This document shows, piece after piece, positions 1 through 64,000 of a stretch of DNA of 64,000 nt (its first letter is position 1; the number at the start of each line of letters is the position of its first letter). The notes under the pieces are model-generated. The model was not told where the DNA came from and ran no database searches. It was given only the letters and a program-made list of their open reading frames with translations. Both the position numbers and the translations under genes were made by a program. Source of the stretch: Arenibacter amylolyticus. GTDB lineage: Bacteria; Bacteroidota; Bacteroidia; Flavobacteriales; Flavobacteriaceae. The stretch is from NCBI RefSeq assembly GCF_002150785.1, contig NZ_MTAZ01000032.1:1-64000 (forward strand), read 5' to 3'.

Positions 1-209
1 CACAAGCTTTTTCAATAACTATTTTTAAGGTTTTTTAAACCCCATAACCCAAGCAGCTGAAAAACAAGTTTTTGCAGACTCAAAAAAGGAGGAACAAGAT
101 AGTATTTTTTATTGAATATCCCAATTAGGTAAGTCATAATTTACATTAGCCATATCGTTTTAGGCCAACATCCCATCCAATACACCACAGAAGAAAGCTT
201 CAATAAGAG
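1..209. other. Left edge, no gene seen
   Basis: A+T-rich sequence before the DUF4294 gene stop. All plus-strand frames close within about 12 codons of the edge, so at most the last few codons of a truncated upstream gene could lie here. No structure is recognised. Confidence 0.4.
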
Positions 210-896
210 CTATTCCTTATTACCTGCATTGTCTTTCCAGATATTATTAAGGGTGGCATAATCATAATCCAGCACAGATGGCTGCCTCTCCAAACTAAAA
301 TCGGCAAAGGCTCGTTGCAGAATATCCTCTATAAGATAGTCTTCATGCACCACATCGGGTTTAAATTCCTCCTTAAGACTTATACTGAACATACTAGCAG
401 TGGTATTGTACCAAAAAGCCCGCCAGCCACTTCGCAGCTCCTTAACCAAGTCGAAGGCAGTGGTGCCTGTTTGTCTATAGATCAACTTCACCAATATCTG
501 CCCTTCACTACGGGTTAGCTTCTTTAACTCCTCGGAAAACTCGTCTTCAATAAATCTTTGGACCTTACGCGTAAACCTTCTTTTGTGCCTATTTTTCTTA
601 ATATACACCAAGCTATCGTTCAATTCCACCAATCTTTCGGCGGCCAATTTCGCATAAGGATAAACCTTCATCGTCCTTCTCCGTAGAATATAATAGCGTA
701 ACTTATCCTCATAGGAATCAAAACGCAGCTTCCCGAAAACAAATACTTCATTTAAAGCAATGGAGCTTTGCATTACGGAATCCCCCTCCATCATAATATA
801 CTGTTGGGAAACGGAGTCCAACGGTTCATCGGGAACCTGTGAAAACCCAAGGAATCCCAATAATCCAATTAACCATATAGCTGTTTTTCTTACCAT
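210..896 (-). CDS. DUF4294 domain-containing exported protein
   Basis: Exported protein of unknown function, DUF4294 family of Bacteroidota. From the ATG at 896 the product is 228 residues and opens with a basic stretch, a hydrophobic core (AIWLIGLLGFLGFSQ) and a likely signal peptidase I site. The open frame extends four codons further to a TTG, but the ATG gives a normal signal peptide and is preferred. The central part is rich in Arg, Lys and Tyr (YPYAKLAAERL) and includes the segment SEGQILVKLIYRQTGTTAFD, as I remember the family. It is divergent from the M42 peptidase gene, 105 bp away. No catalytic motif is evident and the function is unknown. Confidence 0.8.
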   Translation of the reverse strand: MVRKTAIWLIGLLGFLGFSQVPDEPLDSVSQQYIMMEGDSVMQSSIALNEVFVFGKLRFDSYEDKLRYYILRRRTMKVYPYAKLAAERLVELNDSLVYIKKNRHKRRFTRKVQRFIEDEFSEELKKLTRSEGQILVKLIYRQTGTTAFDLVKELRSGWRAFWYNTTASMFSISLKEEFKPDVVHEDYLIEDILQRAFADFSLERQPSVLDYDYATLNNIWKDNAGNKE

Positions 897-974
897 CGCA
901 TCTTTCAACTCAAAAGCCCTGCCAAAATTAATGATAAAGCATGCACCATATTATTAAATAAAAGTGAATATTGT

Positions 975-982
975 TAAGTTTG
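975..982 (+). promoter_or_regulatory. Putative -7 box upstream of M42 peptidase
   Basis: TAAGTTTG matches the Bacteroidota -7 consensus TAnnTTTG and lies 19 bp before the ATG at 1002. No TTG is seen at the usual -33 distance, so only half of the promoter signature is present. Confidence 0.4.
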
Positions 983-1001
983 CAATTAAACAAATAAGTA
1001 T

Positions 1002-2090
1002 ATGAGCACAAAGAAGATACTTAATAAGAAGTCTATTGATTTTTTAGAGAAATACCTAAACAATGCTTCTCCGACCGGCTACGAGTGGGAAGGCCAAAAA
1101 TTATGGATGGATTATATAAGACCCTACGTGGATACTTATATAACCGACACCTATGGGACTGCTGTGGGAGTTATTAACCCAGATGCCAAGTACAAGGTAG
1201 TTATTGAAGGACATTCCGATGAAATTTCCTGGTACGTAAACTATATTACGGACAATGGAATGATCTATGTTATACGAAATGGAGGTAGCGACCATCAGAT
1301 TGCCCCCTCTAAATGGGTGAACATTCACACCAAGAAGGGAATTGTAAAAGGTGTTTTTGGTTGGCCTGCCATCCATACCAGGGACAACTCCAAGGAAGAA
1401 CCTCCTAAATTAGATAATATATTTATAGATGTTGGTGCCAAGGATAAGGACGAAGTAGAAAAAATGGGAGTTCATGTTGGTTGCGTCATCACCTACCCCG
1501 ACGAATTCCAGATTTTAAATGAAAATAAGTTTGTTTGTCGCGCTATAGATAACCGTATCGGTGGATTTATGATTGCGGAAGTGGCTAGGCTCTTGCACGA
1601 AAACAAAAAAGAATTGCCCTTTGGATTATACATCACCAATTCCGTTCAGGAAGAAATTGGCCTCAAAGGTGCAGAAATGATCACCCACACCATTAAACCC
1701 AATGTAGCCATTGTCACCGATGTGACCCACGATACTACAACTCCAATGATCGAGAAAAAGAAACAGGGTCATACGGAGATTGGTGCTGGCCCCGTAATTG
1801 CCTATGCACCGGCAGTGCAAAACAAGCTAAGGGAACATATAATTGAAACGGCCGAAGCCAACAATATTCCATTTCAAAGAATGGCTTCCTCCAGACACAC
1901 AGGAACAGATACGGATGCCTTTGCCTATAGCAATGGCGGTGTGGCCTCTGCCCTTATTTCCTTACCACTTAGATACATGCATACTACTGTAGAAACAGTA
2001 CATCAAGACGATGTGGAGAATGTGATTCGATTGATCTATGAAACCTTGCTAAACATCAATCCAGACGAAACCTACAGTTATTTTAAATAG
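1002..2090 (+). CDS. M42 family metallopeptidase (glutamyl/leucyl aminopeptidase type)
   Basis: Cytoplasmic dinuclear-metal aminopeptidase of family M42, expected to trim peptides from the N terminus. The 362-residue length is typical. Expected metal ligands and catalytic residues are visible: His71 in GHSDE, bridging Asp183 in RAIDNR, the Glu pair 217-218 in QEEIG, Asp240 in IVTDVTHD and His327 in LRYMHTT. There is no signal peptide. The gene is monocistronic, convergent with hisS, and ends at a strong bidirectional hairpin. Substrate preference cannot be read from the sequence. Confidence 0.92.
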   Translation: MSTKKILNKKSIDFLEKYLNNASPTGYEWEGQKLWMDYIRPYVDTYITDTYGTAVGVINPDAKYKVVIEGHSDEISWYVNYITDNGMIYVIRNGGSDHQIAPSKWVNIHTKKGIVKGVFGWPAIHTRDNSKEEPPKLDNIFIDVGAKDKDEVEKMGVHVGCVITYPDEFQILNENKFVCRAIDNRIGGFMIAEVARLLHENKKELPFGLYITNSVQEEIGLKGAEMITHTIKPNVAIVTDVTHDTTTPMIEKKKQGHTEIGAGPVIAYAPAVQNKLREHIIETAEANNIPFQRMASSRHTGTDTDAFAYSNGGVASALISLPLRYMHTTVETVHQDDVENVIRLIYETLLNINPDETYSYFK

Positions 2091-2108
2091 GTAGCTGCAA
2101 TCCAGTCG

Positions 2109-2147
2109 CAAAAAAGCCGTTTCATAAAATATGAAACGGCTTTTTTT
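2109..2147. terminator. Bidirectional intrinsic terminator, M42 peptidase / hisS
   Basis: A 14-bp near-perfect stem (AAAAGCCGTTTCAT) with a five-base loop is flanked by A and T runs on both sides. It sits between two convergent genes and can serve both. Confidence 0.85.
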
Positions 2148-2183
2148 ATGATGAAGAAGAAGGTATTTTACCTCCCTCCAATA

Positions 2184-3560
2184 TTACAGTTCTTCTATAA
2201 ACTGTTCTATACTATCTAAACTATACTCCTTTTGACCGCCTTGAACCATATCCCTAACTACAAATGAATTTGCTTCTAGCTCCTTATCCCCAATCAACAC
2301 CACATAGGGAACATTGCGGTTATTGGCATATTTCATTTGTTTTTGCATTTTAGCACTTGAAGGGTACAGATCGGCACTTACCCCATTTTTCCTAAGCTGA
2401 CTCACCAACTTTAGGGAAACCAATGCTTCTTTATCTCCGAAATTAACACAAAGCACCTGTAAAGAATTCTCTATGGTTTCCGGAAACAGCTCCAATTCTT
2501 CCAACACCAAATAAATACGATCTAGCCCAAAAGAAATCCCGATTCCGCTCACATCTTTTAAACCAAAGATCCCAGTAAGATCGTCATAGCGACCTCCCCC
2601 ACCAATAGACCCCATACGCACCCCTTCTGGAGCAGCCACCTCAAAAATGGCTCCGGTATAATAGTTTAGTCCACGTGCTAGGGTTACATCTATATCTAAC
2701 TTAGCAGATTGCAAGCCCAAATCTCCCAAGGTTTTAACTATAAAGTGGAGTTCTTCTACCCCCTTAGTCCCTATTTCCGAAGAAGCCAAAAGCTCCTTAA
2801 GAACAGCGAGTTGCTCCAAGTTGGTGCCATTAAGCGCATATAACGGTGCAGCTTTTTCGATAGCGGTTTCAGAAATACCCTTTTCACGCATTTCTTTGGT
2901 AACGCCCTCTATCCCAATTTTATCCAACTTATCCAAGGCCACGGTAAAATCGATCAACTTATCACTCTCACCAATAACCTCGGCAATTCCGGCTAAAACC
3001 TTTCTGTTGTTTAGCTTTACGGTCACCCCCGTCAACTTCAACTCCGTAAAAACCGCATCGTACAATTGCACCAACTCCACCTCCTGCAATAAGGAATTGG
3101 ATCCCACTACATCTGCATCACATTGAAAAAATTCGCGGAATCGCCCCTTTTGCGGCCTATCGGCCCGCCAAACAGGTTGAATCTGATATCTTTTAAAAGG
3201 AAAGCTAATCTCATTTTGATGCATTACCACGTAACGAGCAAAGGGCACGGTTAAATCATAGCGCAATGCCTTTTCAGATATTTTCGCAGTAAGCTTATTG
3301 GAATCCTTGCTACTAAGCAACTCTCCATCTACCTTCCTTAAATAATCCCCGGAGTTTAATATTTTAAAGATTAGGCGATCTCCTTCTTCCCCGTATTTCC
3401 CCATAAGGGTATCCGAGTTTTCAAAAGACGGTGTTTCTATAGGTTGAAATCCGAAGGTTTTAAAATGGTTTTTCACTATATCCATAATATAGTTTCGCTT
3501 ATTTACTTCGGACGGGGAAAAATCCCGTGTCCCTTTAGCTATGGAAGGTTTTTGTGCCAT
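2184..3560 (-). CDS. hisS: Histidine--tRNA ligase
   Basis: Class II aminoacyl-tRNA synthetase charging tRNA-His with histidine in the cytoplasm. The 458-residue product starts with the family signature KGTRDFSP. It has the motif 2 region (YQIQPVWRADRPQKGRFREF), the histidine-binding segments LARGLNYYTG and GGGRYDDL, and motif 3 (GIGISFGLDRI). A C-terminal anticodon-binding domain follows (about residues 365-458). Length and start are normal. It is followed on the same strand, upstream, by a DUF6495 gene 59 bp away, with which it may be co-transcribed. Confidence 0.97.
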   Translation of the reverse strand: MAQKPSIAKGTRDFSPSEVNKRNYIMDIVKNHFKTFGFQPIETPSFENSDTLMGKYGEEGDRLIFKILNSGDYLRKVDGELLSSKDSNKLTAKISEKALRYDLTVPFARYVVMHQNEISFPFKRYQIQPVWRADRPQKGRFREFFQCDADVVGSNSLLQEVELVQLYDAVFTELKLTGVTVKLNNRKVLAGIAEVIGESDKLIDFTVALDKLDKIGIEGVTKEMREKGISETAIEKAAPLYALNGTNLEQLAVLKELLASSEIGTKGVEELHFIVKTLGDLGLQSAKLDIDVTLARGLNYYTGAIFEVAAPEGVRMGSIGGGGRYDDLTGIFGLKDVSGIGISFGLDRIYLVLEELELFPETIENSLQVLCVNFGDKEALVSLKLVSQLRKNGVSADLYPSSAKMQKQMKYANNRNVPYVVLIGDKELEANSFVVRDMVQGGQKEYSLDSIEQFIEEL

Positions 3561-3619
3561 AATCTGGATTCTAATGTAATTCTATTTATTTACCTGTTTT
3601 GTTTTATAAAGATACTGCC

Positions 3620-4090
3620 CTAACCAATCATCTGATCAAACCATTCATACAGTTCCCCCTTGGTAATAACCGCTCCCTGCTTTATTAGGTTAAACTTATC
3701 TAGGTTTTTATCCTCTCCATAAGCTTTGGATGCGGTTAGATACTCAACAAAGTCTGACTGCCAGTTTTTCTTAAACCATGCAAATCCCTCCTTAGTTTTT
3801 AAATCAACCTCAGGATTCATCACTTTTACCGATATCAGTTTCATCTCCTTTTCTTCCATGTGGAACAAATGCATATGCTGTGCGGAAATATTCTCCACAA
3901 ACTGAACTTTAGACAATACCCCTTCCCAAATTAGGTCGCTAAAAACATCCAACTCTTCTTCGGCAACATGGGGCCGCTCCTTTTTTATGGTTTCCCACTC
4001 CTCCGCTGTGATGGATTGAGTGGCCAAAAAATTGATAAATTCTTGGTGCAGTTCTTCCAGTTGTTCCTTGGTAAGTCTTGTATATTTCAT
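3620..4090 (-). CDS. DUF6495 family protein
   Basis: Uncharacterised cytoplasmic protein of 156 residues, which I recognise as the Bacteroidota DUF6495 type by its opening MKYTRLTKEQLEELHQEFI. An in-frame ATG lies eight codons upstream at 4114, but the MKYTRL start fits the family better. The protein is acidic and mainly helical, with no signal peptide or membrane segment. It precedes hisS on the same strand with a 59-bp gap. The role is unknown. Confidence 0.7.
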   Translation of the reverse strand: MKYTRLTKEQLEELHQEFINFLATQSITAEEWETIKKERPHVAEEELDVFSDLIWEGVLSKVQFVENISAQHMHLFHMEEKEMKLISVKVMNPEVDLKTKEGFAWFKKNWQSDFVEYLTASKAYGEDKNLDKFNLIKQGAVITKGELYEWFDQMIG

Positions 4091-4179
4091 CGTCATCAAT
4101 TTTACTCTGGGCATTAATGCTCAATACCTATACTAAATCCCAACTCCCCCCAATAGGCGGAAGTCAATAATTTGCAAAA

Positions 4180-4212
4180 ATAAGAAGGCTGCGCGATTTG
4201 CACAGCCTTTTT
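4180..4212 (-). terminator. Intrinsic terminator of the Oar-like receptor gene
   Basis: A ten-base stem (AAGGCTGYGC pairing with GCACAGCCTT, one mismatch) with a short loop lies 66 bp beyond the receptor stop codon. It is followed on the minus strand by a T-rich stretch. Confidence 0.65.
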
Positions 4213-4277
4213 AGATCTTTAAATGGTAAAATTATTAAACCGGATCTCCTAGAAGAGCCGTTATTCCATTATTTCGG

Positions 4278-7200
4278 TTAAAATATGTATCGCAATCCTA
4301 CTTGAGCCTGCCATCTGGATAGCAAACTAGCATCATAGCCATAGGTTTTTATCACCGTATTATCAAAAGTATAAGTAGGTATATTAGTATTGGGATCTAC
4401 CGTTACCCCAATTGGGCTAATATTGTTGGGTTGCTGAATTACCCCCCAATCGGAATTAATAAGGTTTCCAATATTTAACACATCTACGCTCAACTGAATG
4501 GTATTGGTTTTATCGCCTGCCACCTTAAAGTTGTAGTCCTGTAATAATTTCAGGTCCCAGCGCCCTCTCCATGGGGCAAGTGCCCCATAACGTTCCATGT
4601 ATTCCCCGCGATGATCTTTTAGATAATCATCTTGCTGAATATATGCTTCAAATGCCTCTGCCTGCCCTGGTCCGGAAAACTGCATTTGCCCCACTTCCGA
4701 GCTGGTAGGGATATACAACAAGTCGTTGTTTTGGAAAGAGCTATCACCGTTAATATTCCCGGCATAGGTATAATTATACCTTCCTCCCTGTGCATATTCA
4801 AAAAAGGTAGAGATGGTGGTTGCCCAAGTATCGCCTCCATATTTAAACTGTTTGGACGCCACCCCAATAAAGCGATGGGTATCTCCATATTTTGAATACC
4901 CCAATACATCGTTATTAGCATTTCCTAGGTTGGGGTTAAAATCGAAGGCATCCCCCGTGATTTCTGCCTCTATAGAATTTACATCCTTGGCATTAAGGTA
5001 ACTATAGGCTAGGCTGGCGTATAGACCGGAAGAGAAGGTTTTTTGCCCCTTCAGCGATACATTCCATATCCTACCCTTGTCCGAATTGGTAAACACATAG
5101 GCATTATTCCCTTTATCGGCCGCTGTGTATATAGGCCTGTTATCGCCAGGAGCGTTTAAGGTTCCACTTGGATTTCTAAGCCCCCAATTTTGAACATGAG
5201 CAGCATTAATATCCTTGGTATAGGAAACATCCACTGTCCCGATAAAGCCAGACTCGAAACGCTTATCCAACCCCACATTAGTTCTCCAAACCTGTGGGAA
5301 TTGAAAATCTGGATCCACTAGCTGGAAAAATCCGTCATCGGCACCACTAACCTGGTTTCCCAACCACACAAAGGGCAATCTTCCAGTAAAAACTCCTGTT
5401 CCACCACGTAATTGGGTAGATCTATCGTCCATCACATTCCAATTAAATCCAAGACGCGGGGAGATTAACCACTCATTAGTTGGCATAGTAGTAGAGTTTA
5501 GAAACACCTCTTCACCCGTATTTGGATTAAAATAAGGAACGGAGGTGTCCCTAGTAGCCCCATTGTCCGTATTTATAAATTTTTGAATTAATCGGGATGT
5601 ATTAAAATAAAGGGGTTTGTCTGCCCTTATACCATAGGTAAGTTTAAATTTATCCGTTGCATTCCATTCATCCTGTAAATAGAACGCCAATTGACCTACA
5701 TTGAGTTCGGACAATTTCCATCCTCCATCTTTTCCTACCCCCGCAGCATTGCTACTATTAAATGCATTCTGTGTTGCGGCCAAGTACTTTTCAACCACGC
5801 CCCCGGGCTGCGCATTATCCAAAAATTCCTGCACACTCGGATAAGGATTAAACAATCCGTAATAAGGAAAAATTCCGAAATTGAAAGATTCATAATTAAT
5901 AAGGTTAAAGGAGTTCTTAAACTCAAACTTTTCAAAAGAGAATCCAACGGTATACGTATGGTTTCCTTTAAAGAAGCTCAGGTTATTGGTCAATTGAAAT
6001 ACCTTTTGATCTAGCAAGTTATTAATAGAGAACGGCTCGTGCCCCGCAATAATATAATTGGATCCATTTCCATCTTGTATAGTTATAACGGGTGCGGGTG
6101 TGGAAAAAGGATTTCTAAAATCGTCAAATACAGAGTATCCAAGCTGTAATTTATTGGTAGCCTCATCGGAGAGACTGGAGTTAAGCTCTAACTGAATCGA
6201 ATTTAACTTATTATTGATCTCATAACCCGAATTTTTAAATTGTAGGGTGGCAAAATTAGGTCCACGGGTTGCAATTGCCGTAGGATGGGCCGGCTTCTCC
6301 TTAGATGCATCCAAAAAGTTATAGATCAACGCCAAGCGGTTGCTGTCATTTATATTCCAATCTAGCTTAAAAATCCCCTTGGTAGACTGGGCTCCAAAAG
6401 TAAAACCTTCATAAGGGCCGGTTTCATATCCTAAATTTGCCAAGGCCGATTGCACCGACATCAAGTCACTTTCACTAACCCTGGATTCGTTCACTGCACC
6501 AGACCCCGTATTGGGGATCCAGCCATTGGTCCCCAAGTCGTCCCTCTCATCTTTTTCAAAATTGACAAAAAAGAACAATTTATTCTTAATAATGGGGCCA
6601 CCAAGACTAAATCCGTATTGATTTTGTTTAAGGCTGGGCTTTACCACATTCTCACCCTTCACCTTGCCGCCTGTTAAATCCTCATTTCTGTAAAAGCCAT
6701 AGGCTGTACCTTCAAATTCGTTTGTTCCACTTTTGGTTACCGCATTAATAGAAGCACCAGTAAATCCAGATTGGGTAACATCATAGGGAGCAGTCGCCAC
6801 CTGTATTTGCTCAATGGCATCCAAGGAAATTGGCTGGGCATCTGTTTGTCCACCCGGAGTAGGAGCATCCAAACCAAATGGATTATTAAATATAGCCCCG
6901 TCCAAAGAAAAATTATTGTACTGATCATTACGCCCCCCAAAAGAATTACCACTTGCCGTTGGTTCTAGCCGGGTGAAATCTGAGGCGGATCTGGATATGG
7001 TAGGCAACCTAGTAAGTTCCCGACTGCCAACGCTGGTTTCGGCCCCCGTCCTGTCACTACCAAAAGTCCCAGTACCCCGATCCGATACCACAATCACCTC
7101 CTCTAGTGCCTGACTATCGGCAACTAGGATTACCTCTAGGTTTTGCGTGGTACCTAGCGTTAGAAAAATGTTGCTATCCGTTTGGGTTTTATAACCTAAA

Positions 7201-7457
7201 TAAGAAATGGTTACCTCGTACGGACCCCCCACCCTAAGGTTTAGCAGGTTAAATCTTCCGTCCTCATTAGTTATAGTCCCGTACTTGGTACCTGTGGGGG
7301 TATGAATGGCCACAACATTGGCACCAAATAGCGCCTCATTGGAATCGTCCAATACCAACCCTCTAATATTGGAAGTGGTGACCTGGGCAGATAACAATAA
7401 GCTACAGCCCACAAAAGCTATGGTCAGTAGCAGTTTACTCTTGGTCAAATGTTTCAT
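4278..7457 (-). CDS. TonB-dependent receptor, Oar-like, with N-terminal carboxypeptidase regulatory-like domain
   Basis: Outer-membrane receptor of 1059 residues. It has a signal peptide (residues 1-24, cut after LLLSA), then a CarboxypepD_reg-like Ig fold (about 29-110, VRGLVLDDSNEALFGANV type). A plug domain follows (about 120-240, with SISLDAIEQIQVATAPYDV and NAVTKSGTNEFEG), and then a long beta-barrel ending in an aromatic residue (WQAQVGLRYIF). The plug resembles Oar-type receptors more than SusC proteins, and no SusD partner is adjacent. The substrate is unknown; peptides or proteins are plausible from family knowledge. It is transcribed alone and separated from the ribosomal operon by a terminator. 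Confidence 0.9.
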   Translation of the reverse strand: MKHLTKSKLLLTIAFVGCSLLLSAQVTTSNIRGLVLDDSNEALFGANVVAIHTPTGTKYGTITNEDGRFNLLNLRVGGPYEVTISYLGYKTQTDSNIFLTLGTTQNLEVILVADSQALEEVIVVSDRGTGTFGSDRTGAETSVGSRELTRLPTISRSASDFTRLEPTASGNSFGGRNDQYNNFSLDGAIFNNPFGLDAPTPGGQTDAQPISLDAIEQIQVATAPYDVTQSGFTGASINAVTKSGTNEFEGTAYGFYRNEDLTGGKVKGENVVKPSLKQNQYGFSLGGPIIKNKLFFFVNFEKDERDDLGTNGWIPNTGSGAVNESRVSESDLMSVQSALANLGYETGPYEGFTFGAQSTKGIFKLDWNINDSNRLALIYNFLDASKEKPAHPTAIATRGPNFATLQFKNSGYEINNKLNSIQLELNSSLSDEATNKLQLGYSVFDDFRNPFSTPAPVITIQDGNGSNYIIAGHEPFSINNLLDQKVFQLTNNLSFFKGNHTYTVGFSFEKFEFKNSFNLINYESFNFGIFPYYGLFNPYPSVQEFLDNAQPGGVVEKYLAATQNAFNSSNAAGVGKDGGWKLSELNVGQLAFYLQDEWNATDKFKLTYGIRADKPLYFNTSRLIQKFINTDNGATRDTSVPYFNPNTGEEVFLNSTTMPTNEWLISPRLGFNWNVMDDRSTQLRGGTGVFTGRLPFVWLGNQVSGADDGFFQLVDPDFQFPQVWRTNVGLDKRFESGFIGTVDVSYTKDINAAHVQNWGLRNPSGTLNAPGDNRPIYTAADKGNNAYVFTNSDKGRIWNVSLKGQKTFSSGLYASLAYSYLNAKDVNSIEAEITGDAFDFNPNLGNANNDVLGYSKYGDTHRFIGVASKQFKYGGDTWATTISTFFEYAQGGRYNYTYAGNINGDSSFQNNDLLYIPTSSEVGQMQFSGPGQAEAFEAYIQQDDYLKDHRGEYMERYGALAPWRGRWDLKLLQDYNFKVAGDKTNTIQLSVDVLNIGNLINSDWGVIQQPNNISPIGVTVDPNTNIPTYTFDNTVIKTYGYDASLLSRWQAQVGLRYIF

Positions 7458-7489
7458 AATCAGTTATTTTATAAGTTGGTCCTTATAAA

Positions 7490-7527
7490 AATAACAAAAA
7501 AAAGGCCACATAAAAATGTGGCCTTTA
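7490..7527 (-). terminator. Intrinsic terminator of rpsF-rpsR-rplI
   Basis: A perfect 11-bp stem (AAAGGCCACAT) with an A/T loop is followed on the minus strand by a run of eight T. It lies 20 bp beyond the rplI stop codon. Confidence 0.9.
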
Positions 7528-7547
7528 ACTAAGTTGTACAAAAGATA

Positions 7548-8003
7548 TTAACCTTTTGCTTCAGCGACTACCTCAAATGGGAAATCTACGATAACCTCTC
7601 TGTGCAATCTGATCTGAGCATTGTAAGGTCCTGTTCTTTTAATAACACCACCTTGAATCCCAATATATTTCTTATCAATTGCATGTCCTTCTTTCTCCAA
7701 GGCTGCTGCTAGGTCTATGTTAGAAATAGATCCAAATAATTTATCACCAGCTCCGGATTTAGCAGTGATTTTGATGTCCAATTTCTTTAAACTCTCTGCA
7801 GTTTTATTGGCTTCATCAACTATTTTCTTCTCCTTGTGAGCTCTTTGTCTTAAGTTTTCCGCTAATACTTTTTTAGCAGAAGGGGTAGCCATGGCTGCCA
7901 ATCCCTGTGGGATAAGGTAGTTTCTACCGTATCCGTTCTTCACGGTTACCACGTCATCTTTAAAACCTAAGTTCTGTATATCTTCCTTTAATATAAGTTC
8001 CAT
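7548..8003 (-). CDS. rplI: 50S ribosomal protein L9
   Basis: Large-subunit ribosomal protein that binds 23S rRNA near the L1 stalk. The 151-residue product has the L9 N-terminal signature (MELILKEDIQNLGFKDDVVTVKNGYGRNYLIP), a helical linker (about 45-75) and a C-terminal rRNA-binding domain. It is the last gene of the rpsF-rpsR-rplI operon, 13 bp after rpsR, and is followed by a strong terminator. Length and start are standard. Confidence 0.98.
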   Translation of the reverse strand: MELILKEDIQNLGFKDDVVTVKNGYGRNYLIPQGLAAMATPSAKKVLAENLRQRAHKEKKIVDEANKTAESLKKLDIKITAKSGAGDKLFGSISNIDLAAALEKEGHAIDKKYIGIQGGVIKRTGPYNAQIRLHREVIVDFPFEVVAEAKG

Positions 8004-8016
8004 CGTCTTATTATTT

Positions 8017-8313
8017 TTATTTTAATAAATCGCCAACATAGGGCATTAAAGCTAAATGACGAGCTCTCTTAACGGCTACAGCCACTTTACGCTGATATTT
8101 CAAGGAAGTTCCGGTAAGTCTTCTTGGAAGCAATTTACCTTGCTCGTTTACCAACTTCATCAAGAAATCTGGATCTTTATAATCTACATACTTGATTCCG
8201 GATTTCTTAAATCTACAATATTTCTTTTGGGTGCTAGTCTCTATATTAAGAGGGGTCAAATATCTAATTTCCCCGTCTTTTTTACCTTTAGCTTGTTGTT
8301 CTATTGATGCCAT
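8017..8313 (-). CDS. rpsR: 30S ribosomal protein S18
   Basis: Small-subunit protein that pairs with S6 on the platform of the 30S subunit. The 98-residue product has the S18 core ([32 protein letters not shown] and [12 protein letters not shown]). It has a longer N-terminal tail than enteric S18, common in Bacteroidota. It lies 5 bp after rpsF and 13 bp before rplI, the conserved operon order. Confidence 0.98.
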
Positions 8314-8318
8314 AATCC

Positions 8319-8657
8319 TTACGCTTTAGCTTTTAACTTTGTTCTTCTTCTCTCTGCCCATGAAACAGCATGTTTGTCTAGTTTAACGGTTAAGAAACGC
8401 ATAACACGCTCGTCCCTTCTAAACTCCAGTTCAAAAGGCAATAATGCCTCTCCATCTACTGTAAATTCGAACAAATGGTAAAAACCACTCTTCTTCTTTT
8501 GGATCGGATAGGCCAATTTCTTTAGCCCCCAGTTTTCTTTGGCTACCATTTTGGCACCTCTGTTAATTAAGAAATCCTCAAATTTCTTAACTGTTTCCTC
8601 TACCTGAGTATCAGATAGAACGGGATTTAAAATGAAAACAGTTTCGTAATTGTTCAT
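8319..8657 (-). CDS. rpsF: 30S ribosomal protein S6
   Basis: Small-subunit protein binding the central domain of 16S rRNA together with S18. The 112-residue product shows the S6 ferredoxin-like fold sequence ([34 protein letters not shown]) and the conserved [11 protein letters not shown] segment. It is first in the operon. A complete Bacteroidota-type promoter (TTG, 20 bp, TACTTTTG) lies just upstream on the same strand. The leader is about 20 nt, so I see no room for a long S6:S18-binding leader structure. Confidence 0.98.
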
Positions 8658-8679
8658 ATTATTAAAATTTTTAAGTGCG

Positions 8680-8710
8680 CAAAAGTAGTTATTTTTTATT
8701 CTATATACAA
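8680..8710 (-). promoter_or_regulatory. Promoter of rpsF-rpsR-rplI
   Basis: On the minus strand a TTG (8710-8708) is separated by 20 bp from TACTTTTG (8687-8680). This matches the Bacteroidota primary-sigma consensus TTG / TAnnTTTG. It is the most complete promoter I can see in the window. Confidence 0.7.
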
Positions 8711-8900
8711 GAAAATGAATAAATCTTCGTTATAGTTTAGTATCTTGATAATGCAATGCGATAAAACTCAATTGATAACAACTATATTCAATATCATAAC
8801 CATTTACACAACAAATATAGCAGTATTTACAACTTTTGTTGCAGCACAGCTATTTTTTTATGTACATTGACAATGATTTAACCCCACAAATCAACCAACT

Positions 8901-9593
8901 ATGAAATTAAGATGTATAATTGTGGACGATTCGTCCATGCAACGGATGGCGGTTGCTAAATTGGTCAACAACCATCCCAGTTTAGCATTGGTCGCCGAAT
9001 ACAGCAATGCCATAGAAGCAAAAAACGGCATAAAAAACAATGAAATAGATTTAATCTTCCTGGATGTAGAAATGCCTATTATTACCGGATTTGATTTGTT
9101 GGAGTCCTTGGATAATAGCCCTCAGGTGATTCTAATTACCGGAAAACCCGATTATGCGCTCAAGGCATTTGAATACGATGTTACCGACTATTTGCACAAA
9201 CCCATTTCCTTGTCCCGATTTGATGCAGCCGTAAAAAGGGCTATGGTAAAGTACGAGCAGATTAACAAGGTTATAGAAGACGAAGAACACATTTTTGTAA
9301 AGAGCAACCTTAAAAAGCGAAAGGTTATTCTAAATGACATAAAATGGATAGAAGCGTTGGGCGACTATATTAAGCTTGTCACCGATGAGGCTAATATCGT
9401 CATTTTATCTACCATGAAATCTTTTGAGAAGCAATTACCGGAAAATAAGTTTCTGCGAATCCACAAGTCTTATATTGTGAATTTGGAGAAAATAGAGAAA
9501 TTCAACAGTAAAAATGTAGAGGTAAGCGGAAAGCAAATACCGTTGAGCAGGAATAAGAAAACCGAACTTGCACAGGCTCTTAATAATTTTTGA
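8901..9593 (+). CDS. LytTR family response regulator, orphan
   Basis: DNA-binding response regulator of 230 residues. The receiver domain (about 1-120) has the acidic pair Asp9-Asp10, the phospho-acceptor Asp55 in IFLDVEMP, Thr in LITGK and Lys in LHKPIS. A LytTR domain (about 135-230) carries IKWIEALGDYIKLVT and FLRIHKSYIVNLEKIE. No histidine kinase is adjacent, so the partner must be encoded elsewhere. It is convergent with priA with only 5 bp between the stops and no visible terminator. The target genes are unknown. Confidence 0.93.
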   Translation: MKLRCIIVDDSSMQRMAVAKLVNNHPSLALVAEYSNAIEAKNGIKNNEIDLIFLDVEMPIITGFDLLESLDNSPQVILITGKPDYALKAFEYDVTDYLHKPISLSRFDAAVKRAMVKYEQINKVIEDEEHIFVKSNLKKRKVILNDIKWIEALGDYIKLVTDEANIVILSTMKSFEKQLPENKFLRIHKSYIVNLEKIEKFNSKNVEVSGKQIPLSRNKKTELAQALNNF

Positions 9594-9598
9594 TTAAA

Positions 9599-12061
9599 TT
9601 ATATGTGGTCTACATTATAAATTACCCGCACTCCTCTATAGTAGGAAATGGCATCAAAGGATTTTTGAATTCTCATTATGTTATTTTTTGTTTTCGCGAG
9701 AGAATGCTTCTTTTCTATTTTCAATAGTATATTTTTCAGGTACTGATTTCTAATTCTGGCCACCGGAGGATATTCTGGTCCCAACACCATTTCCCCAAAA
9801 CCGGCCCGCAACGATTTTGCAAACCAGTCTGCAGCCTCGTTTAGTACGTTGTAGTCTTTATGCTTAAAGGTTATCCTGATAATCCGGTTGGCCGGCGGGT
9901 ATTTAAACTGCTCCCGTTCATAGAGTTGTTCCTTAAACATCTCATCGTAATCATGGGTAGTAACCTGCTGTAAAATTCTATGGTCTGGATCATAGCTCTG
10001 AATAAGGACCTTACCCCTTTTTTGGGTACGCCCTGCCCTACCGGCTACTTGGGTGAGCAACTGAAAGCTTCTCTCATGGGCTCTATAATCCGGAAAGTTC
10101 AATAAGGTATCTGCCTGCATGATTCCCACTAGGTTCACATTCCTAAAATCCAATCCCTTGGTCAACATCTGCGTACCTACAAGGATATCTATTTCTTGTT
10201 GCTCAAAAGCAGTAATGATTTTTTCATAACCAAATTTCCCTTTAGTGGTGTCTAAATCCATACGGCCCACTTTGGCTTCTGGAAACAGAGACTGCAACTC
10301 TTTCTCTACCTGTTCGGTTCCAAAACCCTTGGTATCTAAAGTGGTACTGCCACATGCTTGGCAACTGGTTTGTAATGCAATATGGTGACTGCAATAATGA
10401 CATCGAAGTTGTTTTCGCAATTGGTGGTAGGTTAAGCTAACATCACAATTGGGACATTGTGGGGTATGGCCACAGGTGGTACATTCCAAAATAGGGGCAT
10501 ATCCCCTCCTATTTTGAAAAAGGATCACCTGCTCCCCATTCTCCAAAGTCTCGGCAATTTCCTCCATGAGCCTTTCGGAGAAATGGCCTTTCATTCTCTT
10601 TTTCCGGGACTGTTCCTTAATGTTAACCAATTCCATTTCTGGCATAAGGACATTGCCGTAGCGTCTTTTTATCTGGGCATAACCATATTTGGAGGTTTTT
10701 ACATTATAAAAGCTCTCCACACTTGGGGTAGCGGATCCCAATAGCACCTTGCTTCCATGAAAATTCCCCAAGACAATGGCTGCATCCCTGGCATGATATC
10801 GGGGTGCAGGATCGTATTGCTTAAAAGAACTTTCGTGCTCCTCATCTACAATAATAAGTCCCAGGTTTTGAAAAGGAAGGAATATCGCAGAACGTGCCCC
10901 GATTATAATCTGTGCTTTTTCTTTCTTTCCTAATACATTATTCCACACCTCTATCCGCTCCTGAACGTTGTATTTGGAATGGTATACAGCTACCTTTTCA
11001 CCAAAATAAGTCTGTAACCTGGCAATTAATTGGGTGGTAAGTGCAATCTCGGGCAATAAGTACAATGCCTGCTGTCCTGCCTTAATAACCTCCTGGATTA
11101 ACTTTACATATACCTCGGTTTTCCCAGAAGAAGTAACACCGTGCAATAGGGTAACCTTGCCCATTGCAAAAGATTTTTCAATGTCTTGTAAAGCCTGTTC
11201 TTGGTATTCATTAAGGGACTTTAATGCCTCCTGCTGATCCCCGCCCTCAAAAACTATTCGGTCTGTTCTAATAAATTGCTCTTCCAGAATCCCCTTATCA
11301 ATCAAGGTTTTAATAATACCGGGAGAACAATTGGCAGCTTTGGATAGGTCTGTAACCTTCACCGGTTTTTTGGTCATTGCTTGCAATTGGAACAATGACA
11401 GCACCACCTCCCGCTGTTTGTGGGCCCTAGAGAGACTCTGCAGCAATGCCTCTAGTTGTTCTTCAGTGTGGTAATCCTTCCCCAATTGAACATATCGCAC
11501 CAGTTTTGGCTTGTATTGCTCATAGACTTCTTCCTTTAAAAAAATAATGTCTTTTTCTAGCAGCCTGTTCAGGATTGGGATTACATTCTTCCTTTCTAGG
11601 ATGTCACTAATTTCGCGCACCCTTAAAATTGATTGGTATTGAAGCGCTTCAAAGACCAAAAACTCCTCATCCTTTAGGTCGCTTTCATCAATTATTGCCT
11701 TCTCGTTCCTGTGGATTAGAGTTTCACTCTCAAGCAAAAAGGCGCTGGGGGTTGCGGCGCGAAACACCTCACCAACCGTACACATATAGTATTGTGCCAG
11801 CCAATTCCAAAATTGCAGTTGAATTGGGGTTACCAAAGGCTCCTCATCTATAATTTGATCAATTTCCTTGGCCTCATAGACAGTAGGAGCAGTTTGATGG
11901 ACTGCCATCACCAAGGCGGTATAGATTTTAGATTTCCCAAAGGGAACAGCTACCCGCATCCCTGGTTTTAATAGCTGGGCCTCTGCACTAGAAATCCTAT
12001 AGGTGAATTCCTTTTCTAGCGGAATGGGCAAAATAACATTGATAAAATACGGTAAACTCAT
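9599..12061 (-). CDS. priA: Primosomal replication protein N' (PriA helicase)
   Basis: Superfamily 2 3'-to-5' DNA helicase that reloads the replisome at stalled forks. The 820-residue product has an N-terminal 3'BD domain (about 1-105), a winged-helix region and Walker A GVTSSGKT (308-315). It also has a DEEH box and a zinc-binding insertion with eight cysteines in CxxC pairs (CTTCGHTPQCPNC ... CHYC ... CQAC). The helicase C domain follows, with QMLTKGLDF and QVAGRAGR. Its ATG overlaps the stop of the broken DUF2147 frame (ATGA). Confidence 0.97.
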   Translation of the reverse strand: MSLPYFINVILPIPLEKEFTYRISSAEAQLLKPGMRVAVPFGKSKIYTALVMAVHQTAPTVYEAKEIDQIIDEEPLVTPIQLQFWNWLAQYYMCTVGEVFRAATPSAFLLESETLIHRNEKAIIDESDLKDEEFLVFEALQYQSILRVREISDILERKNVIPILNRLLEKDIIFLKEEVYEQYKPKLVRYVQLGKDYHTEEQLEALLQSLSRAHKQREVVLSLFQLQAMTKKPVKVTDLSKAANCSPGIIKTLIDKGILEEQFIRTDRIVFEGGDQQEALKSLNEYQEQALQDIEKSFAMGKVTLLHGVTSSGKTEVYVKLIQEVIKAGQQALYLLPEIALTTQLIARLQTYFGEKVAVYHSKYNVQERIEVWNNVLGKKEKAQIIIGARSAIFLPFQNLGLIIVDEEHESSFKQYDPAPRYHARDAAIVLGNFHGSKVLLGSATPSVESFYNVKTSKYGYAQIKRRYGNVLMPEMELVNIKEQSRKKRMKGHFSERLMEEIAETLENGEQVILFQNRRGYAPILECTTCGHTPQCPNCDVSLTYHQLRKQLRCHYCSHHIALQTSCQACGSTTLDTKGFGTEQVEKELQSLFPEAKVGRMDLDTTKGKFGYEKIITAFEQQEIDILVGTQMLTKGLDFRNVNLVGIMQADTLLNFPDYRAHERSFQLLTQVAGRAGRTQKRGKVLIQSYDPDHRILQQVTTHDYDEMFKEQLYEREQFKYPPANRIIRITFKHKDYNVLNEAADWFAKSLRAGFGEMVLGPEYPPVARIRNQYLKNILLKIEKKHSLAKTKNNIMRIQKSFDAISYYRGVRVIYNVDHI

Positions 12062-12237
12062 AAATCTCTAACCTTCTGCCCGTAGCCACATCTGGGCTCT
12101 AAAATAGCAATAATAGCTTTAGGATTCCCTGTTCTATCGTCTATCGTCTTCCACCTACCAAATACACTCTGTGCATCGGAAGGGATATACATCAACAAAC
12201 ACAATATCCCAACGATCCATTTACTTCTTCTTCCCAT
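12058..12237 (-). pseudogene. DUF2147 gene broken by an internal out-of-frame deletion
   Basis: A 59-codon frame starts at the ATG 12237, directly abutting the yihY-like stop, and ends at a TGA overlapping the priA start. It encodes a signal peptide (WIVGILCLLMYIPSDAQS) followed by FGRWKTIDDRTGNPKA, the N-terminal signature of DUF2147 proteins. A different frame of the same DNA (12118 down to a TAG at 12070-12068) reads YFRAQMWLRAEG, which resembles the family's C-terminal end (Q-x-W-x-R). Intact members are about 140 residues. I infer that roughly 80-90 codons were lost out of frame, leaving both ends. The fragment may still be translated as a secreted stub but should not fold. Confidence 0.75.
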
Positions 12238-13206
12238 CTATCCTAATTTTTTGCGCAAAGAGTTTAATGAGGCATTCAATTCGAACCCCAGCAATAATAT
12301 ATTTGAATTTAACCAAATAAAAACTAACAATATCAGCAGTCCTCCAAGCGCGCCGTACAATTCGTTGTACCTGGCAAATTTCTCTACATACACTCCAAAC
12401 AAATATGAGGTGAGAATAAAAAGCAGGGTAGTCATCATGGCCCCTGCCGAGAAGAACCTTGCCTGCTTGCCCTCTTTGGTACCAAAATAATACAAGGTAG
12501 CCGTAATAAAATAAAAGAGCATTCCCAAAAATACAAACTTGCCATACGGTACCAAAGCAAAATTATCTTCATTCACCTTTAGGGCACTTTCCCCATGTAT
12601 TATTTCGTATAGTCCCCCAAGAATATAGGCTTCAAAATAAACGTAGATTACCGCCCCCATTAAAAGCAGTACGGATAATAATAGTCCTACGGCCAAGGCA
12701 GACACGTATTGCCTAACCATGGTACGGTTGGGACTTTTATGATAAGAGGTTTCGAACCCTCCAAAAATAGCGTTCACGCCATTTCCCATTAAAAATATGG
12801 AAGTTATAAAGGCAATTGCCGATGAGAGTACGTCCCCGCGTTCCTGCTCTTTTAGCTGCAGATAGATCTCACTAAAATAGTCGCCGGTTGCGGTTGGAAG
12901 AAAAGATTCCAAAAACTCCAGAAACTCAGCGTCAAAATTAGAATTCTCTAGGGCAACATAGGGAATGATAAAGGGAATTAACGTAAATAAGAATATGAGA
13001 AGCGGAAACAGTGCCAAAAAAATACTAAATGAAATGGCACTGGCTCGTGTAGACACTGCACCTCGTATAATTCCCAGGATATACATCTCCAATAGATCGT
13101 AGGAGGACAAACCTTCAAAACCCGGCAATTTAATTTTCTTTAGCAATCCAATTGCCCAATTAAGAAACGGTATTTTGCTTAATTTTTCCTCAATCTCTTT
13201 AGACAT
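12238..13206 (-). CDS. YihY/BrkB family inner-membrane protein
   Basis: Polytopic inner-membrane protein of 322 residues in the YihY/BrkB family, whose biochemical role is not established. About six hydrophobic segments are visible, including SFSIFLALFPLLIFLFTLIP, YVSALAVGLLLSVLLLMGAV and GALGGLLILLVFIWLNSNIL. The family motif RGAVSTRASAISFSIFLALFP is near residue 50. It starts at the base directly after the nadC stop codon and ends directly at the DUF2147 remnant start, so nadC, this gene, the remnant and priA form one tight operon. Confidence 0.92.
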   Translation of the reverse strand: MSKEIEEKLSKIPFLNWAIGLLKKIKLPGFEGLSSYDLLEMYILGIIRGAVSTRASAISFSIFLALFPLLIFLFTLIPFIIPYVALENSNFDAEFLEFLESFLPTATGDYFSEIYLQLKEQERGDVLSSAIAFITSIFLMGNGVNAIFGGFETSYHKSPNRTMVRQYVSALAVGLLLSVLLLMGAVIYVYFEAYILGGLYEIIHGESALKVNEDNFALVPYGKFVFLGMLFYFITATLYYFGTKEGKQARFFSAGAMMTTLLFILTSYLFGVYVEKFARYNELYGALGGLLILLVFIWLNSNILLLGFELNASLNSLRKKLG

Positions 13207-14064
13207 CTATATGGCTTTAAGGCTCAGATCCATATTATAAACGGAATGGGTTAGCGCCCCAGAAGATATGTAATCTACCCCACACTGGGCATATTTAGCT
13301 ATGGTTCCTTCATTGATTCCTCCTGAGGATTCGGTTAAGCAGGCATCTCCAATTAGCGCTACCGCCTTTCTGGTATCTTCCAAGCTAAAGTTATCCAACA
13401 ATATTCTGTAAACCCCTTGCGAAGCCAATATTTCATTTACCTCATCAAGGTTTCTAGCTTCCACTATAATCTTTAAATCCTTTTTATTTTCCGCTAGATA
13501 TTCATTGGTCTTTTCAATAGCCTTGGTTATTCCCCCGGCAAAATCGATGTGATTATCTTTTAACATAATCATATCATAAAGGGCAAACCTATGGTTTTCG
13601 CCTCCACCAATTTTTACGGCCCACTTTTCTAATGCCCTAATCCCAGGCGTAGTCTTTCTAGTATCTAGAATTTTGGTATTTGTGCCTTTTAACAGACCAG
13701 TAAAGTATTTGGTTTTGGTGGCTATTGCACTCATCCTTTGCATGGCATTGAGCACCAAACGTTCTGCCTTAAGAATACTTTGCGAATTTCCAGATACATG
13801 AAAAACAACATCCCCATAATTTACCGCAGTTCCATCCTTAATAAGCACTTCCACCTTTAAGTCTTTATCTATGTAGTGAAAGACCTGCTGGGCAAATTCT
13901 ACCCCGGCGATAATACCCTTATCCTTGACCAGCAACTTTGCTTTACCCTCTGCCGAGGACGGTATACAGGCCAAAGAGCTATGATCTCCGTCACCCACAT
14001 CTTCCCGTACGGCATTTTTAATAATTAAATCCAATTCGGTCCTAAACTGTTCTTCTGAAATCAT
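13207..14064 (-). CDS. nadC: Nicotinate-nucleotide pyrophosphorylase (carboxylating)
   Basis: Quinolinate phosphoribosyltransferase, which converts quinolinate and PRPP to nicotinate mononucleotide, CO2 and pyrophosphate in de novo NAD synthesis. The 285-residue length is normal. Conserved segments are present: LVLNAMQRMSAIAT, the PRPP/quinolinate-binding LDTRKTTPGIR, GGGENHRF, MLKDNHI, VEARNLDE, LLDNFS and ESSGGI. It heads the nadC-yihY-(DUF2147)-priA operon and is divergent from rlmH. The nadA and nadB genes are not in the window. Confidence 0.97.
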   Translation of the reverse strand: MISEEQFRTELDLIIKNAVREDVGDGDHSSLACIPSSAEGKAKLLVKDKGIIAGVEFAQQVFHYIDKDLKVEVLIKDGTAVNYGDVVFHVSGNSQSILKAERLVLNAMQRMSAIATKTKYFTGLLKGTNTKILDTRKTTPGIRALEKWAVKIGGGENHRFALYDMIMLKDNHIDFAGGITKAIEKTNEYLAENKKDLKIIVEARNLDEVNEILASQGVYRILLDNFSLEDTRKAVALIGDACLTESSGGINEGTIAKYAQCGVDYISSGALTHSVYNMDLSLKAI

Positions 14065-14264
14065 GCTAACTTTATTTCCATGCTAAATTAATAAAATGTT
14101 TGGGTTGTGCGGAGATTATCCCTGTCAAAGGCAAAGCGTTTCCCCATCTATGAATCCCCATACCTCACAAAAATTGAAACTTATTGCCTGAAAATCATAA
14201 GGGCTCAAATTAAATTACCTATCTATTTTTTTATTTTTTTTCATAAAAAACAAAAATTGCAGTT

Positions 14265-14272
14265 TACTTTTG
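14265..14272 (+). promoter_or_regulatory. -7 box abutting the rlmH start codon
   Basis: TACTTTTG matches TAnnTTTG and ends only 4 bp before the rlmH ATG at 14277. If used, transcription would begin at or within a few bases of the start codon, giving an almost leaderless mRNA. Confidence 0.45.
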
Positions 14273-14276
14273 CCGC

Positions 14277-14750
14277 ATGACCATAAAGTTACTTGTACTG
14301 GGAAAAACGGACAGTGCTCCTTTAATCCAATTAATTGAGGAGTACCAAAATAGGATAAAGCATTATGTGCGGTTTGAGTTGGAAATTATCCCGGACATTA
14401 AAAACACCAAGAATCTTTCAGAAAAACAACAGAAGGAAAAGGAAGGGGAAGCCATATTAAGTAGGCTGAATCCTTCGGATGTTCTTGTTTTATTGGACGA
14501 GAAGGGAAAGCAGTACAGCTCGGTGGCATTTTCCCAATATTTGCAAAAGAAAATGAATTCTGGAATTAAACAGTTAGTTCTGGTCATTGGTGGCCCTTAT
14601 GGGTTCAGTAATGCGGTTTACCAAAAATCCCAAGGCTTACTTGGTTTATCCAAAATGACCTTCTCCCATCAAATGGTAAGACTATTTGTGGTAGAGCAGA
14701 TATACAGGGCCTTTACGATCCTGAAAAACCAACCCTACCACCATCAATAG
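14277..14750 (+). CDS. rlmH: 23S rRNA (pseudouridine(1915)-N3)-methyltransferase
   Basis: SPOUT-class methyltransferase modifying the pseudouridine at 1915 in helix 69 of 23S rRNA on assembled ribosomes, using S-adenosylmethionine. The 157-residue product matches the family's usual 155-159. The SAM-binding trefoil-knot motifs are present: VLLDEKGKQYSS, LVIGGPYGF and the C-terminal MTFSHQMVRLFVVEQIYRA, ending in the conserved PYHHQ. It is monocistronic and divergent from nadC. Confidence 0.97.
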   Translation: MTIKLLVLGKTDSAPLIQLIEEYQNRIKHYVRFELEIIPDIKNTKNLSEKQQKEKEGEAILSRLNPSDVLVLLDEKGKQYSSVAFSQYLQKKMNSGIKQLVLVIGGPYGFSNAVYQKSQGLLGLSKMTFSHQMVRLFVVEQIYRAFTILKNQPYHHQ

Positions 14751-14765
14751 TCTATCTTTTATACC

Positions 14766-17700
14766 TTACTTTTTTTCTTCAATTTGACGCAGGAGTTCCG
14801 ATACCGCTGTCCTTAATTGTGCATCTTGCTTTTTAGCTCTTTCATCCGGGGCACTTTTCACCAAGATATCGGGTACCGCGGGTTGAAGTTCCATATCCAG
14901 ACCGGATTCCTTTATATACCACCCCCTATACGGCATGCGCACACTGGAACCATCTATCAGTCTATGGGATCCGGTGGAAATAACCGCACCAAAGGTCGGT
15001 TGCCCCACCAGGGTACCAATACCCAGGGCTTTGTAAGCATGCGAGAATATCTCGGCATTGGAATAACTACGCTCATTACAGAGGGCAATGGAAGGCTTGG
15101 TCCAAGCCGCCAATGGCAGTCGCTCGCTGTAGGGATAAGAGTCTACAAATTTCCCATGATCTTTTCCAAGGTCGTCTGTGGCACCCCTAGGAACTGTATA
15201 CGCATGCTGCCTTACGGTTAATACAGCCATCAAATAATCCGTGGTCCATCCACCACCATTATAGCGAACATCAATTACAATACCTTCCTTCCCTTGTCCG
15301 GCAGCGGTCAACTCTCTTTCAAACTCCTCAAAACTGGTCCAGTTCATTCCTTGTATATGGATATATCCCAGCCTTCCTTCAGAATACGCTTCTGTAAGCC
15401 TTCTACGCTCTTTAACCCAAGCTTTATAATTGGCCCTTCTGTTAGACGAAACTGGCCTAATAACCACTTCCCTACTAGCACCCTTGCTGTTTTTTACGTT
15501 GAGATAGATCTTTTCGTTAACGGTATTGTTGAGCAAACTGTAGAAGTTGGTGGTTGGCGTTAATTTTTTACCATTAACCCCTGTTATGATATCCCCCACA
15601 TAGAGGGTACTTAGTTGCTTCTGAGCTGGCATGGTTACCGTTGTAGAGACCACCTCTACACTTCCGTCCTTTAAGGGAGTTATGTCTACCCCCAATTGCC
15701 CAGTACTTTGGCGCTGCAAGGAGGTTCTAATCTCACCGCCCCTCATACCCATATGGCTGGCATTTATCTGTCCTAACATCCAATTAAAAACGAACTGGAA
15801 ATCGGCCCTAGTAGATGCCTTTAAGGCCAAGGGTTTATATTGAGCCTTTAAAAGGTCCCAGTCTTGCCCATTAAATTGTGGATTGTAAAATCCGTCGTTT
15901 ATTGCCCTCCAAGCATCCTCAAAAATTTGATTCCCCTCTTCCTCATAATGGATATCCATGGTAGCGGAAAAGGCGATTCTCTCTATAGCATCCTTTTTTA
16001 AGTTGATCCGATTAGGTTTTCCAGATCTGATATAGTATAGAAACTCTTTTTTACTTCCAAAAGTTACGCTTCTCGGATTGGCGTCCCCTTGGGTCAATGC
16101 CTTTTTATCTTCTCCATCCCACTGTATCTTATAAAGATCTGCGTAGTTTTTTATATTGGTTCTGGTACCATTGCCCGTGGTGTAATAAAAGGTTTTTCCG
16201 TCTGAAGATATTCCTTGTAGAAATTCGCCCCCACTATAACGGGTTACTTGTACCTGCCGCTCATAGATCCCATCCAAGTCAATGGTAATAGGAGCAACCT
16301 CCTTGTTTCCATTTTCTTTCTTGGAATCATTTTTAGCGGACACTGCTTTTTTATCTGCTTCCAAAGCTGCCAATTCTTTCCAATCTTCCGGAGTTCGCTC
16401 CCAGTCCTTTTTTTGAAGCCACACAAACCAGACGTCATAATCACTGTTATTCCTATTGGAGGTAAACCCTATTTTAGAACCATCATCACTCCAGATAGGA
16501 TTAATATCCGCTTTGGGGTGCATAGAGATATTGGTAGCGGAAGACCTGCCATCTACCTTTTGTATAAAAATATCGGAGTTAAACTCTAGATCCTTTAAAC
16601 TATAGGCCAACCACTTATTATCTGGGGACCAAGCTATTCCCGATGGCAAGGACCAACCATTGTTATTTAGGGTAACCGCTTCGGATAGCTGGCCATTCTC
16701 AGAAATCTTGGACACATACAAAGACCCCCTGCCTAAGGTATAGGCAAGCGATTTCTTATCTGGCGACAACACCGGATTACCTACTTCGCTCTCAAAAAAG
16801 CTAAGCTGCTCTATCTTATGCTTCAAAGAATGAAACAAATCCTTTTGTTGGGCATCGGAAGACGTAATTTTGTAGAAATTCTGTACGCCATTTCTATCCG
16901 AAGTAAAGATGATAGTCTCCTCGTTCAGCCAAAATGCATTAGCATCTTTATAGGGAGATTGCGTTAGGTTTACCGTTCTGGTCTCTTCTTTATCGTTTCG
17001 GGTCAAGAATAGCTCTCCCCTTACTGTTAAAATACTATACCTACCACTTGGAGAGGGAATTACCTGTTGGATACCATCTGTATAGGTTTTAGTAACAACG
17101 GGATCGAAACGGAAATCCGAATTTAACTCAAGTTGTACCAAACTAGACTCCTTGGAATCCACATCCACTAAAAACAACTTGTCCATCTGGGATAAAATGA
17201 TGGTTTTCCCACCATTACCCAATTGGAAGGAGAAAATACCGAAATCGGCAAATTCGGTTATAGGCTCCATATCCAAAAGACCACCCTCTTCAGAAATACG
17301 AGCCATATGCACATTGTACTTCCCTGTCATGGACGATTGGAAGAATAGTTTATTGTCATTGCCCCAGATTGGCGAAAAATCATTGCCCTGAAAAGTAGTG
17401 ATTTGGTGGTAGCTATCCGTTTCCAAATTGTATACCCATACATCCCTATTGGCACTGCCCCTATAGGCTTCCCTTGCAATACGGCAACTTCCCCTTGTAA
17501 ATGCCAACAACCTCCCATCTGGAGAAAGCGTAGCATCGAACCCTAAACTGTTCAGTAATCTTTTTGGGGTACCCCCTTCCAGAGCCACTTCAAATATTTC
17601 GGGCTCCGACTCTACTTGGGCGAAATCCCTTTTAGATCCAAATAAGACCTTATTCTGGGAAGTCACATCCGTTAAAACATCGGATGCCGAAGCATAGGTG

Positions 17701-18041
17701 AGTCGCTTTGGAAGCCCTCCATTATAGGGAATCACAAATATGTCGTTACTCCCAAACCGATCGCTTTGAAAGACAATTTTTGAGCCATCATGAGTAAAGA
17801 AGGGGTTAGAATCATAGCCTTCGTGGATGGTTATACGTTTGGGATTGGAGCCATCTATATTGGCGGTCCAAATATCTCCTTGATATACAAACGCCAGCAA
17901 ATCCCCTTTTGGACTTAAGTTTGGATTATGCACCAAATGATGTTGCGCATAGGCCATAAAGGAAAATGGCAGTAGTAGAATTGCCAAAAACTGCAAATAA
18001 TAAGCAGTACGTTTGGTTAAAAAAACAGGTACATTCTTCAT
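14766..18041 (-). CDS. Tricorn-like S41 protease with beta-propeller and PDZ domain
   Basis: Exported tricorn-type serine protease of 1091 residues from the ATG at 18041, which directly precedes a signal peptide (FLAILLLPFSFMAYAQ). A further in-frame ATG at 18086 adds 15 hydrophobic residues and is less likely. Order: WD40-like/PD40 beta-propeller repeats (about 30-600, repeated SPDGRLLAF, WSPDNKWLAY and IWSDDGSKIGF units), a tricorn C1-like helical region, a PDZ domain (about 770-850, PLKDGSVEVVSTTV) and the S41 catalytic core with RYNGGGW and the Ser in NERSYSNAE. It probably degrades peptides in the periplasm. It lies downstream of susD on the same strand but beyond a terminator. Confidence 0.93.
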   Translation of the reverse strand: MKNVPVFLTKRTAYYLQFLAILLLPFSFMAYAQHHLVHNPNLSPKGDLLAFVYQGDIWTANIDGSNPKRITIHEGYDSNPFFTHDGSKIVFQSDRFGSNDIFVIPYNGGLPKRLTYASASDVLTDVTSQNKVLFGSKRDFAQVESEPEIFEVALEGGTPKRLLNSLGFDATLSPDGRLLAFTRGSCRIAREAYRGSANRDVWVYNLETDSYHQITTFQGNDFSPIWGNDNKLFFQSSMTGKYNVHMARISEEGGLLDMEPITEFADFGIFSFQLGNGGKTIILSQMDKLFLVDVDSKESSLVQLELNSDFRFDPVVTKTYTDGIQQVIPSPSGRYSILTVRGELFLTRNDKEETRTVNLTQSPYKDANAFWLNEETIIFTSDRNGVQNFYKITSSDAQQKDLFHSLKHKIEQLSFFESEVGNPVLSPDKKSLAYTLGRGSLYVSKISENGQLSEAVTLNNNGWSLPSGIAWSPDNKWLAYSLKDLEFNSDIFIQKVDGRSSATNISMHPKADINPIWSDDGSKIGFTSNRNNSDYDVWFVWLQKKDWERTPEDWKELAALEADKKAVSAKNDSKKENGNKEVAPITIDLDGIYERQVQVTRYSGGEFLQGISSDGKTFYYTTGNGTRTNIKNYADLYKIQWDGEDKKALTQGDANPRSVTFGSKKEFLYYIRSGKPNRINLKKDAIERIAFSATMDIHYEEEGNQIFEDAWRAINDGFYNPQFNGQDWDLLKAQYKPLALKASTRADFQFVFNWMLGQINASHMGMRGGEIRTSLQRQSTGQLGVDITPLKDGSVEVVSTTVTMPAQKQLSTLYVGDIITGVNGKKLTPTTNFYSLLNNTVNEKIYLNVKNSKGASREVVIRPVSSNRRANYKAWVKERRRLTEAYSEGRLGYIHIQGMNWTSFEEFERELTAAGQGKEGIVIDVRYNGGGWTTDYLMAVLTVRQHAYTVPRGATDDLGKDHGKFVDSYPYSERLPLAAWTKPSIALCNERSYSNAEIFSHAYKALGIGTLVGQPTFGAVISTGSHRLIDGSSVRMPYRGWYIKESGLDMELQPAVPDILVKSAPDERAKKQDAQLRTAVSELLRQIEEKK

Positions 18042-18155
18042 AAAATGAAAATTAAACAGAAATATTAAAAATTTAGAAAATAACATTTTTTACCTCCCCG
18101 ATGGCAGGGCTATATAAAGGTTCTATCGCTAATATTAATATTGAACTCTATACAT

Positions 18156-18190
18156 AAAAAACCTTTCCTTTTAACCAAGGAAAGGTTTTT
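18156..18190 (-). terminator. Intrinsic terminator downstream of susD-like gene
   Basis: A 14-bp perfect stem (AAAAACCTTTCCTT) with a six-base loop is flanked by A/T runs and lies 30 bp beyond the susD-like stop. It separates the SusCD operon from the tricorn-like gene. Confidence 0.85.
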
Positions 18191-18219
18191 ACAGTTAAAT
18201 CAAATAAATAGCCACTAGC

Positions 18220-19707
18220 TTAAATAGGATTTTGTTCTATCAAAGGATTGGCATCGATCTCATCTTGAGGGATGGCCCAAATCCATCTTTTATCATCCGG
18301 AGCAACTTCCAGTACCCCATTGGTGGTAGATTTTTTATGATTAGATCCAGTTCTATCCAAGGGAAGGTTCAATCGCTTTAGATCTAACCAACGGAATCCT
18401 TCTCCCCAAAGTTCTATACGTCTATGATCCATAATCTCATCAATTAAAGCCTGACCTGTATTAGTTGATAAGGTGTAATCGTCATCTCGGGTAGAGATTA
18501 AATCGAACAATACCTGTGCTGCCAGACCGTACTTCCCATCCCTAGCCAAGGCTTCGGCTTCTATTAAGTACATTTCGGCTGCCCGCATCATAGGAACATC
18601 CATTCGGCTATCCGAAGTACTTACCGTTAAAAACTTCTGGTTGGTATAGGGATATCTTTTGGCATTCCCTACAATGTTTACCCCAGAAGGCAGGTTTAAA
18701 TGCTCACCAGTAGGATCCCACAAGGTTTTACGCACATCGGTATCGGATATTTTATCGTACAATAGGTTGCTTATAGATCTAGGGTTAGACCTAATAGAGG
18801 AAGAACTGTAATTTCTAGAAATATAAGCTCCCAGATTTCCAAAATAGTTGGTTTGATCTTCTACAATATGGCTTGCCCACATAAATTCGCTATTGGCATC
18901 AAGGTTATCCCTAAAGCCCTGCTTATAGGTTTCCTGATCCATTAAGGGGTACCCATTCCTAGCTTCCTGGGCAAATTGCGCAGCTAGCCCCCAATTTCCT
19001 TGAGTCAGTGCCACCCTCGCTTTTAATCCCTTTGCCACCGCTGCATTTAAGTGCGATTTATTGGGGCGCTCGTAACCTTCTAGTAAGGAAATAGCGTCAT
19101 CAATATCTTTGTTGATTTGAGTATACACCTCTTCTACAGTAGATCGCTTAATAGGATCTATAGAGTTGTCTAATTTAATGGGGACTCCCAATTGCGAATT
19201 GCCACCCCCTTTTTTATATGCTGCAGCCCAGGTTTGTACCAACTGATAATGACCGTAAGCCCTGTACAAAAGGGACTGACCTTTAATTATGTCCTTTTCT
19301 GCTTGTTCTCCTTCGGCATCGTCTATACTATTGATAAGCACGTTGGCGTTGGCAATAAATTTATAAAACATCCCCCAATGACTAGTGTTATAGGAATTGG
19401 TTGGGGACGAGTTTAAATTCCACCTATAGGCGGTAGTCCATGTACTCGCATTAAAAACATGGTCTTCCCCCATTTCGTCCATATGCATACCAAAGTGACC
19501 TGCACCACCTCTTCCCTGGCTACCGTAACGAATATACATAGACCTATGAATACCGTTTAATGCCGCCATGGCCGTACCGGTAGTGGTAGAAACAGTTCCA
19601 GAAGAAACCTGATCTGTTGGGAACGTATCCAAGAAATCTTTCTCACAAGCTGTAAAGAATGGGAGTACAGCTAATATCGCGATAATTATATATTTTGATC
19701 TTTTCAT
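18220..19707 (-). CDS. RagB/SusD family nutrient-uptake lipoprotein
   Basis: Surface lipoprotein of 495 residues that caps a SusC-type transporter and binds its substrate. The signal peptide ends in a lipobox (LPFFTAC, Cys at residue 21) followed by EKD. A SusD-like N-terminal TPR region (LYRAYGHYQLVQTWA) and the C-terminal RagB/SusD domain (MMRAAEMYLIEAEAL, DEIMDHRRIELWGEGFRWLDLKR) are clear. It starts 10 bp after the SusC gene and is surely co-transcribed with it. No glycosidase, lyase or protease is embedded in the operon, so the substrate is unknown. Confidence 0.95.
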   Translation of the reverse strand: MKRSKYIIIAILAVLPFFTACEKDFLDTFPTDQVSSGTVSTTTGTAMAALNGIHRSMYIRYGSQGRGGAGHFGMHMDEMGEDHVFNASTWTTAYRWNLNSSPTNSYNTSHWGMFYKFIANANVLINSIDDAEGEQAEKDIIKGQSLLYRAYGHYQLVQTWAAAYKKGGGNSQLGVPIKLDNSIDPIKRSTVEEVYTQINKDIDDAISLLEGYERPNKSHLNAAVAKGLKARVALTQGNWGLAAQFAQEARNGYPLMDQETYKQGFRDNLDANSEFMWASHIVEDQTNYFGNLGAYISRNYSSSSIRSNPRSISNLLYDKISDTDVRKTLWDPTGEHLNLPSGVNIVGNAKRYPYTNQKFLTVSTSDSRMDVPMMRAAEMYLIEAEALARDGKYGLAAQVLFDLISTRDDDYTLSTNTGQALIDEIMDHRRIELWGEGFRWLDLKRLNLPLDRTGSNHKKSTTNGVLEVAPDDKRWIWAIPQDEIDANPLIEQNPI

Positions 19708-19717
19708 CTTCTTACTA

Positions 19718-22700
19718 TTAAAATTTTAATTTTAACCCTAGGGATACCACTCTGGAAGGCGTGTACACATTTGAGGTTGTACCGCTAAAATTCTGCTGAA
19801 CGTTTAAGCCCTTCCTGGCGTTTATGGAAAACACATTCTCTGCATTTACAAAAAACTGCGCCGATGCCACATCTAATCTTTCTATCAGGTCTTGGGGTAG
19901 ATTATAGGACAAACTTGCTTGTCTTAAGTTTAAATAGGAAGAATCTACCAACCATCTATCAGAAGTAGCATTAAAATCGGAGGTATTTCTAGGGTCCATT
20001 CTAGGCACATCGGTAATGTCCCCCGGCTTCTGCCAACGTTTTAAAATATCTACACTTAGCGCACTTCCGTAAGATCCAGAACTCATAACTCCCTGGTAGT
20101 TGTAATCTATACTTTCCCCACCCAATTGATATGTAAAGAGGAAGCCTAGGTTAAATCCTTTGTAGGAGAAAGAATTGGAAATAGCTCCTGTAAGATCTGG
20201 AATAGCCGTACCCGCATAATGATATTCTGCATTCCCTTGCTTAGTAGTCAGCGTGTTACCATCTATCACCCTTATGTCGTCACCATCGCTCTCTATAGCC
20301 TCTTCGTTGGCATAATACAAAGCAACCCCATCTGCAGGATCTACCCCGTACCAATTTCTAAGCCAGTAATCATAAATGGAACGCCCTACCATTAGCTTCT
20401 TAGAGCCGTTGATTATTTCATCTTGAGGCAGTCTAGTAAACCTATTTTCCAAGGTGGCCATATTAAATCCGAAGTCCCACTGAAAGTTCTCATTGCGTAC
20501 CACATCAAAATTAAGGCTAAGCTCTATTCCCCTATTGTACATAGCACCAATGTTCCTGGTTATATCCGACACCCCACTGGAAAGCGGTAAGGGTACATTA
20601 AACAACAAGTTATCAGACTCCTTATTATAGTACTCTACTACCCCGCTTATTCTATTGAAAAGTCGGAACTCCAAAGCCACATCATAGCTTACGCTTGTTT
20701 CCCAGAACAGGTCCTTATTTTCCAAAGAGGCCTGCAAAACACCTGCTTCACTTTGGTTGTTATAACCTAGGTCGTACAGCCCTTGATAGGCGTAATAACC
20801 AATACCGGAGTTATTTCCTATTTCCCCATAGGACCCCCTTAGTTTTAACATATCTATCCAAGTTTGGTCTCGGAAAAGCTTTTCCCTATCCAAACGCCAA
20901 GCAGTACCAAACGACCAGAATTCTCCCCAACGGGTATCCTTGTAGAATTTGGAGCTACCGTCTTGCCTATAGGAACCACTTAAAAAATACTTTCCGTCAT
21001 AGTTATAGTTCACACTACCAAAATAACTCTCATCTGCTTGGGAATCTTCATAGGAGTTTAACCTTAAAGTGGTAACAAAATTACTCAGTTCCGAGTTGCC
21101 ATCGGCAATTACCCCTTGTCTAGACCCATTAAAATTATTGTATCTCATTCGCAGGGATTCGTGCCCCAACAAACCTCTTAGGTTGTGATCTCCAAAGCTT
21201 TTGGAGTAATTTAAAAGCTGGTTAAAGCCCACTGTAGTCCTTCTAGTGTAGGTTCTACCAGATCTACCCGCCGTAGCACCGTCACCTACAAACCTATTTT
21301 CAAAATCGGTATTGTAAAAATGACGTTGGTCCATACTGACATTGGTCCTAAAGCTCAGATCTTTCAATAGTTGAATATCTACATAGGTCTTTGCACTTAG
21401 GGAGGTAATTTCATCAATATCGTCGTTCAAGTCGATTTCAGCCAGTACGTGTCGGCCATTACTTGCACCACTGGGACGAATAACATCCAAGTCGTACATT
21501 CTTTTTCCATTTTCATCCAAAACATAGCCGCCATCAGGGGTATGCTGGTAAATATTATAAATTGGACCAATATTTCTAGTAAAACGAATTGGGTTTACAA
21601 AGGAGCTAGACTGGGAGGAAGTGGCCTGCGCCTGATTTCCATAGGAAGAGCTAACCCCTAGGTTCAATCCCGTCTTTAACCAACTGTTGGCTTTATAATT
21701 AACATTGGCACGACCCGACAATCTAGAAAAATCGGATTTTCTAATGTATCCGTCTTCCGTTAGGTATCCTAGGGAAACGTAGTAATCCATGGATTCTGAA
21801 CCCCCGGTATAGCTCATATCATAGTTTTGACGATAGCCAACCCTTACTAACTCATCTTCCCAATCTAAATCGTCATAAATAAGTCGTGCATTGGGGTTTA
21901 TTTTACCATTAGTCCCCACTATTTCATCGTTGGCAACATTATAGGGGTTGCTCAACAATTCACCATAGATATTTTGGGAAGCAAAGCTATTGGCAGCGGC
22001 TACATCTGCCTCACTGTCCAATCCAGGAATAGCCTCGGTATTTCTAAGGGCTTCCCACATAATTTCGTAATACTGATTAGGCTTTAACCTATCGTATTCT
22101 GGAATAGAACGGTTAACAACGCTATTGGAGACATTAAAAGAAAACTGTCCTTTTCTATTTTTTCCACTCTTAGTGGTTACCATAACCACCCCATTGGCCG
22201 CTTTGTTACCGTATAGAGCGGTAGAAGAAGCATCCTTTAAGATAGTAATACTTTCAATGTCATTTGGGTTGATGGAGTTGATAAAACCGTTAAAGGGAAT
22301 TCCATCTACCACATATAGCGGAGCACTGGAAGCAGAAAAAGATCCAATTCCTCTAATCCGAATTTCCTGACCAGAACCTGGCTGACCACTTGATGCAGTT
22401 ACGGCAACTCCAGCCGATGATCCTTCAATAGCCCCGGAAAGGTTGGTTATTGACCGCTTTTCCAAAGCGTCTGCATTAATTTGTGTGGCAGCACCCGTAT
22501 AATCTGCCTTTTTAGCGGTACCATAGGCAACTACAATCACCTCGTCTAATTCACTGGAGCTTTCACTAAGCGTAATATTTATGGTTTTATTCTGACCAAC
22601 CTTAACATTTCTGGTTTCCATCCCGATATAAGAAAAAACCAAAACGTCCCCTTCTTCGGCAACAATCTGATAATTTCCATCAAAATCGGTTTGTGTCCCT

Positions 22701-23245
22701 CTGGTAGTCCCTTTAATAACTATGGACACCCCTGGCAATGGAAGCTGCCCTTCATCCGTTACCACCCCTTTTACAGGAGTTTGCTGTGTAGCTTCGGCTA
22801 TAATAGAAGTAATCTCCGAATCCGTAGCTACTCTAGACTGCTCTCTACGTGCCTGTTGCTCAAACTCCTTTAATAGTTCCTTTATGGAGGCGTTGTTTTT
22901 TTGAAACAACACAATTTGATTTTTAAACATCTTGTAATCCAAATCCATGTTAGACAAAAGACTGGCTAGCACATTGTTAATTTCTTGCCGTTTAACATCA
23001 ATGCTGGTTTTTCTAGCAACATTTACCAAACTGTTGTTGTAGAAAAAATGATAGCCGCTTTTTTGCTCAATTTTATCGAGGATGTTCTTAAGCTCTGTAA
23101 CCTCGGTTTTTAAGGTAATGGTCTGAGCGTGAACGTCATTAGCAACTAACTTTGCCAGACTAGTAATTAATAAAACTAGATAGATTTTCATAATTCTTAG
23201 AAACTGTTTTCTAAGCGAAAACCTTATTGGTCCGCTTTTTTTCAT
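19718..23245 (-). CDS. SusC/RagA family TonB-linked outer-membrane protein with STN signalling domain
   Basis: TonB-dependent transporter of 1175 residues. After a signal peptide (about 1-40) it has an STN secretin/TonB short domain (about 45-110, LKNILDKIEQKSGYHFFYNN). A carboxypeptidase-like domain follows (about 155-235, VKGVVTDEGQLPLPGVSI), then the plug with the SusC signature DEVIVVAYGTAKKADYTGA, LYVVDGIPFNG and ITILKDASSTALYG, and the barrel. The STN domain is what FecR-type anti-sigma factors contact, and a FecR and ECF sigma pair lies immediately upstream. I infer a transport-coupled autoregulatory system. The substrate cannot be deduced. Confidence 0.96.
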   Translation of the reverse strand: MKKSGPIRFSLRKQFLRIMKIYLVLLITSLAKLVANDVHAQTITLKTEVTELKNILDKIEQKSGYHFFYNNSLVNVARKTSIDVKRQEINNVLASLLSNMDLDYKMFKNQIVLFQKNNASIKELLKEFEQQARREQSRVATDSEITSIIAEATQQTPVKGVVTDEGQLPLPGVSIVIKGTTRGTQTDFDGNYQIVAEEGDVLVFSYIGMETRNVKVGQNKTINITLSESSSELDEVIVVAYGTAKKADYTGAATQINADALEKRSITNLSGAIEGSSAGVAVTASSGQPGSGQEIRIRGIGSFSASSAPLYVVDGIPFNGFINSINPNDIESITILKDASSTALYGNKAANGVVMVTTKSGKNRKGQFSFNVSNSVVNRSIPEYDRLKPNQYYEIMWEALRNTEAIPGLDSEADVAAANSFASQNIYGELLSNPYNVANDEIVGTNGKINPNARLIYDDLDWEDELVRVGYRQNYDMSYTGGSESMDYYVSLGYLTEDGYIRKSDFSRLSGRANVNYKANSWLKTGLNLGVSSSYGNQAQATSSQSSSFVNPIRFTRNIGPIYNIYQHTPDGGYVLDENGKRMYDLDVIRPSGASNGRHVLAEIDLNDDIDEITSLSAKTYVDIQLLKDLSFRTNVSMDQRHFYNTDFENRFVGDGATAGRSGRTYTRRTTVGFNQLLNYSKSFGDHNLRGLLGHESLRMRYNNFNGSRQGVIADGNSELSNFVTTLRLNSYEDSQADESYFGSVNYNYDGKYFLSGSYRQDGSSKFYKDTRWGEFWSFGTAWRLDREKLFRDQTWIDMLKLRGSYGEIGNNSGIGYYAYQGLYDLGYNNQSEAGVLQASLENKDLFWETSVSYDVALEFRLFNRISGVVEYYNKESDNLLFNVPLPLSSGVSDITRNIGAMYNRGIELSLNFDVVRNENFQWDFGFNMATLENRFTRLPQDEIINGSKKLMVGRSIYDYWLRNWYGVDPADGVALYYANEEAIESDGDDIRVIDGNTLTTKQGNAEYHYAGTAIPDLTGAISNSFSYKGFNLGFLFTYQLGGESIDYNYQGVMSSGSYGSALSVDILKRWQKPGDITDVPRMDPRNTSDFNATSDRWLVDSSYLNLRQASLSYNLPQDLIERLDVASAQFFVNAENVFSINARKGLNVQQNFSGTTSNVYTPSRVVSLGLKLKF

Positions 23246-23299
23246 AACTTAGAAGTGTTTAAATGTTAGTCAATGGTTTAATTGATTAATAAAATGGAC

Positions 23300-23330
23300 A
23301 AAAGGGGGTGCTGCTACACCCTCTTTTTAT
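23300..23330 (-). terminator. Hairpin between fecR and susC-like gene
   Basis: GGGTG pairs with CACCC around a six-base loop. On the minus strand the hairpin is followed by CCTTTTG. It lies just after the fecR stop and could end most fecR transcription before susC. Confidence 0.5.
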
Positions 23331-23332
23331 CG

Positions 23333-24307
23333 TTACTTTTTCTCTTTATAATCGAGAATAATCTTTTGGTTTACTTCTTTATATTGAATTGGAGAAGACA
23401 TTACCAAAAGCTGTAATGCTTCTTTCATTGTTAGATTATCAAAGGTTCCCGTATATTCATATTTTAAAAGTTTTGGTGAGTTGATTTTTATTTTCACGTC
23501 GTACTTACGTTCCAGGTCCAACACAACCTGCTCCATGGGAGTGCTTTTAAAAATGAGACTTCCCTTTTGCCATGCCACCGCATCTTCCAACACCACTTTT
23601 TCTACATCCATCTTCTTATTTTCCTTGCTGAAGATGGCCTTTTGGGACGGGGCTAATAGAAGGGGTTCCTCAGCTTCTCGCAAAACCTCTACCTTACCGC
23701 TAATTAAGGTTGTTTCGGTCTGAGTGTCGTTTAAGTACGACTTAACATTAAAGGTGGTGCCCAACACCTTGATGTCAAAATCTTGGGTACTTACAACAAA
23801 TGGCTTTATAGAATCGTGCGTAATATTGAAATACCCTTCCCCAATAAATGAAACCGATCTTTTAGCGCCCTTAAAGATTGCGGGGTATTCTATTTGACTG
23901 TCCATATTTAAGAGCACCGTGCTACCATCGGGCAACACCACTTCCTTTTGCTCCTTGCCCTTATTGTGGACCAGCATCATCTCGGAATTACTTGGACCTC
24001 CCTTATCTCCTAACTTGCCCGGCTGGTAAAGGTGTAAAAGCAATCCAAAAAGAACAACCACTGAAGCAGCAGCGGCGTATTTTGCAAGTTGAACCCTCTT
24101 TTTAGCCAACTGTTTTCTTTTAAACTTATCGTAGACTCCAGCTACCACCCCATCTTGCCCCTGTCGCAATTCCTCGGCAACCAGTTCTGCTTTTAAGGCA
24201 CTAAACTGGGCCAGGTTATCGGGATTTTCCCTGAGCCATCGCAAAACCTGCTTGTCTTCTTCGTGGGAAGTTTGTTTTCTTATATATCTGTATAGTAGCT
24301 GTTTCAT
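23333..24307 (-). CDS. FecR family anti-sigma factor
   Basis: Inner-membrane anti-sigma regulator. From the ATG at 24307 (MKQLLYRYIRKQTSHEED) it is 324 residues; an upstream in-frame ATG at 24406 would add 33 atypical residues. It has an N-terminal cytoplasmic sigma-binding helical part (about 1-65), one membrane segment (YAAAASVVVLFGLLLHLY) and a periplasmic FecR domain (VVLPDGSTVLLNMDSQIEYP). A C-terminal DUF4974/STN-like domain follows (VVLDLERKYDVKIKI, FDNLTMKEALQLL). It sits between its ECF sigma gene and the STN-bearing SusC gene, the standard order for this signalling type. Confidence 0.94.
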   Translation of the reverse strand: MKQLLYRYIRKQTSHEEDKQVLRWLRENPDNLAQFSALKAELVAEELRQGQDGVVAGVYDKFKRKQLAKKRVQLAKYAAAASVVVLFGLLLHLYQPGKLGDKGGPSNSEMMLVHNKGKEQKEVVLPDGSTVLLNMDSQIEYPAIFKGAKRSVSFIGEGYFNITHDSIKPFVVSTQDFDIKVLGTTFNVKSYLNDTQTETTLISGKVEVLREAEEPLLLAPSQKAIFSKENKKMDVEKVVLEDAVAWQKGSLIFKSTPMEQVVLDLERKYDVKIKINSPKLLKYEYTGTFDNLTMKEALQLLVMSSPIQYKEVNQKIILDYKEKK

Positions 24308-24465
24308 TGGTAAACTGCGTCTTATACATATAAAGACGAAGGAAATGACAGTACCCCCCACCCAAGTATCATTTTTTTTTAAATAGCTAATATTTTTGGT
24401 GGCCATTGACGCTCCAATGAAGGTTTCATTATGCCTAATGCCTTAAAACATTTCTTTAGGAATCG

Positions 24466-24507
<42 letters not shown>

Positions 24508-24580
24508 AGACCTGTTAGTGTGAACTAAAATGATGCTGAGGCCAAGATTGCCACAACTGAAAATTGAAAGTATGCCTAGT

Positions 24581-25150
24581 TTATAAAAACAGGTGCATAA
24601 ACTCTTGTAAATGCAAGCGCATGTGTTTTAGGGCCTTACCAATTTGATTTTCCACAGTCTTTACGCTAATCTCCAGTTCCTCAGAAATATCCCTATGGGA
24701 GAGTCCGTCCACTCTACTTTTTACAAAAACATTTCTGCGTTTTTCAGGTAAGAGCGCAATAGCTTTTCTAATCTGTTGCTCTAACTCGTCCTTTAATAAA
24801 CTGGAAGCCCCTTTGTTGGAGAGCGCCTGGTAATTGATCCAGTGCTCAATTTGTTCACTTCTCCCGTGTTGGTCCAAGTGCCTACTTTTTTTCCTTAGAT
24901 GATCTAGACAGCGGTTCTTTACGGTTACAAAAAGATACCCACTTAGGTTGGTCAATACCACGCCATCCTTTCTTTTTTCCCAAAGCGTTAAAAATGCATC
25001 CAGGACAATTTCCTCGGCATCTTCCTCCCCACTCACATAACTCTTGGCAATGTGCAGCAATCTCTTGTAGTACAAGTCAAATATTTCTTCGAACTGTATG
25101 CTTCGGGAGGCATCTAAATCCATATAGGCATCAATTTGTACGCTCGGCAC
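24581..25150 (-). CDS. ECF RNA polymerase sigma-70 factor
   Basis: Extracytoplasmic-function sigma factor of 189 residues, of the Bacteroidota type paired with FecR. Sigma region 2 (about 18-85: FEEIFDLYYKRLLHIAKSYV, EEDAEEIVLDAFLTLWEKR) and region 4 (about 125-180: LPEKRRNVFVKSRVDGLSHRDISEELEISVKTVENQIGKALKHM) are clear. An alternative ATG nine codons downstream (25123) is possible. It is expected to drive the downstream SusC/SusD operon when FecR is signalled. No promoter motif is evident upstream. Confidence 0.94.
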   Translation of the reverse strand: MPSVQIDAYMDLDASRSIQFEEIFDLYYKRLLHIAKSYVSGEEDAEEIVLDAFLTLWEKRKDGVVLTNLSGYLFVTVKNRCLDHLRKKSRHLDQHGRSEQIEHWINYQALSNKGASSLLKDELEQQIRKAIALLPEKRRNVFVKSRVDGLSHRDISEELEISVKTVENQIGKALKHMRLHLQEFMHLFL

Positions 25151-25591
25151 TACAAGCTTTTACCACTTGCGCATATTGCCAAACATAAATAAAAAAAAAC
25201 AACTAAGGAAATGTTAAAAGGAAATCTTTGATAATAGCAAGTCTAAGAATTCATTGTACTGAATGCCTATTCTAGGGTGTGGTCTACAACTATTTTGCCC
25301 CTACCACAATCGCCATCCAAACGTCCATAATTGGAATTATACAGCAGCATCCTACTTGGAAATCTCCTTAGGGAGAACCCATCCATTTCCGTAACTTCAA
25401 TGAAAAAGGAACATTTGGATTTGGTAAATATTGGTAATCTTCCCGCTCTCCTCTCTTTGATGAAATGTGGCCGACAGCACCAAAAAAAGAAGCCCCGGGA
25501 AGTTCACCCGAGGCTTTAATAATATGCCTGCAGATAAATTTCCCAGGGCGTTCATAATTAATTGGGTGGCTTTGCCATCCCTTTTACGCTT
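25151..25591. other. Intergenic stretch with one terminator and a possible coding remnant
   Basis: This 441-bp gap between serA and the ECF sigma gene holds the serA terminator. On the minus strand a frame is open from near the terminator to a TAG at 25274-25272 (about 69 codons). It contains an ATG only at 25386 (MDGFSLRRFPSRMLLYN). I do not recognise the peptide; it may be a decayed gene end. No RNA gene is seen. Confidence 0.4.
25480..25517 (-). terminator. Intrinsic terminator of serA
   Basis: AAGCCYCGGG pairs with CCCGAGGCTT (one mismatch) around a seven-base loop. On the minus strand it is followed by CTTCTTTTTTTGG. It lies about 75 bp beyond the serA stop. Confidence 0.85.
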
Positions 25592-27484
25592 CTAGTACAA
25601 CACTCTAAATTTTATGGTGTTTTCTATCTTTTTCAAGGCTTTAATAACATCCTTGTTGTATTTCTTATCCAAATCTGTAATCACATACCCCAACTCACTA
25701 TCCGTGGAAAGGTACTGTCCGGAGATATTCATATTGAACCTTGCTAAAACCTCATTAATTTTAGCCATTACCCCCGGTACATTTTTATGGATATGCAAAA
25801 AACGATGTGCATTGTTTTGCTTAGGCAGTCTTATATTCGGAAAATTTACAGCATCTACGGTATTTCCAGAGTTTATATAATCCCTTATTTTATTAGGAAC
25901 AAACTCTGCTATATCCCGTTGCGCCTCTTCGGTACTACCTCCAATATGCGGGGTTAGGATTACGTTATTTAGACCTTTCAACTCAGTATAGAATTCTCCG
26001 TTACTCCTAGGCTCCTCTGGAAAAACATCGATAGCCGCGCCAGCAATTTTCCCGCTCTTTAGTGCGGCTGCCAAAGCACTGATATCTATCACAAAACCTC
26101 TGGATAGGTTTACCAGAAGGGCACCGTCTTTCATCTGACTTATCTCTTTCTCACCAATAAAATTATGGTTCGCCTTATTATCATCAATATGCAGGGTAAC
26201 TACATCCGAGACATTCAATAGCTCTTCCAGAGAAGTACATTTTGTAGCGTTCCCCAAGGCCAATTGATCGCCCACGTCATAGTAATAAACGTGCATTCCA
26301 AGAGCTTCGGCCAATACGGACAGCTGTTTACCTATATTTCCGTAACCAACTATACCTAGGTTTTTACCCCTTACCTCCTTAGAGTTTGCAGCGGTTTTAT
26401 TCCATTCTCCATTGTGAATTTCGGTACTACGTGGAAAAATACTTCTCATCAGCATAATAATCTCACCAATGGCAAGCTCTACCACAGACCTGGTATTGCT
26501 ATAAGGCGCATTAAATACTGCCACCCCTCTTTTCTTGCAGGCTTCAAGATCTATTTGTGTGGTTCCTATACAGAAGGCACCCACTACCATCAATTTATCG
26601 GCAGCTTCCAATACCTTCTCCGTTACTTGAGTCTTAGATCTGATTCCAAGAACGTGCACATCCTTTATTTTTTCTATTAACTCCTCCTCCGTTAAACTGT
26701 GCGTTAAAAGCTCTACTGAGAAGCCTTCTTCGGATAGGGATTCATACGCGTTGGGATGGATGTTTTCCAACAAAAGGATCTTAATTCTATTTTTTGGGTA
26801 GGATATCTTTCTAGGCAATTTATTTACATATAAAAATTCATCTAAATTTGGAGTGATGTAGTCAGCATTCTTCGCTGCTTTCTCCCTGTGTACATTTTCG
26901 GTATAAGCGAAAAACTTATCGGCAATACCTGCTTCACGCATTACGTAGTCGCTATACCCATCGCCAATAACCTGCACTTCCCCTTGAAGACCAAGGTTCT
27001 TAAGGCATGCAATTTTTCCGTTATGGGAAGCTAATACATTTTCTTCATCAAAGCCAATGATCCTTCCATTTTCATCAAATTTAAAGGTATTGGCATACAC
27101 CCTATCTGCAGGGATGTTATACTCCTCTACAATAGGATCTATAAACTCCTTAAATCCGCATGAAATAACATAAATATCATCGGAATAGGTTTCAAAAAAC
27201 TCCTTATTGGATGCTATAGACTTGGATATTTTATGGCGCAACAAATCTACCAATTGCTCCAAATCGTCTTTATGGGCATCCAATAATTTAATGCGTTTCT
27301 CCAAGGATTCCGTAAAAGAGATATCTCCATCTATCCCCAAATTGGTGATTTTCTGGATCTCTTCTATAATTTCTTCCTTATCACTTCTACCTTCCAGTGT
27401 GATTTCCGCCAAAACATCCAAGGCTTCTACCCTTGTGAGCGTACTATCAAAATCGAACACGTATTTTCTGCTTTCTACTACCAT
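25592..27484 (-). CDS. serA: Bifunctional phosphoserine phosphatase-like / D-3-phosphoglycerate dehydrogenase (SerB-SerA fusion)
   Basis: A 630-residue fusion covering two steps of serine synthesis. Residues 1-215 form a HAD phosphatase of the SerB type with nucleophile motif DFDST (11-15), SCG motif II and GDGYSD (174-179). Residues 232-550 are a D-3-phosphoglycerate dehydrogenase with the NAD-binding motif GYGNIG (380-385). Its catalytic triad is Arg462 (LSRGF), Glu490/491 and His513 (TPHIGG). An ACT domain (561-630) suggests serine feedback control. The fusion is, as I recall, frequent in Flavobacteriaceae. The phosphatase catalytic residues look intact, but activity of that half is inferred. 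Confidence 0.92.
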   Translation of the reverse strand: MVVESRKYVFDFDSTLTRVEALDVLAEITLEGRSDKEEIIEEIQKITNLGIDGDISFTESLEKRIKLLDAHKDDLEQLVDLLRHKISKSIASNKEFFETYSDDIYVISCGFKEFIDPIVEEYNIPADRVYANTFKFDENGRIIGFDEENVLASHNGKIACLKNLGLQGEVQVIGDGYSDYVMREAGIADKFFAYTENVHREKAAKNADYITPNLDEFLYVNKLPRKISYPKNRIKILLLENIHPNAYESLSEEGFSVELLTHSLTEEELIEKIKDVHVLGIRSKTQVTEKVLEAADKLMVVGAFCIGTTQIDLEACKKRGVAVFNAPYSNTRSVVELAIGEIIMLMRSIFPRSTEIHNGEWNKTAANSKEVRGKNLGIVGYGNIGKQLSVLAEALGMHVYYYDVGDQLALGNATKCTSLEELLNVSDVVTLHIDDNKANHNFIGEKEISQMKDGALLVNLSRGFVIDISALAAALKSGKIAGAAIDVFPEEPRSNGEFYTELKGLNNVILTPHIGGSTEEAQRDIAEFVPNKIRDYINSGNTVDAVNFPNIRLPKQNNAHRFLHIHKNVPGVMAKINEVLARFNMNISGQYLSTDSELGYVITDLDKKYNKDVIKALKKIENTIKFRVLY

Positions 27485-27814
27485 TTAGCCTGAAAAAAAA
27501 TTAAGGTGTAAAAGTATGAATAATTATCGTCCGACGCTGTAAACTAACCCAAAAACTGAGCTAAGAACTGGTTATTTAAACAAAAATTAAGAAAAATTAA
27601 ATTTGAAGGTTGAATATTATGAATTCCTTAAAATGTTTTACACACAACCACCTAAAATTGCTTTTATACATGGCTGAATAAAAGACAATTGGCTACATCC
27701 AATCTGCCACCCTCAACCACATTGCCTACTCCGAAGATGTTAATTCTCACCCAATAAGCAACAACCTCCTGCAGTTGTTAGCAGGGAATTAAATCTCTGT
27801 AGCGATTAGCTACA
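27485..27814. other. Intergenic stretch, no gene seen
   Basis: This 330-bp A+T-rich gap separates the serA start from the DUF3307 gene stop. The only structures I see are a short palindrome (AACAAC-N8-GTTGTT) and, at 27798-27814, TGTAGC-N5-GCTACA abutting the DUF3307 stop codon. The latter could be a weak terminator but has no T run. Confidence 0.5.
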
Positions 27815-28516
27815 CTAGTTGGTATTAATATAAATAATCCCCGCAATCATAGCCAGGCCAAAACTCATTAAGGTACCTATAAGAATATATTCTGTTAGCT
27901 TCCGAGAATTACCTTCCTTAAGATCATTAAACCGAAATACGGATTTTGCTGCAATTAACAACCCAATGGCCTCCCAACGTCCCATTACGATGAATCCAAG
28001 CACAAAAAGCCGTTCTATAATACCAATATACTTCCCAGCATTGGGCAGGGATTTATGGTCTAGCGATATCCGATCTGACATCCCTTCCAGAAGCTGTGCC
28101 ATTATTATGGAGGAGGGACCCCCTACAAATACAATGGCGGTTACCAAAGACCAGTCCACCTCACTTATTAAGAACAAGCTATGCTCCAATAGATTAGCGT
28201 GGTAGGCACAGCTATAAAGCACCACTACGTGCAACAACTGGTCTATAAAAAAGGGAATAGAGCGTTGCTTAAACAAGTGAAGCGCATACATCTTACCCAG
28301 ATCTATAAAATAATGGGTAACAGCAATCACTACTGCCCAAAACCATAGATCTAGATTCCACAGCAAAAGCATGGTAACCCCAAAATGTACCAAAATGTGC
28401 AAATACAAATAACCAGATGCCATTTTATGAACCTCCTTATGCACCACCCATCGGGTAGGTTGCAACATAAAATCGCCAATAAGATGTGCCAATAAAAGCT
28501 TGGTAAATAATAGCAT
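27815..28516 (-). CDS. DUF3307 domain-containing membrane protein
   Basis: Inner-membrane protein of 233 residues with about six hydrophobic segments. The N terminus LLAHLIGDFMLQPTRWVVHKE and following HILVHFGVTMLLLW and VTHYFIDLGKMY match the DUF3307 signature of conserved His and Asp in membrane helices. These could bind metal, but this is not established. It starts 2 bp after the SatD-like gene, so the two form an operon. The function is unknown; linkage to a SatD-like regulator is as I recall recurrent in Bacteroidota. Confidence 0.85.
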   Translation of the reverse strand: MLLFTKLLLAHLIGDFMLQPTRWVVHKEVHKMASGYLYLHILVHFGVTMLLLWNLDLWFWAVVIAVTHYFIDLGKMYALHLFKQRSIPFFIDQLLHVVVLYSCAYHANLLEHSLFLISEVDWSLVTAIVFVGGPSSIIMAQLLEGMSDRISLDHKSLPNAGKYIGIIERLFVLGFIVMGRWEAIGLLIAAKSVFRFNDLKEGNSRKLTEYILIGTLMSFGLAMIAGIIYINTN

Positions 28517-28518
28517 CC

Positions 28519-29124
28519 CTATACTTTTTTTGTAATGGTTTCGTAATACTGCAATAGATCTAGTACTAGATCCATTCTTGCGCGTTGAAGGCGCTGACTC
28601 ACCGCAGATTGCTTGATTCCCAAGCGATCTGCAATCTCTTGTTGTGATTCCGATGGATATTCTAAGGTTATCCGTACAATTTCCGAAGATACCTCGGACC
28701 AGTTATCCATAAAATCCAAGGCCAATTTCAACATCAGATTTAGAGACCTATCTTTTTGCTCATCCCCAGTAGCCATGGCCAGGTTCAACTTTTGATCCTT
28801 CAAGGTTTCAAACATCCTTCCAGACCGTTGGTGAGCCTCCCCATTAGACTCACTTACGCTTGCAGCAGTATAGGCTTCGCTCCCTATACCTATCCCCATC
28901 CTAACATCCAAAGACTTGTTCATCTTAATGATCGCTTTGATATGTATGGCCGTGCGCAAGGCTTTTTGCGGACTGGTCTTTATCTGGAACTCATCTCCCC
29001 TATAAATTTCCCAATCCAAGGGGGAATTGCCCAAACTCCCTAAAAAGCTTTTTAAATTGGCCATCCAATCGGAGGAGCTGTCCCTTTGAGAATTAATAAT
29101 ATCTCCAGTAATTATAGCAACCAT
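28519..29124 (-). CDS. SatD-like protein with C-terminal helix-turn-helix
   Basis: Protein of 201 residues in two parts. The N-terminal part (about 1-140) begins MVAIITGDIINSQRD and contains WEIYRGDEFQIKT and RMGIGIGSE, as in SatD family proteins; the fold resembles a nucleotidyl-cyclase-type domain, which is my inference. The C-terminal part (about 150-200: YPSESQQEIADRLGIKQSAVSQRLQRARMD) is a clear helix-turn-helix of the sigma-region-4/LuxR style. It is co-transcribed with the DUF3307 membrane protein. The upstream DNA carries two identical inverted repeats overlapping a -7 box, so it is a candidate autoregulator. Confidence 0.85.
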   Translation of the reverse strand: MVAIITGDIINSQRDSSSDWMANLKSFLGSLGNSPLDWEIYRGDEFQIKTSPQKALRTAIHIKAIIKMNKSLDVRMGIGIGSEAYTAASVSESNGEAHQRSGRMFETLKDQKLNLAMATGDEQKDRSLNLMLKLALDFMDNWSEVSSEIVRITLEYPSESQQEIADRLGIKQSAVSQRLQRARMDLVLDLLQYYETITKKV

Positions 29125-29135
29125 TATATATTATC

Positions 29136-29204
29136 TATAAGGCTAATATACAAAAATATAAGTAAAATCGCTTATATAATGAAATATAAGGTGAAAAGCT
29201 TATA
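29136..29204 (-). promoter_or_regulatory. Operator-like inverted repeats upstream of the satD-like operon
   Basis: Two copies of TATAAG-N8-CTTATA lie at 29157-29176 and 29185-29204, 28 bp apart centre to centre. A further half-site TATAAG is at 29136-29141. The first copy overlaps the putative -7 box and the start codon is at 29124. The identical spacing argues for a dimeric regulator binding here, plausibly the SatD-like protein itself. Confidence 0.65.
29151..29158 (-). promoter_or_regulatory. Putative -7 box of the satD-like operon
   Basis: TATTTTTG on the minus strand fits TAnnTTTG, 26 bp before the ATG. It overlaps the first inverted repeat by two bases. No -33 TTG is seen. Confidence 0.45.
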
Positions 29205-29269
29205 ATAACCTTGCCATCCCCAGTGCATAGGCCTAGTGGCCATCTACGGTTATGGGGAGCTAGACAATA

Positions 29270-29722
29270 TTAAAACCAACGCCTTACCAGTACGCGATAT
29301 TTTTGAAACTCTTTTGGGAATTTTTTGAAGAGTATCTCCTCTTCCGGTTCAATTTGGAAAGCATTTATATAGTACACAAAACCAGCTGCAAGCAAGGTAT
29401 TAAAGGCATTTCCCAAGTACAATCCCCAGCCTAATAAAACAAGCAACAAAGCCAAGTACATAGGGTTCCTAGAATACTGATAAATTCCTCCTGTAACCAA
29501 TGTAGCAGTCTTGGTAGGTGACTTAGGATTTATAGTGGTAGAAGCCCTAATGAATTGAATTATAGACACCACCCCCACAATCAAAGCCACCCCAAAAAGA
29601 AAGGCCATTAGGTATTCCCTTCCAAAAAAATCGAAATACCCAACAGGTAAATATTCAGCTAAGACATACATGAACCCTGCAAAGATAATTGTAACAATCA
29701 CAGGTGGAATTTTTAATTTCAT
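29270..29722 (-). CDS. Isoprenylcysteine methyltransferase-like (PEMT/ICMT fold) membrane protein
   Basis: Membrane protein of 150 residues with four hydrophobic segments. The motif GGIYQYSRNPMYLALLLVLLGW and the C-terminal IEPEEEILFKKFPKEFQKYR are the signature of the ICMT/phospholipid methyltransferase superfamily, which use S-adenosylmethionine. The substrate in bacteria of this subgroup is unknown; lipid methylation is the likely guess. It is transcribed alone and divergent from rdgB. Confidence 0.85.
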   Translation of the reverse strand: MKLKIPPVIVTIIFAGFMYVLAEYLPVGYFDFFGREYLMAFLFGVALIVGVVSIIQFIRASTTINPKSPTKTATLVTGGIYQYSRNPMYLALLLVLLGWGLYLGNAFNTLLAAGFVYYINAFQIEPEEEILFKKFPKEFQKYRVLVRRWF

Positions 29723-29754
29723 ACGGTAAAAAAATAATAGAGCAATAAAATTAC

Positions 29755-29762
29755 TACTTTTG
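29755..29762 (+). promoter_or_regulatory. Putative -7 box of rdgB
   Basis: TACTTTTG fits TAnnTTTG, 61 bp before the rdgB ATG. No -33 TTG is seen. Confidence 0.4.
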
Positions 29763-29823
29763 GATGAGCCAAAATAATTTATAAAACTAAGGCCTACAAC
29801 TATACACTCTTTAAACTAGAATA

Positions 29824-30393
29824 ATGCAATTGGTATTTGCCACTAATAACCGCAACAAACTACAAGAAGTACAAAAATTATTTCCTCCGGAAATAACCTT
29901 ATTATCCTTGGAAGACATTGGCTGCCATGAAGATATAGCGGAAACCGCTACCACCTTGGAAGGCAATGCCATTATTAAGGCCAATTTTGTCACCGAAAAT
30001 TACGGATATCCCTGCTTTGCAGATGATACGGGCTTATTGGTAGATGCACTAGACGGTGCACCGGGAGTGCATTCTGCAAGATATGCTGGAGATCAAAAAA
30101 ACACAGAGGACAACATAGACAAGTTACTAGATCAATTAAAGGGAGTATCTAACCGCTCTGCTCATTTTAAAACCGTAATTGCATTAAACGTTGACCAGAA
30201 GCAATACCTTTTCCAAGGCGTTGTTACAGGTACCATAGGAACGGAACGGAAGGGCGACAAGGGGTTTGGATACGACCCCGTATTTATCCCCGAAGGATAC
30301 CAACAATCCTTTGCACAATTACCCTTAAGCACCAAAAACCAGATTAGCCATAGAGCTAAGGCTACGCAACAACTGCTTGCCTTCTTCAAATAA
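29824..30393 (+). CDS. rdgB: Non-canonical purine NTP diphosphatase (RdgB/HAM1)
   Basis: House-cleaning pyrophosphatase hydrolysing dITP, ITP and XTP to monophosphates, which keeps deaminated purines out of DNA. The 189-residue length is normal. Signature segments are FATNNRNKLQEVQKLFP at the N terminus, FADDTGLLVDALDGAPGVHSARYAG (positions about 66-90) and the C-terminal GFGYDPVFIPEGY and SHRAKA. The next gene starts 17 bp downstream and may share the transcript. Confidence 0.96.
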   Translation: MQLVFATNNRNKLQEVQKLFPPEITLLSLEDIGCHEDIAETATTLEGNAIIKANFVTENYGYPCFADDTGLLVDALDGAPGVHSARYAGDQKNTEDNIDKLLDQLKGVSNRSAHFKTVIALNVDQKQYLFQGVVTGTIGTERKGDKGFGYDPVFIPEGYQQSFAQLPLSTKNQISHRAKATQQLLAFFK

Positions 30394-30410
30394 ACAACCC
30401 ACCAACTATT

Positions 30411-31058
30411 ATGAGTACCACACCAATTGCTAAGATTAAAAATCATAGAATATTTAAAAGAAAAGAGACGGTTGGAGGCATATTAATTATTGTTTTTGCC
30501 ATCTTATTAGCCATCACAGAGCTCATAAGCAATAACCTACGTGAGCAAATGCTCATCTCTCAAAACCAAGAGGTAAATTACTCTAACTGGTATCAGGCAA
30601 AAAGCATTAAACAGAACTTAAAGGAAAACCAACTAGACCTATTACAGGCGCTTTTGCAAGCAGGACTCATTCCTAAAGAGGAACAACAGAACTTTAAAAA
30701 CGTTATAGCCCATACCAAGTCCATGGTCATAAAATACGATGCAGAAAAAACCGAACTTTTACTAGGTTCCGCTAACATTCCAACCAAGTATTGGGCACAG
30801 GATCTAGACGGGAAAATGGGGAAAATAATAGGTGTAAAGGAATGGGGCGAAAAAACCCTTCTCTATGATGGAGCCTCTCAAAAAATGAGTATGGGAAAAC
30901 TACTTTTCCAAATATCCATCGTGTTATGTGTAGTCTGCGTTATTATAAGGGATAATGAAAGTTTACGGACCAATTTTATAGTCCTATCCTTGTTTTTTGG
31001 GTTGATTGGCATCCTATCTGCCAGTTACGGTCTTATGCAGATATTATGGGAAGTTTAA
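30411..31058 (+). CDS. Membrane protein, DUF4337-like
   Basis: Protein of 215 residues with a hydrophobic segment near the N terminus (about 23-40, GGILIIVFAILLAITELI). A soluble middle carries NWYQAKSIKQNLKENQLDL, and two hydrophobic segments lie at the C terminus (about 163-180 and 190-212). The arrangement and the WYQAKSIKQ motif resemble DUF4337 proteins, though I am not certain of the family. It follows rdgB by 17 bp. The function is unknown. Confidence 0.7.
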   Translation: MSTTPIAKIKNHRIFKRKETVGGILIIVFAILLAITELISNNLREQMLISQNQEVNYSNWYQAKSIKQNLKENQLDLLQALLQAGLIPKEEQQNFKNVIAHTKSMVIKYDAEKTELLLGSANIPTKYWAQDLDGKMGKIIGVKEWGEKTLLYDGASQKMSMGKLLFQISIVLCVVCVIIRDNESLRTNFIVLSLFFGLIGILSASYGLMQILWEV

Positions 31059-31100
31059 AAATGAATAGGAATAAAATAATAGTTTTTAAAAATTAAGTAT

Positions 31101-31108
31101 TACCTTTG
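31101..31108 (+). promoter_or_regulatory. Putative -7 box of the DEAD-box helicase gene
   Basis: TACCTTTG fits TAnnTTTG. It would place the transcription start near 31115, giving a leader of about 105 nt before the ATG at 31220. Confidence 0.45.
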
Positions 31109-31168
31109 CCGCTTCAATTAACGCCGCTGGTATAGCATGTGTTGTAGTGAGTCTTAATAGGTTATAGA

Positions 31169-31208
31169 AAATAATCGCTCCGATCAACATACATATTTGC
31201 GATTATTT
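31169..31208 (+). promoter_or_regulatory. Long perfect stem-loop in the helicase 5' leader
   Basis: AAATAATCGC (31169-31178) pairs perfectly with GCGATTATTT (31199-31208) across a 20-nt loop. The 3' arm ends 11 nt before the ATG. It has no T run after it in the manner of a terminator, so a translation- or stability-controlling leader element is more likely. Confidence 0.55.
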
Positions 31209-31219
31209 AATAACATATT

Positions 31220-32998
31220 ATGACAAAATTTGAAGCATTAGGGCTAGATCAGTCCCTATTAAATGCTATTTCGGATCTTGGATTTGAGAGTCCGTCCGAA
31301 GTACAAGAAAAAGCAATCCCAATCTTATTGGAAAATGAAACCGACTTGGTTGCCCTAGCCCAAACCGGGACGGGAAAGACCGCCGCATTTGGTTTTCCAC
31401 TAATTCAAAAAATAGACCGCACTAGCAGAACAACCCAAGGGTTGATTCTCTCCCCTACCCGTGAACTATGTTTACAGATTACCAATGAAATGGTACATTA
31501 TTCCAAGTACGAAAAAGGATTAAATGTAGTTGCCGTTTACGGAGGAGCAAGTATTACGGATCAGGCCCGACAAATAAAGAGAGGCGCTCAGATAATAGTT
31601 GCTACCCCAGGTAGAATGAAGGATATGATCAACAGAGGGTTGGTAGACATTTCCAAAATTGACTATTGTGTACTAGATGAGGCCGATGAAATGCTAAACA
31701 TGGGCTTTTTTGAGGATATTAAGGATATCTTATCCAATACCCCAAAAGAGAAATCAACTTGGTTGTTTTCTGCAACCATGCCCAAAGAGGTTTCCATTAT
31801 TGCTAAGAAATTTATGCACAGTCCACAAGAAATTACAGTGGGCACTAAAAACTCTGGTACCAATAACGTACAGCACGAGTATTATGTGGTAGGTGGTAGA
31901 GACCGCTACCCCGCATTAAAAAGATTGGCAGATACCAATCCAGATATCTTTTCCGTTATTTTCTGTAGAACCAAAAGGGACACCCAAAAAGTAGCCGAGA
32001 AACTAATCGAAGATGGTTACAATGCAGGTGCTCTTCACGGAGACCTAAGTCAGAACCAAAGAGACTTGGTGATGAACTCGTTCCGTAAGAGACAAATACA
32101 AATGTTGGTTGCAACTGATGTTGCAGCAAGAGGAATTGATGTGGATGATATTACCCACGTTATTAACTATCAGCTTCCCGATGAAATAGAAACCTATACC
32201 CACCGAAGTGGACGTACAGGAAGAGCAGGGAAAAACGGAGTTTCCATGGTAATTGTTACCAGGAGCGAAATCCGTAAGATAAAGGCTATAGAAAATAAGA
32301 TAAAGCAATCCTTCGTCGCTAAAAACATTCCTACGGGCATGGAAATCTGTGAAATTCAGCTTTACCATTTGGCCAACAAAATAAAGGACACCAAAATAAA
32401 CAAGGACGTAGACAACTACCTACCAGCTATTAATGATGTACTGGAAGGCATAGATCGCGAAGAATTAATCAAAAAAATTGTCTCCGTAGAGTTTACACGT
32501 TTCTTTAACTACTACAACAAATCCAAGGATCTAAATGTTACTTCTACCCGCGATAGAGGTGAGAGCAGTAACGGAGCGCCTAGTAATGGAAATGTAAGAT
32601 ACTTTATAAATGTTGGGGAAAAAGATGGCTACGACTGGATGTCTCTAAAAGACTTTATAAGAGATACCGTTAATTTAGGCCAGGATGATATTTTTAAGGT
32701 AGATGTAAAAGATAGTTTTTCTTTCTTTAACACAGATGCCGCAGCTACGGAAGAAATCTTAAAAACCTTTACGGACTTTAAGGTAGATGGCCGATTTGTT
32801 AATGTGGAAGTTTCCAAAAACCCAGGTGGTGATGGCGGAAGAAGACGCAGTGGCGGTAGAAGTGGCGGAGGCGGTAAGCGGGATTTCCGCTCTAACGACC
32901 GCAGTAAAAGAAGAAGAAATGACCGAGGCCCCGGCAAAGGAAACACTTCTAGCAACTCTGGAAGACGCAGGACTCAGAAAAAAAGTGACTTCTATTAG
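31220..32998 (+). CDS. DEAD-box RNA helicase with DbpA-type RNA-binding domain (DeaD/CsdA-like)
   Basis: ATP-dependent RNA helicase of 592 residues, likely acting in ribosome assembly and mRNA turnover, with a cold-adaptation role typical of DeaD. Helicase motifs: Q motif (LGFESPSEVQEKAIP), AQTGTGKT, PTRELCLQ, DEAD (VLDEADEML), SAT, ATDVAARGIDV and HRSGRTGRAG. A DbpA_RNA_bind domain follows (about 465-540, RYFINVGEKDGYDWMSLKDF). The tail is Gly/Arg/Lys/Ser-rich and disordered. The long structured leader suggests post-transcriptional control. A TTCG-loop terminator follows. Confidence 0.95.
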   Translation: MTKFEALGLDQSLLNAISDLGFESPSEVQEKAIPILLENETDLVALAQTGTGKTAAFGFPLIQKIDRTSRTTQGLILSPTRELCLQITNEMVHYSKYEKGLNVVAVYGGASITDQARQIKRGAQIIVATPGRMKDMINRGLVDISKIDYCVLDEADEMLNMGFFEDIKDILSNTPKEKSTWLFSATMPKEVSIIAKKFMHSPQEITVGTKNSGTNNVQHEYYVVGGRDRYPALKRLADTNPDIFSVIFCRTKRDTQKVAEKLIEDGYNAGALHGDLSQNQRDLVMNSFRKRQIQMLVATDVAARGIDVDDITHVINYQLPDEIETYTHRSGRTGRAGKNGVSMVIVTRSEIRKIKAIENKIKQSFVAKNIPTGMEICEIQLYHLANKIKDTKINKDVDNYLPAINDVLEGIDREELIKKIVSVEFTRFFNYYNKSKDLNVTSTRDRGESSNGAPSNGNVRYFINVGEKDGYDWMSLKDFIRDTVNLGQDDIFKVDVKDSFSFFNTDAAATEEILKTFTDFKVDGRFVNVEVSKNPGGDGGRRRSGGRSGGGGKRDFRSNDRSKRRRNDRGPGKGNTSSNSGRRRTQKKSDFY

Positions 32999-33011
32999 TT
33001 AATTGTATACT

Positions 33012-33039
33012 AAAAAAATACGCTTCGGCGTATTTTTTT
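33012..33039. terminator. Intrinsic terminator with TTCG tetraloop
   Basis: AAAAAAATACGC-TTCG-GCGTATTTTTTT lies 14 bp after the helicase stop codon. It is a stable C(TTCG)G tetraloop stem with flanking A and T runs. Confidence 0.93.
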
Positions 33040-33075
33040 AGTTAGTTTACCAAAACTAATTTTGGACTATTTTAA

Positions 33076-33855
33076 ATGAGAACCTTTTTACTTATCCTTC
33101 TAACCCTTTTTGTATCTTTTAGTTACTCGCAGGAAACTGATACTAACGATGATCTAAAAAAGCTAAGAGCGGTAGTCATCAATGCCCAAACGGACCAACC
33201 AATGGAAAGTGTCCACGTGGTAAACCTAAATCAGGTTGTGGGAACCATCACCAACGAACAAGGTGAGTTTCAAATCCCCGCCCAGGTAAATGACACCCTG
33301 TTTTTCACCTTTTTAGGTTTTAAATCACAAAAAGTTCGGGTTACCAATGATATGTTCAGGTTTAAGAATACTGAAATTTCACTCACGGAGCTAGCCTACG
33401 CCTTAGAAGAAGTAATAGTAAGACCTTACTCCCTTACCGGCTATTTGGAAATAGACGTTAAAAACTTACCGTTAAACACCGCATTTCAGTATAGTATTTC
33501 TGGATTATCGGTAGGATACGAGGCAGGAAGTAAAAATCCAAGTGCGGTTACCAAAGTATTGGGCGCCATACTAAACCCTGCAGATCTCTTGCGGAATCTA
33601 TTTGGGAAAAAACCCAATCAGATGCGAAAATTACGCCAGATGAAGGAAGACGATAGAATTAGGGATCTCTTGGCTTCCAAATTCGATAGAGAAACCCTCA
33701 CCGAGTTACTTCAGTTAGAAAAGGTGGATATCGATGATATTCTCAGCAATTGCAACTATTCACAATCCTTTATCACTACTGCCAATGATCTTCAAATTTT
33801 AGACGCCATCAGCAGTTGTTATGAGGAGTTTAAGGTGCTAAATAGAAAGCGATAA
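33076..33855 (+). CDS. Exported protein with carboxypeptidase-like regulatory domain
   Basis: Exported protein of 259 residues: signal peptide (about 1-19, LILLTLFVSFSYSQ), then a carboxypeptidase D regulatory-like beta-sandwich (about 28-105, AVVINAQTDQPMESVHVVNL and GTITNEQGEFQIPA), then a largely helical C-terminal part with a long charged stretch. There is no TonB plug or barrel, so it is a free-standing domain protein probably in the periplasm or on the outer membrane. The function is unknown. Confidence 0.85.
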   Translation: MRTFLLILLTLFVSFSYSQETDTNDDLKKLRAVVINAQTDQPMESVHVVNLNQVVGTITNEQGEFQIPAQVNDTLFFTFLGFKSQKVRVTNDMFRFKNTEISLTELAYALEEVIVRPYSLTGYLEIDVKNLPLNTAFQYSISGLSVGYEAGSKNPSAVTKVLGAILNPADLLRNLFGKKPNQMRKLRQMKEDDRIRDLLASKFDRETLTELLQLEKVDIDDILSNCNYSQSFITTANDLQILDAISSCYEEFKVLNRKR

Positions 33856-34042
33856 GAGTTGCCACAAACAACGGTATCTTAACTTTAACGGAGGCTATAC
33901 GCATTGTTTCCCCCTTACTGCTGTAGCACTAAACCCAATTTAGTGGTTTTCCCATAGGAGCTTATCGCCACCTGAAATATTAGACAGCCTCTATAGCGCT
34001 CTACTACCGCTAATTAGCAAAGCTAAAACAGCTAGACCCCTA

Positions 34043-34068
34043 TAAAAAAGGCAGGTTTTTACCCGCCC
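34043..34068 (-). terminator. Intrinsic terminator of the SRPBCC gene
   Basis: GGCGGGT pairs with ACCTGCC (one G-T pair) around an A-rich loop. On the minus strand a run of six T follows. It lies about 45 bp beyond the gene's stop. Confidence 0.75.
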
Positions 34069-34113
34069 TTAGCCTTCATTTAATCCAGTTTTTAAACTGA
34101 TTGATTCTGGAAG

Positions 34114-34641
34114 TTATTTTTCCATTACTTCCTTCAAGTTTCTCAGACCTTCTTCAAAATCTTTTCCAATCATTTTATCCATACTCATAAAAAGCATCAT
34201 AATAGACATGGGGAATTTATTATTTCCTTTAAAACCCCAAACAACCTCTGTCTGGTCTGCACTTTTATCAGCAACGGCAATGTAAGAAGCAGATGTAGAT
34301 TTAAAGGGCTTTAAGAACCGAAGCTCGCCTTCTACTCGCTCACCTTCTACTATCCTTGTAATTTCTTGCTCCCCTTCCCCTACTTCTTTATTCCCATTCC
34401 AGTAGCTCACAGCACCTACTTCTCCATCTGTACCAGTAAACTTTTTTTCCATATTGGGATCTCTTCTTTCCCAAGGCGACCATTCTTGTTGCTTTTTAAG
34501 GTATTTTATATATTCAAAAACTTCCTTTTTGGGTTTATTGATTAAAATAGACCTGGATACGTCATAGGTTTTTGGAGCTAGAATGGCTAAAATGGCAATC
34601 AACACAATGATTCCCAATACGATATAAATAAATATTGACAT
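34114..34641 (-). CDS. SRPBCC family (polyketide cyclase-like) protein
   Basis: Protein of 175 residues with an N-terminal membrane anchor (about 3-25, YIVLGIIVLIAILAILAPKTYDV). A START/SRPBCC ligand-binding fold follows (about 28-175, RSILINKPKKEVFEYIKYLKKQQEWSPW and TEVVWGFKGNNKFPMSIMML). The ligand is unknown. It lies 37 bp downstream of trmH on the same strand and may be co-transcribed. Family membership is well supported; function is not. Confidence 0.87.
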   Translation of the reverse strand: MSIFIYIVLGIIVLIAILAILAPKTYDVSRSILINKPKKEVFEYIKYLKKQQEWSPWERRDPNMEKKFTGTDGEVGAVSYWNGNKEVGEGEQEITRIVEGERVEGELRFLKPFKSTSASYIAVADKSADQTEVVWGFKGNNKFPMSIMMLFMSMDKMIGKDFEEGLRNLKEVMEK

Positions 34642-34678
34642 GAATAATGGTTTAATGGTTCTATCAAATATACCAATT

Positions 34679-35338
34679 TTAACGATTGGTTTCGTAATAG
34701 CGTTTTAGAACGTCCTCTATGCTTCGAACCGACTTCTTCGTCCAATCTAGCCGTTTCTCTAACTTTTCCTCCTCGGTAAGCTGCCATTTTATATCGGATT
34801 TCTTTAAAAGCGTGGTAAGTTGGTGCATTATAATGGCTGCAGACACAGAAATATTGAGACTTTCGGTAAAGCCAACCATGGGTATGGTAAGGTAGGCATC
34901 TGCACTTTCCATAACCTCTTCACTTAGCCCGTCTCGTTCGGTGCCAAAAAACAAGGCCGTTTTCCCTTCAAACTCAAAGTCGGGCAACAACACCCCATTC
35001 TCATGGGGGGTAGTGGCTACAATACGATAGCCCTGCTGTTTAAGAGCAGTAATACAGTCTGTAGTATTATTGTATCTTTTGGCATCTACCCATTGCTGCG
35101 CGCCCATAGAAATACTTTTGTCCAGTCTTTTCCCAAACTTACTTTCAATGAGGTGGGCTTCCTGAACCCCAAAAATGTCACAACTTCTGATAACAGCACT
35201 CATATTGTGCATCTGGTACACATCCTCTGCAGCAACTGTAAGGTACTTGGTACGTTCTTCCAATATATCCAAAAATCGCTGTTTCCTCTTTGGTGTAATA
35301 AACCCCTCTAAATACGCTAGCAATTGGCTGTCGCTCAT
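34679..35338 (-). CDS. trmH: tRNA (guanosine(18)-2'-O)-methyltransferase, TrmH family
   Basis: SPOUT methyltransferase of 219 residues, expected to methylate the 2'-OH of G18 in tRNA. An N-terminal helical region (about 1-35) is followed by the knot domain with NMSAVIRSCDIFGVQEAHLI (motif 1) and ALFFGTERDGLSEEVMESAD (motif 2). Motif 3 is IPMVGFTESLNISVSAAI, and a basic C-terminal tail ends the protein. The N-terminal extension fits TrmH rather than the RlmB branch. The assignment to G18 is from family knowledge. Confidence 0.9.
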   Translation of the reverse strand: MSDSQLLAYLEGFITPKRKQRFLDILEERTKYLTVAAEDVYQMHNMSAVIRSCDIFGVQEAHLIESKFGKRLDKSISMGAQQWVDAKRYNNTTDCITALKQQGYRIVATTPHENGVLLPDFEFEGKTALFFGTERDGLSEEVMESADAYLTIPMVGFTESLNISVSAAIIMHQLTTLLKKSDIKWQLTEEEKLEKRLDWTKKSVRSIEDVLKRYYETNR

Positions 35339-35395
35339 ACCCTACTTATTGATGTTACAGAAAAAACTTAATTTTACAAATATAGATTGTTTTAC

Positions 35396-36082
35396 ATGAA
35401 AAATATAGTTGTTTTATCAGGCGCCGGCATCAGTGCAGAAAGCGGCATCAAAACTTTCAGGGATGAAGACGGGTTATGGGAAGGTCATGATGTAATGGAG
35501 GTTGCCACACCTCAAGGGTTTGCAAGAAATCCTGAGTTGGTGCTCAACTTTTATAACCAGCGTAGGAGACAGTTACTAGAAGTAAGCCCCAATAAAGCGC
35601 ATCTTTCCTTGGCAAAATTAGAGTCGTCCTACTACGTACAGATCATCACCCAAAATGTAGACGACCTACATGAACGGGCTGGGAGCTCACAAGTGATACA
35701 TTTACACGGAGAACTACTAAAGGCAAGAAGTAGCCAAAATCCAGCGCATATCATAGATTGGGAAACCGATTTAAATTTGGGCGACCTTTGTCCGGCTGGC
35801 ACTCAGTTACGCCCCCATATAGTATGGTTTGGCGAAGCTGTTCCTATGTTAGAGCAGGCTGCAGACATCACGGCACAAGCAGATAAATTGGTGATTATTG
35901 GCACTTCCATGCAGGTATACCCAGCAGCTAGCCTAGTGCACTACGCACCCAATAACATTCCTATCTACTTTATAGACCCCAAACCCAATATCAGGGAAGC
36001 AGACTTTAACAACCTTACCATATTGCCCCATAGCGCTACCAAAGGCATGGAATTGCTTAAGGAACAACTGTTAAACAAGTAG
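35396..36082 (+). CDS. Sir2-family NAD-dependent protein deacylase lacking zinc-ligand cysteines
   Basis: NAD-dependent lysine deacylase of 228 residues from the ATG at 35396; a further ATG three codons upstream is less likely. Motifs: GAGISAESGIKTFRD (9-23), QNVDDLHERAG (86-96) and catalytic His104 in IHLHGEL. Tyr53 and Arg56 in FYNQR match the YxxR pair that marks SIRT5-like desuccinylases. The usual four zinc-binding cysteines are absent: the protein has only one cysteine, Cys132, and KARSSQ replaces the normal Cys-bearing segment. Substrates are unknown; removal of acidic acyl groups is inferred. Confidence 0.92.
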   Translation: MKNIVVLSGAGISAESGIKTFRDEDGLWEGHDVMEVATPQGFARNPELVLNFYNQRRRQLLEVSPNKAHLSLAKLESSYYVQIITQNVDDLHERAGSSQVIHLHGELLKARSSQNPAHIIDWETDLNLGDLCPAGTQLRPHIVWFGEAVPMLEQAADITAQADKLVIIGTSMQVYPAASLVHYAPNNIPIYFIDPKPNIREADFNNLTILPHSATKGMELLKEQLLNK

Positions 36083-36117
36083 CGCTATAACGCACCTAGG
36101 ATAAAAACAAGCATATT

Positions 36118-36693
36118 GTGGAGGTTCAAGAATTACGCATAGCATTAGAGAGGGTAGATCATTCCAAACGAAAAAGAATGGAAATGGCCACCACCCTTAT
36201 TAATCATCCCACAAATATGGAAGCCCTTATGGAGATCGCTTTTCAGGTAAACCATCCGCTCTCCTGCAAGGCCAGTTGGGTGATGGAATATGTTGCTAAA
36301 CAACGCTTAGACCTGCTACTCCCTTATATGGACAGGTTTATAAACAATTGCCCTGCGGTATACCATGAGTCGGCCTTAAGGCCCATCGCAAAAATTTGTG
36401 AATACCTCACTGAGTCATATTTTATAGCAAAAGACCCCGACACCCGGAAAGCTTTAACGGAAGCACATCTTTCGCAAATAACCACTAACTGTTTTGATTG
36501 GTTAATAGCGGAACATAAAGTTGCTACTAAAGCGTATGCAATGAGCTGCCTCCTATTATTGGGCCAAAAACACCCATGGATATGGCCAGAATTAAGATTG
36601 GTATTGGAACAAAACTATGCTCAAGGGAGTGCCGCATATAAAGCAAGGGCAAGAAAAATATTGGCTAAGATCCCGGTAGCAGATTCCCAGTAA
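36118..36693 (+). CDS. Helical-repeat protein upstream of purB, GTG start
   Basis: Protein of 191 residues beginning at a GTG; the next in-frame ATG is 20 codons downstream. It is wholly alpha-helical in appearance with HEAT/Armadillo-like spacing (ALMEIAFQVNHPLSCKASWV, LRPIAKICEYLTES, AMSCLLLLGQKHPWIWPEL). There is no signal peptide and no catalytic motif. It lies between the Sir2 gene (35 bp) and purB (about 100 bp) on the same strand. Homologues, as I recall, are sometimes labelled adenylosuccinate lyase by neighbourhood; nothing in the sequence supports that. The function is unknown. Confidence 0.75.
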   Translation: MEVQELRIALERVDHSKRKRMEMATTLINHPTNMEALMEIAFQVNHPLSCKASWVMEYVAKQRLDLLLPYMDRFINNCPAVYHESALRPIAKICEYLTESYFIAKDPDTRKALTEAHLSQITTNCFDWLIAEHKVATKAYAMSCLLLLGQKHPWIWPELRLVLEQNYAQGSAAYKARARKILAKIPVADSQ

Positions 36694-36755
36694 TATCCTT
36701 TGTTCCAAACCTCAACATTATTAAATGAACGCTTTTATACTCTTTAACTTATAGC

Positions 36756-36763
36756 TATCTTTG
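36756..36763 (+). promoter_or_regulatory. Putative -7 box of purB
   Basis: TATCTTTG fits TAnnTTTG, 33 bp before the purB ATG. No TTG is seen at -33. Confidence 0.45.
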
Positions 36764-36796
36764 CGCTTTTCATAAAAACATCCAATTTCTTATAAA

Positions 36797-38140
36797 ATGT
36801 CATTAAATAATTTAAACGCCATTTCGCCTATAGATGGCAGATATCGCAGCAGGACTGCATCCTTGGCACCCTATTTTTCGGAAGAAGCTCTTATAAAGTA
36901 TAGGGTTCTGGTTGAAATTGAATATTTTATCGCGCTTTGCGAAATTCCTTTGCCGCAATTGTCGGACTTTGACACTTCCAAGTTCACGGCACTGCGGGAA
37001 ATTTACAGCAACTTTACTACTGAAGATGCTACCGACATTAAAGAAATAGAAAAGGTTACCAACCACGATGTAAAAGCTGTTGAGTATTTTATTAAGAAGA
37101 AATTTGACGCCCTAGGCCTTCAGTCCTATAAAGAGTTTATCCATTTTGGACTCACCTCTCAGGATATTAATAATACCGCCATTCCTCTCTCCATTAAGGA
37201 AGCGATGGATCAGGTTTATATTCCCCATTATTTGGAGGTTTTGAACAAAATAGAGGAATTGGCCAAGGAATGGGAAGCAGTCCCCATGTTAGCAAGGACT
37301 CACGGACAGCCTGCATCCCCTACCCGTTTAGGCAAGGAAATGGATGTTTTTGCAGTTCGATTAAAAGAACAGTTTCGTTTATTGGAAGAGCTACCCCATG
37401 CAGCCAAATTTGGGGGTGCCACAGGAAACTTTAATGCGCACAAAGTTGCGTACCCCTCCATTGATTGGAAAGCCTTTGGACAACAATTTGTACAGGAAAA
37501 ACTGGGATTACACCATTCCTTTCCCACTACACAAATTGAGCATTACGACCATATGGCAGGCTTGTTCGATTGCCTAAAACGCATCAACACCATTATCATT
37601 GATTTAGATAGGGATTTCTGGACCTACGTTTCCATGGATTATTTTAAGCAAAAAATAAAAGCTGGGGAAGTAGGATCATCGGCTATGCCACACAAGGTAA
37701 ATCCGATCGACTTTGAGAACTCTGAAGGGAATTTGGGGATCGCCAATGCTATTTTTGAGCATTTATCGGCAAAATTACCTATATCCAGACTGCAGCGAGA
37801 CCTTACGGACAGCACCGTTTTGAGAAATGTAGGCGTACCTTTTGGACACACCCTTATTGCTTTCCAAGCAACGCTAAAAGGAATGAACAAACTACTCCTA
37901 AACGCAGAACAGTTTGATAAGGACTTGGAGAATAACTGGGCGGTTGTTGCAGAGGCCATACAGACCATCCTTAGGCGTGAAGCGTATCCAGATCCGTACG
38001 AAGCCCTAAAAGGACTTACCAGGACCAATGAAAAAATCACCCAAGAATCTATTGCAAATTTCATAGACACCTTGGAGGTGAACGATACCATAAAAGAGGA
38101 GCTAAAACAAATCACTCCCCAAAATTATACCGGTATCTAG
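36797..38140 (+). CDS. purB: Adenylosuccinate lyase
   Basis: Homotetrameric lyase of purine synthesis, cleaving SAICAR to AICAR and adenylosuccinate to AMP, each with release of fumarate. The 447-residue product has the N-terminal SPIDGRYRSRTASLAPYFSE, the HFGLTSQDINNTA segment, the catalytic His region ARTHGQPASPTRLGKE and the superfamily signature SSAMPHKVNP with its mobile-loop serines. Length is standard. It ends at a bidirectional terminator shared with the DUF4252 gene. Confidence 0.97.
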   Translation: MSLNNLNAISPIDGRYRSRTASLAPYFSEEALIKYRVLVEIEYFIALCEIPLPQLSDFDTSKFTALREIYSNFTTEDATDIKEIEKVTNHDVKAVEYFIKKKFDALGLQSYKEFIHFGLTSQDINNTAIPLSIKEAMDQVYIPHYLEVLNKIEELAKEWEAVPMLARTHGQPASPTRLGKEMDVFAVRLKEQFRLLEELPHAAKFGGATGNFNAHKVAYPSIDWKAFGQQFVQEKLGLHHSFPTTQIEHYDHMAGLFDCLKRINTIIIDLDRDFWTYVSMDYFKQKIKAGEVGSSAMPHKVNPIDFENSEGNLGIANAIFEHLSAKLPISRLQRDLTDSTVLRNVGVPFGHTLIAFQATLKGMNKLLLNAEQFDKDLENNWAVVAEAIQTILRREAYPDPYEALKGLTRTNEKITQESIANFIDTLEVNDTIKEELKQITPQNYTGI

Positions 38141-38236
38141 ACAACAGAACAAACCATTTACACTTGCAGAATGCGTGATTCTGATTTAGCTTAATCATTT
38201 CGCTGCACTGTAAAACAACGGTTTTAATAGCAACTA

Positions 38237-38275
38237 AAAAACCCTGCTTAGGAAAATACCAAAGCAGGGTTTTTC
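38237..38275. terminator. Bidirectional intrinsic terminator, purB / DUF4252
   Basis: A 12-bp perfect stem (AAAACCCTGCTT) with an A-rich loop and T-rich flanks on both strands lies between convergent genes. Confidence 0.88.
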
Positions 38276-38298
38276 TTTTAGTTGCTCCCAAGTTTTTT

Positions 38299-38841
38299 TT
38301 AAACGCCTTTTAAAAATTTACCCACTTGTTCCAGTCCTTCTCCCTGGTAGTCCGATTTCTCTAAAGCTTGAATAAACTGGATCATCATTGCCGGATTCAT
38401 ATTTTTCCCCAATACACGCACCAACACAAATCCCTTATCTTTACTGTCACCATAAATAACCACCTCATCTATGGCATCATCTTCACCTAAATAGTTGACC
38501 GTAGCTTTTCCATAGCTGGTATTCATCTTCATTAGTTCTGTGAACTTGCCATTTTTTAAAATTTCCCGTACATGGGCCCGCTCCTTTTGAAACTCGGCAT
38601 CATTGGCGGCCGACTTTTTAAAGGCCAGAATATTAAGTTTTCGCAAGGAGGCTACGGCCGCTTGTTGCTCTTCAGTTAAATTGGCCTTGTCCAAATTTAG
38701 TAGACTTACAGGAAGATCTATCGCCATGAAATTGGGGTTTTCAGCATTATCTACGTAGTACTCCTGAAGGCTTTGGGAAGTAGCACAGGCTAGGAATACC
38801 ATTAAAAGTAGGGCACTTCCCCTTGTTAAAACCTTTTTCAT
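38299..38841 (-). CDS. DUF4252 lipoprotein
   Basis: Predicted lipoprotein of 180 residues in the DUF4252 family. The signal peptide ends in a lipobox (VFLAC, Cys19). The body has an alternating alpha/beta pattern with MNTSYGKATVNYLGEDDAIDEVVIYGDSKDKGFVLVRVLG split over about residues 105-145. It is the last gene of the sigma / anti-sigma-like / DUF4252 / DUF4252 cluster, 93 bp after its paralogue. The function is unknown; position suggests output or sensing by the sigma system. Confidence 0.87.
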   Translation of the reverse strand: MKKVLTRGSALLLMVFLACATSQSLQEYYVDNAENPNFMAIDLPVSLLNLDKANLTEEQQAAVASLRKLNILAFKKSAANDAEFQKERAHVREILKNGKFTELMKMNTSYGKATVNYLGEDDAIDEVVIYGDSKDKGFVLVRVLGKNMNPAMMIQFIQALEKSDYQGEGLEQVGKFLKGV

Positions 38842-38934
38842 TTTTGTCTTTTTAAGTTAAATTCTATGAATCCATACTAGGCACAGGATAGGGATAACCA
38901 TAACGAGATGGTCTCCTACCCTGTACTTTTTCTT

Positions 38935-39489
38935 TTATCTGTTTTTCCCAGCTTTGTTCAGCTCATTGGGCAGGTTCATTTTTTTGGTGAGCGAGCCAAT
39001 CTTGTTTAGGTCTATATCCCCGGTAAGCGACAGCAATACCGTTTCTATCTTCCTATCATTGATCTCCATGTCCACATTTTTTATACCGGTCACAAACATC
39101 AGGAGTTCGCTAACATGGTCTTCATCCCTTCCGCTTTTTATATAAAACCTTACGTTGGCATCCTTGTCCTTTACCCGCATCAATTCTTGTAGCGATGCAG
39201 ACTTTAGATACTTCTTCATAGTGGCTTCCATATCGGCAGAGACCGTCTTGTCCTCGGTAATGAACACCCTTAAATTCTTTAAGTTTTGGGCTATATCCAT
39301 AAAATCCTGTGCCTCTTGGTCATCTACCTCCACATTGATCTTACTAAGCAGCCTAAACATACTTTCGTTTACCACTACGGCACTTACCTTGTCCACATCC
39401 TCGTATTTATCAAATATGGATTGGGAATGACCTACTAATGGAAGTACTGCCAATAATGCGATTATAATATGCTTTCTCATTTTTATCAT
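38935..39489 (-). CDS. DUF4252 periplasmic protein
   Basis: Exported protein of 184 residues in the same DUF4252 family as its neighbour, but with an ordinary signal peptide (IIIALLAVLPLVGHSQS) instead of a lipobox. An alternative ATG three codons in (39480) gives the cleaner signal sequence. It contains NVRFYIKSGRDEDHVSELLMFV, matching the family's core strands. It starts 2 bp after the putative anti-sigma gene, so co-transcription is near certain. The function is unknown. Confidence 0.87.
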   Translation of the reverse strand: MIKMRKHIIIALLAVLPLVGHSQSIFDKYEDVDKVSAVVVNESMFRLLSKINVEVDDQEAQDFMDIAQNLKNLRVFITEDKTVSADMEATMKKYLKSASLQELMRVKDKDANVRFYIKSGRDEDHVSELLMFVTGIKNVDMEINDRKIETVLLSLTGDIDLNKIGSLTKKMNLPNELNKAGKNR

Positions 39490-39491
39490 TT

Positions 39492-39920
39492 TTATTTTTC
39501 GTTATAAATCTTTTCTTTTGTTGCCTCAAATTCCTTTAAGTAAGCCACCTTTTCTGTACCTCTTTCAAAGTTGGCAGCCACCAAACTAAGCGCCTTTTTG
39601 GTTTGCTGATACGCGTACTCAGCTTTTCGCTGTTCTTGCTGCTTACTGTACGCATTACCAAAATATATACCAAAGATTAAAACTACGACCGCCGCTACGG
39701 AAGCCCATTCCAAATACTTTTTTCTAGGTTTTAATGGGACCTGCTTGGTGTACCGCTCTTCTTTGGCTTCGGAAAAATACTGGAACATAGGTGCATATGG
39801 TTTTAGATGCACGGGAATGTTCCCACTTGCAAAGAAATCCCGTAGGGTTTCTTCTTCGGCCACCGTAGTGGTAGCCTCAAAATATCTCTCCAATAACTTT
39901 TCTATTCTATCCAATTCCAT
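39492..39920 (-). CDS. Putative single-pass anti-sigma factor
   Basis: Protein of 142 residues with a cytoplasmic N-terminal helical part (about 1-65, MELDRIEKLLERYFEATTTV). One membrane segment follows (about 73-92, WASVAAVVVLIFGIYFGNAY), then a helical periplasmic tail rich in Lys and Glu. The first 40 residues resemble the N-terminal zinc-less anti-sigma region of Bacteroidota regulators. Its start overlaps the sigma gene by 14 bp, the usual coupling for sigma/anti-sigma pairs. The assignment rests on topology and context. Confidence 0.78.
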   Translation of the reverse strand: MELDRIEKLLERYFEATTTVAEEETLRDFFASGNIPVHLKPYAPMFQYFSEAKEERYTKQVPLKPRKKYLEWASVAAVVVLIFGIYFGNAYSKQQEQRKAEYAYQQTKKALSLVAANFERGTEKVAYLKEFEATKEKIYNEK

Positions 39921-40443
39921 AATTGTGTTTTTGTACCAATTTCTCCCTAACTGTTTTCCTTGCCCTGGACAAAGCCACCCTAATTGCGGTAGGCTTCATA
40001 TCCAATAAGAGGGCAATTTCGTCGAACTCATATTGTTCCACATCCCGCAATTGAAGCACTAATTTCTGCTGTTCGGGTAATTCCTCCATAATTTTTTCTA
40101 CCCAGCTAAGACTGTCGCTAACCTCTACCTCCTCTTGCAGAGACGTCCTATTGTCCTCGTAATTGCTATGTACCAGTTTTAAGTTTCCAGCTTGTTTAGA
40201 CTTTAAACGGTCCAAACAAAAATTCTTTGTCATCGTCATAGCATAGGCCTCCACATTGGTGTAATTGCCCATGGTCTTATTTTTAGTCCATAGCTTCAAT
40301 AAAATTTCTTGTGTGGCATCTTCCGCTTCCTCCCTAGATACCAATATTCGTTTGGCAAGCCTAAATAGCTTATCCTTAAAAGGAAGCACCACATTTAAAA
40401 ATTCAGTTTGCTGCATTAGGTTAGGTTGTTTTGTAATCCTCAC
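39907..40443 (-). CDS. ECF-type RNA polymerase sigma factor
   Basis: Sigma-70 family factor of 178 residues; an alternative start at 40416 (MQQTEFLNVVLPFKDKL) removes nine residues and fits the family slightly better. Region 2 (about 20-85: KDKLFRLAKRILVSREEAEDATQEILLKLW) and region 4 (about 118-170: LPEQQKLVLQLRDVEQYEFDEIALLLDMKPTAIRVALSRARKT, read in two parts) are clear. It leads a four-gene operon with a membrane anti-sigma candidate and two DUF4252 envelope proteins. The trigger is unknown. Confidence 0.94.
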   Translation of the reverse strand: MRITKQPNLMQQTEFLNVVLPFKDKLFRLAKRILVSREEAEDATQEILLKLWTKNKTMGNYTNVEAYAMTMTKNFCLDRLKSKQAGNLKLVHSNYEDNRTSLQEEVEVSDSLSWVEKIMEELPEQQKLVLQLRDVEQYEFDEIALLLDMKPTAIRVALSRARKTVREKLVQKHNYGIG

Positions 40444-40646
40444 GATTAGGCTTACAATGGGAAGACGACATACATCGACTTTTGTTACATTTTATTTTTA
40501 AATAAAACCAATGTTCGTAATTTACGCTCTTGATAAACCAAATCTGTCTTTTTTCCGTAGATATATAAAATTATTCCCAATCCAGGTATTTTTTTTAATG
40601 GAATGATTTTTGTTTACATGAATTTAGTAGAATTTTAATCTTTACC

Positions 40647-42140
40647 ATGAAAAAATATCTAAGCGTAGTAGTACTCGGAATAAGCTTACTTTTTATCCAA
40701 TGTTCAAAAGATGATGAAGTAGTACCTGTTCAAGAAGATCCCATAATAGATACAGAAGCCAAAGACACTGTAGATGTAACGGTTCAAAACTTTATGTGGC
40801 AGACCATGAACCTCTATTATTTTTGGCAGAGCGATGTTCCCAACCTAGGGGACGACCGATTTAAGACAGAAGCCGCATACCTGGAATTTCTTAAATCTGA
40901 ACAGGATCCAGGGAAATTCTTTGATGAAAAATTACTTTTTTCAGAGGATCGCTTTAGTTTTTTCTCCGAGGACTATAAAGAACTTACCAAAGCCTTTTCG
41001 GGCGTATCCAAAAGTAATGGTCTGGAATTTGGACTTAGTTTATTTGCCGATAGTGACGATGTTTTTGGCTATGTGCGATACGTAGTCCCCAATTCTAACG
41101 CTGCAGGAAAAGATATTAAGCGAGGGGATTTTTTTACAGGCGTAAATGGCACTCCCCTAAACTTGAATAATTATGTGGAATTGCTTTTTGGGGAGAATGA
41201 CACCTATACCTTAGATATGGCAGAAATCTCTAACAACGTTATTACCAATACTGGGCGGGAAGTTACTCTTACCAAAGAAGCAGACTTAACGGAAAACCCC
41301 GTTCACATCGCCAAAGTCTTGGAAGTGAATGGCCAAAAAATAGGCTATTTAATGTACAATAGTTTCACCAATGAGTTTGATGAGGATTTAAATGATGCTT
41401 TTGGCACCTTTAAAACTGCCGGGGTAACAAATTTAGTTTTGGATCTAAGGTATAACCCAGGGGGCTCCGTAAACTCCTCGGTACTTTTATCTAGTATGAT
41501 CTATGGCCCCTATACAGACAAGGTATTTCTTAAAGCTAGATACAACCAGAAATTGCAGTCGGAATTTGAAGAGTCTAGCCTAACTACCTATTTTGCCGAT
41601 AAGACCTCTATGAATAGCCCCCTCAACACCCTAGGTCTTAACAAGGTTTATGTCCTAGCTACCGGAAGTACAGCCTCTGCCAGTGAGTTGGTGATTAATG
41701 GCTTGGATCCTTATATCGATGTAGTCCATATTGGAACTACCACCACCGGAAAAAATGAATTTTCCGTCACCTTTGTTGATGACCTAGAAAATGGCAACGT
41801 TTACGACCCCACTAGAGAAAATCAAATAAATCCTGAAAATTCGTGGGCAATTCAGCCTCTTATCGGTAGAAATGAAAATTCAGCCGGATTTTCGGACTAT
41901 ACTGCAGGACTTGCGCCAGACATCGATTTAAGGGAAGACCTGTCTAACTTAGGCGTTTTGGGAGACTTGGAAGAGCCTCTATTGAAAAAAGCTATTTCGG
42001 AAATTACAGGAATATCCGCTAAAATGGATTTCACCGTACAATTACCGGTTCAACTGGTTACCAGCTCCAAAATGTTTACCAAGACTAAGGACAATATGTA
42101 TATGGATATAAAAAATCCTTTACCATTAATCAAACAATAG
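40647..42140 (+). CDS. S41 family peptidase, lipoprotein (first of a tandem pair)
   Basis: Membrane-anchored serine protease of 497 residues. The lipobox is LLFIQC (Cys19) followed by SKDDE. An N-terminal region with FMWQTMNLYYFWQSDVPNLGD precedes a PDZ-like segment (GYVRYVVPNSNAAGKDIKRGD). The S41 core has LDLRYNPGGSVNSS, the nucleophile serine in ATGSTASASE and the likely catalytic lysine in TTGKNEF. It is probably tethered to the periplasmic or outer face of the outer membrane. A close paralogue follows after 79 bp. Confidence 0.93.
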   Translation: MKKYLSVVVLGISLLFIQCSKDDEVVPVQEDPIIDTEAKDTVDVTVQNFMWQTMNLYYFWQSDVPNLGDDRFKTEAAYLEFLKSEQDPGKFFDEKLLFSEDRFSFFSEDYKELTKAFSGVSKSNGLEFGLSLFADSDDVFGYVRYVVPNSNAAGKDIKRGDFFTGVNGTPLNLNNYVELLFGENDTYTLDMAEISNNVITNTGREVTLTKEADLTENPVHIAKVLEVNGQKIGYLMYNSFTNEFDEDLNDAFGTFKTAGVTNLVLDLRYNPGGSVNSSVLLSSMIYGPYTDKVFLKARYNQKLQSEFEESSLTTYFADKTSMNSPLNTLGLNKVYVLATGSTASASELVINGLDPYIDVVHIGTTTTGKNEFSVTFVDDLENGNVYDPTRENQINPENSWAIQPLIGRNENSAGFSDYTAGLAPDIDLREDLSNLGVLGDLEEPLLKKAISEITGISAKMDFTVQLPVQLVTSSKMFTKTKDNMYMDIKNPLPLIKQ

Positions 42141-42219
42141 CATAAAATTAAAGGTAGTGCTAACAGTTTTTTTATTTAAATTGAACTTTGAGAAATTACA
42201 TCACATTCAATTCTTTACT

Positions 42220-43698
42220 ATGAAAAAATTTTTAGCGCTGCTAATACTACCCCTAATACTTTCTTGTACCGACTTAGATGACCATGCCTTTATCTACCCC
42301 AAGGATGTGGAAGTACAGCACTTTATGTGGCAGGGATTAAACCAATGGTATTTTTGGCAAGCCGATGCCCCCAATCTAGGAGATACTAGGTTTAGCTCCA
42401 ATGAGAAGTACATTGACTATTTAGAGGAATACAGGGATCCTGCCGAGTTTTTCTACAAAACCTGCTATAAGCATCGGAATGTAGTAGGTGTTGAAAATGC
42501 AGTAGACCGATTTAGTTTTACAGGAGATGATTACCGAGTATTGGTAAACTCATTGCAGGGAATTACCAAAAGCAACGGGATGGAATTTGGATTGGCACGT
42601 TTCCAAGGAAGTACGGATCTTTTTGGATATGTGCGCTACATCATTCCCAACTCCAATGCCGCCTCCAAACCTATTTCCCGAGGAGAAATATTTACTAGGG
42701 TAGATGGCATAAAACTCACGGATGCAAATTACAGGGAGCTGCTGTTTGGAAATAAGGATACCTATACCCTGGGAATGGCCGATATTAATGACAAAGTACT
42801 TACAGAGAATGGCAAGGAAGTAATGCTCACCAAAGAGGAAGGCCTGGAAGAAAACCCCATCTTAGTTGCCAAAACTGTGGAAGTAAGCGGTACCAAAATT
42901 GCCTACCTTATGTACAACGGTTTTACCAGGGGATATAACGAGGAGCTAAACAACGCATTTGAAACGTTTAAGATGGAGGGAGCTACGGAGCTGGTGGTAG
43001 ACCTTCGCTACAACCCCGGGGGATCGGTAAATAGCTCTAGACTGTTAGCCAGCATGATCTACGGCACCCATACCAACGAGCTCTATATTAGACAGCGATG
43101 GAACGATAAATTGCAATCCACTTTCAGTAAGGAACAGTTGGAAGATTATTTTGCTGCTAAAACCGATAAAGGGACTCCTATTAACACCTTAAACCTCAGC
43201 AAAGTATACATACTAGCTACTGGAAGCTCTGCCAGTGCCAGTGAACTGGTTATGAACGGACTTGCCCCTTATATAGATGTAATACATATAGGAGAAAAAA
43301 CTAGGGGGAAGAATGAGTTTTCCATAACCATGGTAGACGATAGGGATAACGATTATATTTACAGTGGCAGTAGGGAAGATAAGATTAACCCTAACAACTC
43401 ATGGGCCATGCAGCCTCTTATGGGGCGCAATGAGAATGCGGATGGATTCTCTGATTATACAGACGGATTAGCCCCAACTATTGAACTGAGCGAAGATGTT
43501 TCTGATATGGGGGAGCTGGGAGACCCCAATGAACCCTTATTTGCCAGGGCTATCCAAGAAATAACGGGTGCTACTGCTAAAAGGGATTTCACCGTAGTTT
43601 CACCAGTAGAAGAGGTATCTAACTCCAAACTATTTAGCCCCCTTAAAGACCATATGTATTTGGATAAGATAGAACACCTGCCACTACCACAATATTAA
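42220..43698 (+). CDS. S41 family peptidase, lipoprotein (second of a tandem pair)
   Basis: Paralogue of the preceding gene, 492 residues from the ATG at 42220. An upstream in-frame ATG at 42157 would place 21 unrelated residues before the signal peptide and is rejected. The lipobox is LILSC (Cys17). Shared blocks with its neighbour include NSNAA, LRYNPGGSVNSS, ATGSSASASE and GKNEFS. It differs by an insertion near residue 85 (KTCYKHRNVVGVENAVD). Both end in a similar KDxMYxD motif. The pair reflects an old tandem duplication. Confidence 0.93.
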   Translation: MKKFLALLILPLILSCTDLDDHAFIYPKDVEVQHFMWQGLNQWYFWQADAPNLGDTRFSSNEKYIDYLEEYRDPAEFFYKTCYKHRNVVGVENAVDRFSFTGDDYRVLVNSLQGITKSNGMEFGLARFQGSTDLFGYVRYIIPNSNAASKPISRGEIFTRVDGIKLTDANYRELLFGNKDTYTLGMADINDKVLTENGKEVMLTKEEGLEENPILVAKTVEVSGTKIAYLMYNGFTRGYNEELNNAFETFKMEGATELVVDLRYNPGGSVNSSRLLASMIYGTHTNELYIRQRWNDKLQSTFSKEQLEDYFAAKTDKGTPINTLNLSKVYILATGSSASASELVMNGLAPYIDVIHIGEKTRGKNEFSITMVDDRDNDYIYSGSREDKINPNNSWAMQPLMGRNENADGFSDYTDGLAPTIELSEDVSDMGELGDPNEPLFARAIQEITGATAKRDFTVVSPVEEVSNSKLFSPLKDHMYLDKIEHLPLPQY

Positions 43699-43707
43699 TT
43701 GAAAGAT

Positions 43708-43745
43708 GAAGGGCCCGATATTTCTGTATATCGGGCCCTTTTTTC
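43708..43745. terminator. Bidirectional intrinsic terminator, S41 / BtuB-like
   Basis: A 14-bp G+C-rich perfect stem (GAAGGGCCCGATAT) with a six-base loop is followed on the plus strand by TTTTTT. It lies between convergent genes. Confidence 0.9.
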
Positions 43746-43809
43746 TTATGCCTAAGTATGGTAATTGGGTATAATAAATAATACCTACCTCCTCTTACCT
43801 TCCGGAAGA

Positions 43810-45669
43810 CTATAAGTTGATAGTAAGTCCTACTCTTAAATTTCTTCCTTTGGTTGTAAATCCTAATAGCTCCGTATACTCCTCATTTAGAAGATTACTT
43901 GCATTCAGGAAAAAGGTGAGTTTATTTTCTATTACTTGGTGCGAAATGTAAAAATCCAATAACCCATAGGTCTCCAATTCCACATCTGTAAAGGGGAAGG
44001 ATCCAAAATCGGTATCGGTACGTGTTCCAGTTAAGGCGTAACTAACGTTAGCATGGGTACGCTGAGAAAAATCGTAACCTACATATGCATTCGCTTTTTG
44101 TTTAGGAAGTCTGATGGCATTATCGCCTTCTCTTTCCGTAAAGGTATAGTTAGCGCCAAGATTTAATTGAGTCATGGGAGTCCAACTAAGCTCTAACTCT
44201 ACTCCTTTGGCATCGATGGTATTTTCAGCATTTAAATAACCAGTACTGCCATAATAAACGAAGTTCTTTTCTTTTCTATTAAAATAAAGCGCGCTGAATC
44301 TAAGGTCTTTGTCAACGGCATATTCAAATCCACCTTCAATAGTCCTATTCTCCTCTGGCTCCAACTCTGGATTGGCCCCAAAATTTCCGAATAATTGGTT
44401 TAAACTAGGGGTGATATAAGAGGTAGCATAAGACCCCATTAGCTTCACATAACCATTGGCATTATGAAAAGTAAAGGATGGGTTTACATTATAAACAAAG
44501 TGCGACCCATACTCGGAATGATTATTGGCACGTACCCCTGTGTTTAGGTTAAGCCCAAAACTGGATACATAAACCAGGTTAAGGTAGGGATCTATAATAT
44601 CAAAATCCTGAACCGCCGCATATTTGGTCTCATCATGGATATAATTAAGACCTAAGATGGTATAGAGCTTATCGTTAAAACTGTATTTATTATACAAATC
44701 TACTACCGTATTCTTGCCGTTATAGATCGTGGGAAAGCCATCCTTAATATCTGAATCGTACTCACTGTAGCCCGAGTTAAGCACCAAGGATCCGTTATTG
44801 TACTTATATTCTGCCGATAATCCTGCTCTTTTCTGCTCACTTATATATTCGTAGGGAGCATCGAACATACCAAAGGCCTCATCATACTCTCCCCTGGTCT
44901 TGGTATGATTCCCAAAAACTCCTACATTAAATCTGTCTGAAAATGCATATCCCAATTTCACATTCGTACTATAGCTAGAAAAAATATCTTCCTCATTCTC
45001 GGGAGTGACCAATGCAGATAAGCCTTCGGAATAGCGATTGGAGAATCCAACATTATAGCTAAACTTATCCAAGGTACCGTTTATAGCGGCACTGTTGGCA
45101 AAATCACCTATATTATAATTTTGATCCTTTGCGGTTTGATTGGTACCAACGCTGGATTGAAAATTTCCGGCTATTTTATTTTCTGATGACTTTTTAGTCG
45201 TGATATTTATCACTGCAGTAGCCGCATTGGTACCGTAAAGGGTACTCGCTGCTCCTTTAATGATTTCTATAGATTCTATATTGGCCGTAGAAAGCATTCT
45301 TAAATCATATTCCTGATTTACAGACGATGGGTCCGATACTCGTACTCCGTCTACCAATACCAATACCTGTCTACCTCTACCCCCACGGGCATAAACACCT
45401 AAAACCGTACCTTCCCTCCCATTGCTACCTGCTATGGCAAAACCGCTTTTAGAATTAATAATTTCGGCAACTGTTTTACCCTGACTTCTTTTTATTTCTT
45501 CTGCGGTAATCTTAACCACAGTTTTCCCGGAGTTCTCCCTTTTAAGTTCAAAACGGGAGTCGCTCACTACCACTTCGTCCAGATGCTGGATATCCGCTTC
45601 TTTTTCTTGTGCAACTACATTTGTGCAAGCCACTATTGCGGCAAGCATACCAATACATTTTTTGTTCAT
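43810..45669 (-). CDS. TonB-dependent receptor, BtuB-like (cobalamin uptake)
   Basis: Outer-membrane receptor of 619 residues, close to the length of BtuB. After a signal peptide (about 1-20) comes the plug (about 30-160: LDEVVVSDSRFELKRENSGKTV, LVDGVRVSDP, IIKGAASTLYGTNAATAVINI), then a 22-strand-type barrel ending in LRVGLTINL. A cobalamin riboswitch lies directly upstream on the same strand and a BtuFCD-type ABC transporter is divergent. Vitamin B12 or a related corrinoid is therefore the likely substrate; the gene name is withheld because substrate is inferred from context. Confidence 0.92.
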   Translation of the reverse strand: MNKKCIGMLAAIVACTNVVAQEKEADIQHLDEVVVSDSRFELKRENSGKTVVKITAEEIKRSQGKTVAEIINSKSGFAIAGSNGREGTVLGVYARGGRGRQVLVLVDGVRVSDPSSVNQEYDLRMLSTANIESIEIIKGAASTLYGTNAATAVINITTKKSSENKIAGNFQSSVGTNQTAKDQNYNIGDFANSAAINGTLDKFSYNVGFSNRYSEGLSALVTPENEEDIFSSYSTNVKLGYAFSDRFNVGVFGNHTKTRGEYDEAFGMFDAPYEYISEQKRAGLSAEYKYNNGSLVLNSGYSEYDSDIKDGFPTIYNGKNTVVDLYNKYSFNDKLYTILGLNYIHDETKYAAVQDFDIIDPYLNLVYVSSFGLNLNTGVRANNHSEYGSHFVYNVNPSFTFHNANGYVKLMGSYATSYITPSLNQLFGNFGANPELEPEENRTIEGGFEYAVDKDLRFSALYFNRKEKNFVYYGSTGYLNAENTIDAKGVELELSWTPMTQLNLGANYTFTEREGDNAIRLPKQKANAYVGYDFSQRTHANVSYALTGTRTDTDFGSFPFTDVELETYGLLDFYISHQVIENKLTFFLNASNLLNEEYTELLGFTTKGRNLRVGLTINL

Positions 45670-45754
45670 TTTCCTTTAATTCAATAAATGGGAGTGTGGA
45701 ATGTCCGTATTCATTCGCAAACCTTTGTCCCGAAAGTTTAACATTGTTTTTTTG

Positions 45755-45950
45755 AATTTGGCAGGTCTCCTGACTTGCGTACTATCATGCACCTTCCCGC
45801 CTCTAGTTTAGGCAGTGGTATTCTGAAGAAATGACAGCCATCCGCATAATACGGACCAAGCTTACAGTTGCGGGAACAGCTTCGGACTTTCACCGAATTC
45901 CCTTTTAATCCATTCCTCTTGATACAAGAAGAGCTGGAACCGAAATTCGG
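45755..45950 (-). ncRNA. Cobalamin riboswitch
   Basis: Read on the minus strand the element has the conserved core GGTGAAAGTCCGAAGC and CCCGCAACTGTAA (45895-45863). The CCACTG motif follows (45818-45813), then the B12 box AAGTCAGGAGACCTGCC (45776-45760). Order and spacing match the adenosylcobalamin riboswitch class (Rfam RF00174 as I know it). It ends about 85 nt before the BtuB-like start codon and should lower expression when cobalamin is plentiful. Confidence 0.96.
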
Positions 45951-46318
45951 CGCGAAACTACTACATTTTTTACTATTTACTCCCTAGTTAAGGGAGTTTC
46001 TTAAGTGTAGCTGAAATATTGCCGCAGCAAATTACGCTCTCCACGGATAGGGCCATGTTAGAGATAGCTTATAAAAAAACAGCTCCTTGCATTGTAGAAA
46101 GGTATAATTAGATCTCCTCCTAAGTGTACCAAAACACCTATTTCAAAAATGAACAAAAATCCAACAACCAGCGGCTATTTTAGCTTAGTCCTATCACTTT
46201 TTAATATCTTTAGGGTTTATGTAATCTACATCCAAAGATTATAAACGAATGTTGGATAAGGCTCGTCGTCAAAAAATTTAGTACTACTTTTGAACCCATA
46301 AATCAAAAAATTAGACTT
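45951..46318. other. Divergent regulatory gap between receptor and BtuF-like gene
   Basis: This 368-bp stretch holds a small hairpin (ACTCCCT-N4-AAGGGAGT, 45979-45998) nested in CTACA/TGTAG, and a plus-strand -7 box at 46285-46292. I see no second riboswitch on the transporter side and no gene. Confidence 0.5.
46285..46292 (+). promoter_or_regulatory. Putative -7 box of the BtuF-like operon
   Basis: TACTTTTG fits TAnnTTTG, 26 bp before the TTG start codon of the substrate-binding protein gene. No TTG is seen at -33. Confidence 0.45.
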
Positions 46319-47464
46319 TTGAAGAAGGTTATTTACTTGCTATTCGTACTAGCTATTTTTTCCTGTAAGCAGGAGAAAAAAGATGGCAACCCCAAAGCGG
46401 TATCTGCAAAGCCAATCCCCATAGCGCATGCAAAGGGCTTTACCATGGAAAAGCAATCCAATGGAATAACGGTCATTAAAATAACCTCTCCCTGGCCCAA
46501 TTCGGAAGCGGCATTTACCTATGCACTGGTTCCAAAAGACTCCCTGGCAACGATTCATATTGACGAGGATGCCTACCACGCCATTGTCCCTGTTCCAGTA
46601 GAAAATATTGTAGTTACCTCTACCACCCACATTCCGGCCTTAGAAGCCTTGGAGCAATTGGACAAGCTAATAGGATTTCCTGACACACGATATATTTCTT
46701 CTAAAACAGCACGGGAATACATAGATGCTGGTAAGGTGAAAGATTTGGGGAAAAACGAGGCATTAAGCACGGAAATGGTGATTGCCTTAAATCCAGACCT
46801 AGTAATAGGCTTTGGTATAAATAATGAGAATAAGGCCTATGAAACCGTACAGCGGGCCGGCATCCCAGTAGTATACAACGGCGAGTGGACCGAAGAAACC
46901 CCCTTGGGAAAAGCAGAATGGATTAAGTTCTTTGCCCCTTTCTTTCAACAAGAGGCCAAGGCAGATAGCATCTTTGCCTCCATAGCCGATAACTACCATA
47001 ACACAAAAAAGCTAGCACAACAGGCCAAATCAAAGCCAACGGTATTGAGTGGCGCACTGTATAAAGATATATGGTACCTCCCTGGTGGCAATAGCTGGGG
47101 CGCCAAATTTATGGAGGATGCCAATACCAACTACCTTTGGAAAGACACCAAGGAAACTGGCAGCCTCTCCTTAAGTTTAGAGAGCGTACTGGAGAAAGGG
47201 CGAGCAGCGGAATACTGGATAGCCCCCTCCCAGTTTATAAGCTATCAAGAGATGGAAGACAGTAACCGGCACTATACGCAATTCGCTGCCTATAAAAACA
47301 AAAAAATATACACCTATGCCAATACCAAAGGAGAAACGGGAGGAATGCTCTATTTTGAATTGGCCCCCAACAGGCCCGATTTGGTCCTCAAAGACCTAAT
47401 TCACATCTTTCACCCAGAATTACTTCCAGAACACCAATCCGTATTCTTTAAACCCTTGGATTAA
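46319..47464 (+). CDS. ABC transporter substrate-binding lipoprotein, BtuF/FhuD type, TTG start
   Basis: Periplasmic binding lipoprotein of 381 residues starting at a TTG. The following residues KKVIYLLFVLAIFSCK form a lipoprotein signal with Cys16, so this start is convincing. The class III binding-protein fold is visible: VENIVVTSTTHIPALEALEQLDKLIGF, LNPDLVIGFG, the linker helix and the second lobe (PTVLSGALYKDIWYLPGG). It is adjacent to the permease gene with no gap. Corrinoid binding is inferred from the divergent riboswitch-controlled receptor; iron-siderophore binding is the alternative. Confidence 0.9.
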   Translation: MKKVIYLLFVLAIFSCKQEKKDGNPKAVSAKPIPIAHAKGFTMEKQSNGITVIKITSPWPNSEAAFTYALVPKDSLATIHIDEDAYHAIVPVPVENIVVTSTTHIPALEALEQLDKLIGFPDTRYISSKTAREYIDAGKVKDLGKNEALSTEMVIALNPDLVIGFGINNENKAYETVQRAGIPVVYNGEWTEETPLGKAEWIKFFAPFFQQEAKADSIFASIADNYHNTKKLAQQAKSKPTVLSGALYKDIWYLPGGNSWGAKFMEDANTNYLWKDTKETGSLSLSLESVLEKGRAAEYWIAPSQFISYQEMEDSNRHYTQFAAYKNKKIYTYANTKGETGGMLYFELAPNRPDLVLKDLIHIFHPELLPEHQSVFFKPLD

Positions 47465-48496
47465 GTGCCACAATCTAAAACATACCGAATCTACTTTCTA
47501 CTGTTATTAGTGGTCTTGCTGGCTTGTTTTCTGGTTAACATCAGTTTGGGGTCTGTCGCTATCCCCTTTAAGGAAGTGGTAAATGCCATTTTAGGAAAAG
47601 TTACGGAACGGGAATCTTGGGCATATATAATTTGGGACTACAGAGTACCTAAAGCACTGACCGCTATCCTAGTAGGTAGTGGCCTTGCCTTAAGTGGTTT
47701 GCTAATGCAAACCTTGTTCCGAAACCCATTGGCCGGACCCTTTGTGCTGGGTATAAGTTCTGGCGCCAGTTTGGGTGCAGCCATCCTCATAATGGGCGCC
47801 TCTTTATTTAGTGGACTATTTTCTTTTGGATTGGTAAACGATATTTCCTTGGCCCTAGCCTCCAGTATTGGGAGTTTTGTGGTTCTTTTGGCCGTCATGG
47901 TAGTAGCCTCTAGAGTTAAAGATACCATGGCATTGCTCATTATTGGACTTATGTTTGGCAGTCTCACCTCTGCTTTGGTAAGTGTTCTCTCTTACTTCAC
48001 CACCGCAGAAAAATTACAGCAATATATCTATTGGTCCTTTGGGAGCCTTGGTAATCTTTCATGGCAACAATTACTATTACTTGCTATTATTACCGCCGTG
48101 GGCCTAGTCATTAGTATACTATGCATAAAACCCCTAAACTCCCTCTTATTGGGAGAGCATTATGCACGGAGTATGGGCGTAAACATAAAGCGATCTCGCT
48201 ACGCTATAATTTTGGCCACTGGTCTACTCGCTGGTGGGGCTACCGCCTTTGCCGGTCCCATAGCATTTATTGGATTGGCCGTACCCCATTTAACACGACA
48301 AATTTTTAACACCACCGATCATAGAATATTGCTGCCAGCGGTAATGGTCTACGGGGCCATTTTAATGTTGATATGCGATACCATTGCCCAATGGCCTAGT
48401 TCTGCCAGTGTACTTCCCATAAACGCCATTACCTCCATCATTGGGGCACCAGTAGTAATTTGGCTCTTGGTAAGGAAGCGAAAAATGGTATTTTAA
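47465..48496 (+). CDS. FecCD/BtuC-type ABC transporter permease, GTG start
   Basis: Inner-membrane permease of 343 residues with about ten transmembrane helices. It starts at a GTG immediately after the BtuF-like stop codon. Signatures: WAYIIWDYRVPKALTAILVGSGLALSGLLMQ split over residues 45-75, NPLAGPFVLGISSGASLGA and the cytoplasmic coupling segment (AGGATAFAGPIAFIGLAVPHLTR). FecCD family members move siderophores, haem or cobalamin; context favours cobalamin. Confidence 0.94.
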   Translation: MPQSKTYRIYFLLLLVVLLACFLVNISLGSVAIPFKEVVNAILGKVTERESWAYIIWDYRVPKALTAILVGSGLALSGLLMQTLFRNPLAGPFVLGISSGASLGAAILIMGASLFSGLFSFGLVNDISLALASSIGSFVVLLAVMVVASRVKDTMALLIIGLMFGSLTSALVSVLSYFTTAEKLQQYIYWSFGSLGNLSWQQLLLLAIITAVGLVISILCIKPLNSLLLGEHYARSMGVNIKRSRYAIILATGLLAGGATAFAGPIAFIGLAVPHLTRQIFNTTDHRILLPAVMVYGAILMLICDTIAQWPSSASVLPINAITSIIGAPVVIWLLVRKRKMVF

Positions 48497-48551
48497 GGGC
48501 TCTGCGAGAGTTTCTTGTAGCGCAAAACACCATAAAGTGCCTACTTTAAAG

Positions 48552-48559
48552 TATTTTTG
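48552..48559 (+). promoter_or_regulatory. Putative internal -7 box before the ATPase gene
   Basis: TATTTTTG fits TAnnTTTG and lies between the permease stop and the ATPase gene. It could give the third gene its own promoter. Confidence 0.35.
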
Positions 48560-48674
48560 AAACCTATTATTTAGCTAAGCGTTAAAATTACATATCATCA
48601 GCAACTACGAGGGAAATACCGCACTAACAATTAAGGATCTAAAGATTGGATATACCTCTGGGAAACGGGAAAAT

Positions 48675-49391
48675 GTGGTGGCTACAAACATTAACTTTTC
48701 CTTGAACAAAGGGGAGTTAGCAGCAATCATAGGAGTGAACGGAATAGGTAAATCTACCTTATTAAGGACCTTGGGGAAAGTACAACCCAAGCTCTCCGGG
48801 AACATCTTATTGAATAGCACGCCCTTGGAGAAACTTACCAGTCTGGCCCTCGCAACAGAAATAAGCGTAGTACTGACCGAGCCCATTGCCTCCAAAAACC
48901 TAACGGTAATGGAGTTGGTGAGTCTAGGGAGGCAACCCTACACCAACTGGATAGGAACTTTGAGTGACCAGGACAAGACAAAAATAAAAAGCGCCCTTAA
49001 TTTGGTAGAGCTCACCTCCCTGCAATATAAGAAGTGCTATGAGCTTAGTGACGGACAATTACAAAAGGTAATGATTGCCAGGGCATTGGCACAAGACACC
49101 CCCGTTATATTAATGGATGAACCCACCTCTCATTTAGACCTGTACCACAAAGTCCAGATCTTAAAATTGTTGCAAGACATCGCTCACAAAACCCAAAAAA
49201 CCATCCTATTTACCACCCATGAAATTGAAATAGCGATTCAGCTATGCGATAAGATGCTTATTTTGGAAAAAGGAAAAAGTGCCTTTGGTGAACCCTGTGA
49301 CCTGATCCGAAACAAGAACTTTGAAAACCTATTCCCATCGGACACTATAACTTTTGATGGCAAAACCGGGGCTTTTAGGGTAAATAAGTAG
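48675..49391 (+). CDS. BtuD/FecE-type ABC transporter ATP-binding protein with obscure start
   Basis: ABC ATPase with Walker A GVNGIGKST, signature LSDGQ (variant of LSGGQ), Walker B VILMDEPTSHLDL and the H-loop TTHE. The first standard start codon in frame is the GTG at 48675, but it begins at VATNINFSLNKGE. The frame stays open upstream to 48579, and that stretch encodes LTIKDLKIGYTSGKRENV. This is the normal first beta-strand with the A-loop tyrosine that stacks on ATP. No ATG, GTG, TTG or CTG exists there, so ATC (48594 or 48597), ATT (48630) or similar may be the true start. Confidence 0.88.
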   Translation: MVATNINFSLNKGELAAIIGVNGIGKSTLLRTLGKVQPKLSGNILLNSTPLEKLTSLALATEISVVLTEPIASKNLTVMELVSLGRQPYTNWIGTLSDQDKTKIKSALNLVELTSLQYKKCYELSDGQLQKVMIARALAQDTPVILMDEPTSHLDLYHKVQILKLLQDIAHKTQKTILFTTHEIEIAIQLCDKMLILEKGKSAFGEPCDLIRNKNFENLFPSDTITFDGKTGAFRVNK

Positions 49392-49583
49392 TAAGGACTT
49401 TTCGCCTATCCCTTTATCGCTGCAAATTTTTTACTTTTATCTTGTTCCCCAGCGGGTATAAGCTAGTATCCGCATCCTTAGGATGTAAGATTAAAACGCC
49501 TAGGGAGTCGGGAAAATCTTTAAATTGATTCGCTCCCTATTCTAAACCCAATCCATTATCTTTACCTAAAAGATCAACTAACC

Positions 49584-50981
49584 ATGAGTGAAATGCTTGC
49601 TGCCCTTTTGGTAGCCCTTCTATGTTTGGGAGCTGGCTATTTATTAGGGAACTACATACAAGGCCTTAAAACCAAATCTGATCAAAGTACGCTATTGGAG
49701 CGAGAACAACAATTGGGCATTACTATTGCCAATTTGGAAGAGCAATTGGTAAAAGCGAACGCGGAAAAAGAGGCGCTCCGAAATACTTGGGAAACCGAAA
49801 AAGAACAACTCCGAATAGAAAAGGAACACTTAGGGCACCAGCTTACCAGGTATCAGGCCGACATGGAACACCTGCAGCAAAAAAACAGGGAGCAAAAGGA
49901 AGAAGTAGCCAAACTACAAGCCACTTTCACCAAGGAATTTGAAAATCTGGCCAATAAGATCTTGGATGAAAAGAGCAGTAAATTTACTGAGCAGAACCGG
50001 GAAAACATCAAAAATATATTGTCTCCCTTACAGGAAAAGATCCAACTATTCGAAAAAAAAGTAGAGGACAGCCAGAAAGAAAGCGTAGGAATGCACTCGG
50101 CCTTAAAGGAACAGTTGGCCAATTTACAGACCCAAAACCTGAAAATTACCCAGGAGGCCATCAACCTAACCAAAGCCCTAAAAGGCGACAGTAAAATGCA
50201 AGGAAATTGGGGAGAATTGGTATTGGAACGCGTACTGGAAAAATCTGGCCTTGAAAAAGACCGGGAATACAGCGTACAACAAAGTTTTACTCGGGAAGAT
50301 GGTACAAGGGTTCTGCCAGATGTCATTATCCATCTCCCAGACGGCAAGAAAATGATTGTAGACTCTAAGGTATCCCTAACAGATTACGAACGCTATGTGA
50401 ATGCAGAGGAGGAATTAAAGAGTAAATTCCTAGCAGACCATATCCAATCGCTCCGAAGACACGTAGATCAACTTTCCGCTAAAAAATACGAGGACCTTTA
50501 TGAAATGGACAGTCCAGATTTTGTTTTGATGTTTGTTCCGATAGAGCCTGCCTTTGCGCTTGCTATCAATCAAGACAACTCCTTATACAGTAAAGCCTTT
50601 GAAAAGAATATCATTATTGTGACCCCTGCTACCCTTTTGGCCACGCTTCGCACCATAGACACCATGTGGAACAACGAAAAGCAACAACGCAATGCCATAG
50701 AAATAGCTAGGCAAGCCGGCGCCCTATACGATAAATTTGAAGGCTTTGTGGGCGATTTAACCAAGGTGGGCAAGAAAATGGACGAGGCTAAAACCGAGTA
50801 TCAGGGGGCCATGAAAAAATTGGTGGAAGGACGGGGAAATATAGTGATCAGTATTGAAAAACTGAAAAAAATGGGGGCTAGGGCAAAAAAATCTATCCCC
50901 GAATCCTTATTAGACAATGCCTTGGAACAGGAAGGGGAACTAGATAATACAGATGGGGTACTCCCACTGCGCGAACACTAA
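49584..50981 (+). CDS. rmuC: DNA recombination protein RmuC
   Basis: Protein of 465 residues of the RmuC family, linked to limiting recombination at inverted repeats; the fold belongs to the restriction-endonuclease-like nucleases. An N-terminal membrane helix (about 4-25, LAALLVALLCLGAGYLLGNY) is followed by a long coiled coil (about 35-190). The RmuC domain spans about 200-430 (KGDSKMQGNWGELVLERVLE, LPDGKKMIVDSKVSLTDYE, FVPIEPAFALA, IVTPATLLATLRTI). Length and start are typical. The next gene starts 11 bp downstream. Confidence 0.96.
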   Translation: MSEMLAALLVALLCLGAGYLLGNYIQGLKTKSDQSTLLEREQQLGITIANLEEQLVKANAEKEALRNTWETEKEQLRIEKEHLGHQLTRYQADMEHLQQKNREQKEEVAKLQATFTKEFENLANKILDEKSSKFTEQNRENIKNILSPLQEKIQLFEKKVEDSQKESVGMHSALKEQLANLQTQNLKITQEAINLTKALKGDSKMQGNWGELVLERVLEKSGLEKDREYSVQQSFTREDGTRVLPDVIIHLPDGKKMIVDSKVSLTDYERYVNAEEELKSKFLADHIQSLRRHVDQLSAKKYEDLYEMDSPDFVLMFVPIEPAFALAINQDNSLYSKAFEKNIIIVTPATLLATLRTIDTMWNNEKQQRNAIEIARQAGALYDKFEGFVGDLTKVGKKMDEAKTEYQGAMKKLVEGRGNIVISIEKLKKMGARAKKSIPESLLDNALEQEGELDNTDGVLPLREH

Positions 50982-50992
50982 AATTTAAAAGG

Positions 50993-51343
50993 ATGAAAAA
51001 AATACTTGGCCTTACCGTTCTATCCATTATTGTGCTGTTCACGGCCTACTTCCTGTTTATTTATTACGTTCCCTACTCTACGGGAATCCGTTCTGGCGAG
51101 CTAATAAAAATTAGCCATAAGGGGGTTCTCATCAAAACCTGGGAAGGCGAAATCAGTCAAGGTATTTCCGGAGCACAAATATTCACCTTCTCGGTTACGG
51201 ATCGGGATGCCATAGAAAAGCTAAAAGAGTACCAAGGTTCCTATGTACGATTAAGTTATATAGAGCGCTACCAAACCATTTTTTGGCTTGGAGACACCAA
51301 ATATTTTATCACTGAGGTAAGCAAGGAAACCTCTCCACATTAA
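50993..51343 (+). CDS. Small membrane-anchored protein of unknown function
   Basis: Protein of 116 residues with one N-terminal hydrophobic segment (about 4-26, ILGLTVLSIIVLFTAYFLFI). A soluble beta-rich domain follows, with GIRSGELIKISHKGVLIKTWEGE and SYVRLSYIERYQ. I recall homologues carrying the misleading label 6-phosphogluconate dehydrogenase; no such domain is present. It follows rmuC by 11 bp and is probably co-transcribed with it. The function is unknown. Confidence 0.82.
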   Translation: MKKILGLTVLSIIVLFTAYFLFIYYVPYSTGIRSGELIKISHKGVLIKTWEGEISQGISGAQIFTFSVTDRDAIEKLKEYQGSYVRLSYIERYQTIFWLGDTKYFITEVSKETSPH

Positions 51344-51415
51344 ATAAATTATTTTATACTACCCAAACCCCCTATAATCTATAGCATGGTATGGGTAACC
51401 TTAACTACTAGTTTC

Positions 51416-51961
51416 ATGCAAAAATTTAAATCTGCCAAACATTCACAACTATCCATAACCCAATTAATGCTTCCCTCGCATTCCAATTTCGGGGGCAAGG
51501 TACATGGGGGACACATCCTTAATCTTATGGATCAAATTGCTTTTGCCTGCGCCTCCAAGCACTCTAACAGCTATTGTGTTACCGCCTCGGTAAATAAGGT
51601 AGACTTCTTAGGCCCTATTGAGGTGGGCGAGTTGGTGACCTTAAAAGCCTCTATCAATTACACCGGGCGTACCTCTATGGTAGTAGGTGTGCGGGTAGAA
51701 TCGGAAAATATACGAACTGGGAAAAAGCTGCATTGCAACTCTTCCTATTTCACTATGGTAGCCAAGGATGCCGATGGTAATAATTTACCGGTGCCAGGGT
51801 TGATCATTGAAGACGAACAGGGAGTAAGGCGTTTTGCCCGAAGTCTGGTACGCAAAAAACAAGCCATGTCCAGATCTACCAAATTTGATGAAACCCAGTT
51901 TAAGCTGCAGGACTATTTAAAGAAACTAGACCAGGAGAACGTGAAGTTAAAATTGAAATAA
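51416..51961 (+). CDS. Acyl-CoA thioesterase (hot-dog fold)
   Basis: Cytoplasmic thioesterase of 181 residues from the ATG at 51416, where MQKFKSAKHSQLSITQLMLP matches the family's usual beginning; an ATG ten codons earlier (51386) is possible but unlikely. The hot-dog signature SNFGGKVHGGHILNLMDQIAFACA contains the helix with the catalytic acid. VDFLGPIEVGELVTLKASINYTGRTSM follows in two strands. It hydrolyses acyl-CoA to free acid and CoA; chain-length preference is unknown. Confidence 0.92.
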   Translation: MQKFKSAKHSQLSITQLMLPSHSNFGGKVHGGHILNLMDQIAFACASKHSNSYCVTASVNKVDFLGPIEVGELVTLKASINYTGRTSMVVGVRVESENIRTGKKLHCNSSYFTMVAKDADGNNLPVPGLIIEDEQGVRRFARSLVRKKQAMSRSTKFDETQFKLQDYLKKLDQENVKLKLK

Positions 51962-51967
51962 AACAAT

Positions 51968-52003
51968 ATTGCCGCATAAACCATTACTGGCATATGCGGC
52001 AAT
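51968..52003. terminator. Bidirectional hairpin, thioesterase / pgl
   Basis: ATTGCCGCATA pairs perfectly with TATGCGGCAAT across a 14-nt loop between convergent genes. T runs are weak on both sides. Confidence 0.65.
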
Positions 52004-52027
52004 TTCCGTTAAACCTACTATGGAATC

Positions 52028-52738
52028 TTATTGGATTCCGGCTGCGGCATCTTGATCCATAAACCAAATTAGGTTATTGGAAGTAGGTGCCACCAAGGAA
52101 GCTGGATACGCCTTGTACCCATCTTCTTTTCCGATGATGGTTTTTACTTTTTCGGCCTTGTTTTCCCCAGTAACCAAAAATGCCACCGTCTTGGCATTGT
52201 TTATTATTTTTCCAGTAATGGTAATTCTTCGTTGACCTGAATCTGGGTGGATGGCAACCTCACAATTCTCCTTAGATTCCCATAATTCTATTTCATGTGG
52301 AAAAATGGAAGCAGTATGTCCGTCATCGCCCATACCCAATATCACTAAATCAAATTGGGGAATACCATTCGCCTTAGGCAACTGATCCTCCAATACGTTC
52401 CCATATCGGACCGCTTCTGTTTGCGGATCTGCCTCTCCCAATACGCGATGGATATTTCCTTCTGGAATATCTATCTTGGAAAGCAGGTGATCTACCGTCA
52501 TTTTATAGTTACTCTCGGCGTCTGTTGGATCAACACAACGCTCATCGCCCCAATACAAATGTACTTTGGACCAATCTGTATCCTTTGCATTTTCAGACAT
52601 ATAATCGAACACCCCTTTTGGCGTACTACCCCCTGAAAGGGCAATATGCATCACTGTGTTGTTCTTAATCTGTTCTTCCAAATACTCGGAAAATCTCTTA
52701 GCAACCTCCGTCTTGGACGGGTCTACATTAGTTTTCAT
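52028..52738 (-). CDS. pgl: 6-phosphogluconolactonase
   Basis: Hydrolyses 6-phosphogluconolactone to 6-phosphogluconate, step two of the oxidative pentose phosphate pathway. The 236-residue product shows ALSGGSTPKGVFDYM, VHLYWGDERCVDPTDAESN and FDLVILGMGDDGHTASIFP, the family's phosphate-binding and catalytic blocks. It lies about 100 bp downstream of zwf on the same strand; gnd is divergent beyond zwf, so the three steps are encoded together. Confidence 0.96.
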   Translation of the reverse strand: MKTNVDPSKTEVAKRFSEYLEEQIKNNTVMHIALSGGSTPKGVFDYMSENAKDTDWSKVHLYWGDERCVDPTDAESNYKMTVDHLLSKIDIPEGNIHRVLGEADPQTEAVRYGNVLEDQLPKANGIPQFDLVILGMGDDGHTASIFPHEIELWESKENCEVAIHPDSGQRRITITGKIINNAKTVAFLVTGENKAEKVKTIIGKEDGYKAYPASLVAPTSNNLIWFMDQDAAAGIQ

Positions 52739-52841
52739 TATATATTACTTTTATAAATAGCTAATAGCCCCCTAATATTAGGGAGCTATATATTAATTTT
52801 AAGCTATGGGACCTAATCCCACTATTCTTCAATGCCTACTT

Positions 52842-54374
52842 CTATTTTAGAACGCAAAAGCCAGGATCGTCTGCCAAGCTTTCACCGGGATTTCGCCATC
52901 TAAGTTCTCCCTCTAGCAGATCGTCCGAGTTTTTGGGTCCCCATGTACCTGCAGAGTACCCATAGATATTGACATCGCTGCCATTTTCCCAGTAATCCAA
53001 AATAGGATCTACAAAGTCCCATGCCGCTTCCACCTCATCGGCACGTGCATATAGGGTGGCATCTCCTTGCATCGCATCCAATAATAGACGCTCATAGGCT
53101 TCCATCACGTTGTTTTCCTCCAATCCAGAGTAGTAAAAGTCTAAATTGGCGCGCTCTACCTTAAAGCCTTGTCCGGGAACTTTCACCCCAAACTTTATCA
53201 ATATTCCCTCATCGGGCTGAATACGGATAATTAGCTGATTGTCCTTGCTATGCAAGTCAGAATTTTTAAATACCTGGTGGTGGGGCGACTTAAAATGGAC
53301 TACTACCTCGGTAACCTTGGTAGGCATTCTCTTTGCCGTTCGCACATAAAAGGGAACGTCTTTCCATCTCCAGTTATCCACATAAAACTTCACGGCCGCA
53401 TAGGTTTCGGTTTTGGAATTGGGGTCTACCCCCTCTTCTTCCCGGTATCCCTTAACCTTCTCCCCATTAATAACCGAAGAAAGATATTGGCCTCTAACCG
53501 TATTTTTAAAGAGCGTTTCTTCGTCACGCATCACACGGATAGATTTTAGGGCCTTTACCTTTTCGTTCCTAATTTCCAAGGCACTAGCATCTATAGGAGG
53601 CTCCATTACAATCAGGGAGACAATTTGCATCAGGTGGTTTTGGAACATATCGCGAAGCGCACCCGACTTATCATAATACCCTCCTCTTTTTTCTACTCCG
53701 CCACTTTCGGCATTGGTAATCTCTATATGATTGATATAGTTCCTATTCCAAAGCGGCTCAAAAATACTGTTAGAGAAACGGGTTACCAATAAATTCTGTA
53801 CGGTTTCTTTTCCCAAATAATGATCTATCCTATAGATCTGGGATTCCTTAAAGTATTTTTGAAGTCCCTTATTTAATTTCTTAGCAGTCTCTAAACTGTA
53901 ACCAAAAGGTTTTTCTACAATAATTCGCTTCCAACCATTGCTTTCATTATTCAGTTGCTGCTCCGAAAGGTTTTTGGCAATTACCTCGTATAAACTTGGC
54001 GGGGTAGACAAATAGAAAATATAATTCCCGCCAATGCTATACTTGGAATTCAAATCGGAAATCCTAGTGGCCAACTTACTGTATTCACGGCTATAGTCGT
54101 CCCCTAAATCTTCATAAAAGAATTTATCTGAAAAATCGTTAATCTCCTCCTCGGTAGCATCTTTCAACATATCCGAAAGGTGGGGACTTTCCAAAACTAC
54201 CCTCTTTCTAAATTCGCCATCGGTTAAATTACTCCTACTAACCCCCAATACCACAAAGTTTTCTGGAAGCTGATTCGCCTTATATAACTTATATAAAGAA
54301 GGGACTAATTTTCTTGCCGTTAGGTCACCAGAGGCTCCAAAAATAACAAGCATTTGATTTGCTGTTTTGTTCAT
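52842..54374 (-). CDS. zwf: Glucose-6-phosphate 1-dehydrogenase
   Basis: Oxidises glucose 6-phosphate to 6-phosphogluconolactone with NAD(P)+, entry step of the pathway. The 510-residue product has the N-terminal nucleotide-binding GASGDLTARKLVPSLYKL and the active-site signature RIDHYLGKETVQN. Further blocks are VEKPFGYSLETAK and VPFYVRTAKRMP. Length is normal. It is upstream of pgl and divergent from gnd, with 189 bp between. Confidence 0.97.
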   Translation of the reverse strand: MNKTANQMLVIFGASGDLTARKLVPSLYKLYKANQLPENFVVLGVSRSNLTDGEFRKRVVLESPHLSDMLKDATEEEINDFSDKFFYEDLGDDYSREYSKLATRISDLNSKYSIGGNYIFYLSTPPSLYEVIAKNLSEQQLNNESNGWKRIIVEKPFGYSLETAKKLNKGLQKYFKESQIYRIDHYLGKETVQNLLVTRFSNSIFEPLWNRNYINHIEITNAESGGVEKRGGYYDKSGALRDMFQNHLMQIVSLIVMEPPIDASALEIRNEKVKALKSIRVMRDEETLFKNTVRGQYLSSVINGEKVKGYREEEGVDPNSKTETYAAVKFYVDNWRWKDVPFYVRTAKRMPTKVTEVVVHFKSPHHQVFKNSDLHSKDNQLIIRIQPDEGILIKFGVKVPGQGFKVERANLDFYYSGLEENNVMEAYERLLLDAMQGDATLYARADEVEAAWDFVDPILDYWENGSDVNIYGYSAGTWGPKNSDDLLEGELRWRNPGESLADDPGFCVLK

Positions 54375-54446
54375 CTTATAAATATTGGAATATTAGTTCT
54401 TTTTGTTGGATTTTATAACAATGGATTAAAAAACCCATAAAATCAC

Positions 54447-54454
54447 TACTTTTG
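54447..54454 (+). promoter_or_regulatory. Putative -7 box of gnd
   Basis: TACTTTTG fits TAnnTTTG. It would give a leader of about 100 nt before the gnd ATG. No -33 TTG is seen. Confidence 0.4.
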
Positions 54455-54563
54455 AACTTTATTTTAGGCTGCGAAGATAAAACTTATTTAGCTTATACAT
54501 TTTATAAACACGAACTCTTAACAAAAGTTACATTATTTTGTTAGGTTTTTTTAATAAACAAAC

Positions 54564-55970
54564 ATGGGAAATACATACGATTTTGGATTGATCGGACTAG
54601 GTGTTATGGGAAGGAACTTTATACTGAACGTAGCCGATAACAACTACTCTGCAATGGGTTACGACCTGGATAAGGAAAAAGCGGACGCTCTTATCGCTGA
54701 AGGGGAAGACACTAAGAAAGTAAATGCCACATCGGACATAAAGGAATTTGTAAACTCCTTAAGCACCCCCAGAAAAATTATGCTTTTGGTACCCGCAGGT
54801 AAAATAGTAGATTCTGTTATTGAGAGTTTATTGCCGCATTTGGATAAGAACGATTTAATTATTGATGGAGGGAATTCATTTTTCACCGATACAGACCGCA
54901 GGGAAGCTTATTTAAAAGAAAAAGGCATCCACTTTTTTGGATCAGGTGTATCTGGTGGTGCCAAAGGAGCCAGACGCGGACCCAGCATTATGCCAGGAGG
55001 AAACAAAGAGGCTTACAAAGAGGTACAGCCTATATTTGAAGCAGTATCCGCAAAATTTAAAGGGGAGCCTTGTGTAGCCTACCTGGGACCAAAATCGGCA
55101 GGTAACTACGTAAAAATGGTCCATAACGGAATAGAGTACGGCCTAATGCAGCTAACCTCCGAAATCTACGATATCCTGAAAAAAGCTGGAAACTTTAGTT
55201 ACGAAGAACTCCACACCCTATTTGACAGTTGGAACAAAGGCAGGTTGCAATCCTTCCTTATTGAAATATCTGCAGAAATCTTTGAAAAAGATGACGACAA
55301 GGGCAATGGTAAATTAGTGGAGAAAATATTGGATAAGGCCAAGCAAAAAGGAACCGGTAAATGGACCTCCCAGAATGCGATGGACTTAGGGATTCCAATT
55401 CCTAGTATAGACATTTCCGTGAGCATGCGTCAGATTTCCGCCTTAAAGGACGAACGAGTTAAGGCCGATGAGCTTTACAACAGACCGAAAATTGCGGCCA
55501 TGGACAAAGACGAATTGGCAAAATGGGCTGAAGAAGCACTTTACTTTGCCTTTATCACTACCTATGCCCAAGGACTTCACCAGTTATCCGATGCCTCTGT
55601 GGAATATGGATATGAATTGGACCTCTCTGTTATTGCTAAAATTTGGAGAGCCGGATGTATTATTCGCGCCGGATTATTGGAGGATATATCCAATGCCTAT
55701 ACGGAGGATAAAGAATTGAAAAATCTATTGCTATCGCCCAATTTTGTCCCTAAAGTACAAGCGACCGTAGGGGCAGCAAGGAATTTAGTAGCTTATGGAG
55801 CCAAAAATGGAATACCCCTACCAGGCCTATCCAATTCTTTAACTTATTTTGACGTTTATACTTCTGGAAGATTGCCCTTAAACCTAATTCAGGCGCAGCG
55901 AGACCATTTTGGATCGCACACCTATGAGCGTACGGATATGGAAGGTATTTTCCACACAGAATGGGAATAA
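54564..55970 (+). CDS. gnd: 6-phosphogluconate dehydrogenase (decarboxylating)
   Basis: Oxidatively decarboxylates 6-phosphogluconate to ribulose 5-phosphate, third step of the pathway. The 468-residue product has the dinucleotide-binding GLIGLGVMGRN, LIIDGGNSFFTDTDRR, the substrate-binding FFGSGVSGGAKGARRGPSIM and the catalytic VKMVHNGIEYGLMQ. The C-terminal RDHFGSHTYER is also present. It is divergent from zwf and ends at a strong terminator. Confidence 0.97.
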   Translation: MGNTYDFGLIGLGVMGRNFILNVADNNYSAMGYDLDKEKADALIAEGEDTKKVNATSDIKEFVNSLSTPRKIMLLVPAGKIVDSVIESLLPHLDKNDLIIDGGNSFFTDTDRREAYLKEKGIHFFGSGVSGGAKGARRGPSIMPGGNKEAYKEVQPIFEAVSAKFKGEPCVAYLGPKSAGNYVKMVHNGIEYGLMQLTSEIYDILKKAGNFSYEELHTLFDSWNKGRLQSFLIEISAEIFEKDDDKGNGKLVEKILDKAKQKGTGKWTSQNAMDLGIPIPSIDISVSMRQISALKDERVKADELYNRPKIAAMDKDELAKWAEEALYFAFITTYAQGLHQLSDASVEYGYELDLSVIAKIWRAGCIIRAGLLEDISNAYTEDKELKNLLLSPNFVPKVQATVGAARNLVAYGAKNGIPLPGLSNSLTYFDVYTSGRLPLNLIQAQRDHFGSHTYERTDMEGIFHTEWE

Positions 55971-56360
55971 TATAAACCTATAAAAAGGTAGTTTTAAAAC
56001 TCCCTCCTTGTATGGCAGCTAAAACCGTTGCCAGGAAGGAGGGAGTTTGTTTTTATAAGAATAGCTTGTTTGGGTTGAATCCTATGAACGCACCACTCCC
56101 CCATTAATCTACCCGCCTAAAGCCCGGATTACCACAGCTTACTCACAAAACTACATAGATTACCAGAAGAAGGCCATACCCGCCTAACGGAGCTTTTCAG
56201 CATATTAAATCCAGCTGAAATATTTATTAAAAAGCAGCCAAAAGAATAAGCTCACCTACCCTGGCTTACTGAAGTTTTGAGATCATTTTACGCAAAGTAG
56301 CACCCCCTAATCCAGTTGTATTTATTTTAGTGTAAATTTACTATCTAAAATATTGATGTT
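55971..56360. other. Intergenic stretch with one terminator
   Basis: This 390-bp gap contains the gnd terminator (55998-56054) and about 300 bp of A+T-rich sequence in which I see no gene, RNA or promoter of recognisable form. Confidence 0.5.
55998..56054 (+). terminator. Intrinsic terminator of gnd
   Basis: A 13-bp perfect stem (AAACTCCCTCCTT with AAGGAGGGAGTTT) encloses an inner TGGCA/TGCCA stem and is followed by GTTTTT. Confidence 0.85.
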
Positions 56361-57545
56361 ATGAACCCATCGGCCTCTGGTTGGATAGATAAATTTGGAC
56401 ATCTAGTTAAGAATGAGGATCAGTATTGCAACTCCTTTGAAACCCTATACGCCCAATTAAAGAAAACAGGTTTCGTATATGGTATAAACTTAAACGTCCC
56501 CTCTTTTATAGAAATAGAACACAGGCTTTCTGAAGATGAAATGGCAAAAATAAACCTATTGACCGGTTTATATTACACCTATAAATTTACCACTGGGAAT
56601 ACTGACTTTAAAGATTTTGTTAAGCGCTTACTTAGGTTTTACAAAGGCTTGGACATTGCTAAGATATCCTTCATAAATAAACTATTGATCGGTAGAAAAA
56701 CCTCTGCCAAACTAGAATCGCTCATCAACTCCAGGATCTATTTGGAGGATAACTTAATCAGTAAAACCTTTAATAGCATCATTACCAACTCCCTTCTATT
56801 TATAGATGTACTAACTTTTAAACGTCATCTAGAAGGAGAGAAAAACAAAAAAGACATTGCGCACCGCATAGAGCATATTACCATCAACATAACCTACCAC
56901 ACCTTAAACTCTAAACAGAAAAGTAGGAATGACGAAAAGCTAGCCCAGCTCTTTGCTTCTTCCCTCACCTTTACCGAAAGCGGAGAAAATAGTGTGGACA
57001 GCAGTTACAGCAACAAGCAGTTACAGCAGTTTAAAACTTGTGAAAAACAATACTTTTTGGATGTGGCCTGTTTAACTGTTTGGGAAGATCAATCCTTGGC
57101 CTACACAGAATCCAAGTTTATTTTTGAATTGGGCGAGGACATGGGTTTCAGCAAATCCCACATTAGCAAATCCATATTTGAGGTTACTGAATTCTTTGAA
57201 CTGAACGCCTCCAAAATTCCGCATTTAAAGGATCAAAATATGGCCGTACAATTCTATGAAAGCATGGCAAGAATTGTAAACAAATTAATCCTAAGAAATA
57301 GCAAAAGACTTCAAAAGGAATTATCGGAAAGCAAGGAATTAGTGTCCCTATTATCTAAGTCTACCGTTAAGGATTTAACTGCAGAAGAGAAAAAAAAGGT
57401 ACAAGATCAGCTATTGGATATTTTTAAAAGCATTCCCTCCTTGGCCATATTTATTCTTCCCGGGGGTGCAGTTTTATTGCCGATATTTATAAAATTAATT
57501 CCTAAATTGCTACCTTCTTCCTTTGACGAGAATAGAGTGGATTAA
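56361..57545 (+). CDS. LETM1-related biofilm-associated protein
   Basis: Protein of 394 residues, mostly alpha-helical and soluble, ending in a segment typical of the LETM1 ribosome-binding-like domain. That segment (about 355-390) reads KKKVQDQLLDIFKSIPSL, then IFILPGGAVLLPIFIKLIPKL, then LPSSFDEN. Its hydrophobic helix may insert in the membrane. The label comes from Bacteroidota homologues linked to biofilm formation as I remember them; the sequence itself shows only the LETM1-like tail. It is transcribed alone and convergent with the LytTR operon. Confidence 0.85.
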   Translation: MNPSASGWIDKFGHLVKNEDQYCNSFETLYAQLKKTGFVYGINLNVPSFIEIEHRLSEDEMAKINLLTGLYYTYKFTTGNTDFKDFVKRLLRFYKGLDIAKISFINKLLIGRKTSAKLESLINSRIYLEDNLISKTFNSIITNSLLFIDVLTFKRHLEGEKNKKDIAHRIEHITINITYHTLNSKQKSRNDEKLAQLFASSLTFTESGENSVDSSYSNKQLQQFKTCEKQYFLDVACLTVWEDQSLAYTESKFIFELGEDMGFSKSHISKSIFEVTEFFELNASKIPHLKDQNMAVQFYESMARIVNKLILRNSKRLQKELSESKELVSLLSKSTVKDLTAEEKKKVQDQLLDIFKSIPSLAIFILPGGAVLLPIFIKLIPKLLPSSFDENRVD

Positions 57546-57641
57546 AACCTCTGAAAAACCATCAAAAAACGCAGTATAAGGAAAATCTATACAAGGCTTT
57601 AAATTCACCTATCACTATATAAACCAACTAATTAACACCCA

Positions 57642-58397
57642 CTACTCCAACCAATACTTGAAACTTTTTACACGTTCCCGACTCACAATGATCTCTTGGT
57701 CATTATACCTGTTCAGTTTAATCTGCAGCCTAGAATTGGTATAGGAAACAATGTCTTTAATATGATTTACATTCACATAGAACTTTCTACTTACCCTAAA
57801 GAAGAGATCGGGCTGTAGCTCTGGTTCCAGATTCTCCAAGGTGGTATCTAATAGATAATTTCTTCCTTCCACAGTAGCTGCATAGGTGCCTTTATTTTCG
57901 CTATAAAAACACTCTATCTCATCTGCATTTATAATTTTAAGGTGCTGCCCCACCGTCACCGTAAATCGCTTTTTATACTCCCTTTCCAAGGGATTTAAAA
58001 GCAACTTTTTAACATCTTCAAACTCCAGCGAAATTTGCTGTTTTTTAGGTCCGAAGGATCGATATTTTTTAACCGCTGTTTCCAACTCCTCCTCGTCAAT
58101 CGGTTTTAACAGGTAGTCTATACTATTCAACTTAAATGCTTGAAGCGCATATTCGTCAAAAGCCGTGGTAAAGATTACGGAGCTCTTTATATCCACGGCC
58201 TCAAAAATCTCGAAAGAGAGTCCGTCCGAAAGTTGGATATCCAAGAAAACAAGATCTGGATGATCATTTTCTTGAAACCATAAAATAGCTTCTTCCACAG
58301 AATGCAACATGGTGGCCACTGCGACCTCCAAATTAGCCAACAAACGGCTTAATCTTCTTGCAGCTGCTTGCTCATCCTCTATAATTATTACTTTCAT
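57642..58397 (-). CDS. LytTR family response regulator
   Basis: Response regulator of 251 residues. The receiver domain (about 1-120) has the acidic triad Glu7-Asp8 and phospho-acceptor Asp53 (LVFLDIQLSDG), Thr in FTTAF and Lys in LLKPID. The LytTR DNA-binding domain (about 145-250) has FRVSRKFYVNVNHIKDI and ends SFKYWLE. It is the last gene of the operon headed by the LytS-like kinase at 59561-60898, its likely partner. The target promoters are unknown. Confidence 0.94.
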   Translation of the reverse strand: MKVIIIEDEQAAARRLSRLLANLEVAVATMLHSVEEAILWFQENDHPDLVFLDIQLSDGLSFEIFEAVDIKSSVIFTTAFDEYALQAFKLNSIDYLLKPIDEEELETAVKKYRSFGPKKQQISLEFEDVKKLLLNPLEREYKKRFTVTVGQHLKIINADEIECFYSENKGTYAATVEGRNYLLDTTLENLEPELQPDLFFRVSRKFYVNVNHIKDIVSYTNSRLQIKLNRYNDQEIIVSRERVKSFKYWLE

Positions 58398-58436
58398 TTA
58401 TTTGGTTAATGGGGTTATTGTTGCTACCGTATGCCC

Positions 58437-58763
58437 TTACTCTTCCATATATTTTTTAATTTGCTTTTCTTCCCAATTCCTTAGAAATCGGGGTTTCTTC
58501 CCAAATACGCTAAGTCCATGAAAAAACAGCCCTATTCCCCAGAATAACGGGGTGAATAATATATTCCAATCTATCCAATTTCTGAATCCTACTTCCATCA
58601 CCTCATAGAATCCGGTATTGGCATACCTATATACCAAGTATATTATAAGGAAGCCCAAATTAATGGTAAGGTATGCAAATAAGTGGCTATAAAACCCCTT
58701 GATGGCTGCAAGGCGTTTTTTAGCCCTTTCCAGCTTTTCACTATGTTCCTGATGCGGTTTCAT
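58437..58763 (-). CDS. 2TM domain-containing protein
   Basis: Small membrane protein of 108 residues built of one 2TM domain: an N-terminal basic amphipathic helix (ERAKKRLAAIKGFYSHLFAY), two membrane helices (about 28-48 and 67-87) and the C-terminal signature (LSVFGKKPRFLRNWEEKQIKKYMEE). Its ATG overlaps the stop of the preceding 2TM gene by 4 bp, so translation is coupled. Molecular function is unknown; it lies in a LytS/LytTR operon. Confidence 0.9.
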   Translation of the reverse strand: MKPHQEHSEKLERAKKRLAAIKGFYSHLFAYLTINLGFLIIYLVYRYANTGFYEVMEVGFRNWIDWNILFTPLFWGIGLFFHGLSVFGKKPRFLRNWEEKQIKKYMEE

Positions 58764-59092
58764 TTTTTATATTTTTCCATTTCCTTTCTATCTTCCTCCA
58801 ATATCTTTTTAATCTGTCGTTCTTCCCATTCCTTAGAAAAAAAGGGGCTGTAATTGAATGTTTTCGCAGCATGGAAAGCTACTCCAATCCCCCAGAATAT
58901 CCAAACCGCAAAAGTTCCAAAATCCCAAAAAGCTTCCGAGAACGTCTCCCCCTCCTGGAGGTTTCTTGTTACCTTAATAGTAGAAATTACCAGATTGATG
59001 ATTATGTAAAGGCCAAAATGAACATAAAACCCTTTAAGTTCCGCTATCCTTCTTATTGCCTTTTTCCGCCTATAATCGCTATTGTTTTCCAT
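58760..59092 (-). CDS. 2TM domain-containing protein
   Basis: Small membrane protein of 110 residues with the same layout: RRKKAIRRIAELKGFYVHFGLY, two membrane helices, the FWGIGVAFHAAKTF turn, and WEERQIKKILEED followed by a charged tail. It is the middle of three adjacent 2TM genes, 25 bp after the previous one. The three are clearly paralogous but well diverged, which argues for distinct roles or heteromeric assembly. Confidence 0.9.
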   Translation of the reverse strand: MENNSDYRRKKAIRRIAELKGFYVHFGLYIIINLVISTIKVTRNLQEGETFSEAFWDFGTFAVWIFWGIGVAFHAAKTFNYSPFFSKEWEERQIKKILEEDRKEMEKYKK

Positions 59093-59117
59093 CGCTCGTT
59101 ACTTTTTCCTTCAACTT

Positions 59118-59420
59118 TCAACTCCAACGCTCCCTATTATCTTCCTGTTCCATAAATTCCCTAATCTTTCGTTGTTCCCAATTTTTACCGAAGAGCGCAT
59201 TGTAGCCAAAAACCTTAAACCCCTTAAAAACCAAGCTAATACCCAATCCAAAGACCACCCATAAAAACCATGGGGAACGCCATTCGTTCACGTAATAATT
59301 TATCCCTGCCACTAGGACAATGGTGAAAATCGAGGAGAACAAACTGTTATAGAACTTCTTAATTTCCGTCACTCTTGCTTTTGCCTTAAAATATTTATTT
59401 TCTTTTTCTGAATTTTCCAT
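59118..59420 (-). CDS. 2TM domain-containing protein
   Basis: Small membrane protein of 100 residues, first of the three free-standing 2TM genes. It shows FKAKARVTEIKKFYNSLFSS, two hydrophobic segments (about 31-44 and 52-66), VFKGFKVFGYNALFGKN and WEQRKIREFMEQED. It follows the kinase gene by 140 bp. The unknown function is probably tied to the kinase, whose own C terminus carries the same domain. Confidence 0.9.
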   Translation of the reverse strand: MENSEKENKYFKAKARVTEIKKFYNSLFSSIFTIVLVAGINYYVNEWRSPWFLWVVFGLGISLVFKGFKVFGYNALFGKNWEQRKIREFMEQEDNRERWS

Positions 59421-59560
59421 AGTTGTTTCTTTGTTGGATTAAATTTCGGAAGAACTTCCACTATAATTAAAAATATAGGTCCCAACTGTTAGGAAAGCGT
59501 CCTGAATTGTAGGTGTCATTCTCATAACCTTCCAATAGCATCCATAAACAGCTTCGATAT

Positions 59561-60898
59561 TTAAAAATCATCGTCTTCCATTAATTTTCTCATGGTACGC
59601 TCCTCCCATCCCTTGCCCAATATGGGTGTACGTCCATGCGCATCCAATCCATGCATTACTACCCCAAACCCCCAACCAAGGGCGGGAAATACGACCCAGG
59701 GAAAAGAAGAGGTATTATAATTTATTAAGGCCAGTAAAGGCATTACAACTATATAGGCCGCTAAATTCCCGTAAAAACTCTTAAGGGCCTCTACCCGCTC
59801 CTTTGCCTTTTTATAGCGCTTCTCCTCAATGTCTAACTGTTGGGTCTCAAATCTATTTAACTTTTGGGTTAATAAGGGCAGGCGCACAATAAACTCACTA
59901 TTTGATTTTTCTATTTCTACCTCTCTCTTAGATACAATTCCATAACGTTCTTGGATATTCTTAAGCCCCACTCCGCTACTTTTTTTAATCACCTGTTTCT
60001 CCTGGAAATTATTACTTACGCATAACATACCATCTTCTTCGTAAACCCGTACTCGCAATGGCCTAGCTTTGGTAACTATATTGTGTTTTACCGCGTTCTC
60101 TAATAGCAACTGCAAGGAAAGGGGTACAATCCTGGCTTCTGGATTTGTACTTTTTTCTGGAACATCCAACACAATACTTTCTTCAAACCTCATCTTTAGT
60201 AATTTAATGTAGGTTTTGGCAAAGGCCAACTCTTCATCTACCGTTACCAGGTCCTTATTCTTCTGCTCTAGCACATACCTATATACCTTAGAAAGCGACG
60301 TAGTGAACCTTTGGGCCTGTAGGGGATCTTCTTCAATTAAACTGGTGAGAACGTTTAGACTATTGAATAAAAAATGTGGATCCAATTGGTTCTTTAGCGC
60401 ATCAAATTTAGCCGATGCGGTTCCTGCGATGATTTTTTGCTCCTTTATCTTGCTCTCTTGCCTATATTTAAAATACCAGGCCACATAAAACAGGATGGAT
60501 ATAATGAGTGCTATAAGCATGGAAACCTTGTAATACTCCAACTTCTCCCCTTGAATAAAATTGGACAAGGGTATTTTGTCCAAACCGACTCTAAGCAATA
60601 GTCTAGCCATAAATATCCCAAAAAGTGATATAATGATATTGCCCGTTATACCAATTAATAAGGTTTTTTTAGCGAGAATTTGTTTCTTGTACTTAACAAT
60701 TAGGAATTGAATCCAATACGCGTTTACTAGGTAAAGGATTACCGAGAAGATCATGTTTCTATAGTACTCCTGCCAGGCACGGTCATAACTAAATCCGCCT
60801 TCAAACCTACCCATAAAAAAGAAAATGGCAAGAAAAACAAAATAAATAAGGGTCCCAATAAGAAAGGCATTCCCAATATGTCTTAGAAATCGATTCAT
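59561..60898 (-). CDS. LytS-type sensor histidine kinase with C-terminal 2TM domain
   Basis: Membrane histidine kinase of 445 residues. Four membrane helices (about 10-30, 48-70, 80-100, 125-145) precede a His_kinase domain with His175 in DPHFLFNS. The ATPase part has LLENAVKHN (265-273) and SSGVGLKNIQERYG (307-320). The kinase core ends near 342 and a complete 2TM domain follows (about 362-441, KKAKERVEALKSFYGNL to WEERTMRKLMED), with the same signature as the three small proteins downstream. No separate ligand-sensing domain is present. Its partner is the LytTR regulator at the operon end. Confidence 0.93.
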   Translation of the reverse strand: MNRFLRHIGNAFLIGTLIYFVFLAIFFFMGRFEGGFSYDRAWQEYYRNMIFSVILYLVNAYWIQFLIVKYKKQILAKKTLLIGITGNIIISLFGIFMARLLLRVGLDKIPLSNFIQGEKLEYYKVSMLIALIISILFYVAWYFKYRQESKIKEQKIIAGTASAKFDALKNQLDPHFLFNSLNVLTSLIEEDPLQAQRFTTSLSKVYRYVLEQKNKDLVTVDEELAFAKTYIKLLKMRFEESIVLDVPEKSTNPEARIVPLSLQLLLENAVKHNIVTKARPLRVRVYEEDGMLCVSNNFQEKQVIKKSSGVGLKNIQERYGIVSKREVEIEKSNSEFIVRLPLLTQKLNRFETQQLDIEEKRYKKAKERVEALKSFYGNLAAYIVVMPLLALINYNTSSFPWVVFPALGWGFGVVMHGLDAHGRTPILGKGWEERTMRKLMEDDDF

Positions 60899-60955
60899 AG
60901 TGACAATTTAATTATAGGTAAGCTTGGTTAGTGCCATTTTAAACAGTGTGCAGGC

Positions 60956-61195
60956 TTAATACTTTTGGATTAAAGTTAGTGAAAAGTTAGCACCAGGGTC
61001 TAAGAATGGATAAAATTCGGCTATGCTTGCGTAAGGTTTGCCTGACCCATAATCTATCACATCCCATTTATTAACTCCCCCTTTACTATCTACGCTTTTC
61101 GTGGTCGCTATTTTTACCACATGGCTATCACTATCTAGGTTCTCCGCGGTATGGTCAACGATGAAGGCAATAATTATTAGAATGATTTTATGCAT
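60956..61195 (-). CDS. Doubtful short ORF with N-terminal hydrophobic segment
   Basis: A 79-codon frame starting at ATG 61195 begins MHKIILIIIAFIVDHTAEN, which could be a short signal or anchor. It continues with a polar part that I do not recognise. It is 58 bp from the kinase start on the same strand, so it could be the first gene of that operon or a decayed gene. Codon use is not decisive at this length. Confidence 0.3.
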   Translation of the reverse strand: MHKIILIIIAFIVDHTAENLDSDSHVVKIATTKSVDSKGGVNKWDVIDYGSGKPYASIAEFYPFLDPGANFSLTLIQKY

Positions 61196-61357
61196 GGCAA
61201 CATCCTTTTGCGGTTATAGCACAAAGATGGCGGTTAGTAGTAGTTCCATAAATTAGAAAGTTCCCAACTGTGACTATTGAAGGATGAATTGAAAAAAAGG
61301 GCTTTTTCTGAGTAGGATGGAAGCAGGCTTACCGAATTTCTGAAGAATTACCCCAAT

Positions 61358-61388
61358 AAAAAAGAGGACGCACCCCTACGTCCTCTTC
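61358..61388 (-). terminator. Orphan intrinsic terminator
   Basis: AAGAGGACG pairs perfectly with CGTCCTCTT around an eight-base loop. On the minus strand it is followed by TTTTTTATT. No minus-strand gene lies to its right within the gap up to rhlE, so either an unannotated transcript or an antisense product ends here. Confidence 0.65.
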
Positions 61389-61664
61389 TATAAGTCAAGA
61401 ATAAATTTACTCTCGAACTTATCAATTACTCTTACTTATGATATGTAAAATTACGTGTTAAATTTATAAATACCGTACTTTTTTACCAAAAAAAATAACG
61501 GTAACACTTAAATGCAGCACCTATAAGACAGAAAGCGTAGAGAGGTGGTCTATGCAGGCAAGGAAAGGTGGGTTGGAAACATGAGATCCATTAAATAATG
61601 GGAGTCTAACTAGCTGTAAAAAGGGGCAGAATAAATAATAAATCCATTATCCAATCAAATCCCC

Positions 61665-61672
61665 TACCTTTG
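61665..61672 (+). promoter_or_regulatory. Putative -7 box of rhlE
   Basis: TACCTTTG fits TAnnTTTG, 23 bp before the rhlE ATG. No -33 TTG is visible. Confidence 0.45.
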
Positions 61673-61695
61673 CTTCTTATTATTTTACATATTAT

Positions 61696-62973
61696 ATGAC
61701 ATTTAAAGAATTAGGTATTATAGAACCTATCCTAAAAGCCCTAGCGGCAGAAGGCTATACAAAACCCACCCCAATTCAAGAGCAATCCATTCCCATTCTA
61801 CTAAAAGGTAAAGATCTATTGGGCTGTGCACAAACCGGGACGGGTAAAACTGCCGCCTTTTCCATTCCCATTATCCAACAATTGGTTTTAGACCGTGAAG
61901 CAGATGGGCAGCAACGCAAAATTAGAACATTGGTAGTAACTCCTACCCGCGAATTGGCGATACAAATTGGAGAGAACTTCACCTCCTATGCCAGACATAC
62001 CGGCATTAGAAATACGGTTATTTTTGGAGGGGTTAAACAGGGAAGACAAACCGATGCCCTTAAGAGGGGCGTAGACGTACTTATAGCAACTCCAGGAAGA
62101 TTGTTAGACCTAATGAATCAAGGTTTCATCTCCCTTAAAGATATAAAGTACGCCGTATTGGATGAAGCAGACCAGATGCTGGACATGGGCTTTATTCACG
62201 ATATTAAAAAAATTATTGCCAAACTACCCAACAACAGACAATCGCTTTTCTTTTCGGCTACCATGCCCAAGGCTATCGTTGAATTGTCCAGAAAACTATT
62301 GGGCGATTTTGAGCAAGTTACTATTAAACCTCAGCAGGCCACCGCGGAAAAGGTAGAACAAGCTATCTATTTTGTAGCCAAAAAGAATAAGCCCAAATTA
62401 CTGACCCATCTACTGGAAAAAGACCCCAACGATTCTACCTTGGTATTTTCCAGAACCAAGCACGGTGCCAATAAAATTGTAAAACAATTGGCTAAAGCAG
62501 ATATTAAAGCAGAAGCCATTCATGGCAACAAATCCCAGAATGCACGACAAAAGAGCTTGGGCGATTTTAAAAATGGGGATTTAAAGGTGCTTATTGCTAC
62601 AGATATTGCCGCAAGGGGGATTGATGTAGAGGATTTATCCTTGGTGATCAATTACGACCTTCCCAATGTTCCTGAAACATACGTTCACCGTATTGGAAGA
62701 ACTGGAAGGGCTAGTGCCAGCGGAATAGCAGTCTCATTCTGTGATGCAGAAGAAAGACCGTACTTAAAAAGTATCCAAAAGCTAATTAATCAGCAAGTAC
62801 CCACCATTACAGACCATCCCTTTGTAGATGATGGCTTGGAGGAAGTGCCCTTACAGCCAGAAAAGAAGCACGGCAACCACAAGCAGCGACCACGAACCGG
62901 ACATTCCAATCCGCGAGGGGGAAAAAATAACAATAGAGGAAGAAATACTAACCATAGACCTAAAAGGGATTAA
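61696..62973 (+). CDS. rhlE: DEAD-box RNA helicase, RhlE-like
   Basis: ATP-dependent RNA helicase of 425 residues likely acting in ribosome maturation or mRNA decay. Motifs in order: Q motif (YTKPTPIQEQSIP), AQTGTGKT, PTRELAIQ, VLDEADQML, SAT (LFFSATMPK), ATDIAARGIDV and HRIGRTGRA. The C-terminal tail (about 375-425) is basic and rich in Asn, Gly and Arg, without the DbpA RNA-binding domain of the other helicase in this window. Its leader is short, unlike that gene's. A strong terminator follows. Confidence 0.95.
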   Translation: MTFKELGIIEPILKALAAEGYTKPTPIQEQSIPILLKGKDLLGCAQTGTGKTAAFSIPIIQQLVLDREADGQQRKIRTLVVTPTRELAIQIGENFTSYARHTGIRNTVIFGGVKQGRQTDALKRGVDVLIATPGRLLDLMNQGFISLKDIKYAVLDEADQMLDMGFIHDIKKIIAKLPNNRQSLFFSATMPKAIVELSRKLLGDFEQVTIKPQQATAEKVEQAIYFVAKKNKPKLLTHLLEKDPNDSTLVFSRTKHGANKIVKQLAKADIKAEAIHGNKSQNARQKSLGDFKNGDLKVLIATDIAARGIDVEDLSLVINYDLPNVPETYVHRIGRTGRASASGIAVSFCDAEERPYLKSIQKLINQQVPTITDHPFVDDGLEEVPLQPEKKHGNHKQRPRTGHSNPRGGKNNNRGRNTNHRPKRD

Positions 62974-63002
62974 TCTCTTAAAGCGAATATTGAGTTATAA
63001 CG

Positions 63003-63033
63003 ACCGGGGCAAGAAATTGTCCCGGTTTTTTTT
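63003..63033 (+). terminator. Intrinsic terminator of rhlE
   Basis: ACCGGGGCAA pairs with TTGTCCCGGT (one G-T pair) around a GAAA loop and is followed by eight T. It lies 30 bp after the rhlE stop. Confidence 0.9.
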
Positions 63034-63186
63034 ACAAAGGCACTTACCCTTATAAGCTCACAGAATAAAACTCCCCTTTTCACTCCCTTTTTTAATGATT
63101 AATCAATAATTTTTAGTTGGTCATTGAAAAAATAAGGATATTTAAGGCAGTATAAAATCACTTTAATCCATCTTATATTGTCCTTT

Positions 63187-64000
63187 ATGAAAAGTTTGTT
63201 CTCTACCCTCCTTCTTGGAATTACTTTGTTTGCCATTCCGTTACACCTTTCGGCACAAACGACTAATTTGATAAGTTATAATATTAAGTACGACAACACC
63301 CATGACACCATCAATAATTGGAACGACCGAAAGGAAACCATGGTGCAATTACTTCGGCATTACAATGCCGATATTGTGGGAATACAGGAGGGCCTTCACC
63401 GCCAAGTTACCTATTTAAATGGGGCGCTACCAGGGTTTGCCTATGTAGGCGTTGGCCGTGATGACGGTATGCAAAAGGGGGAATACACTGCTATTTTATA
63501 CAATGCGGAAAAATTTAAAGTCTTAAAGACCAATACCTTTTGGTTGTCGGACACCCCCGAAAAAGTTTCTGTAGGCTGGGATGCTGCGCTGGAACGTATT
63601 TGTACCTACGCGCTCTTTGAAAATCTAGAAACAAAAAAGCAATTTTGGGTTTTCAACACCCATTTTGATCACCGAGGTACGAAGGCCAGATCCAATTCTG
63701 CCCAATTAATCTACAAGAAAATTAATGAGATTAATACCAAAGGCACGCCCGTAATTCTTATGGGTGACTTAAATTTAACCCCAGATACCAAGGCCATTCA
63801 GTTTTTACAGCAGTACTTGGCAGATGGCATGGAGATCACTAAAAAGCCCTTTTACGGTCCTGTAGGCACCTTTAATGCCTTTGATCTGGATAGGGTTATA
63901 ACGGACCGGATAGATTATATATTTGTAAAAGATATAGAGGTTCTATCCTATACGCATATTGATGATAGATTGGCGAACAACAAACACATCTCGGACCACT
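63187..64000 (+). CDS. Endonuclease/exonuclease/phosphatase family protein, truncated by the window end
   Basis: An ATG at 63187 opens a frame of 271 codons that runs off the right edge. The protein has a signal peptide (LLLGITLFAIPLHLSAQ) followed by the EEP fold: TNLISYNIKYDN, the metal-binding Glu in VGIQEGLHRQV, the catalytic FNTHFDHRG, MGDLNLTPDT and DRIDYIFVKD. The expected final Asp-His pair is just visible as SDH at the edge. It is exported, so it probably acts on extracellular nucleic acid, sugar phosphate or lipid phosphate. The substrate is unknown and only a few residues seem to be missing. Confidence 0.9.
   Translation, partial: MKSLFSTLLLGITLFAIPLHLSAQTTNLISYNIKYDNTHDTINNWNDRKETMVQLLRHYNADIVGIQEGLHRQVTYLNGALPGFAYVGVGRDDGMQKGEYTAILYNAEKFKVLKTNTFWLSDTPEKVSVGWDAALERICTYALFENLETKKQFWVFNTHFDHRGTKARSNSAQLIYKKINEINTKGTPVILMGDLNLTPDTKAIQFLQQYLADGMEITKKPFYGPVGTFNAFDLDRVITDRIDYIFVKDIEVLSYTHIDDRLANNKHISDH

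Follow-up and report, generated by a model that had tools for sequence, protein, structure and literature searches.

Upstream of satD in the window (the whole stretch of DNA analysed, 64,000 nucleotides), we found an array of three 20-bp palindromes at a step of exactly 28 bp, and arrays of this kind stand in front of satD genes in Bacteroidota and beyond. We consider it probable, at roughly 85%, that the array is the operator of SatD and that SatD acts as a self-only autorepressor of the satD-DUF3307 unit, perhaps a nucleotide-responsive one. Sequence comparison establishes that the array geometry is conserved, that the operator letters co-vary with the SatD recognition helix, that exact arrays occur only at satD (in two genera) and that the gene pair is near-fixed.

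Results

Array and promoter elements in the window

The array and its candidate promoter element are located as follows.

29185-29204: array unit 1 (distal), TATAAG-N8-CTTATA, TATAAGGTGAAAAGCTTATA, placed by array fit, one of two exact copies in the genome
29157-29176: array unit 2, TATAAG-N8-CTTATA, TATAAGTAAAATCGCTTATA, 28 bp from unit 1, the other exact genome copy
29129-29148: array unit 3 (proximal, degenerate), minus-strand reading TATTAG-N8-ATAATA, 28 bp from unit 2, ending 4 bp before the satD ATG
29151-29158, minus strand: candidate Bacteroidota -7 element TATTTTTG (TAnnTTTG), between array units and touching unit 2

A previous sequence-only reading of this DNA had described two copies of TATAAG-N8-CTTATA, the first overlapping a TAnnTTTG box, together with a TATAAG half-site at 29136-29141. 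Both copies are present at 29157-29176 and 29185-29204, and TATTTTTG, at 29158-29151 of the minus strand, shares 2 bp with the unit at 29157-29176. The letters of the half-site are there too, but they fall within the degenerate unit 29129-29148 and are out of register with it; the paired repeats are real, but the array has three units and is not a pair plus the named half-site.

That reading had also proposed a genome search for further copies. TATAAG-N8-CTTATA without mismatch was found at two places in the 3,985,366-base genome, both at satD, with no exact copy elsewhere, and the backwards pattern was found once. When A or T was permitted at position 4 of the half-sites, one extra place appeared, on contig 52 (backwards control: six). 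A wider regulon reached through this relaxed site was rejected, a single site being fewer than the six of the backwards control; the 2 kb around it held one 101-aa ORF, away from the site and on the opposite strand, frames crossing the ends of the stretch being uncounted. With two mismatches permitted, the window gave 11 matches against 6.77 expected, and because 9 of 100 shuffles also reached 11, these loose matches were not significant. The evidence rests on the exact pair, on the step of 28 bp and on conservation rather than on loose matches. Scans for sigma-70-type promoters (6 against 7.4 expected) and terminators (1 against 2.2 expected) were at or below chance.

Array geometry across SatD loci

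We gathered 217 SatD loci (L003-L219) holding 203 distinct proteins, which were thinned to 123 non-redundant representatives. The loci came from four sources: family genomes (33 of 120 gave a match), genus genomes (all 18 gave a match), named loci (80, chosen as the best among at least 563 relatives) and a sample across the phylum in which 113 of 395 genomes matched at E 0.001, some of these matches being HTH fragments. The phylum-sample matches made up 119 rows, from which 30 were obtained as loci and 60 more regions were taken first; outside this first selection were 11 rows at E 1.1e-10 or better (10 mostly close kin of those taken, one duplicate) and 18 weaker rows; seven of the 11 belong to the array-less clade described below. 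A later addition of 25 regions comprised those 10, 12 of the 18 weaker rows and three family-genome matches previously without a locus, and the six weaker rows left out were matches of 42-72 positions, mostly the HTH alone.

A motif-blind count over the 150 bases 5' of the start codon in the 123 loci gave 882 identical 6-mer repeats at 28 bp and 349 at 29 bp, and only 6-47 at each of the remaining distances from 6 to 44. Inverted 6-mer pairs peaked at 14 bp in the same loci (160, versus 17.4 +- 3.9 in dinucleotide shuffles). The 28/29-bp repeat was present upstream in 112 of 123 loci, versus 3 of 123 within the gene and 9 of 120 downstream; it was also seen at -360 to -211 in 15 of 122, where arrays perhaps extend that far. 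We weighed whether the repeats could have arisen by chance or from the base composition of an AT-rich region between genes, a view with which the near-chance loose matches of the window (11 against 6.77) would agree. The 28/29-bp periodicity in 112/123 loci, controlled by place and by shuffles, refutes this, and the G+C-rich half-sites of the haloarchaeal and viral arrays described below also speak against it, so that we give it practically no credence.

The fitted array exceeded all 10 mononucleotide shuffles in 107 of the 123 representatives (16 did not). These 107 arrays have two to four units with a step of 28 (173 times) or 29 (78 times), and their end lies at a median of 9 bp from the start codon. 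Moreover, the last unit ends 10 bp or less from the start codon in 57/107 arrays, and therefore we favoured repression over activation. SatD might instead activate its own unit from the array through a sigma-70 region 4-like HTH, as a positive feedback switch; its HTH does match Sigma70_r4_2 (27.9 bits), and activation would be possible in the 11/107 arrays whose last unit lies more than 40 bp before the start codon. However, the last unit of those 57 arrays would sit over or past the likely transcription start, which suits blocking, and we regard an activating SatD as rather unlikely.

TAnnTTTG, which we take to be the Bacteroidota -7 consensus, occurred within the last 160 bp in 38 of the 107 array-bearing representatives, against 16.1 expected from mononucleotide shuffles, and in 21 of these 38 it begins 16-19 bases inside a unit. 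The other 69/107 arrays lack the element, and therefore the place of the promoter in them is uncertain.

Of the later-added regions, 16 of 25 beat the shuffles, and among the 10 new representatives that they contributed, 7 beat the shuffles and 7 had the 28/29-bp repeat, which brought the totals to 114/133 by array fit and 119/133 by repeat count. Since the wider sampling shifts the array frequency by fit only from 87% to 86%, the inference is unchanged. Conservation of the repeats upstream of orthologous operons, which had been proposed as a check on the earlier note, was found for the geometry (112/123), but the literal TATAAG-N8-CTTATA is not family-wide and one distant clade is without the array. 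In this clade of distant homologues with HAVLTGD (L203, L205, L207, L210, L238-L244), 0 of 11 loci had an array above shuffles, and it has either other regulation or is a different gene.

Several very distant SatD-like genes (L246-L255, profile scores 29-42) have 28/29-bp arrays of the GAAACA, GCAACA, GAAATT or ATCAAC type; judged from these sequences, the array may extend well past the Pfam limits of the SatD family. One genome (G371) has two satD genes, on contigs C2 (L195) and C3 (L189), each with an array consensus of ATCAAC type, that of L195 being narrowly above shuffles; as both arrays are of the same type, the two SatD proteins may cross-regulate.

Exact arrays are confined to satD in two genera

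The exact three-half-site pattern of the window's clade occurred at 45 places in 17 of 18 genus genomes (one genome had no exact match), and all 45 were 143 bp or less upstream of a SatD profile match. The corresponding Flavobacterium pattern occurred at 75 places in 18 of 61 genomes, all 75 at 255 bp or less upstream of a SatD match, which was present in 35 of the 61. Together, the places in the two genera lie 8-255 bp upstream of a SatD profile match, and the backwards controls gave 0 in every genome; these counts include overlapping matches within one array repeatedly, and the exact pattern misses degenerate or single sites elsewhere. As no second target was found, SatD and its operator would be free to drift together, and such joint drift would explain the change of letters between clades.

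Operator letters and the SatD recognition helix

The half-site letters differ by clade: TAT(A/T)AG in the window's clade, TATTAC in most Flavobacterium loci examined, and TATCGG, TATCGT, TATCTG, TATTCC, TATAGT and more in other lineages. For co-variation we used 101 of the 123 representatives, the 22 without a clear margin over shuffles being dropped, and these showed 28 spellings of the operator consensus, of uneven reliability. Operator distance was correlated with recognition-helix distance given the N-terminal domain (partial Mantel r=0.43, 0/2000 permutations, n=101), versus a partial r of -0.04 (1433/2000 permutations) for the operator and the N-terminal domain given the helix.

Residues 177 and 174 had the strongest association with operator letters of all residues tested; residues 137, 186, 138 and 27, outside the helix, were also high before correction for descent. 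At operator base 5, alanine at residue 174 went with A in 50/58 cases, serine with G in 18/20 and threonine with G in 6/7, and glutamine at residue 177 paired with (A/T)AG in 43/47. Among Flavobacterium-type proteins, the 24 with NQAAVSRR had 158 TATTAC hexamers versus one TGTTAC, and the six with KRAAVSRR (one without any) had 23 TGTTAC versus 4 TATTAC; the Flavobacterium loci L094 and L165 had none or one of the counted hexamers.

On an N-terminal-domain tree of 98 tips (98 of the 101 representatives), the class of residue 174 changed on 13 branches and base 5 on 15, and 9 branches were shared versus 1.55 expected (0/5000 placements as high), one of the 9 adjoining the tree root. Residue 177 alone was not significant in this test (10 shared branches versus 6.96 expected, 437/5000), nor was residue 173 (z 0.8), and in a tree scan of 14 HTH-region residues, 174, 171 and 183 stood out. 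The operator letters were therefore found to depend on the protein's own recognition helix, strongly so for residue 174, and the Mantel test, residue counts and tree together indicate SatD itself as the reader of the array.

These results bear on two other explanations. Local operators are often read by regulators coded elsewhere, and binding by SatD is predicted here, so that a different regulator could bind the array with SatD merely as a controlled neighbour. Because the operator letters follow the SatD helix beyond shared descent, such a foreign regulator would need to track that helix clade by clade, and the exact arrays lie only at satD in two genera; we judge this improbable. The inverted repeats can pair once transcribed and lie close to the start codon, and they might function in RNA as leader hairpins of an attenuator or riboswitch. 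Against this, the window leader folds no better than shuffles (z -0.46, 59/200 as good), no Rfam family was found on the array (one sub-threshold intron match lies elsewhere), and the half-sites co-vary with a DNA-binding helix; an RNA function is hardly credible.

The SatD protein and its DUF3307 partner

The array is followed by satD and a DUF3307 gene, with these features.

28519-29124, minus strand: satD, 201-aa SatD-family protein, PF16264 at 36.4 bits over a cut-off of 29, profile positions 4-199 of 211
About residues 1-120 of SatD: palm domain, nucleotidyl-cyclase-like by AlphaFold model and fold matches, with the C-terminal HTH beyond
29101-29103, minus strand: Asp8 codon, candidate metal-binding residue on strand 1 (model strand 2-10), D in 200/203 proteins
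28993-28995, minus strand: Asp44 codon, within RGDEFQ at a GGDEF-like position, D in 202/203; the residue sits between strands 38-41 and 45-50 and is the second candidate metal ligand
28582-28611, minus strand: HTH recognition helix, residues 172-181, QSAVSQRLQR, helix 172-181 in the model
27815-28516, minus strand: DUF3307 polytopic membrane protein, 233 aa, PF11750 at 87.4 bits, starting 2 bp after the satD stop

The window protein was 66-74% identical to Arenibacter SatD proteins, the closest named ones among the best 80 of at least 563 relatives. The SatD AlphaFold model, made from 32 sequences (pLDDT 94.8, pTM 0.91), has a beta-alpha-beta-beta-alpha-beta palm and a C-terminal HTH, and the cyclase-fold-like sensor with C-terminal HTH that had been read from the sequence is supported by this confident model, with modest structural matches. 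The best Foldseek hit had E 1.2e-3, none reaching E 0.001, and the best VIA Z was 9.5, slightly above the 7-8 that are this tool's typical best for models lacking a clear match; the top two VIA matches had rmsd 2.9-3.2 over 108-128 residues. The 50 VIA rows listed (Z 8.0-9.5), like the structural neighbours listed in general, were mainly adenylyl and guanylyl cyclases, diguanylate-cyclase (GGDEF) proteins, type III effectors containing Cas10/Cmr2 and the GTP cyclohydrolase III MJ0145, all with modest scores. A PDB sequence search with the SatD profile gave a best E of 0.026, over HTH parts.

At the position of the GGDEF of diguanylate cyclases, the window SatD reads RGDEFQ. Judged by fold position, D8 and D44 are candidates for the two metal-site aspartates, the equivalence coming from topology and established knowledge of the fold; S12 is conserved in 200/203 proteins. 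From the model it is plausible that the SatD palm is a nucleotide-binding, possibly catalytic, sensor.

The two-gene unit with a polytopic membrane partner is supported: DUF3307 lies on the same strand downstream of satD in 119/123 representatives and has several invariant His and Asp residues. In 86 the genes are adjacent, in 31 the open frame starts before the end of satD, and in L175 and L201 it starts about 250 and about 200 bases after it. No DUF3307 match was found in 4/123, including L091, which is cut by the contig end and whose remaining residues resemble a DUF3307 start. The DUF3307 model is all-helical (pLDDT 90.1, pTM 0.72), and its fold comparison turned up nothing usable (Foldseek E at best 1.3; VIA Z 6.0, channels). 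Among PHROG families, DUF3307 hits a membrane-protein family (38.9 bits) from the category moron, auxiliary metabolic gene and host takeover, and no record of the phage collection was matched by the window SatD or by a Vibrio DUF3307 protein. An anti-phage defence system was considered and rejected, as PADLOC gave 0 families at E 0.1 for SatD and DUF3307.

The gene that ends next to satD on its upstream side (window 29270-29722) is phospholipid/isoprenylcysteine methyltransferase-like. Of the 80 loci sharing the window's helix type, 76 had a frame with an R(R/K)WF end like that of this neighbour at 330 bp or less upstream, and the locus therefore seems stably placed.

Arrays outside Bacteroidota

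A satD-like gene was found directly 5' of DUF3307 on plasmids of Vibrio, Salinivibrio, Pseudoalteromonas and haloarchaea, and, with SatD likeness judged by eye only, such pairs were also found on Sphingomonas, Enterobacter and Fusobacterium plasmids. A viral-contig scan with SatD gave four loci with a satD-like gene before DUF3307, and the scan with a haloarchaeal SatD gave no locus. The plasmid and viral set had 14 loci, one of which (Segatella) is itself from Bacteroidota, and some start codons were placed by eye. When the fit was relaxed to a spacer of 7-9 and a step of 27-30, it exceeded ten shuffles in 12 of the 14, the margin being narrow in two Salinivibrio loci and in viral or plasmid locus L222; the upstream regions of Sphingomonas and Fusobacterium fitted this looser array no better than shuffles.

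Several of these arrays are clear by eye: (T/A)TTAGC-N8-GCTAA(T/A) in Vibrio lentus (three units, step 28), TGTAAC-N8-GTTACY in Pseudoalteromonas (two units, step 28), a TGGCCG-N8-CGGCCA type on viral contig L221 (three units, step 29) and GTTCGC-N8-GCGAAC in haloarchaeal Haloplanus and Halorientalis (step 29), the last two counting as one case because their SatD proteins are 94.5% identical. In addition, a plasmid (L235) of Natronosalvus, a second haloarchaeal lineage, has TACAAC-N8-GTTGTA at 1402-1421 and 1431-1450 (step 29); its SatD is 30% identical to that of Haloplanus, and the next gene is annotated as hypothetical only, not as DUF3307. An array-bearing haloarchaeal SatD member scored 110.9 bits to PF16264.

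Two of the loci, an Enterobacter plasmid (L233) and a viral contig (L223), have in common a 19-bp odd-length palindrome, GTCAAY-N7-GTTGAY, at a step of about 29, which departs from N8. On a Sphingomonas insulae plasmid (L228, 1034-4320), the satD-like/DUF3307 pair has as neighbours one gene annotated as a Pycsar system effector and another annotated as an adenylate/guanylate cyclase domain protein, a defence-like setting.

Discussion

We propose that each 20-bp palindrome (6-bp half-site, N8, inverted half-site) would take one SatD dimer through the C-terminal HTH, and that two to four units at a 28/29-bp step would place SatD dimers side by side, beginning at the core promoter and reaching close to the start codon. 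Binding is presumably direct and dimeric, and neighbouring dimers probably cooperate. SatD dimers on the array would keep RNA polymerase out or stop it in its first steps, which would turn the satD-DUF3307 transcript off. The palm domain, with aspartates 8 and 44 kept, may release or tighten the array upon binding of a nucleotide-type ligand together with metal, and because of this domain a nucleotide or metal-nucleotide is the first candidate for the releasing signal. DUF3307 would then be the output, a membrane protein produced once SatD lets go. The earlier proposal of an autoregulated two-gene unit appears well founded given the geometry, the helix co-variation and the satD-only arrays in two genera, but its wording had to be narrowed to three units and to a conserved geometry rather than conserved letters.

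Further, we put forward a broader reading, which is possible though doubtful. satD-DUF3307 might be a self-contained cross-domain module whose palm binds or makes a nucleotide signal and whose HTH dimers form a filament on the array, the signal both opening the array and acting on a DUF3307 membrane effector; helix and operator, forming a regulon that contains no other target, might have co-diverged from Bacteroidota to haloarchaea, leaving a naturally evolved, readable recognition code.

Self-regulating repressors of small operons include LexA, TetR-type repressors and toxin-antitoxin autorepressors, with which SatD has in common a DNA-binding protein that would control its own operon via promoter palindromes. 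SatD differs from them in its array of two to four palindromes at a fixed 28/29-bp step, with no second array by the exact patterns used, and in a sensor part with a predicted nucleotidyl-cyclase-like palm fold. The nucleotidyl-cyclase/GGDEF/Cas10-palm superfamily is alike in predicted fold and in the conserved aspartates on strand 1 and on the strand 2-3 hairpin, and Panoptes OptS (mCpol) stood at rank 48 in the Foldseek list for the SatD model (E 0.037); unlike that superfamily, SatD joins its palm to an HTH and has DUF3307 as its partner, and the likeness is one of predicted fold only.

The SatD family (PF16264), whose cut-off the window protein exceeds, takes its name from the sat operon of Streptococcus mutans, and the Streptococcus partner SatE is presumably a DUF3307 protein. 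Snowprint reportedly makes its predictions from inverted repeats near a regulator. The Snowprint paper (PMC10858194), in the excerpt consulted, describes the prediction of regulator-operator pairs; an excerpt of a Fusobacterium paper mentions SatD for acid tolerance, and another associates the streptococcal SatCDE cluster with protein translocation and acid tolerance. Among the openly licensed PubMed Central papers listed, no operator, regulator or DNA-binding role was found for SatD/DUF3307, which speaks only weakly for the absence of such a role. Autoregulation itself is well known; the points that seem new are the SatD family as a regulator, an array geometry common to bacteria and archaea, a code linking helix and operator, and the sensor-HTH architecture.

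With this reading, the SatD family gains a testable role, that of an autoregulator that binds DNA and carries a cyclase-like sensor, and gains an operator in many genomes simultaneously. Operator spellings that match the helix of a self-only regulator offer a natural data set on how proteins recognise DNA, and SatD-operator variants could supply orthogonal repressor-operator pairs for Bacteroidota genetics. DUF3307 becomes approachable as well, because its expression can be linked to the signal that SatD senses, whatever that may be.
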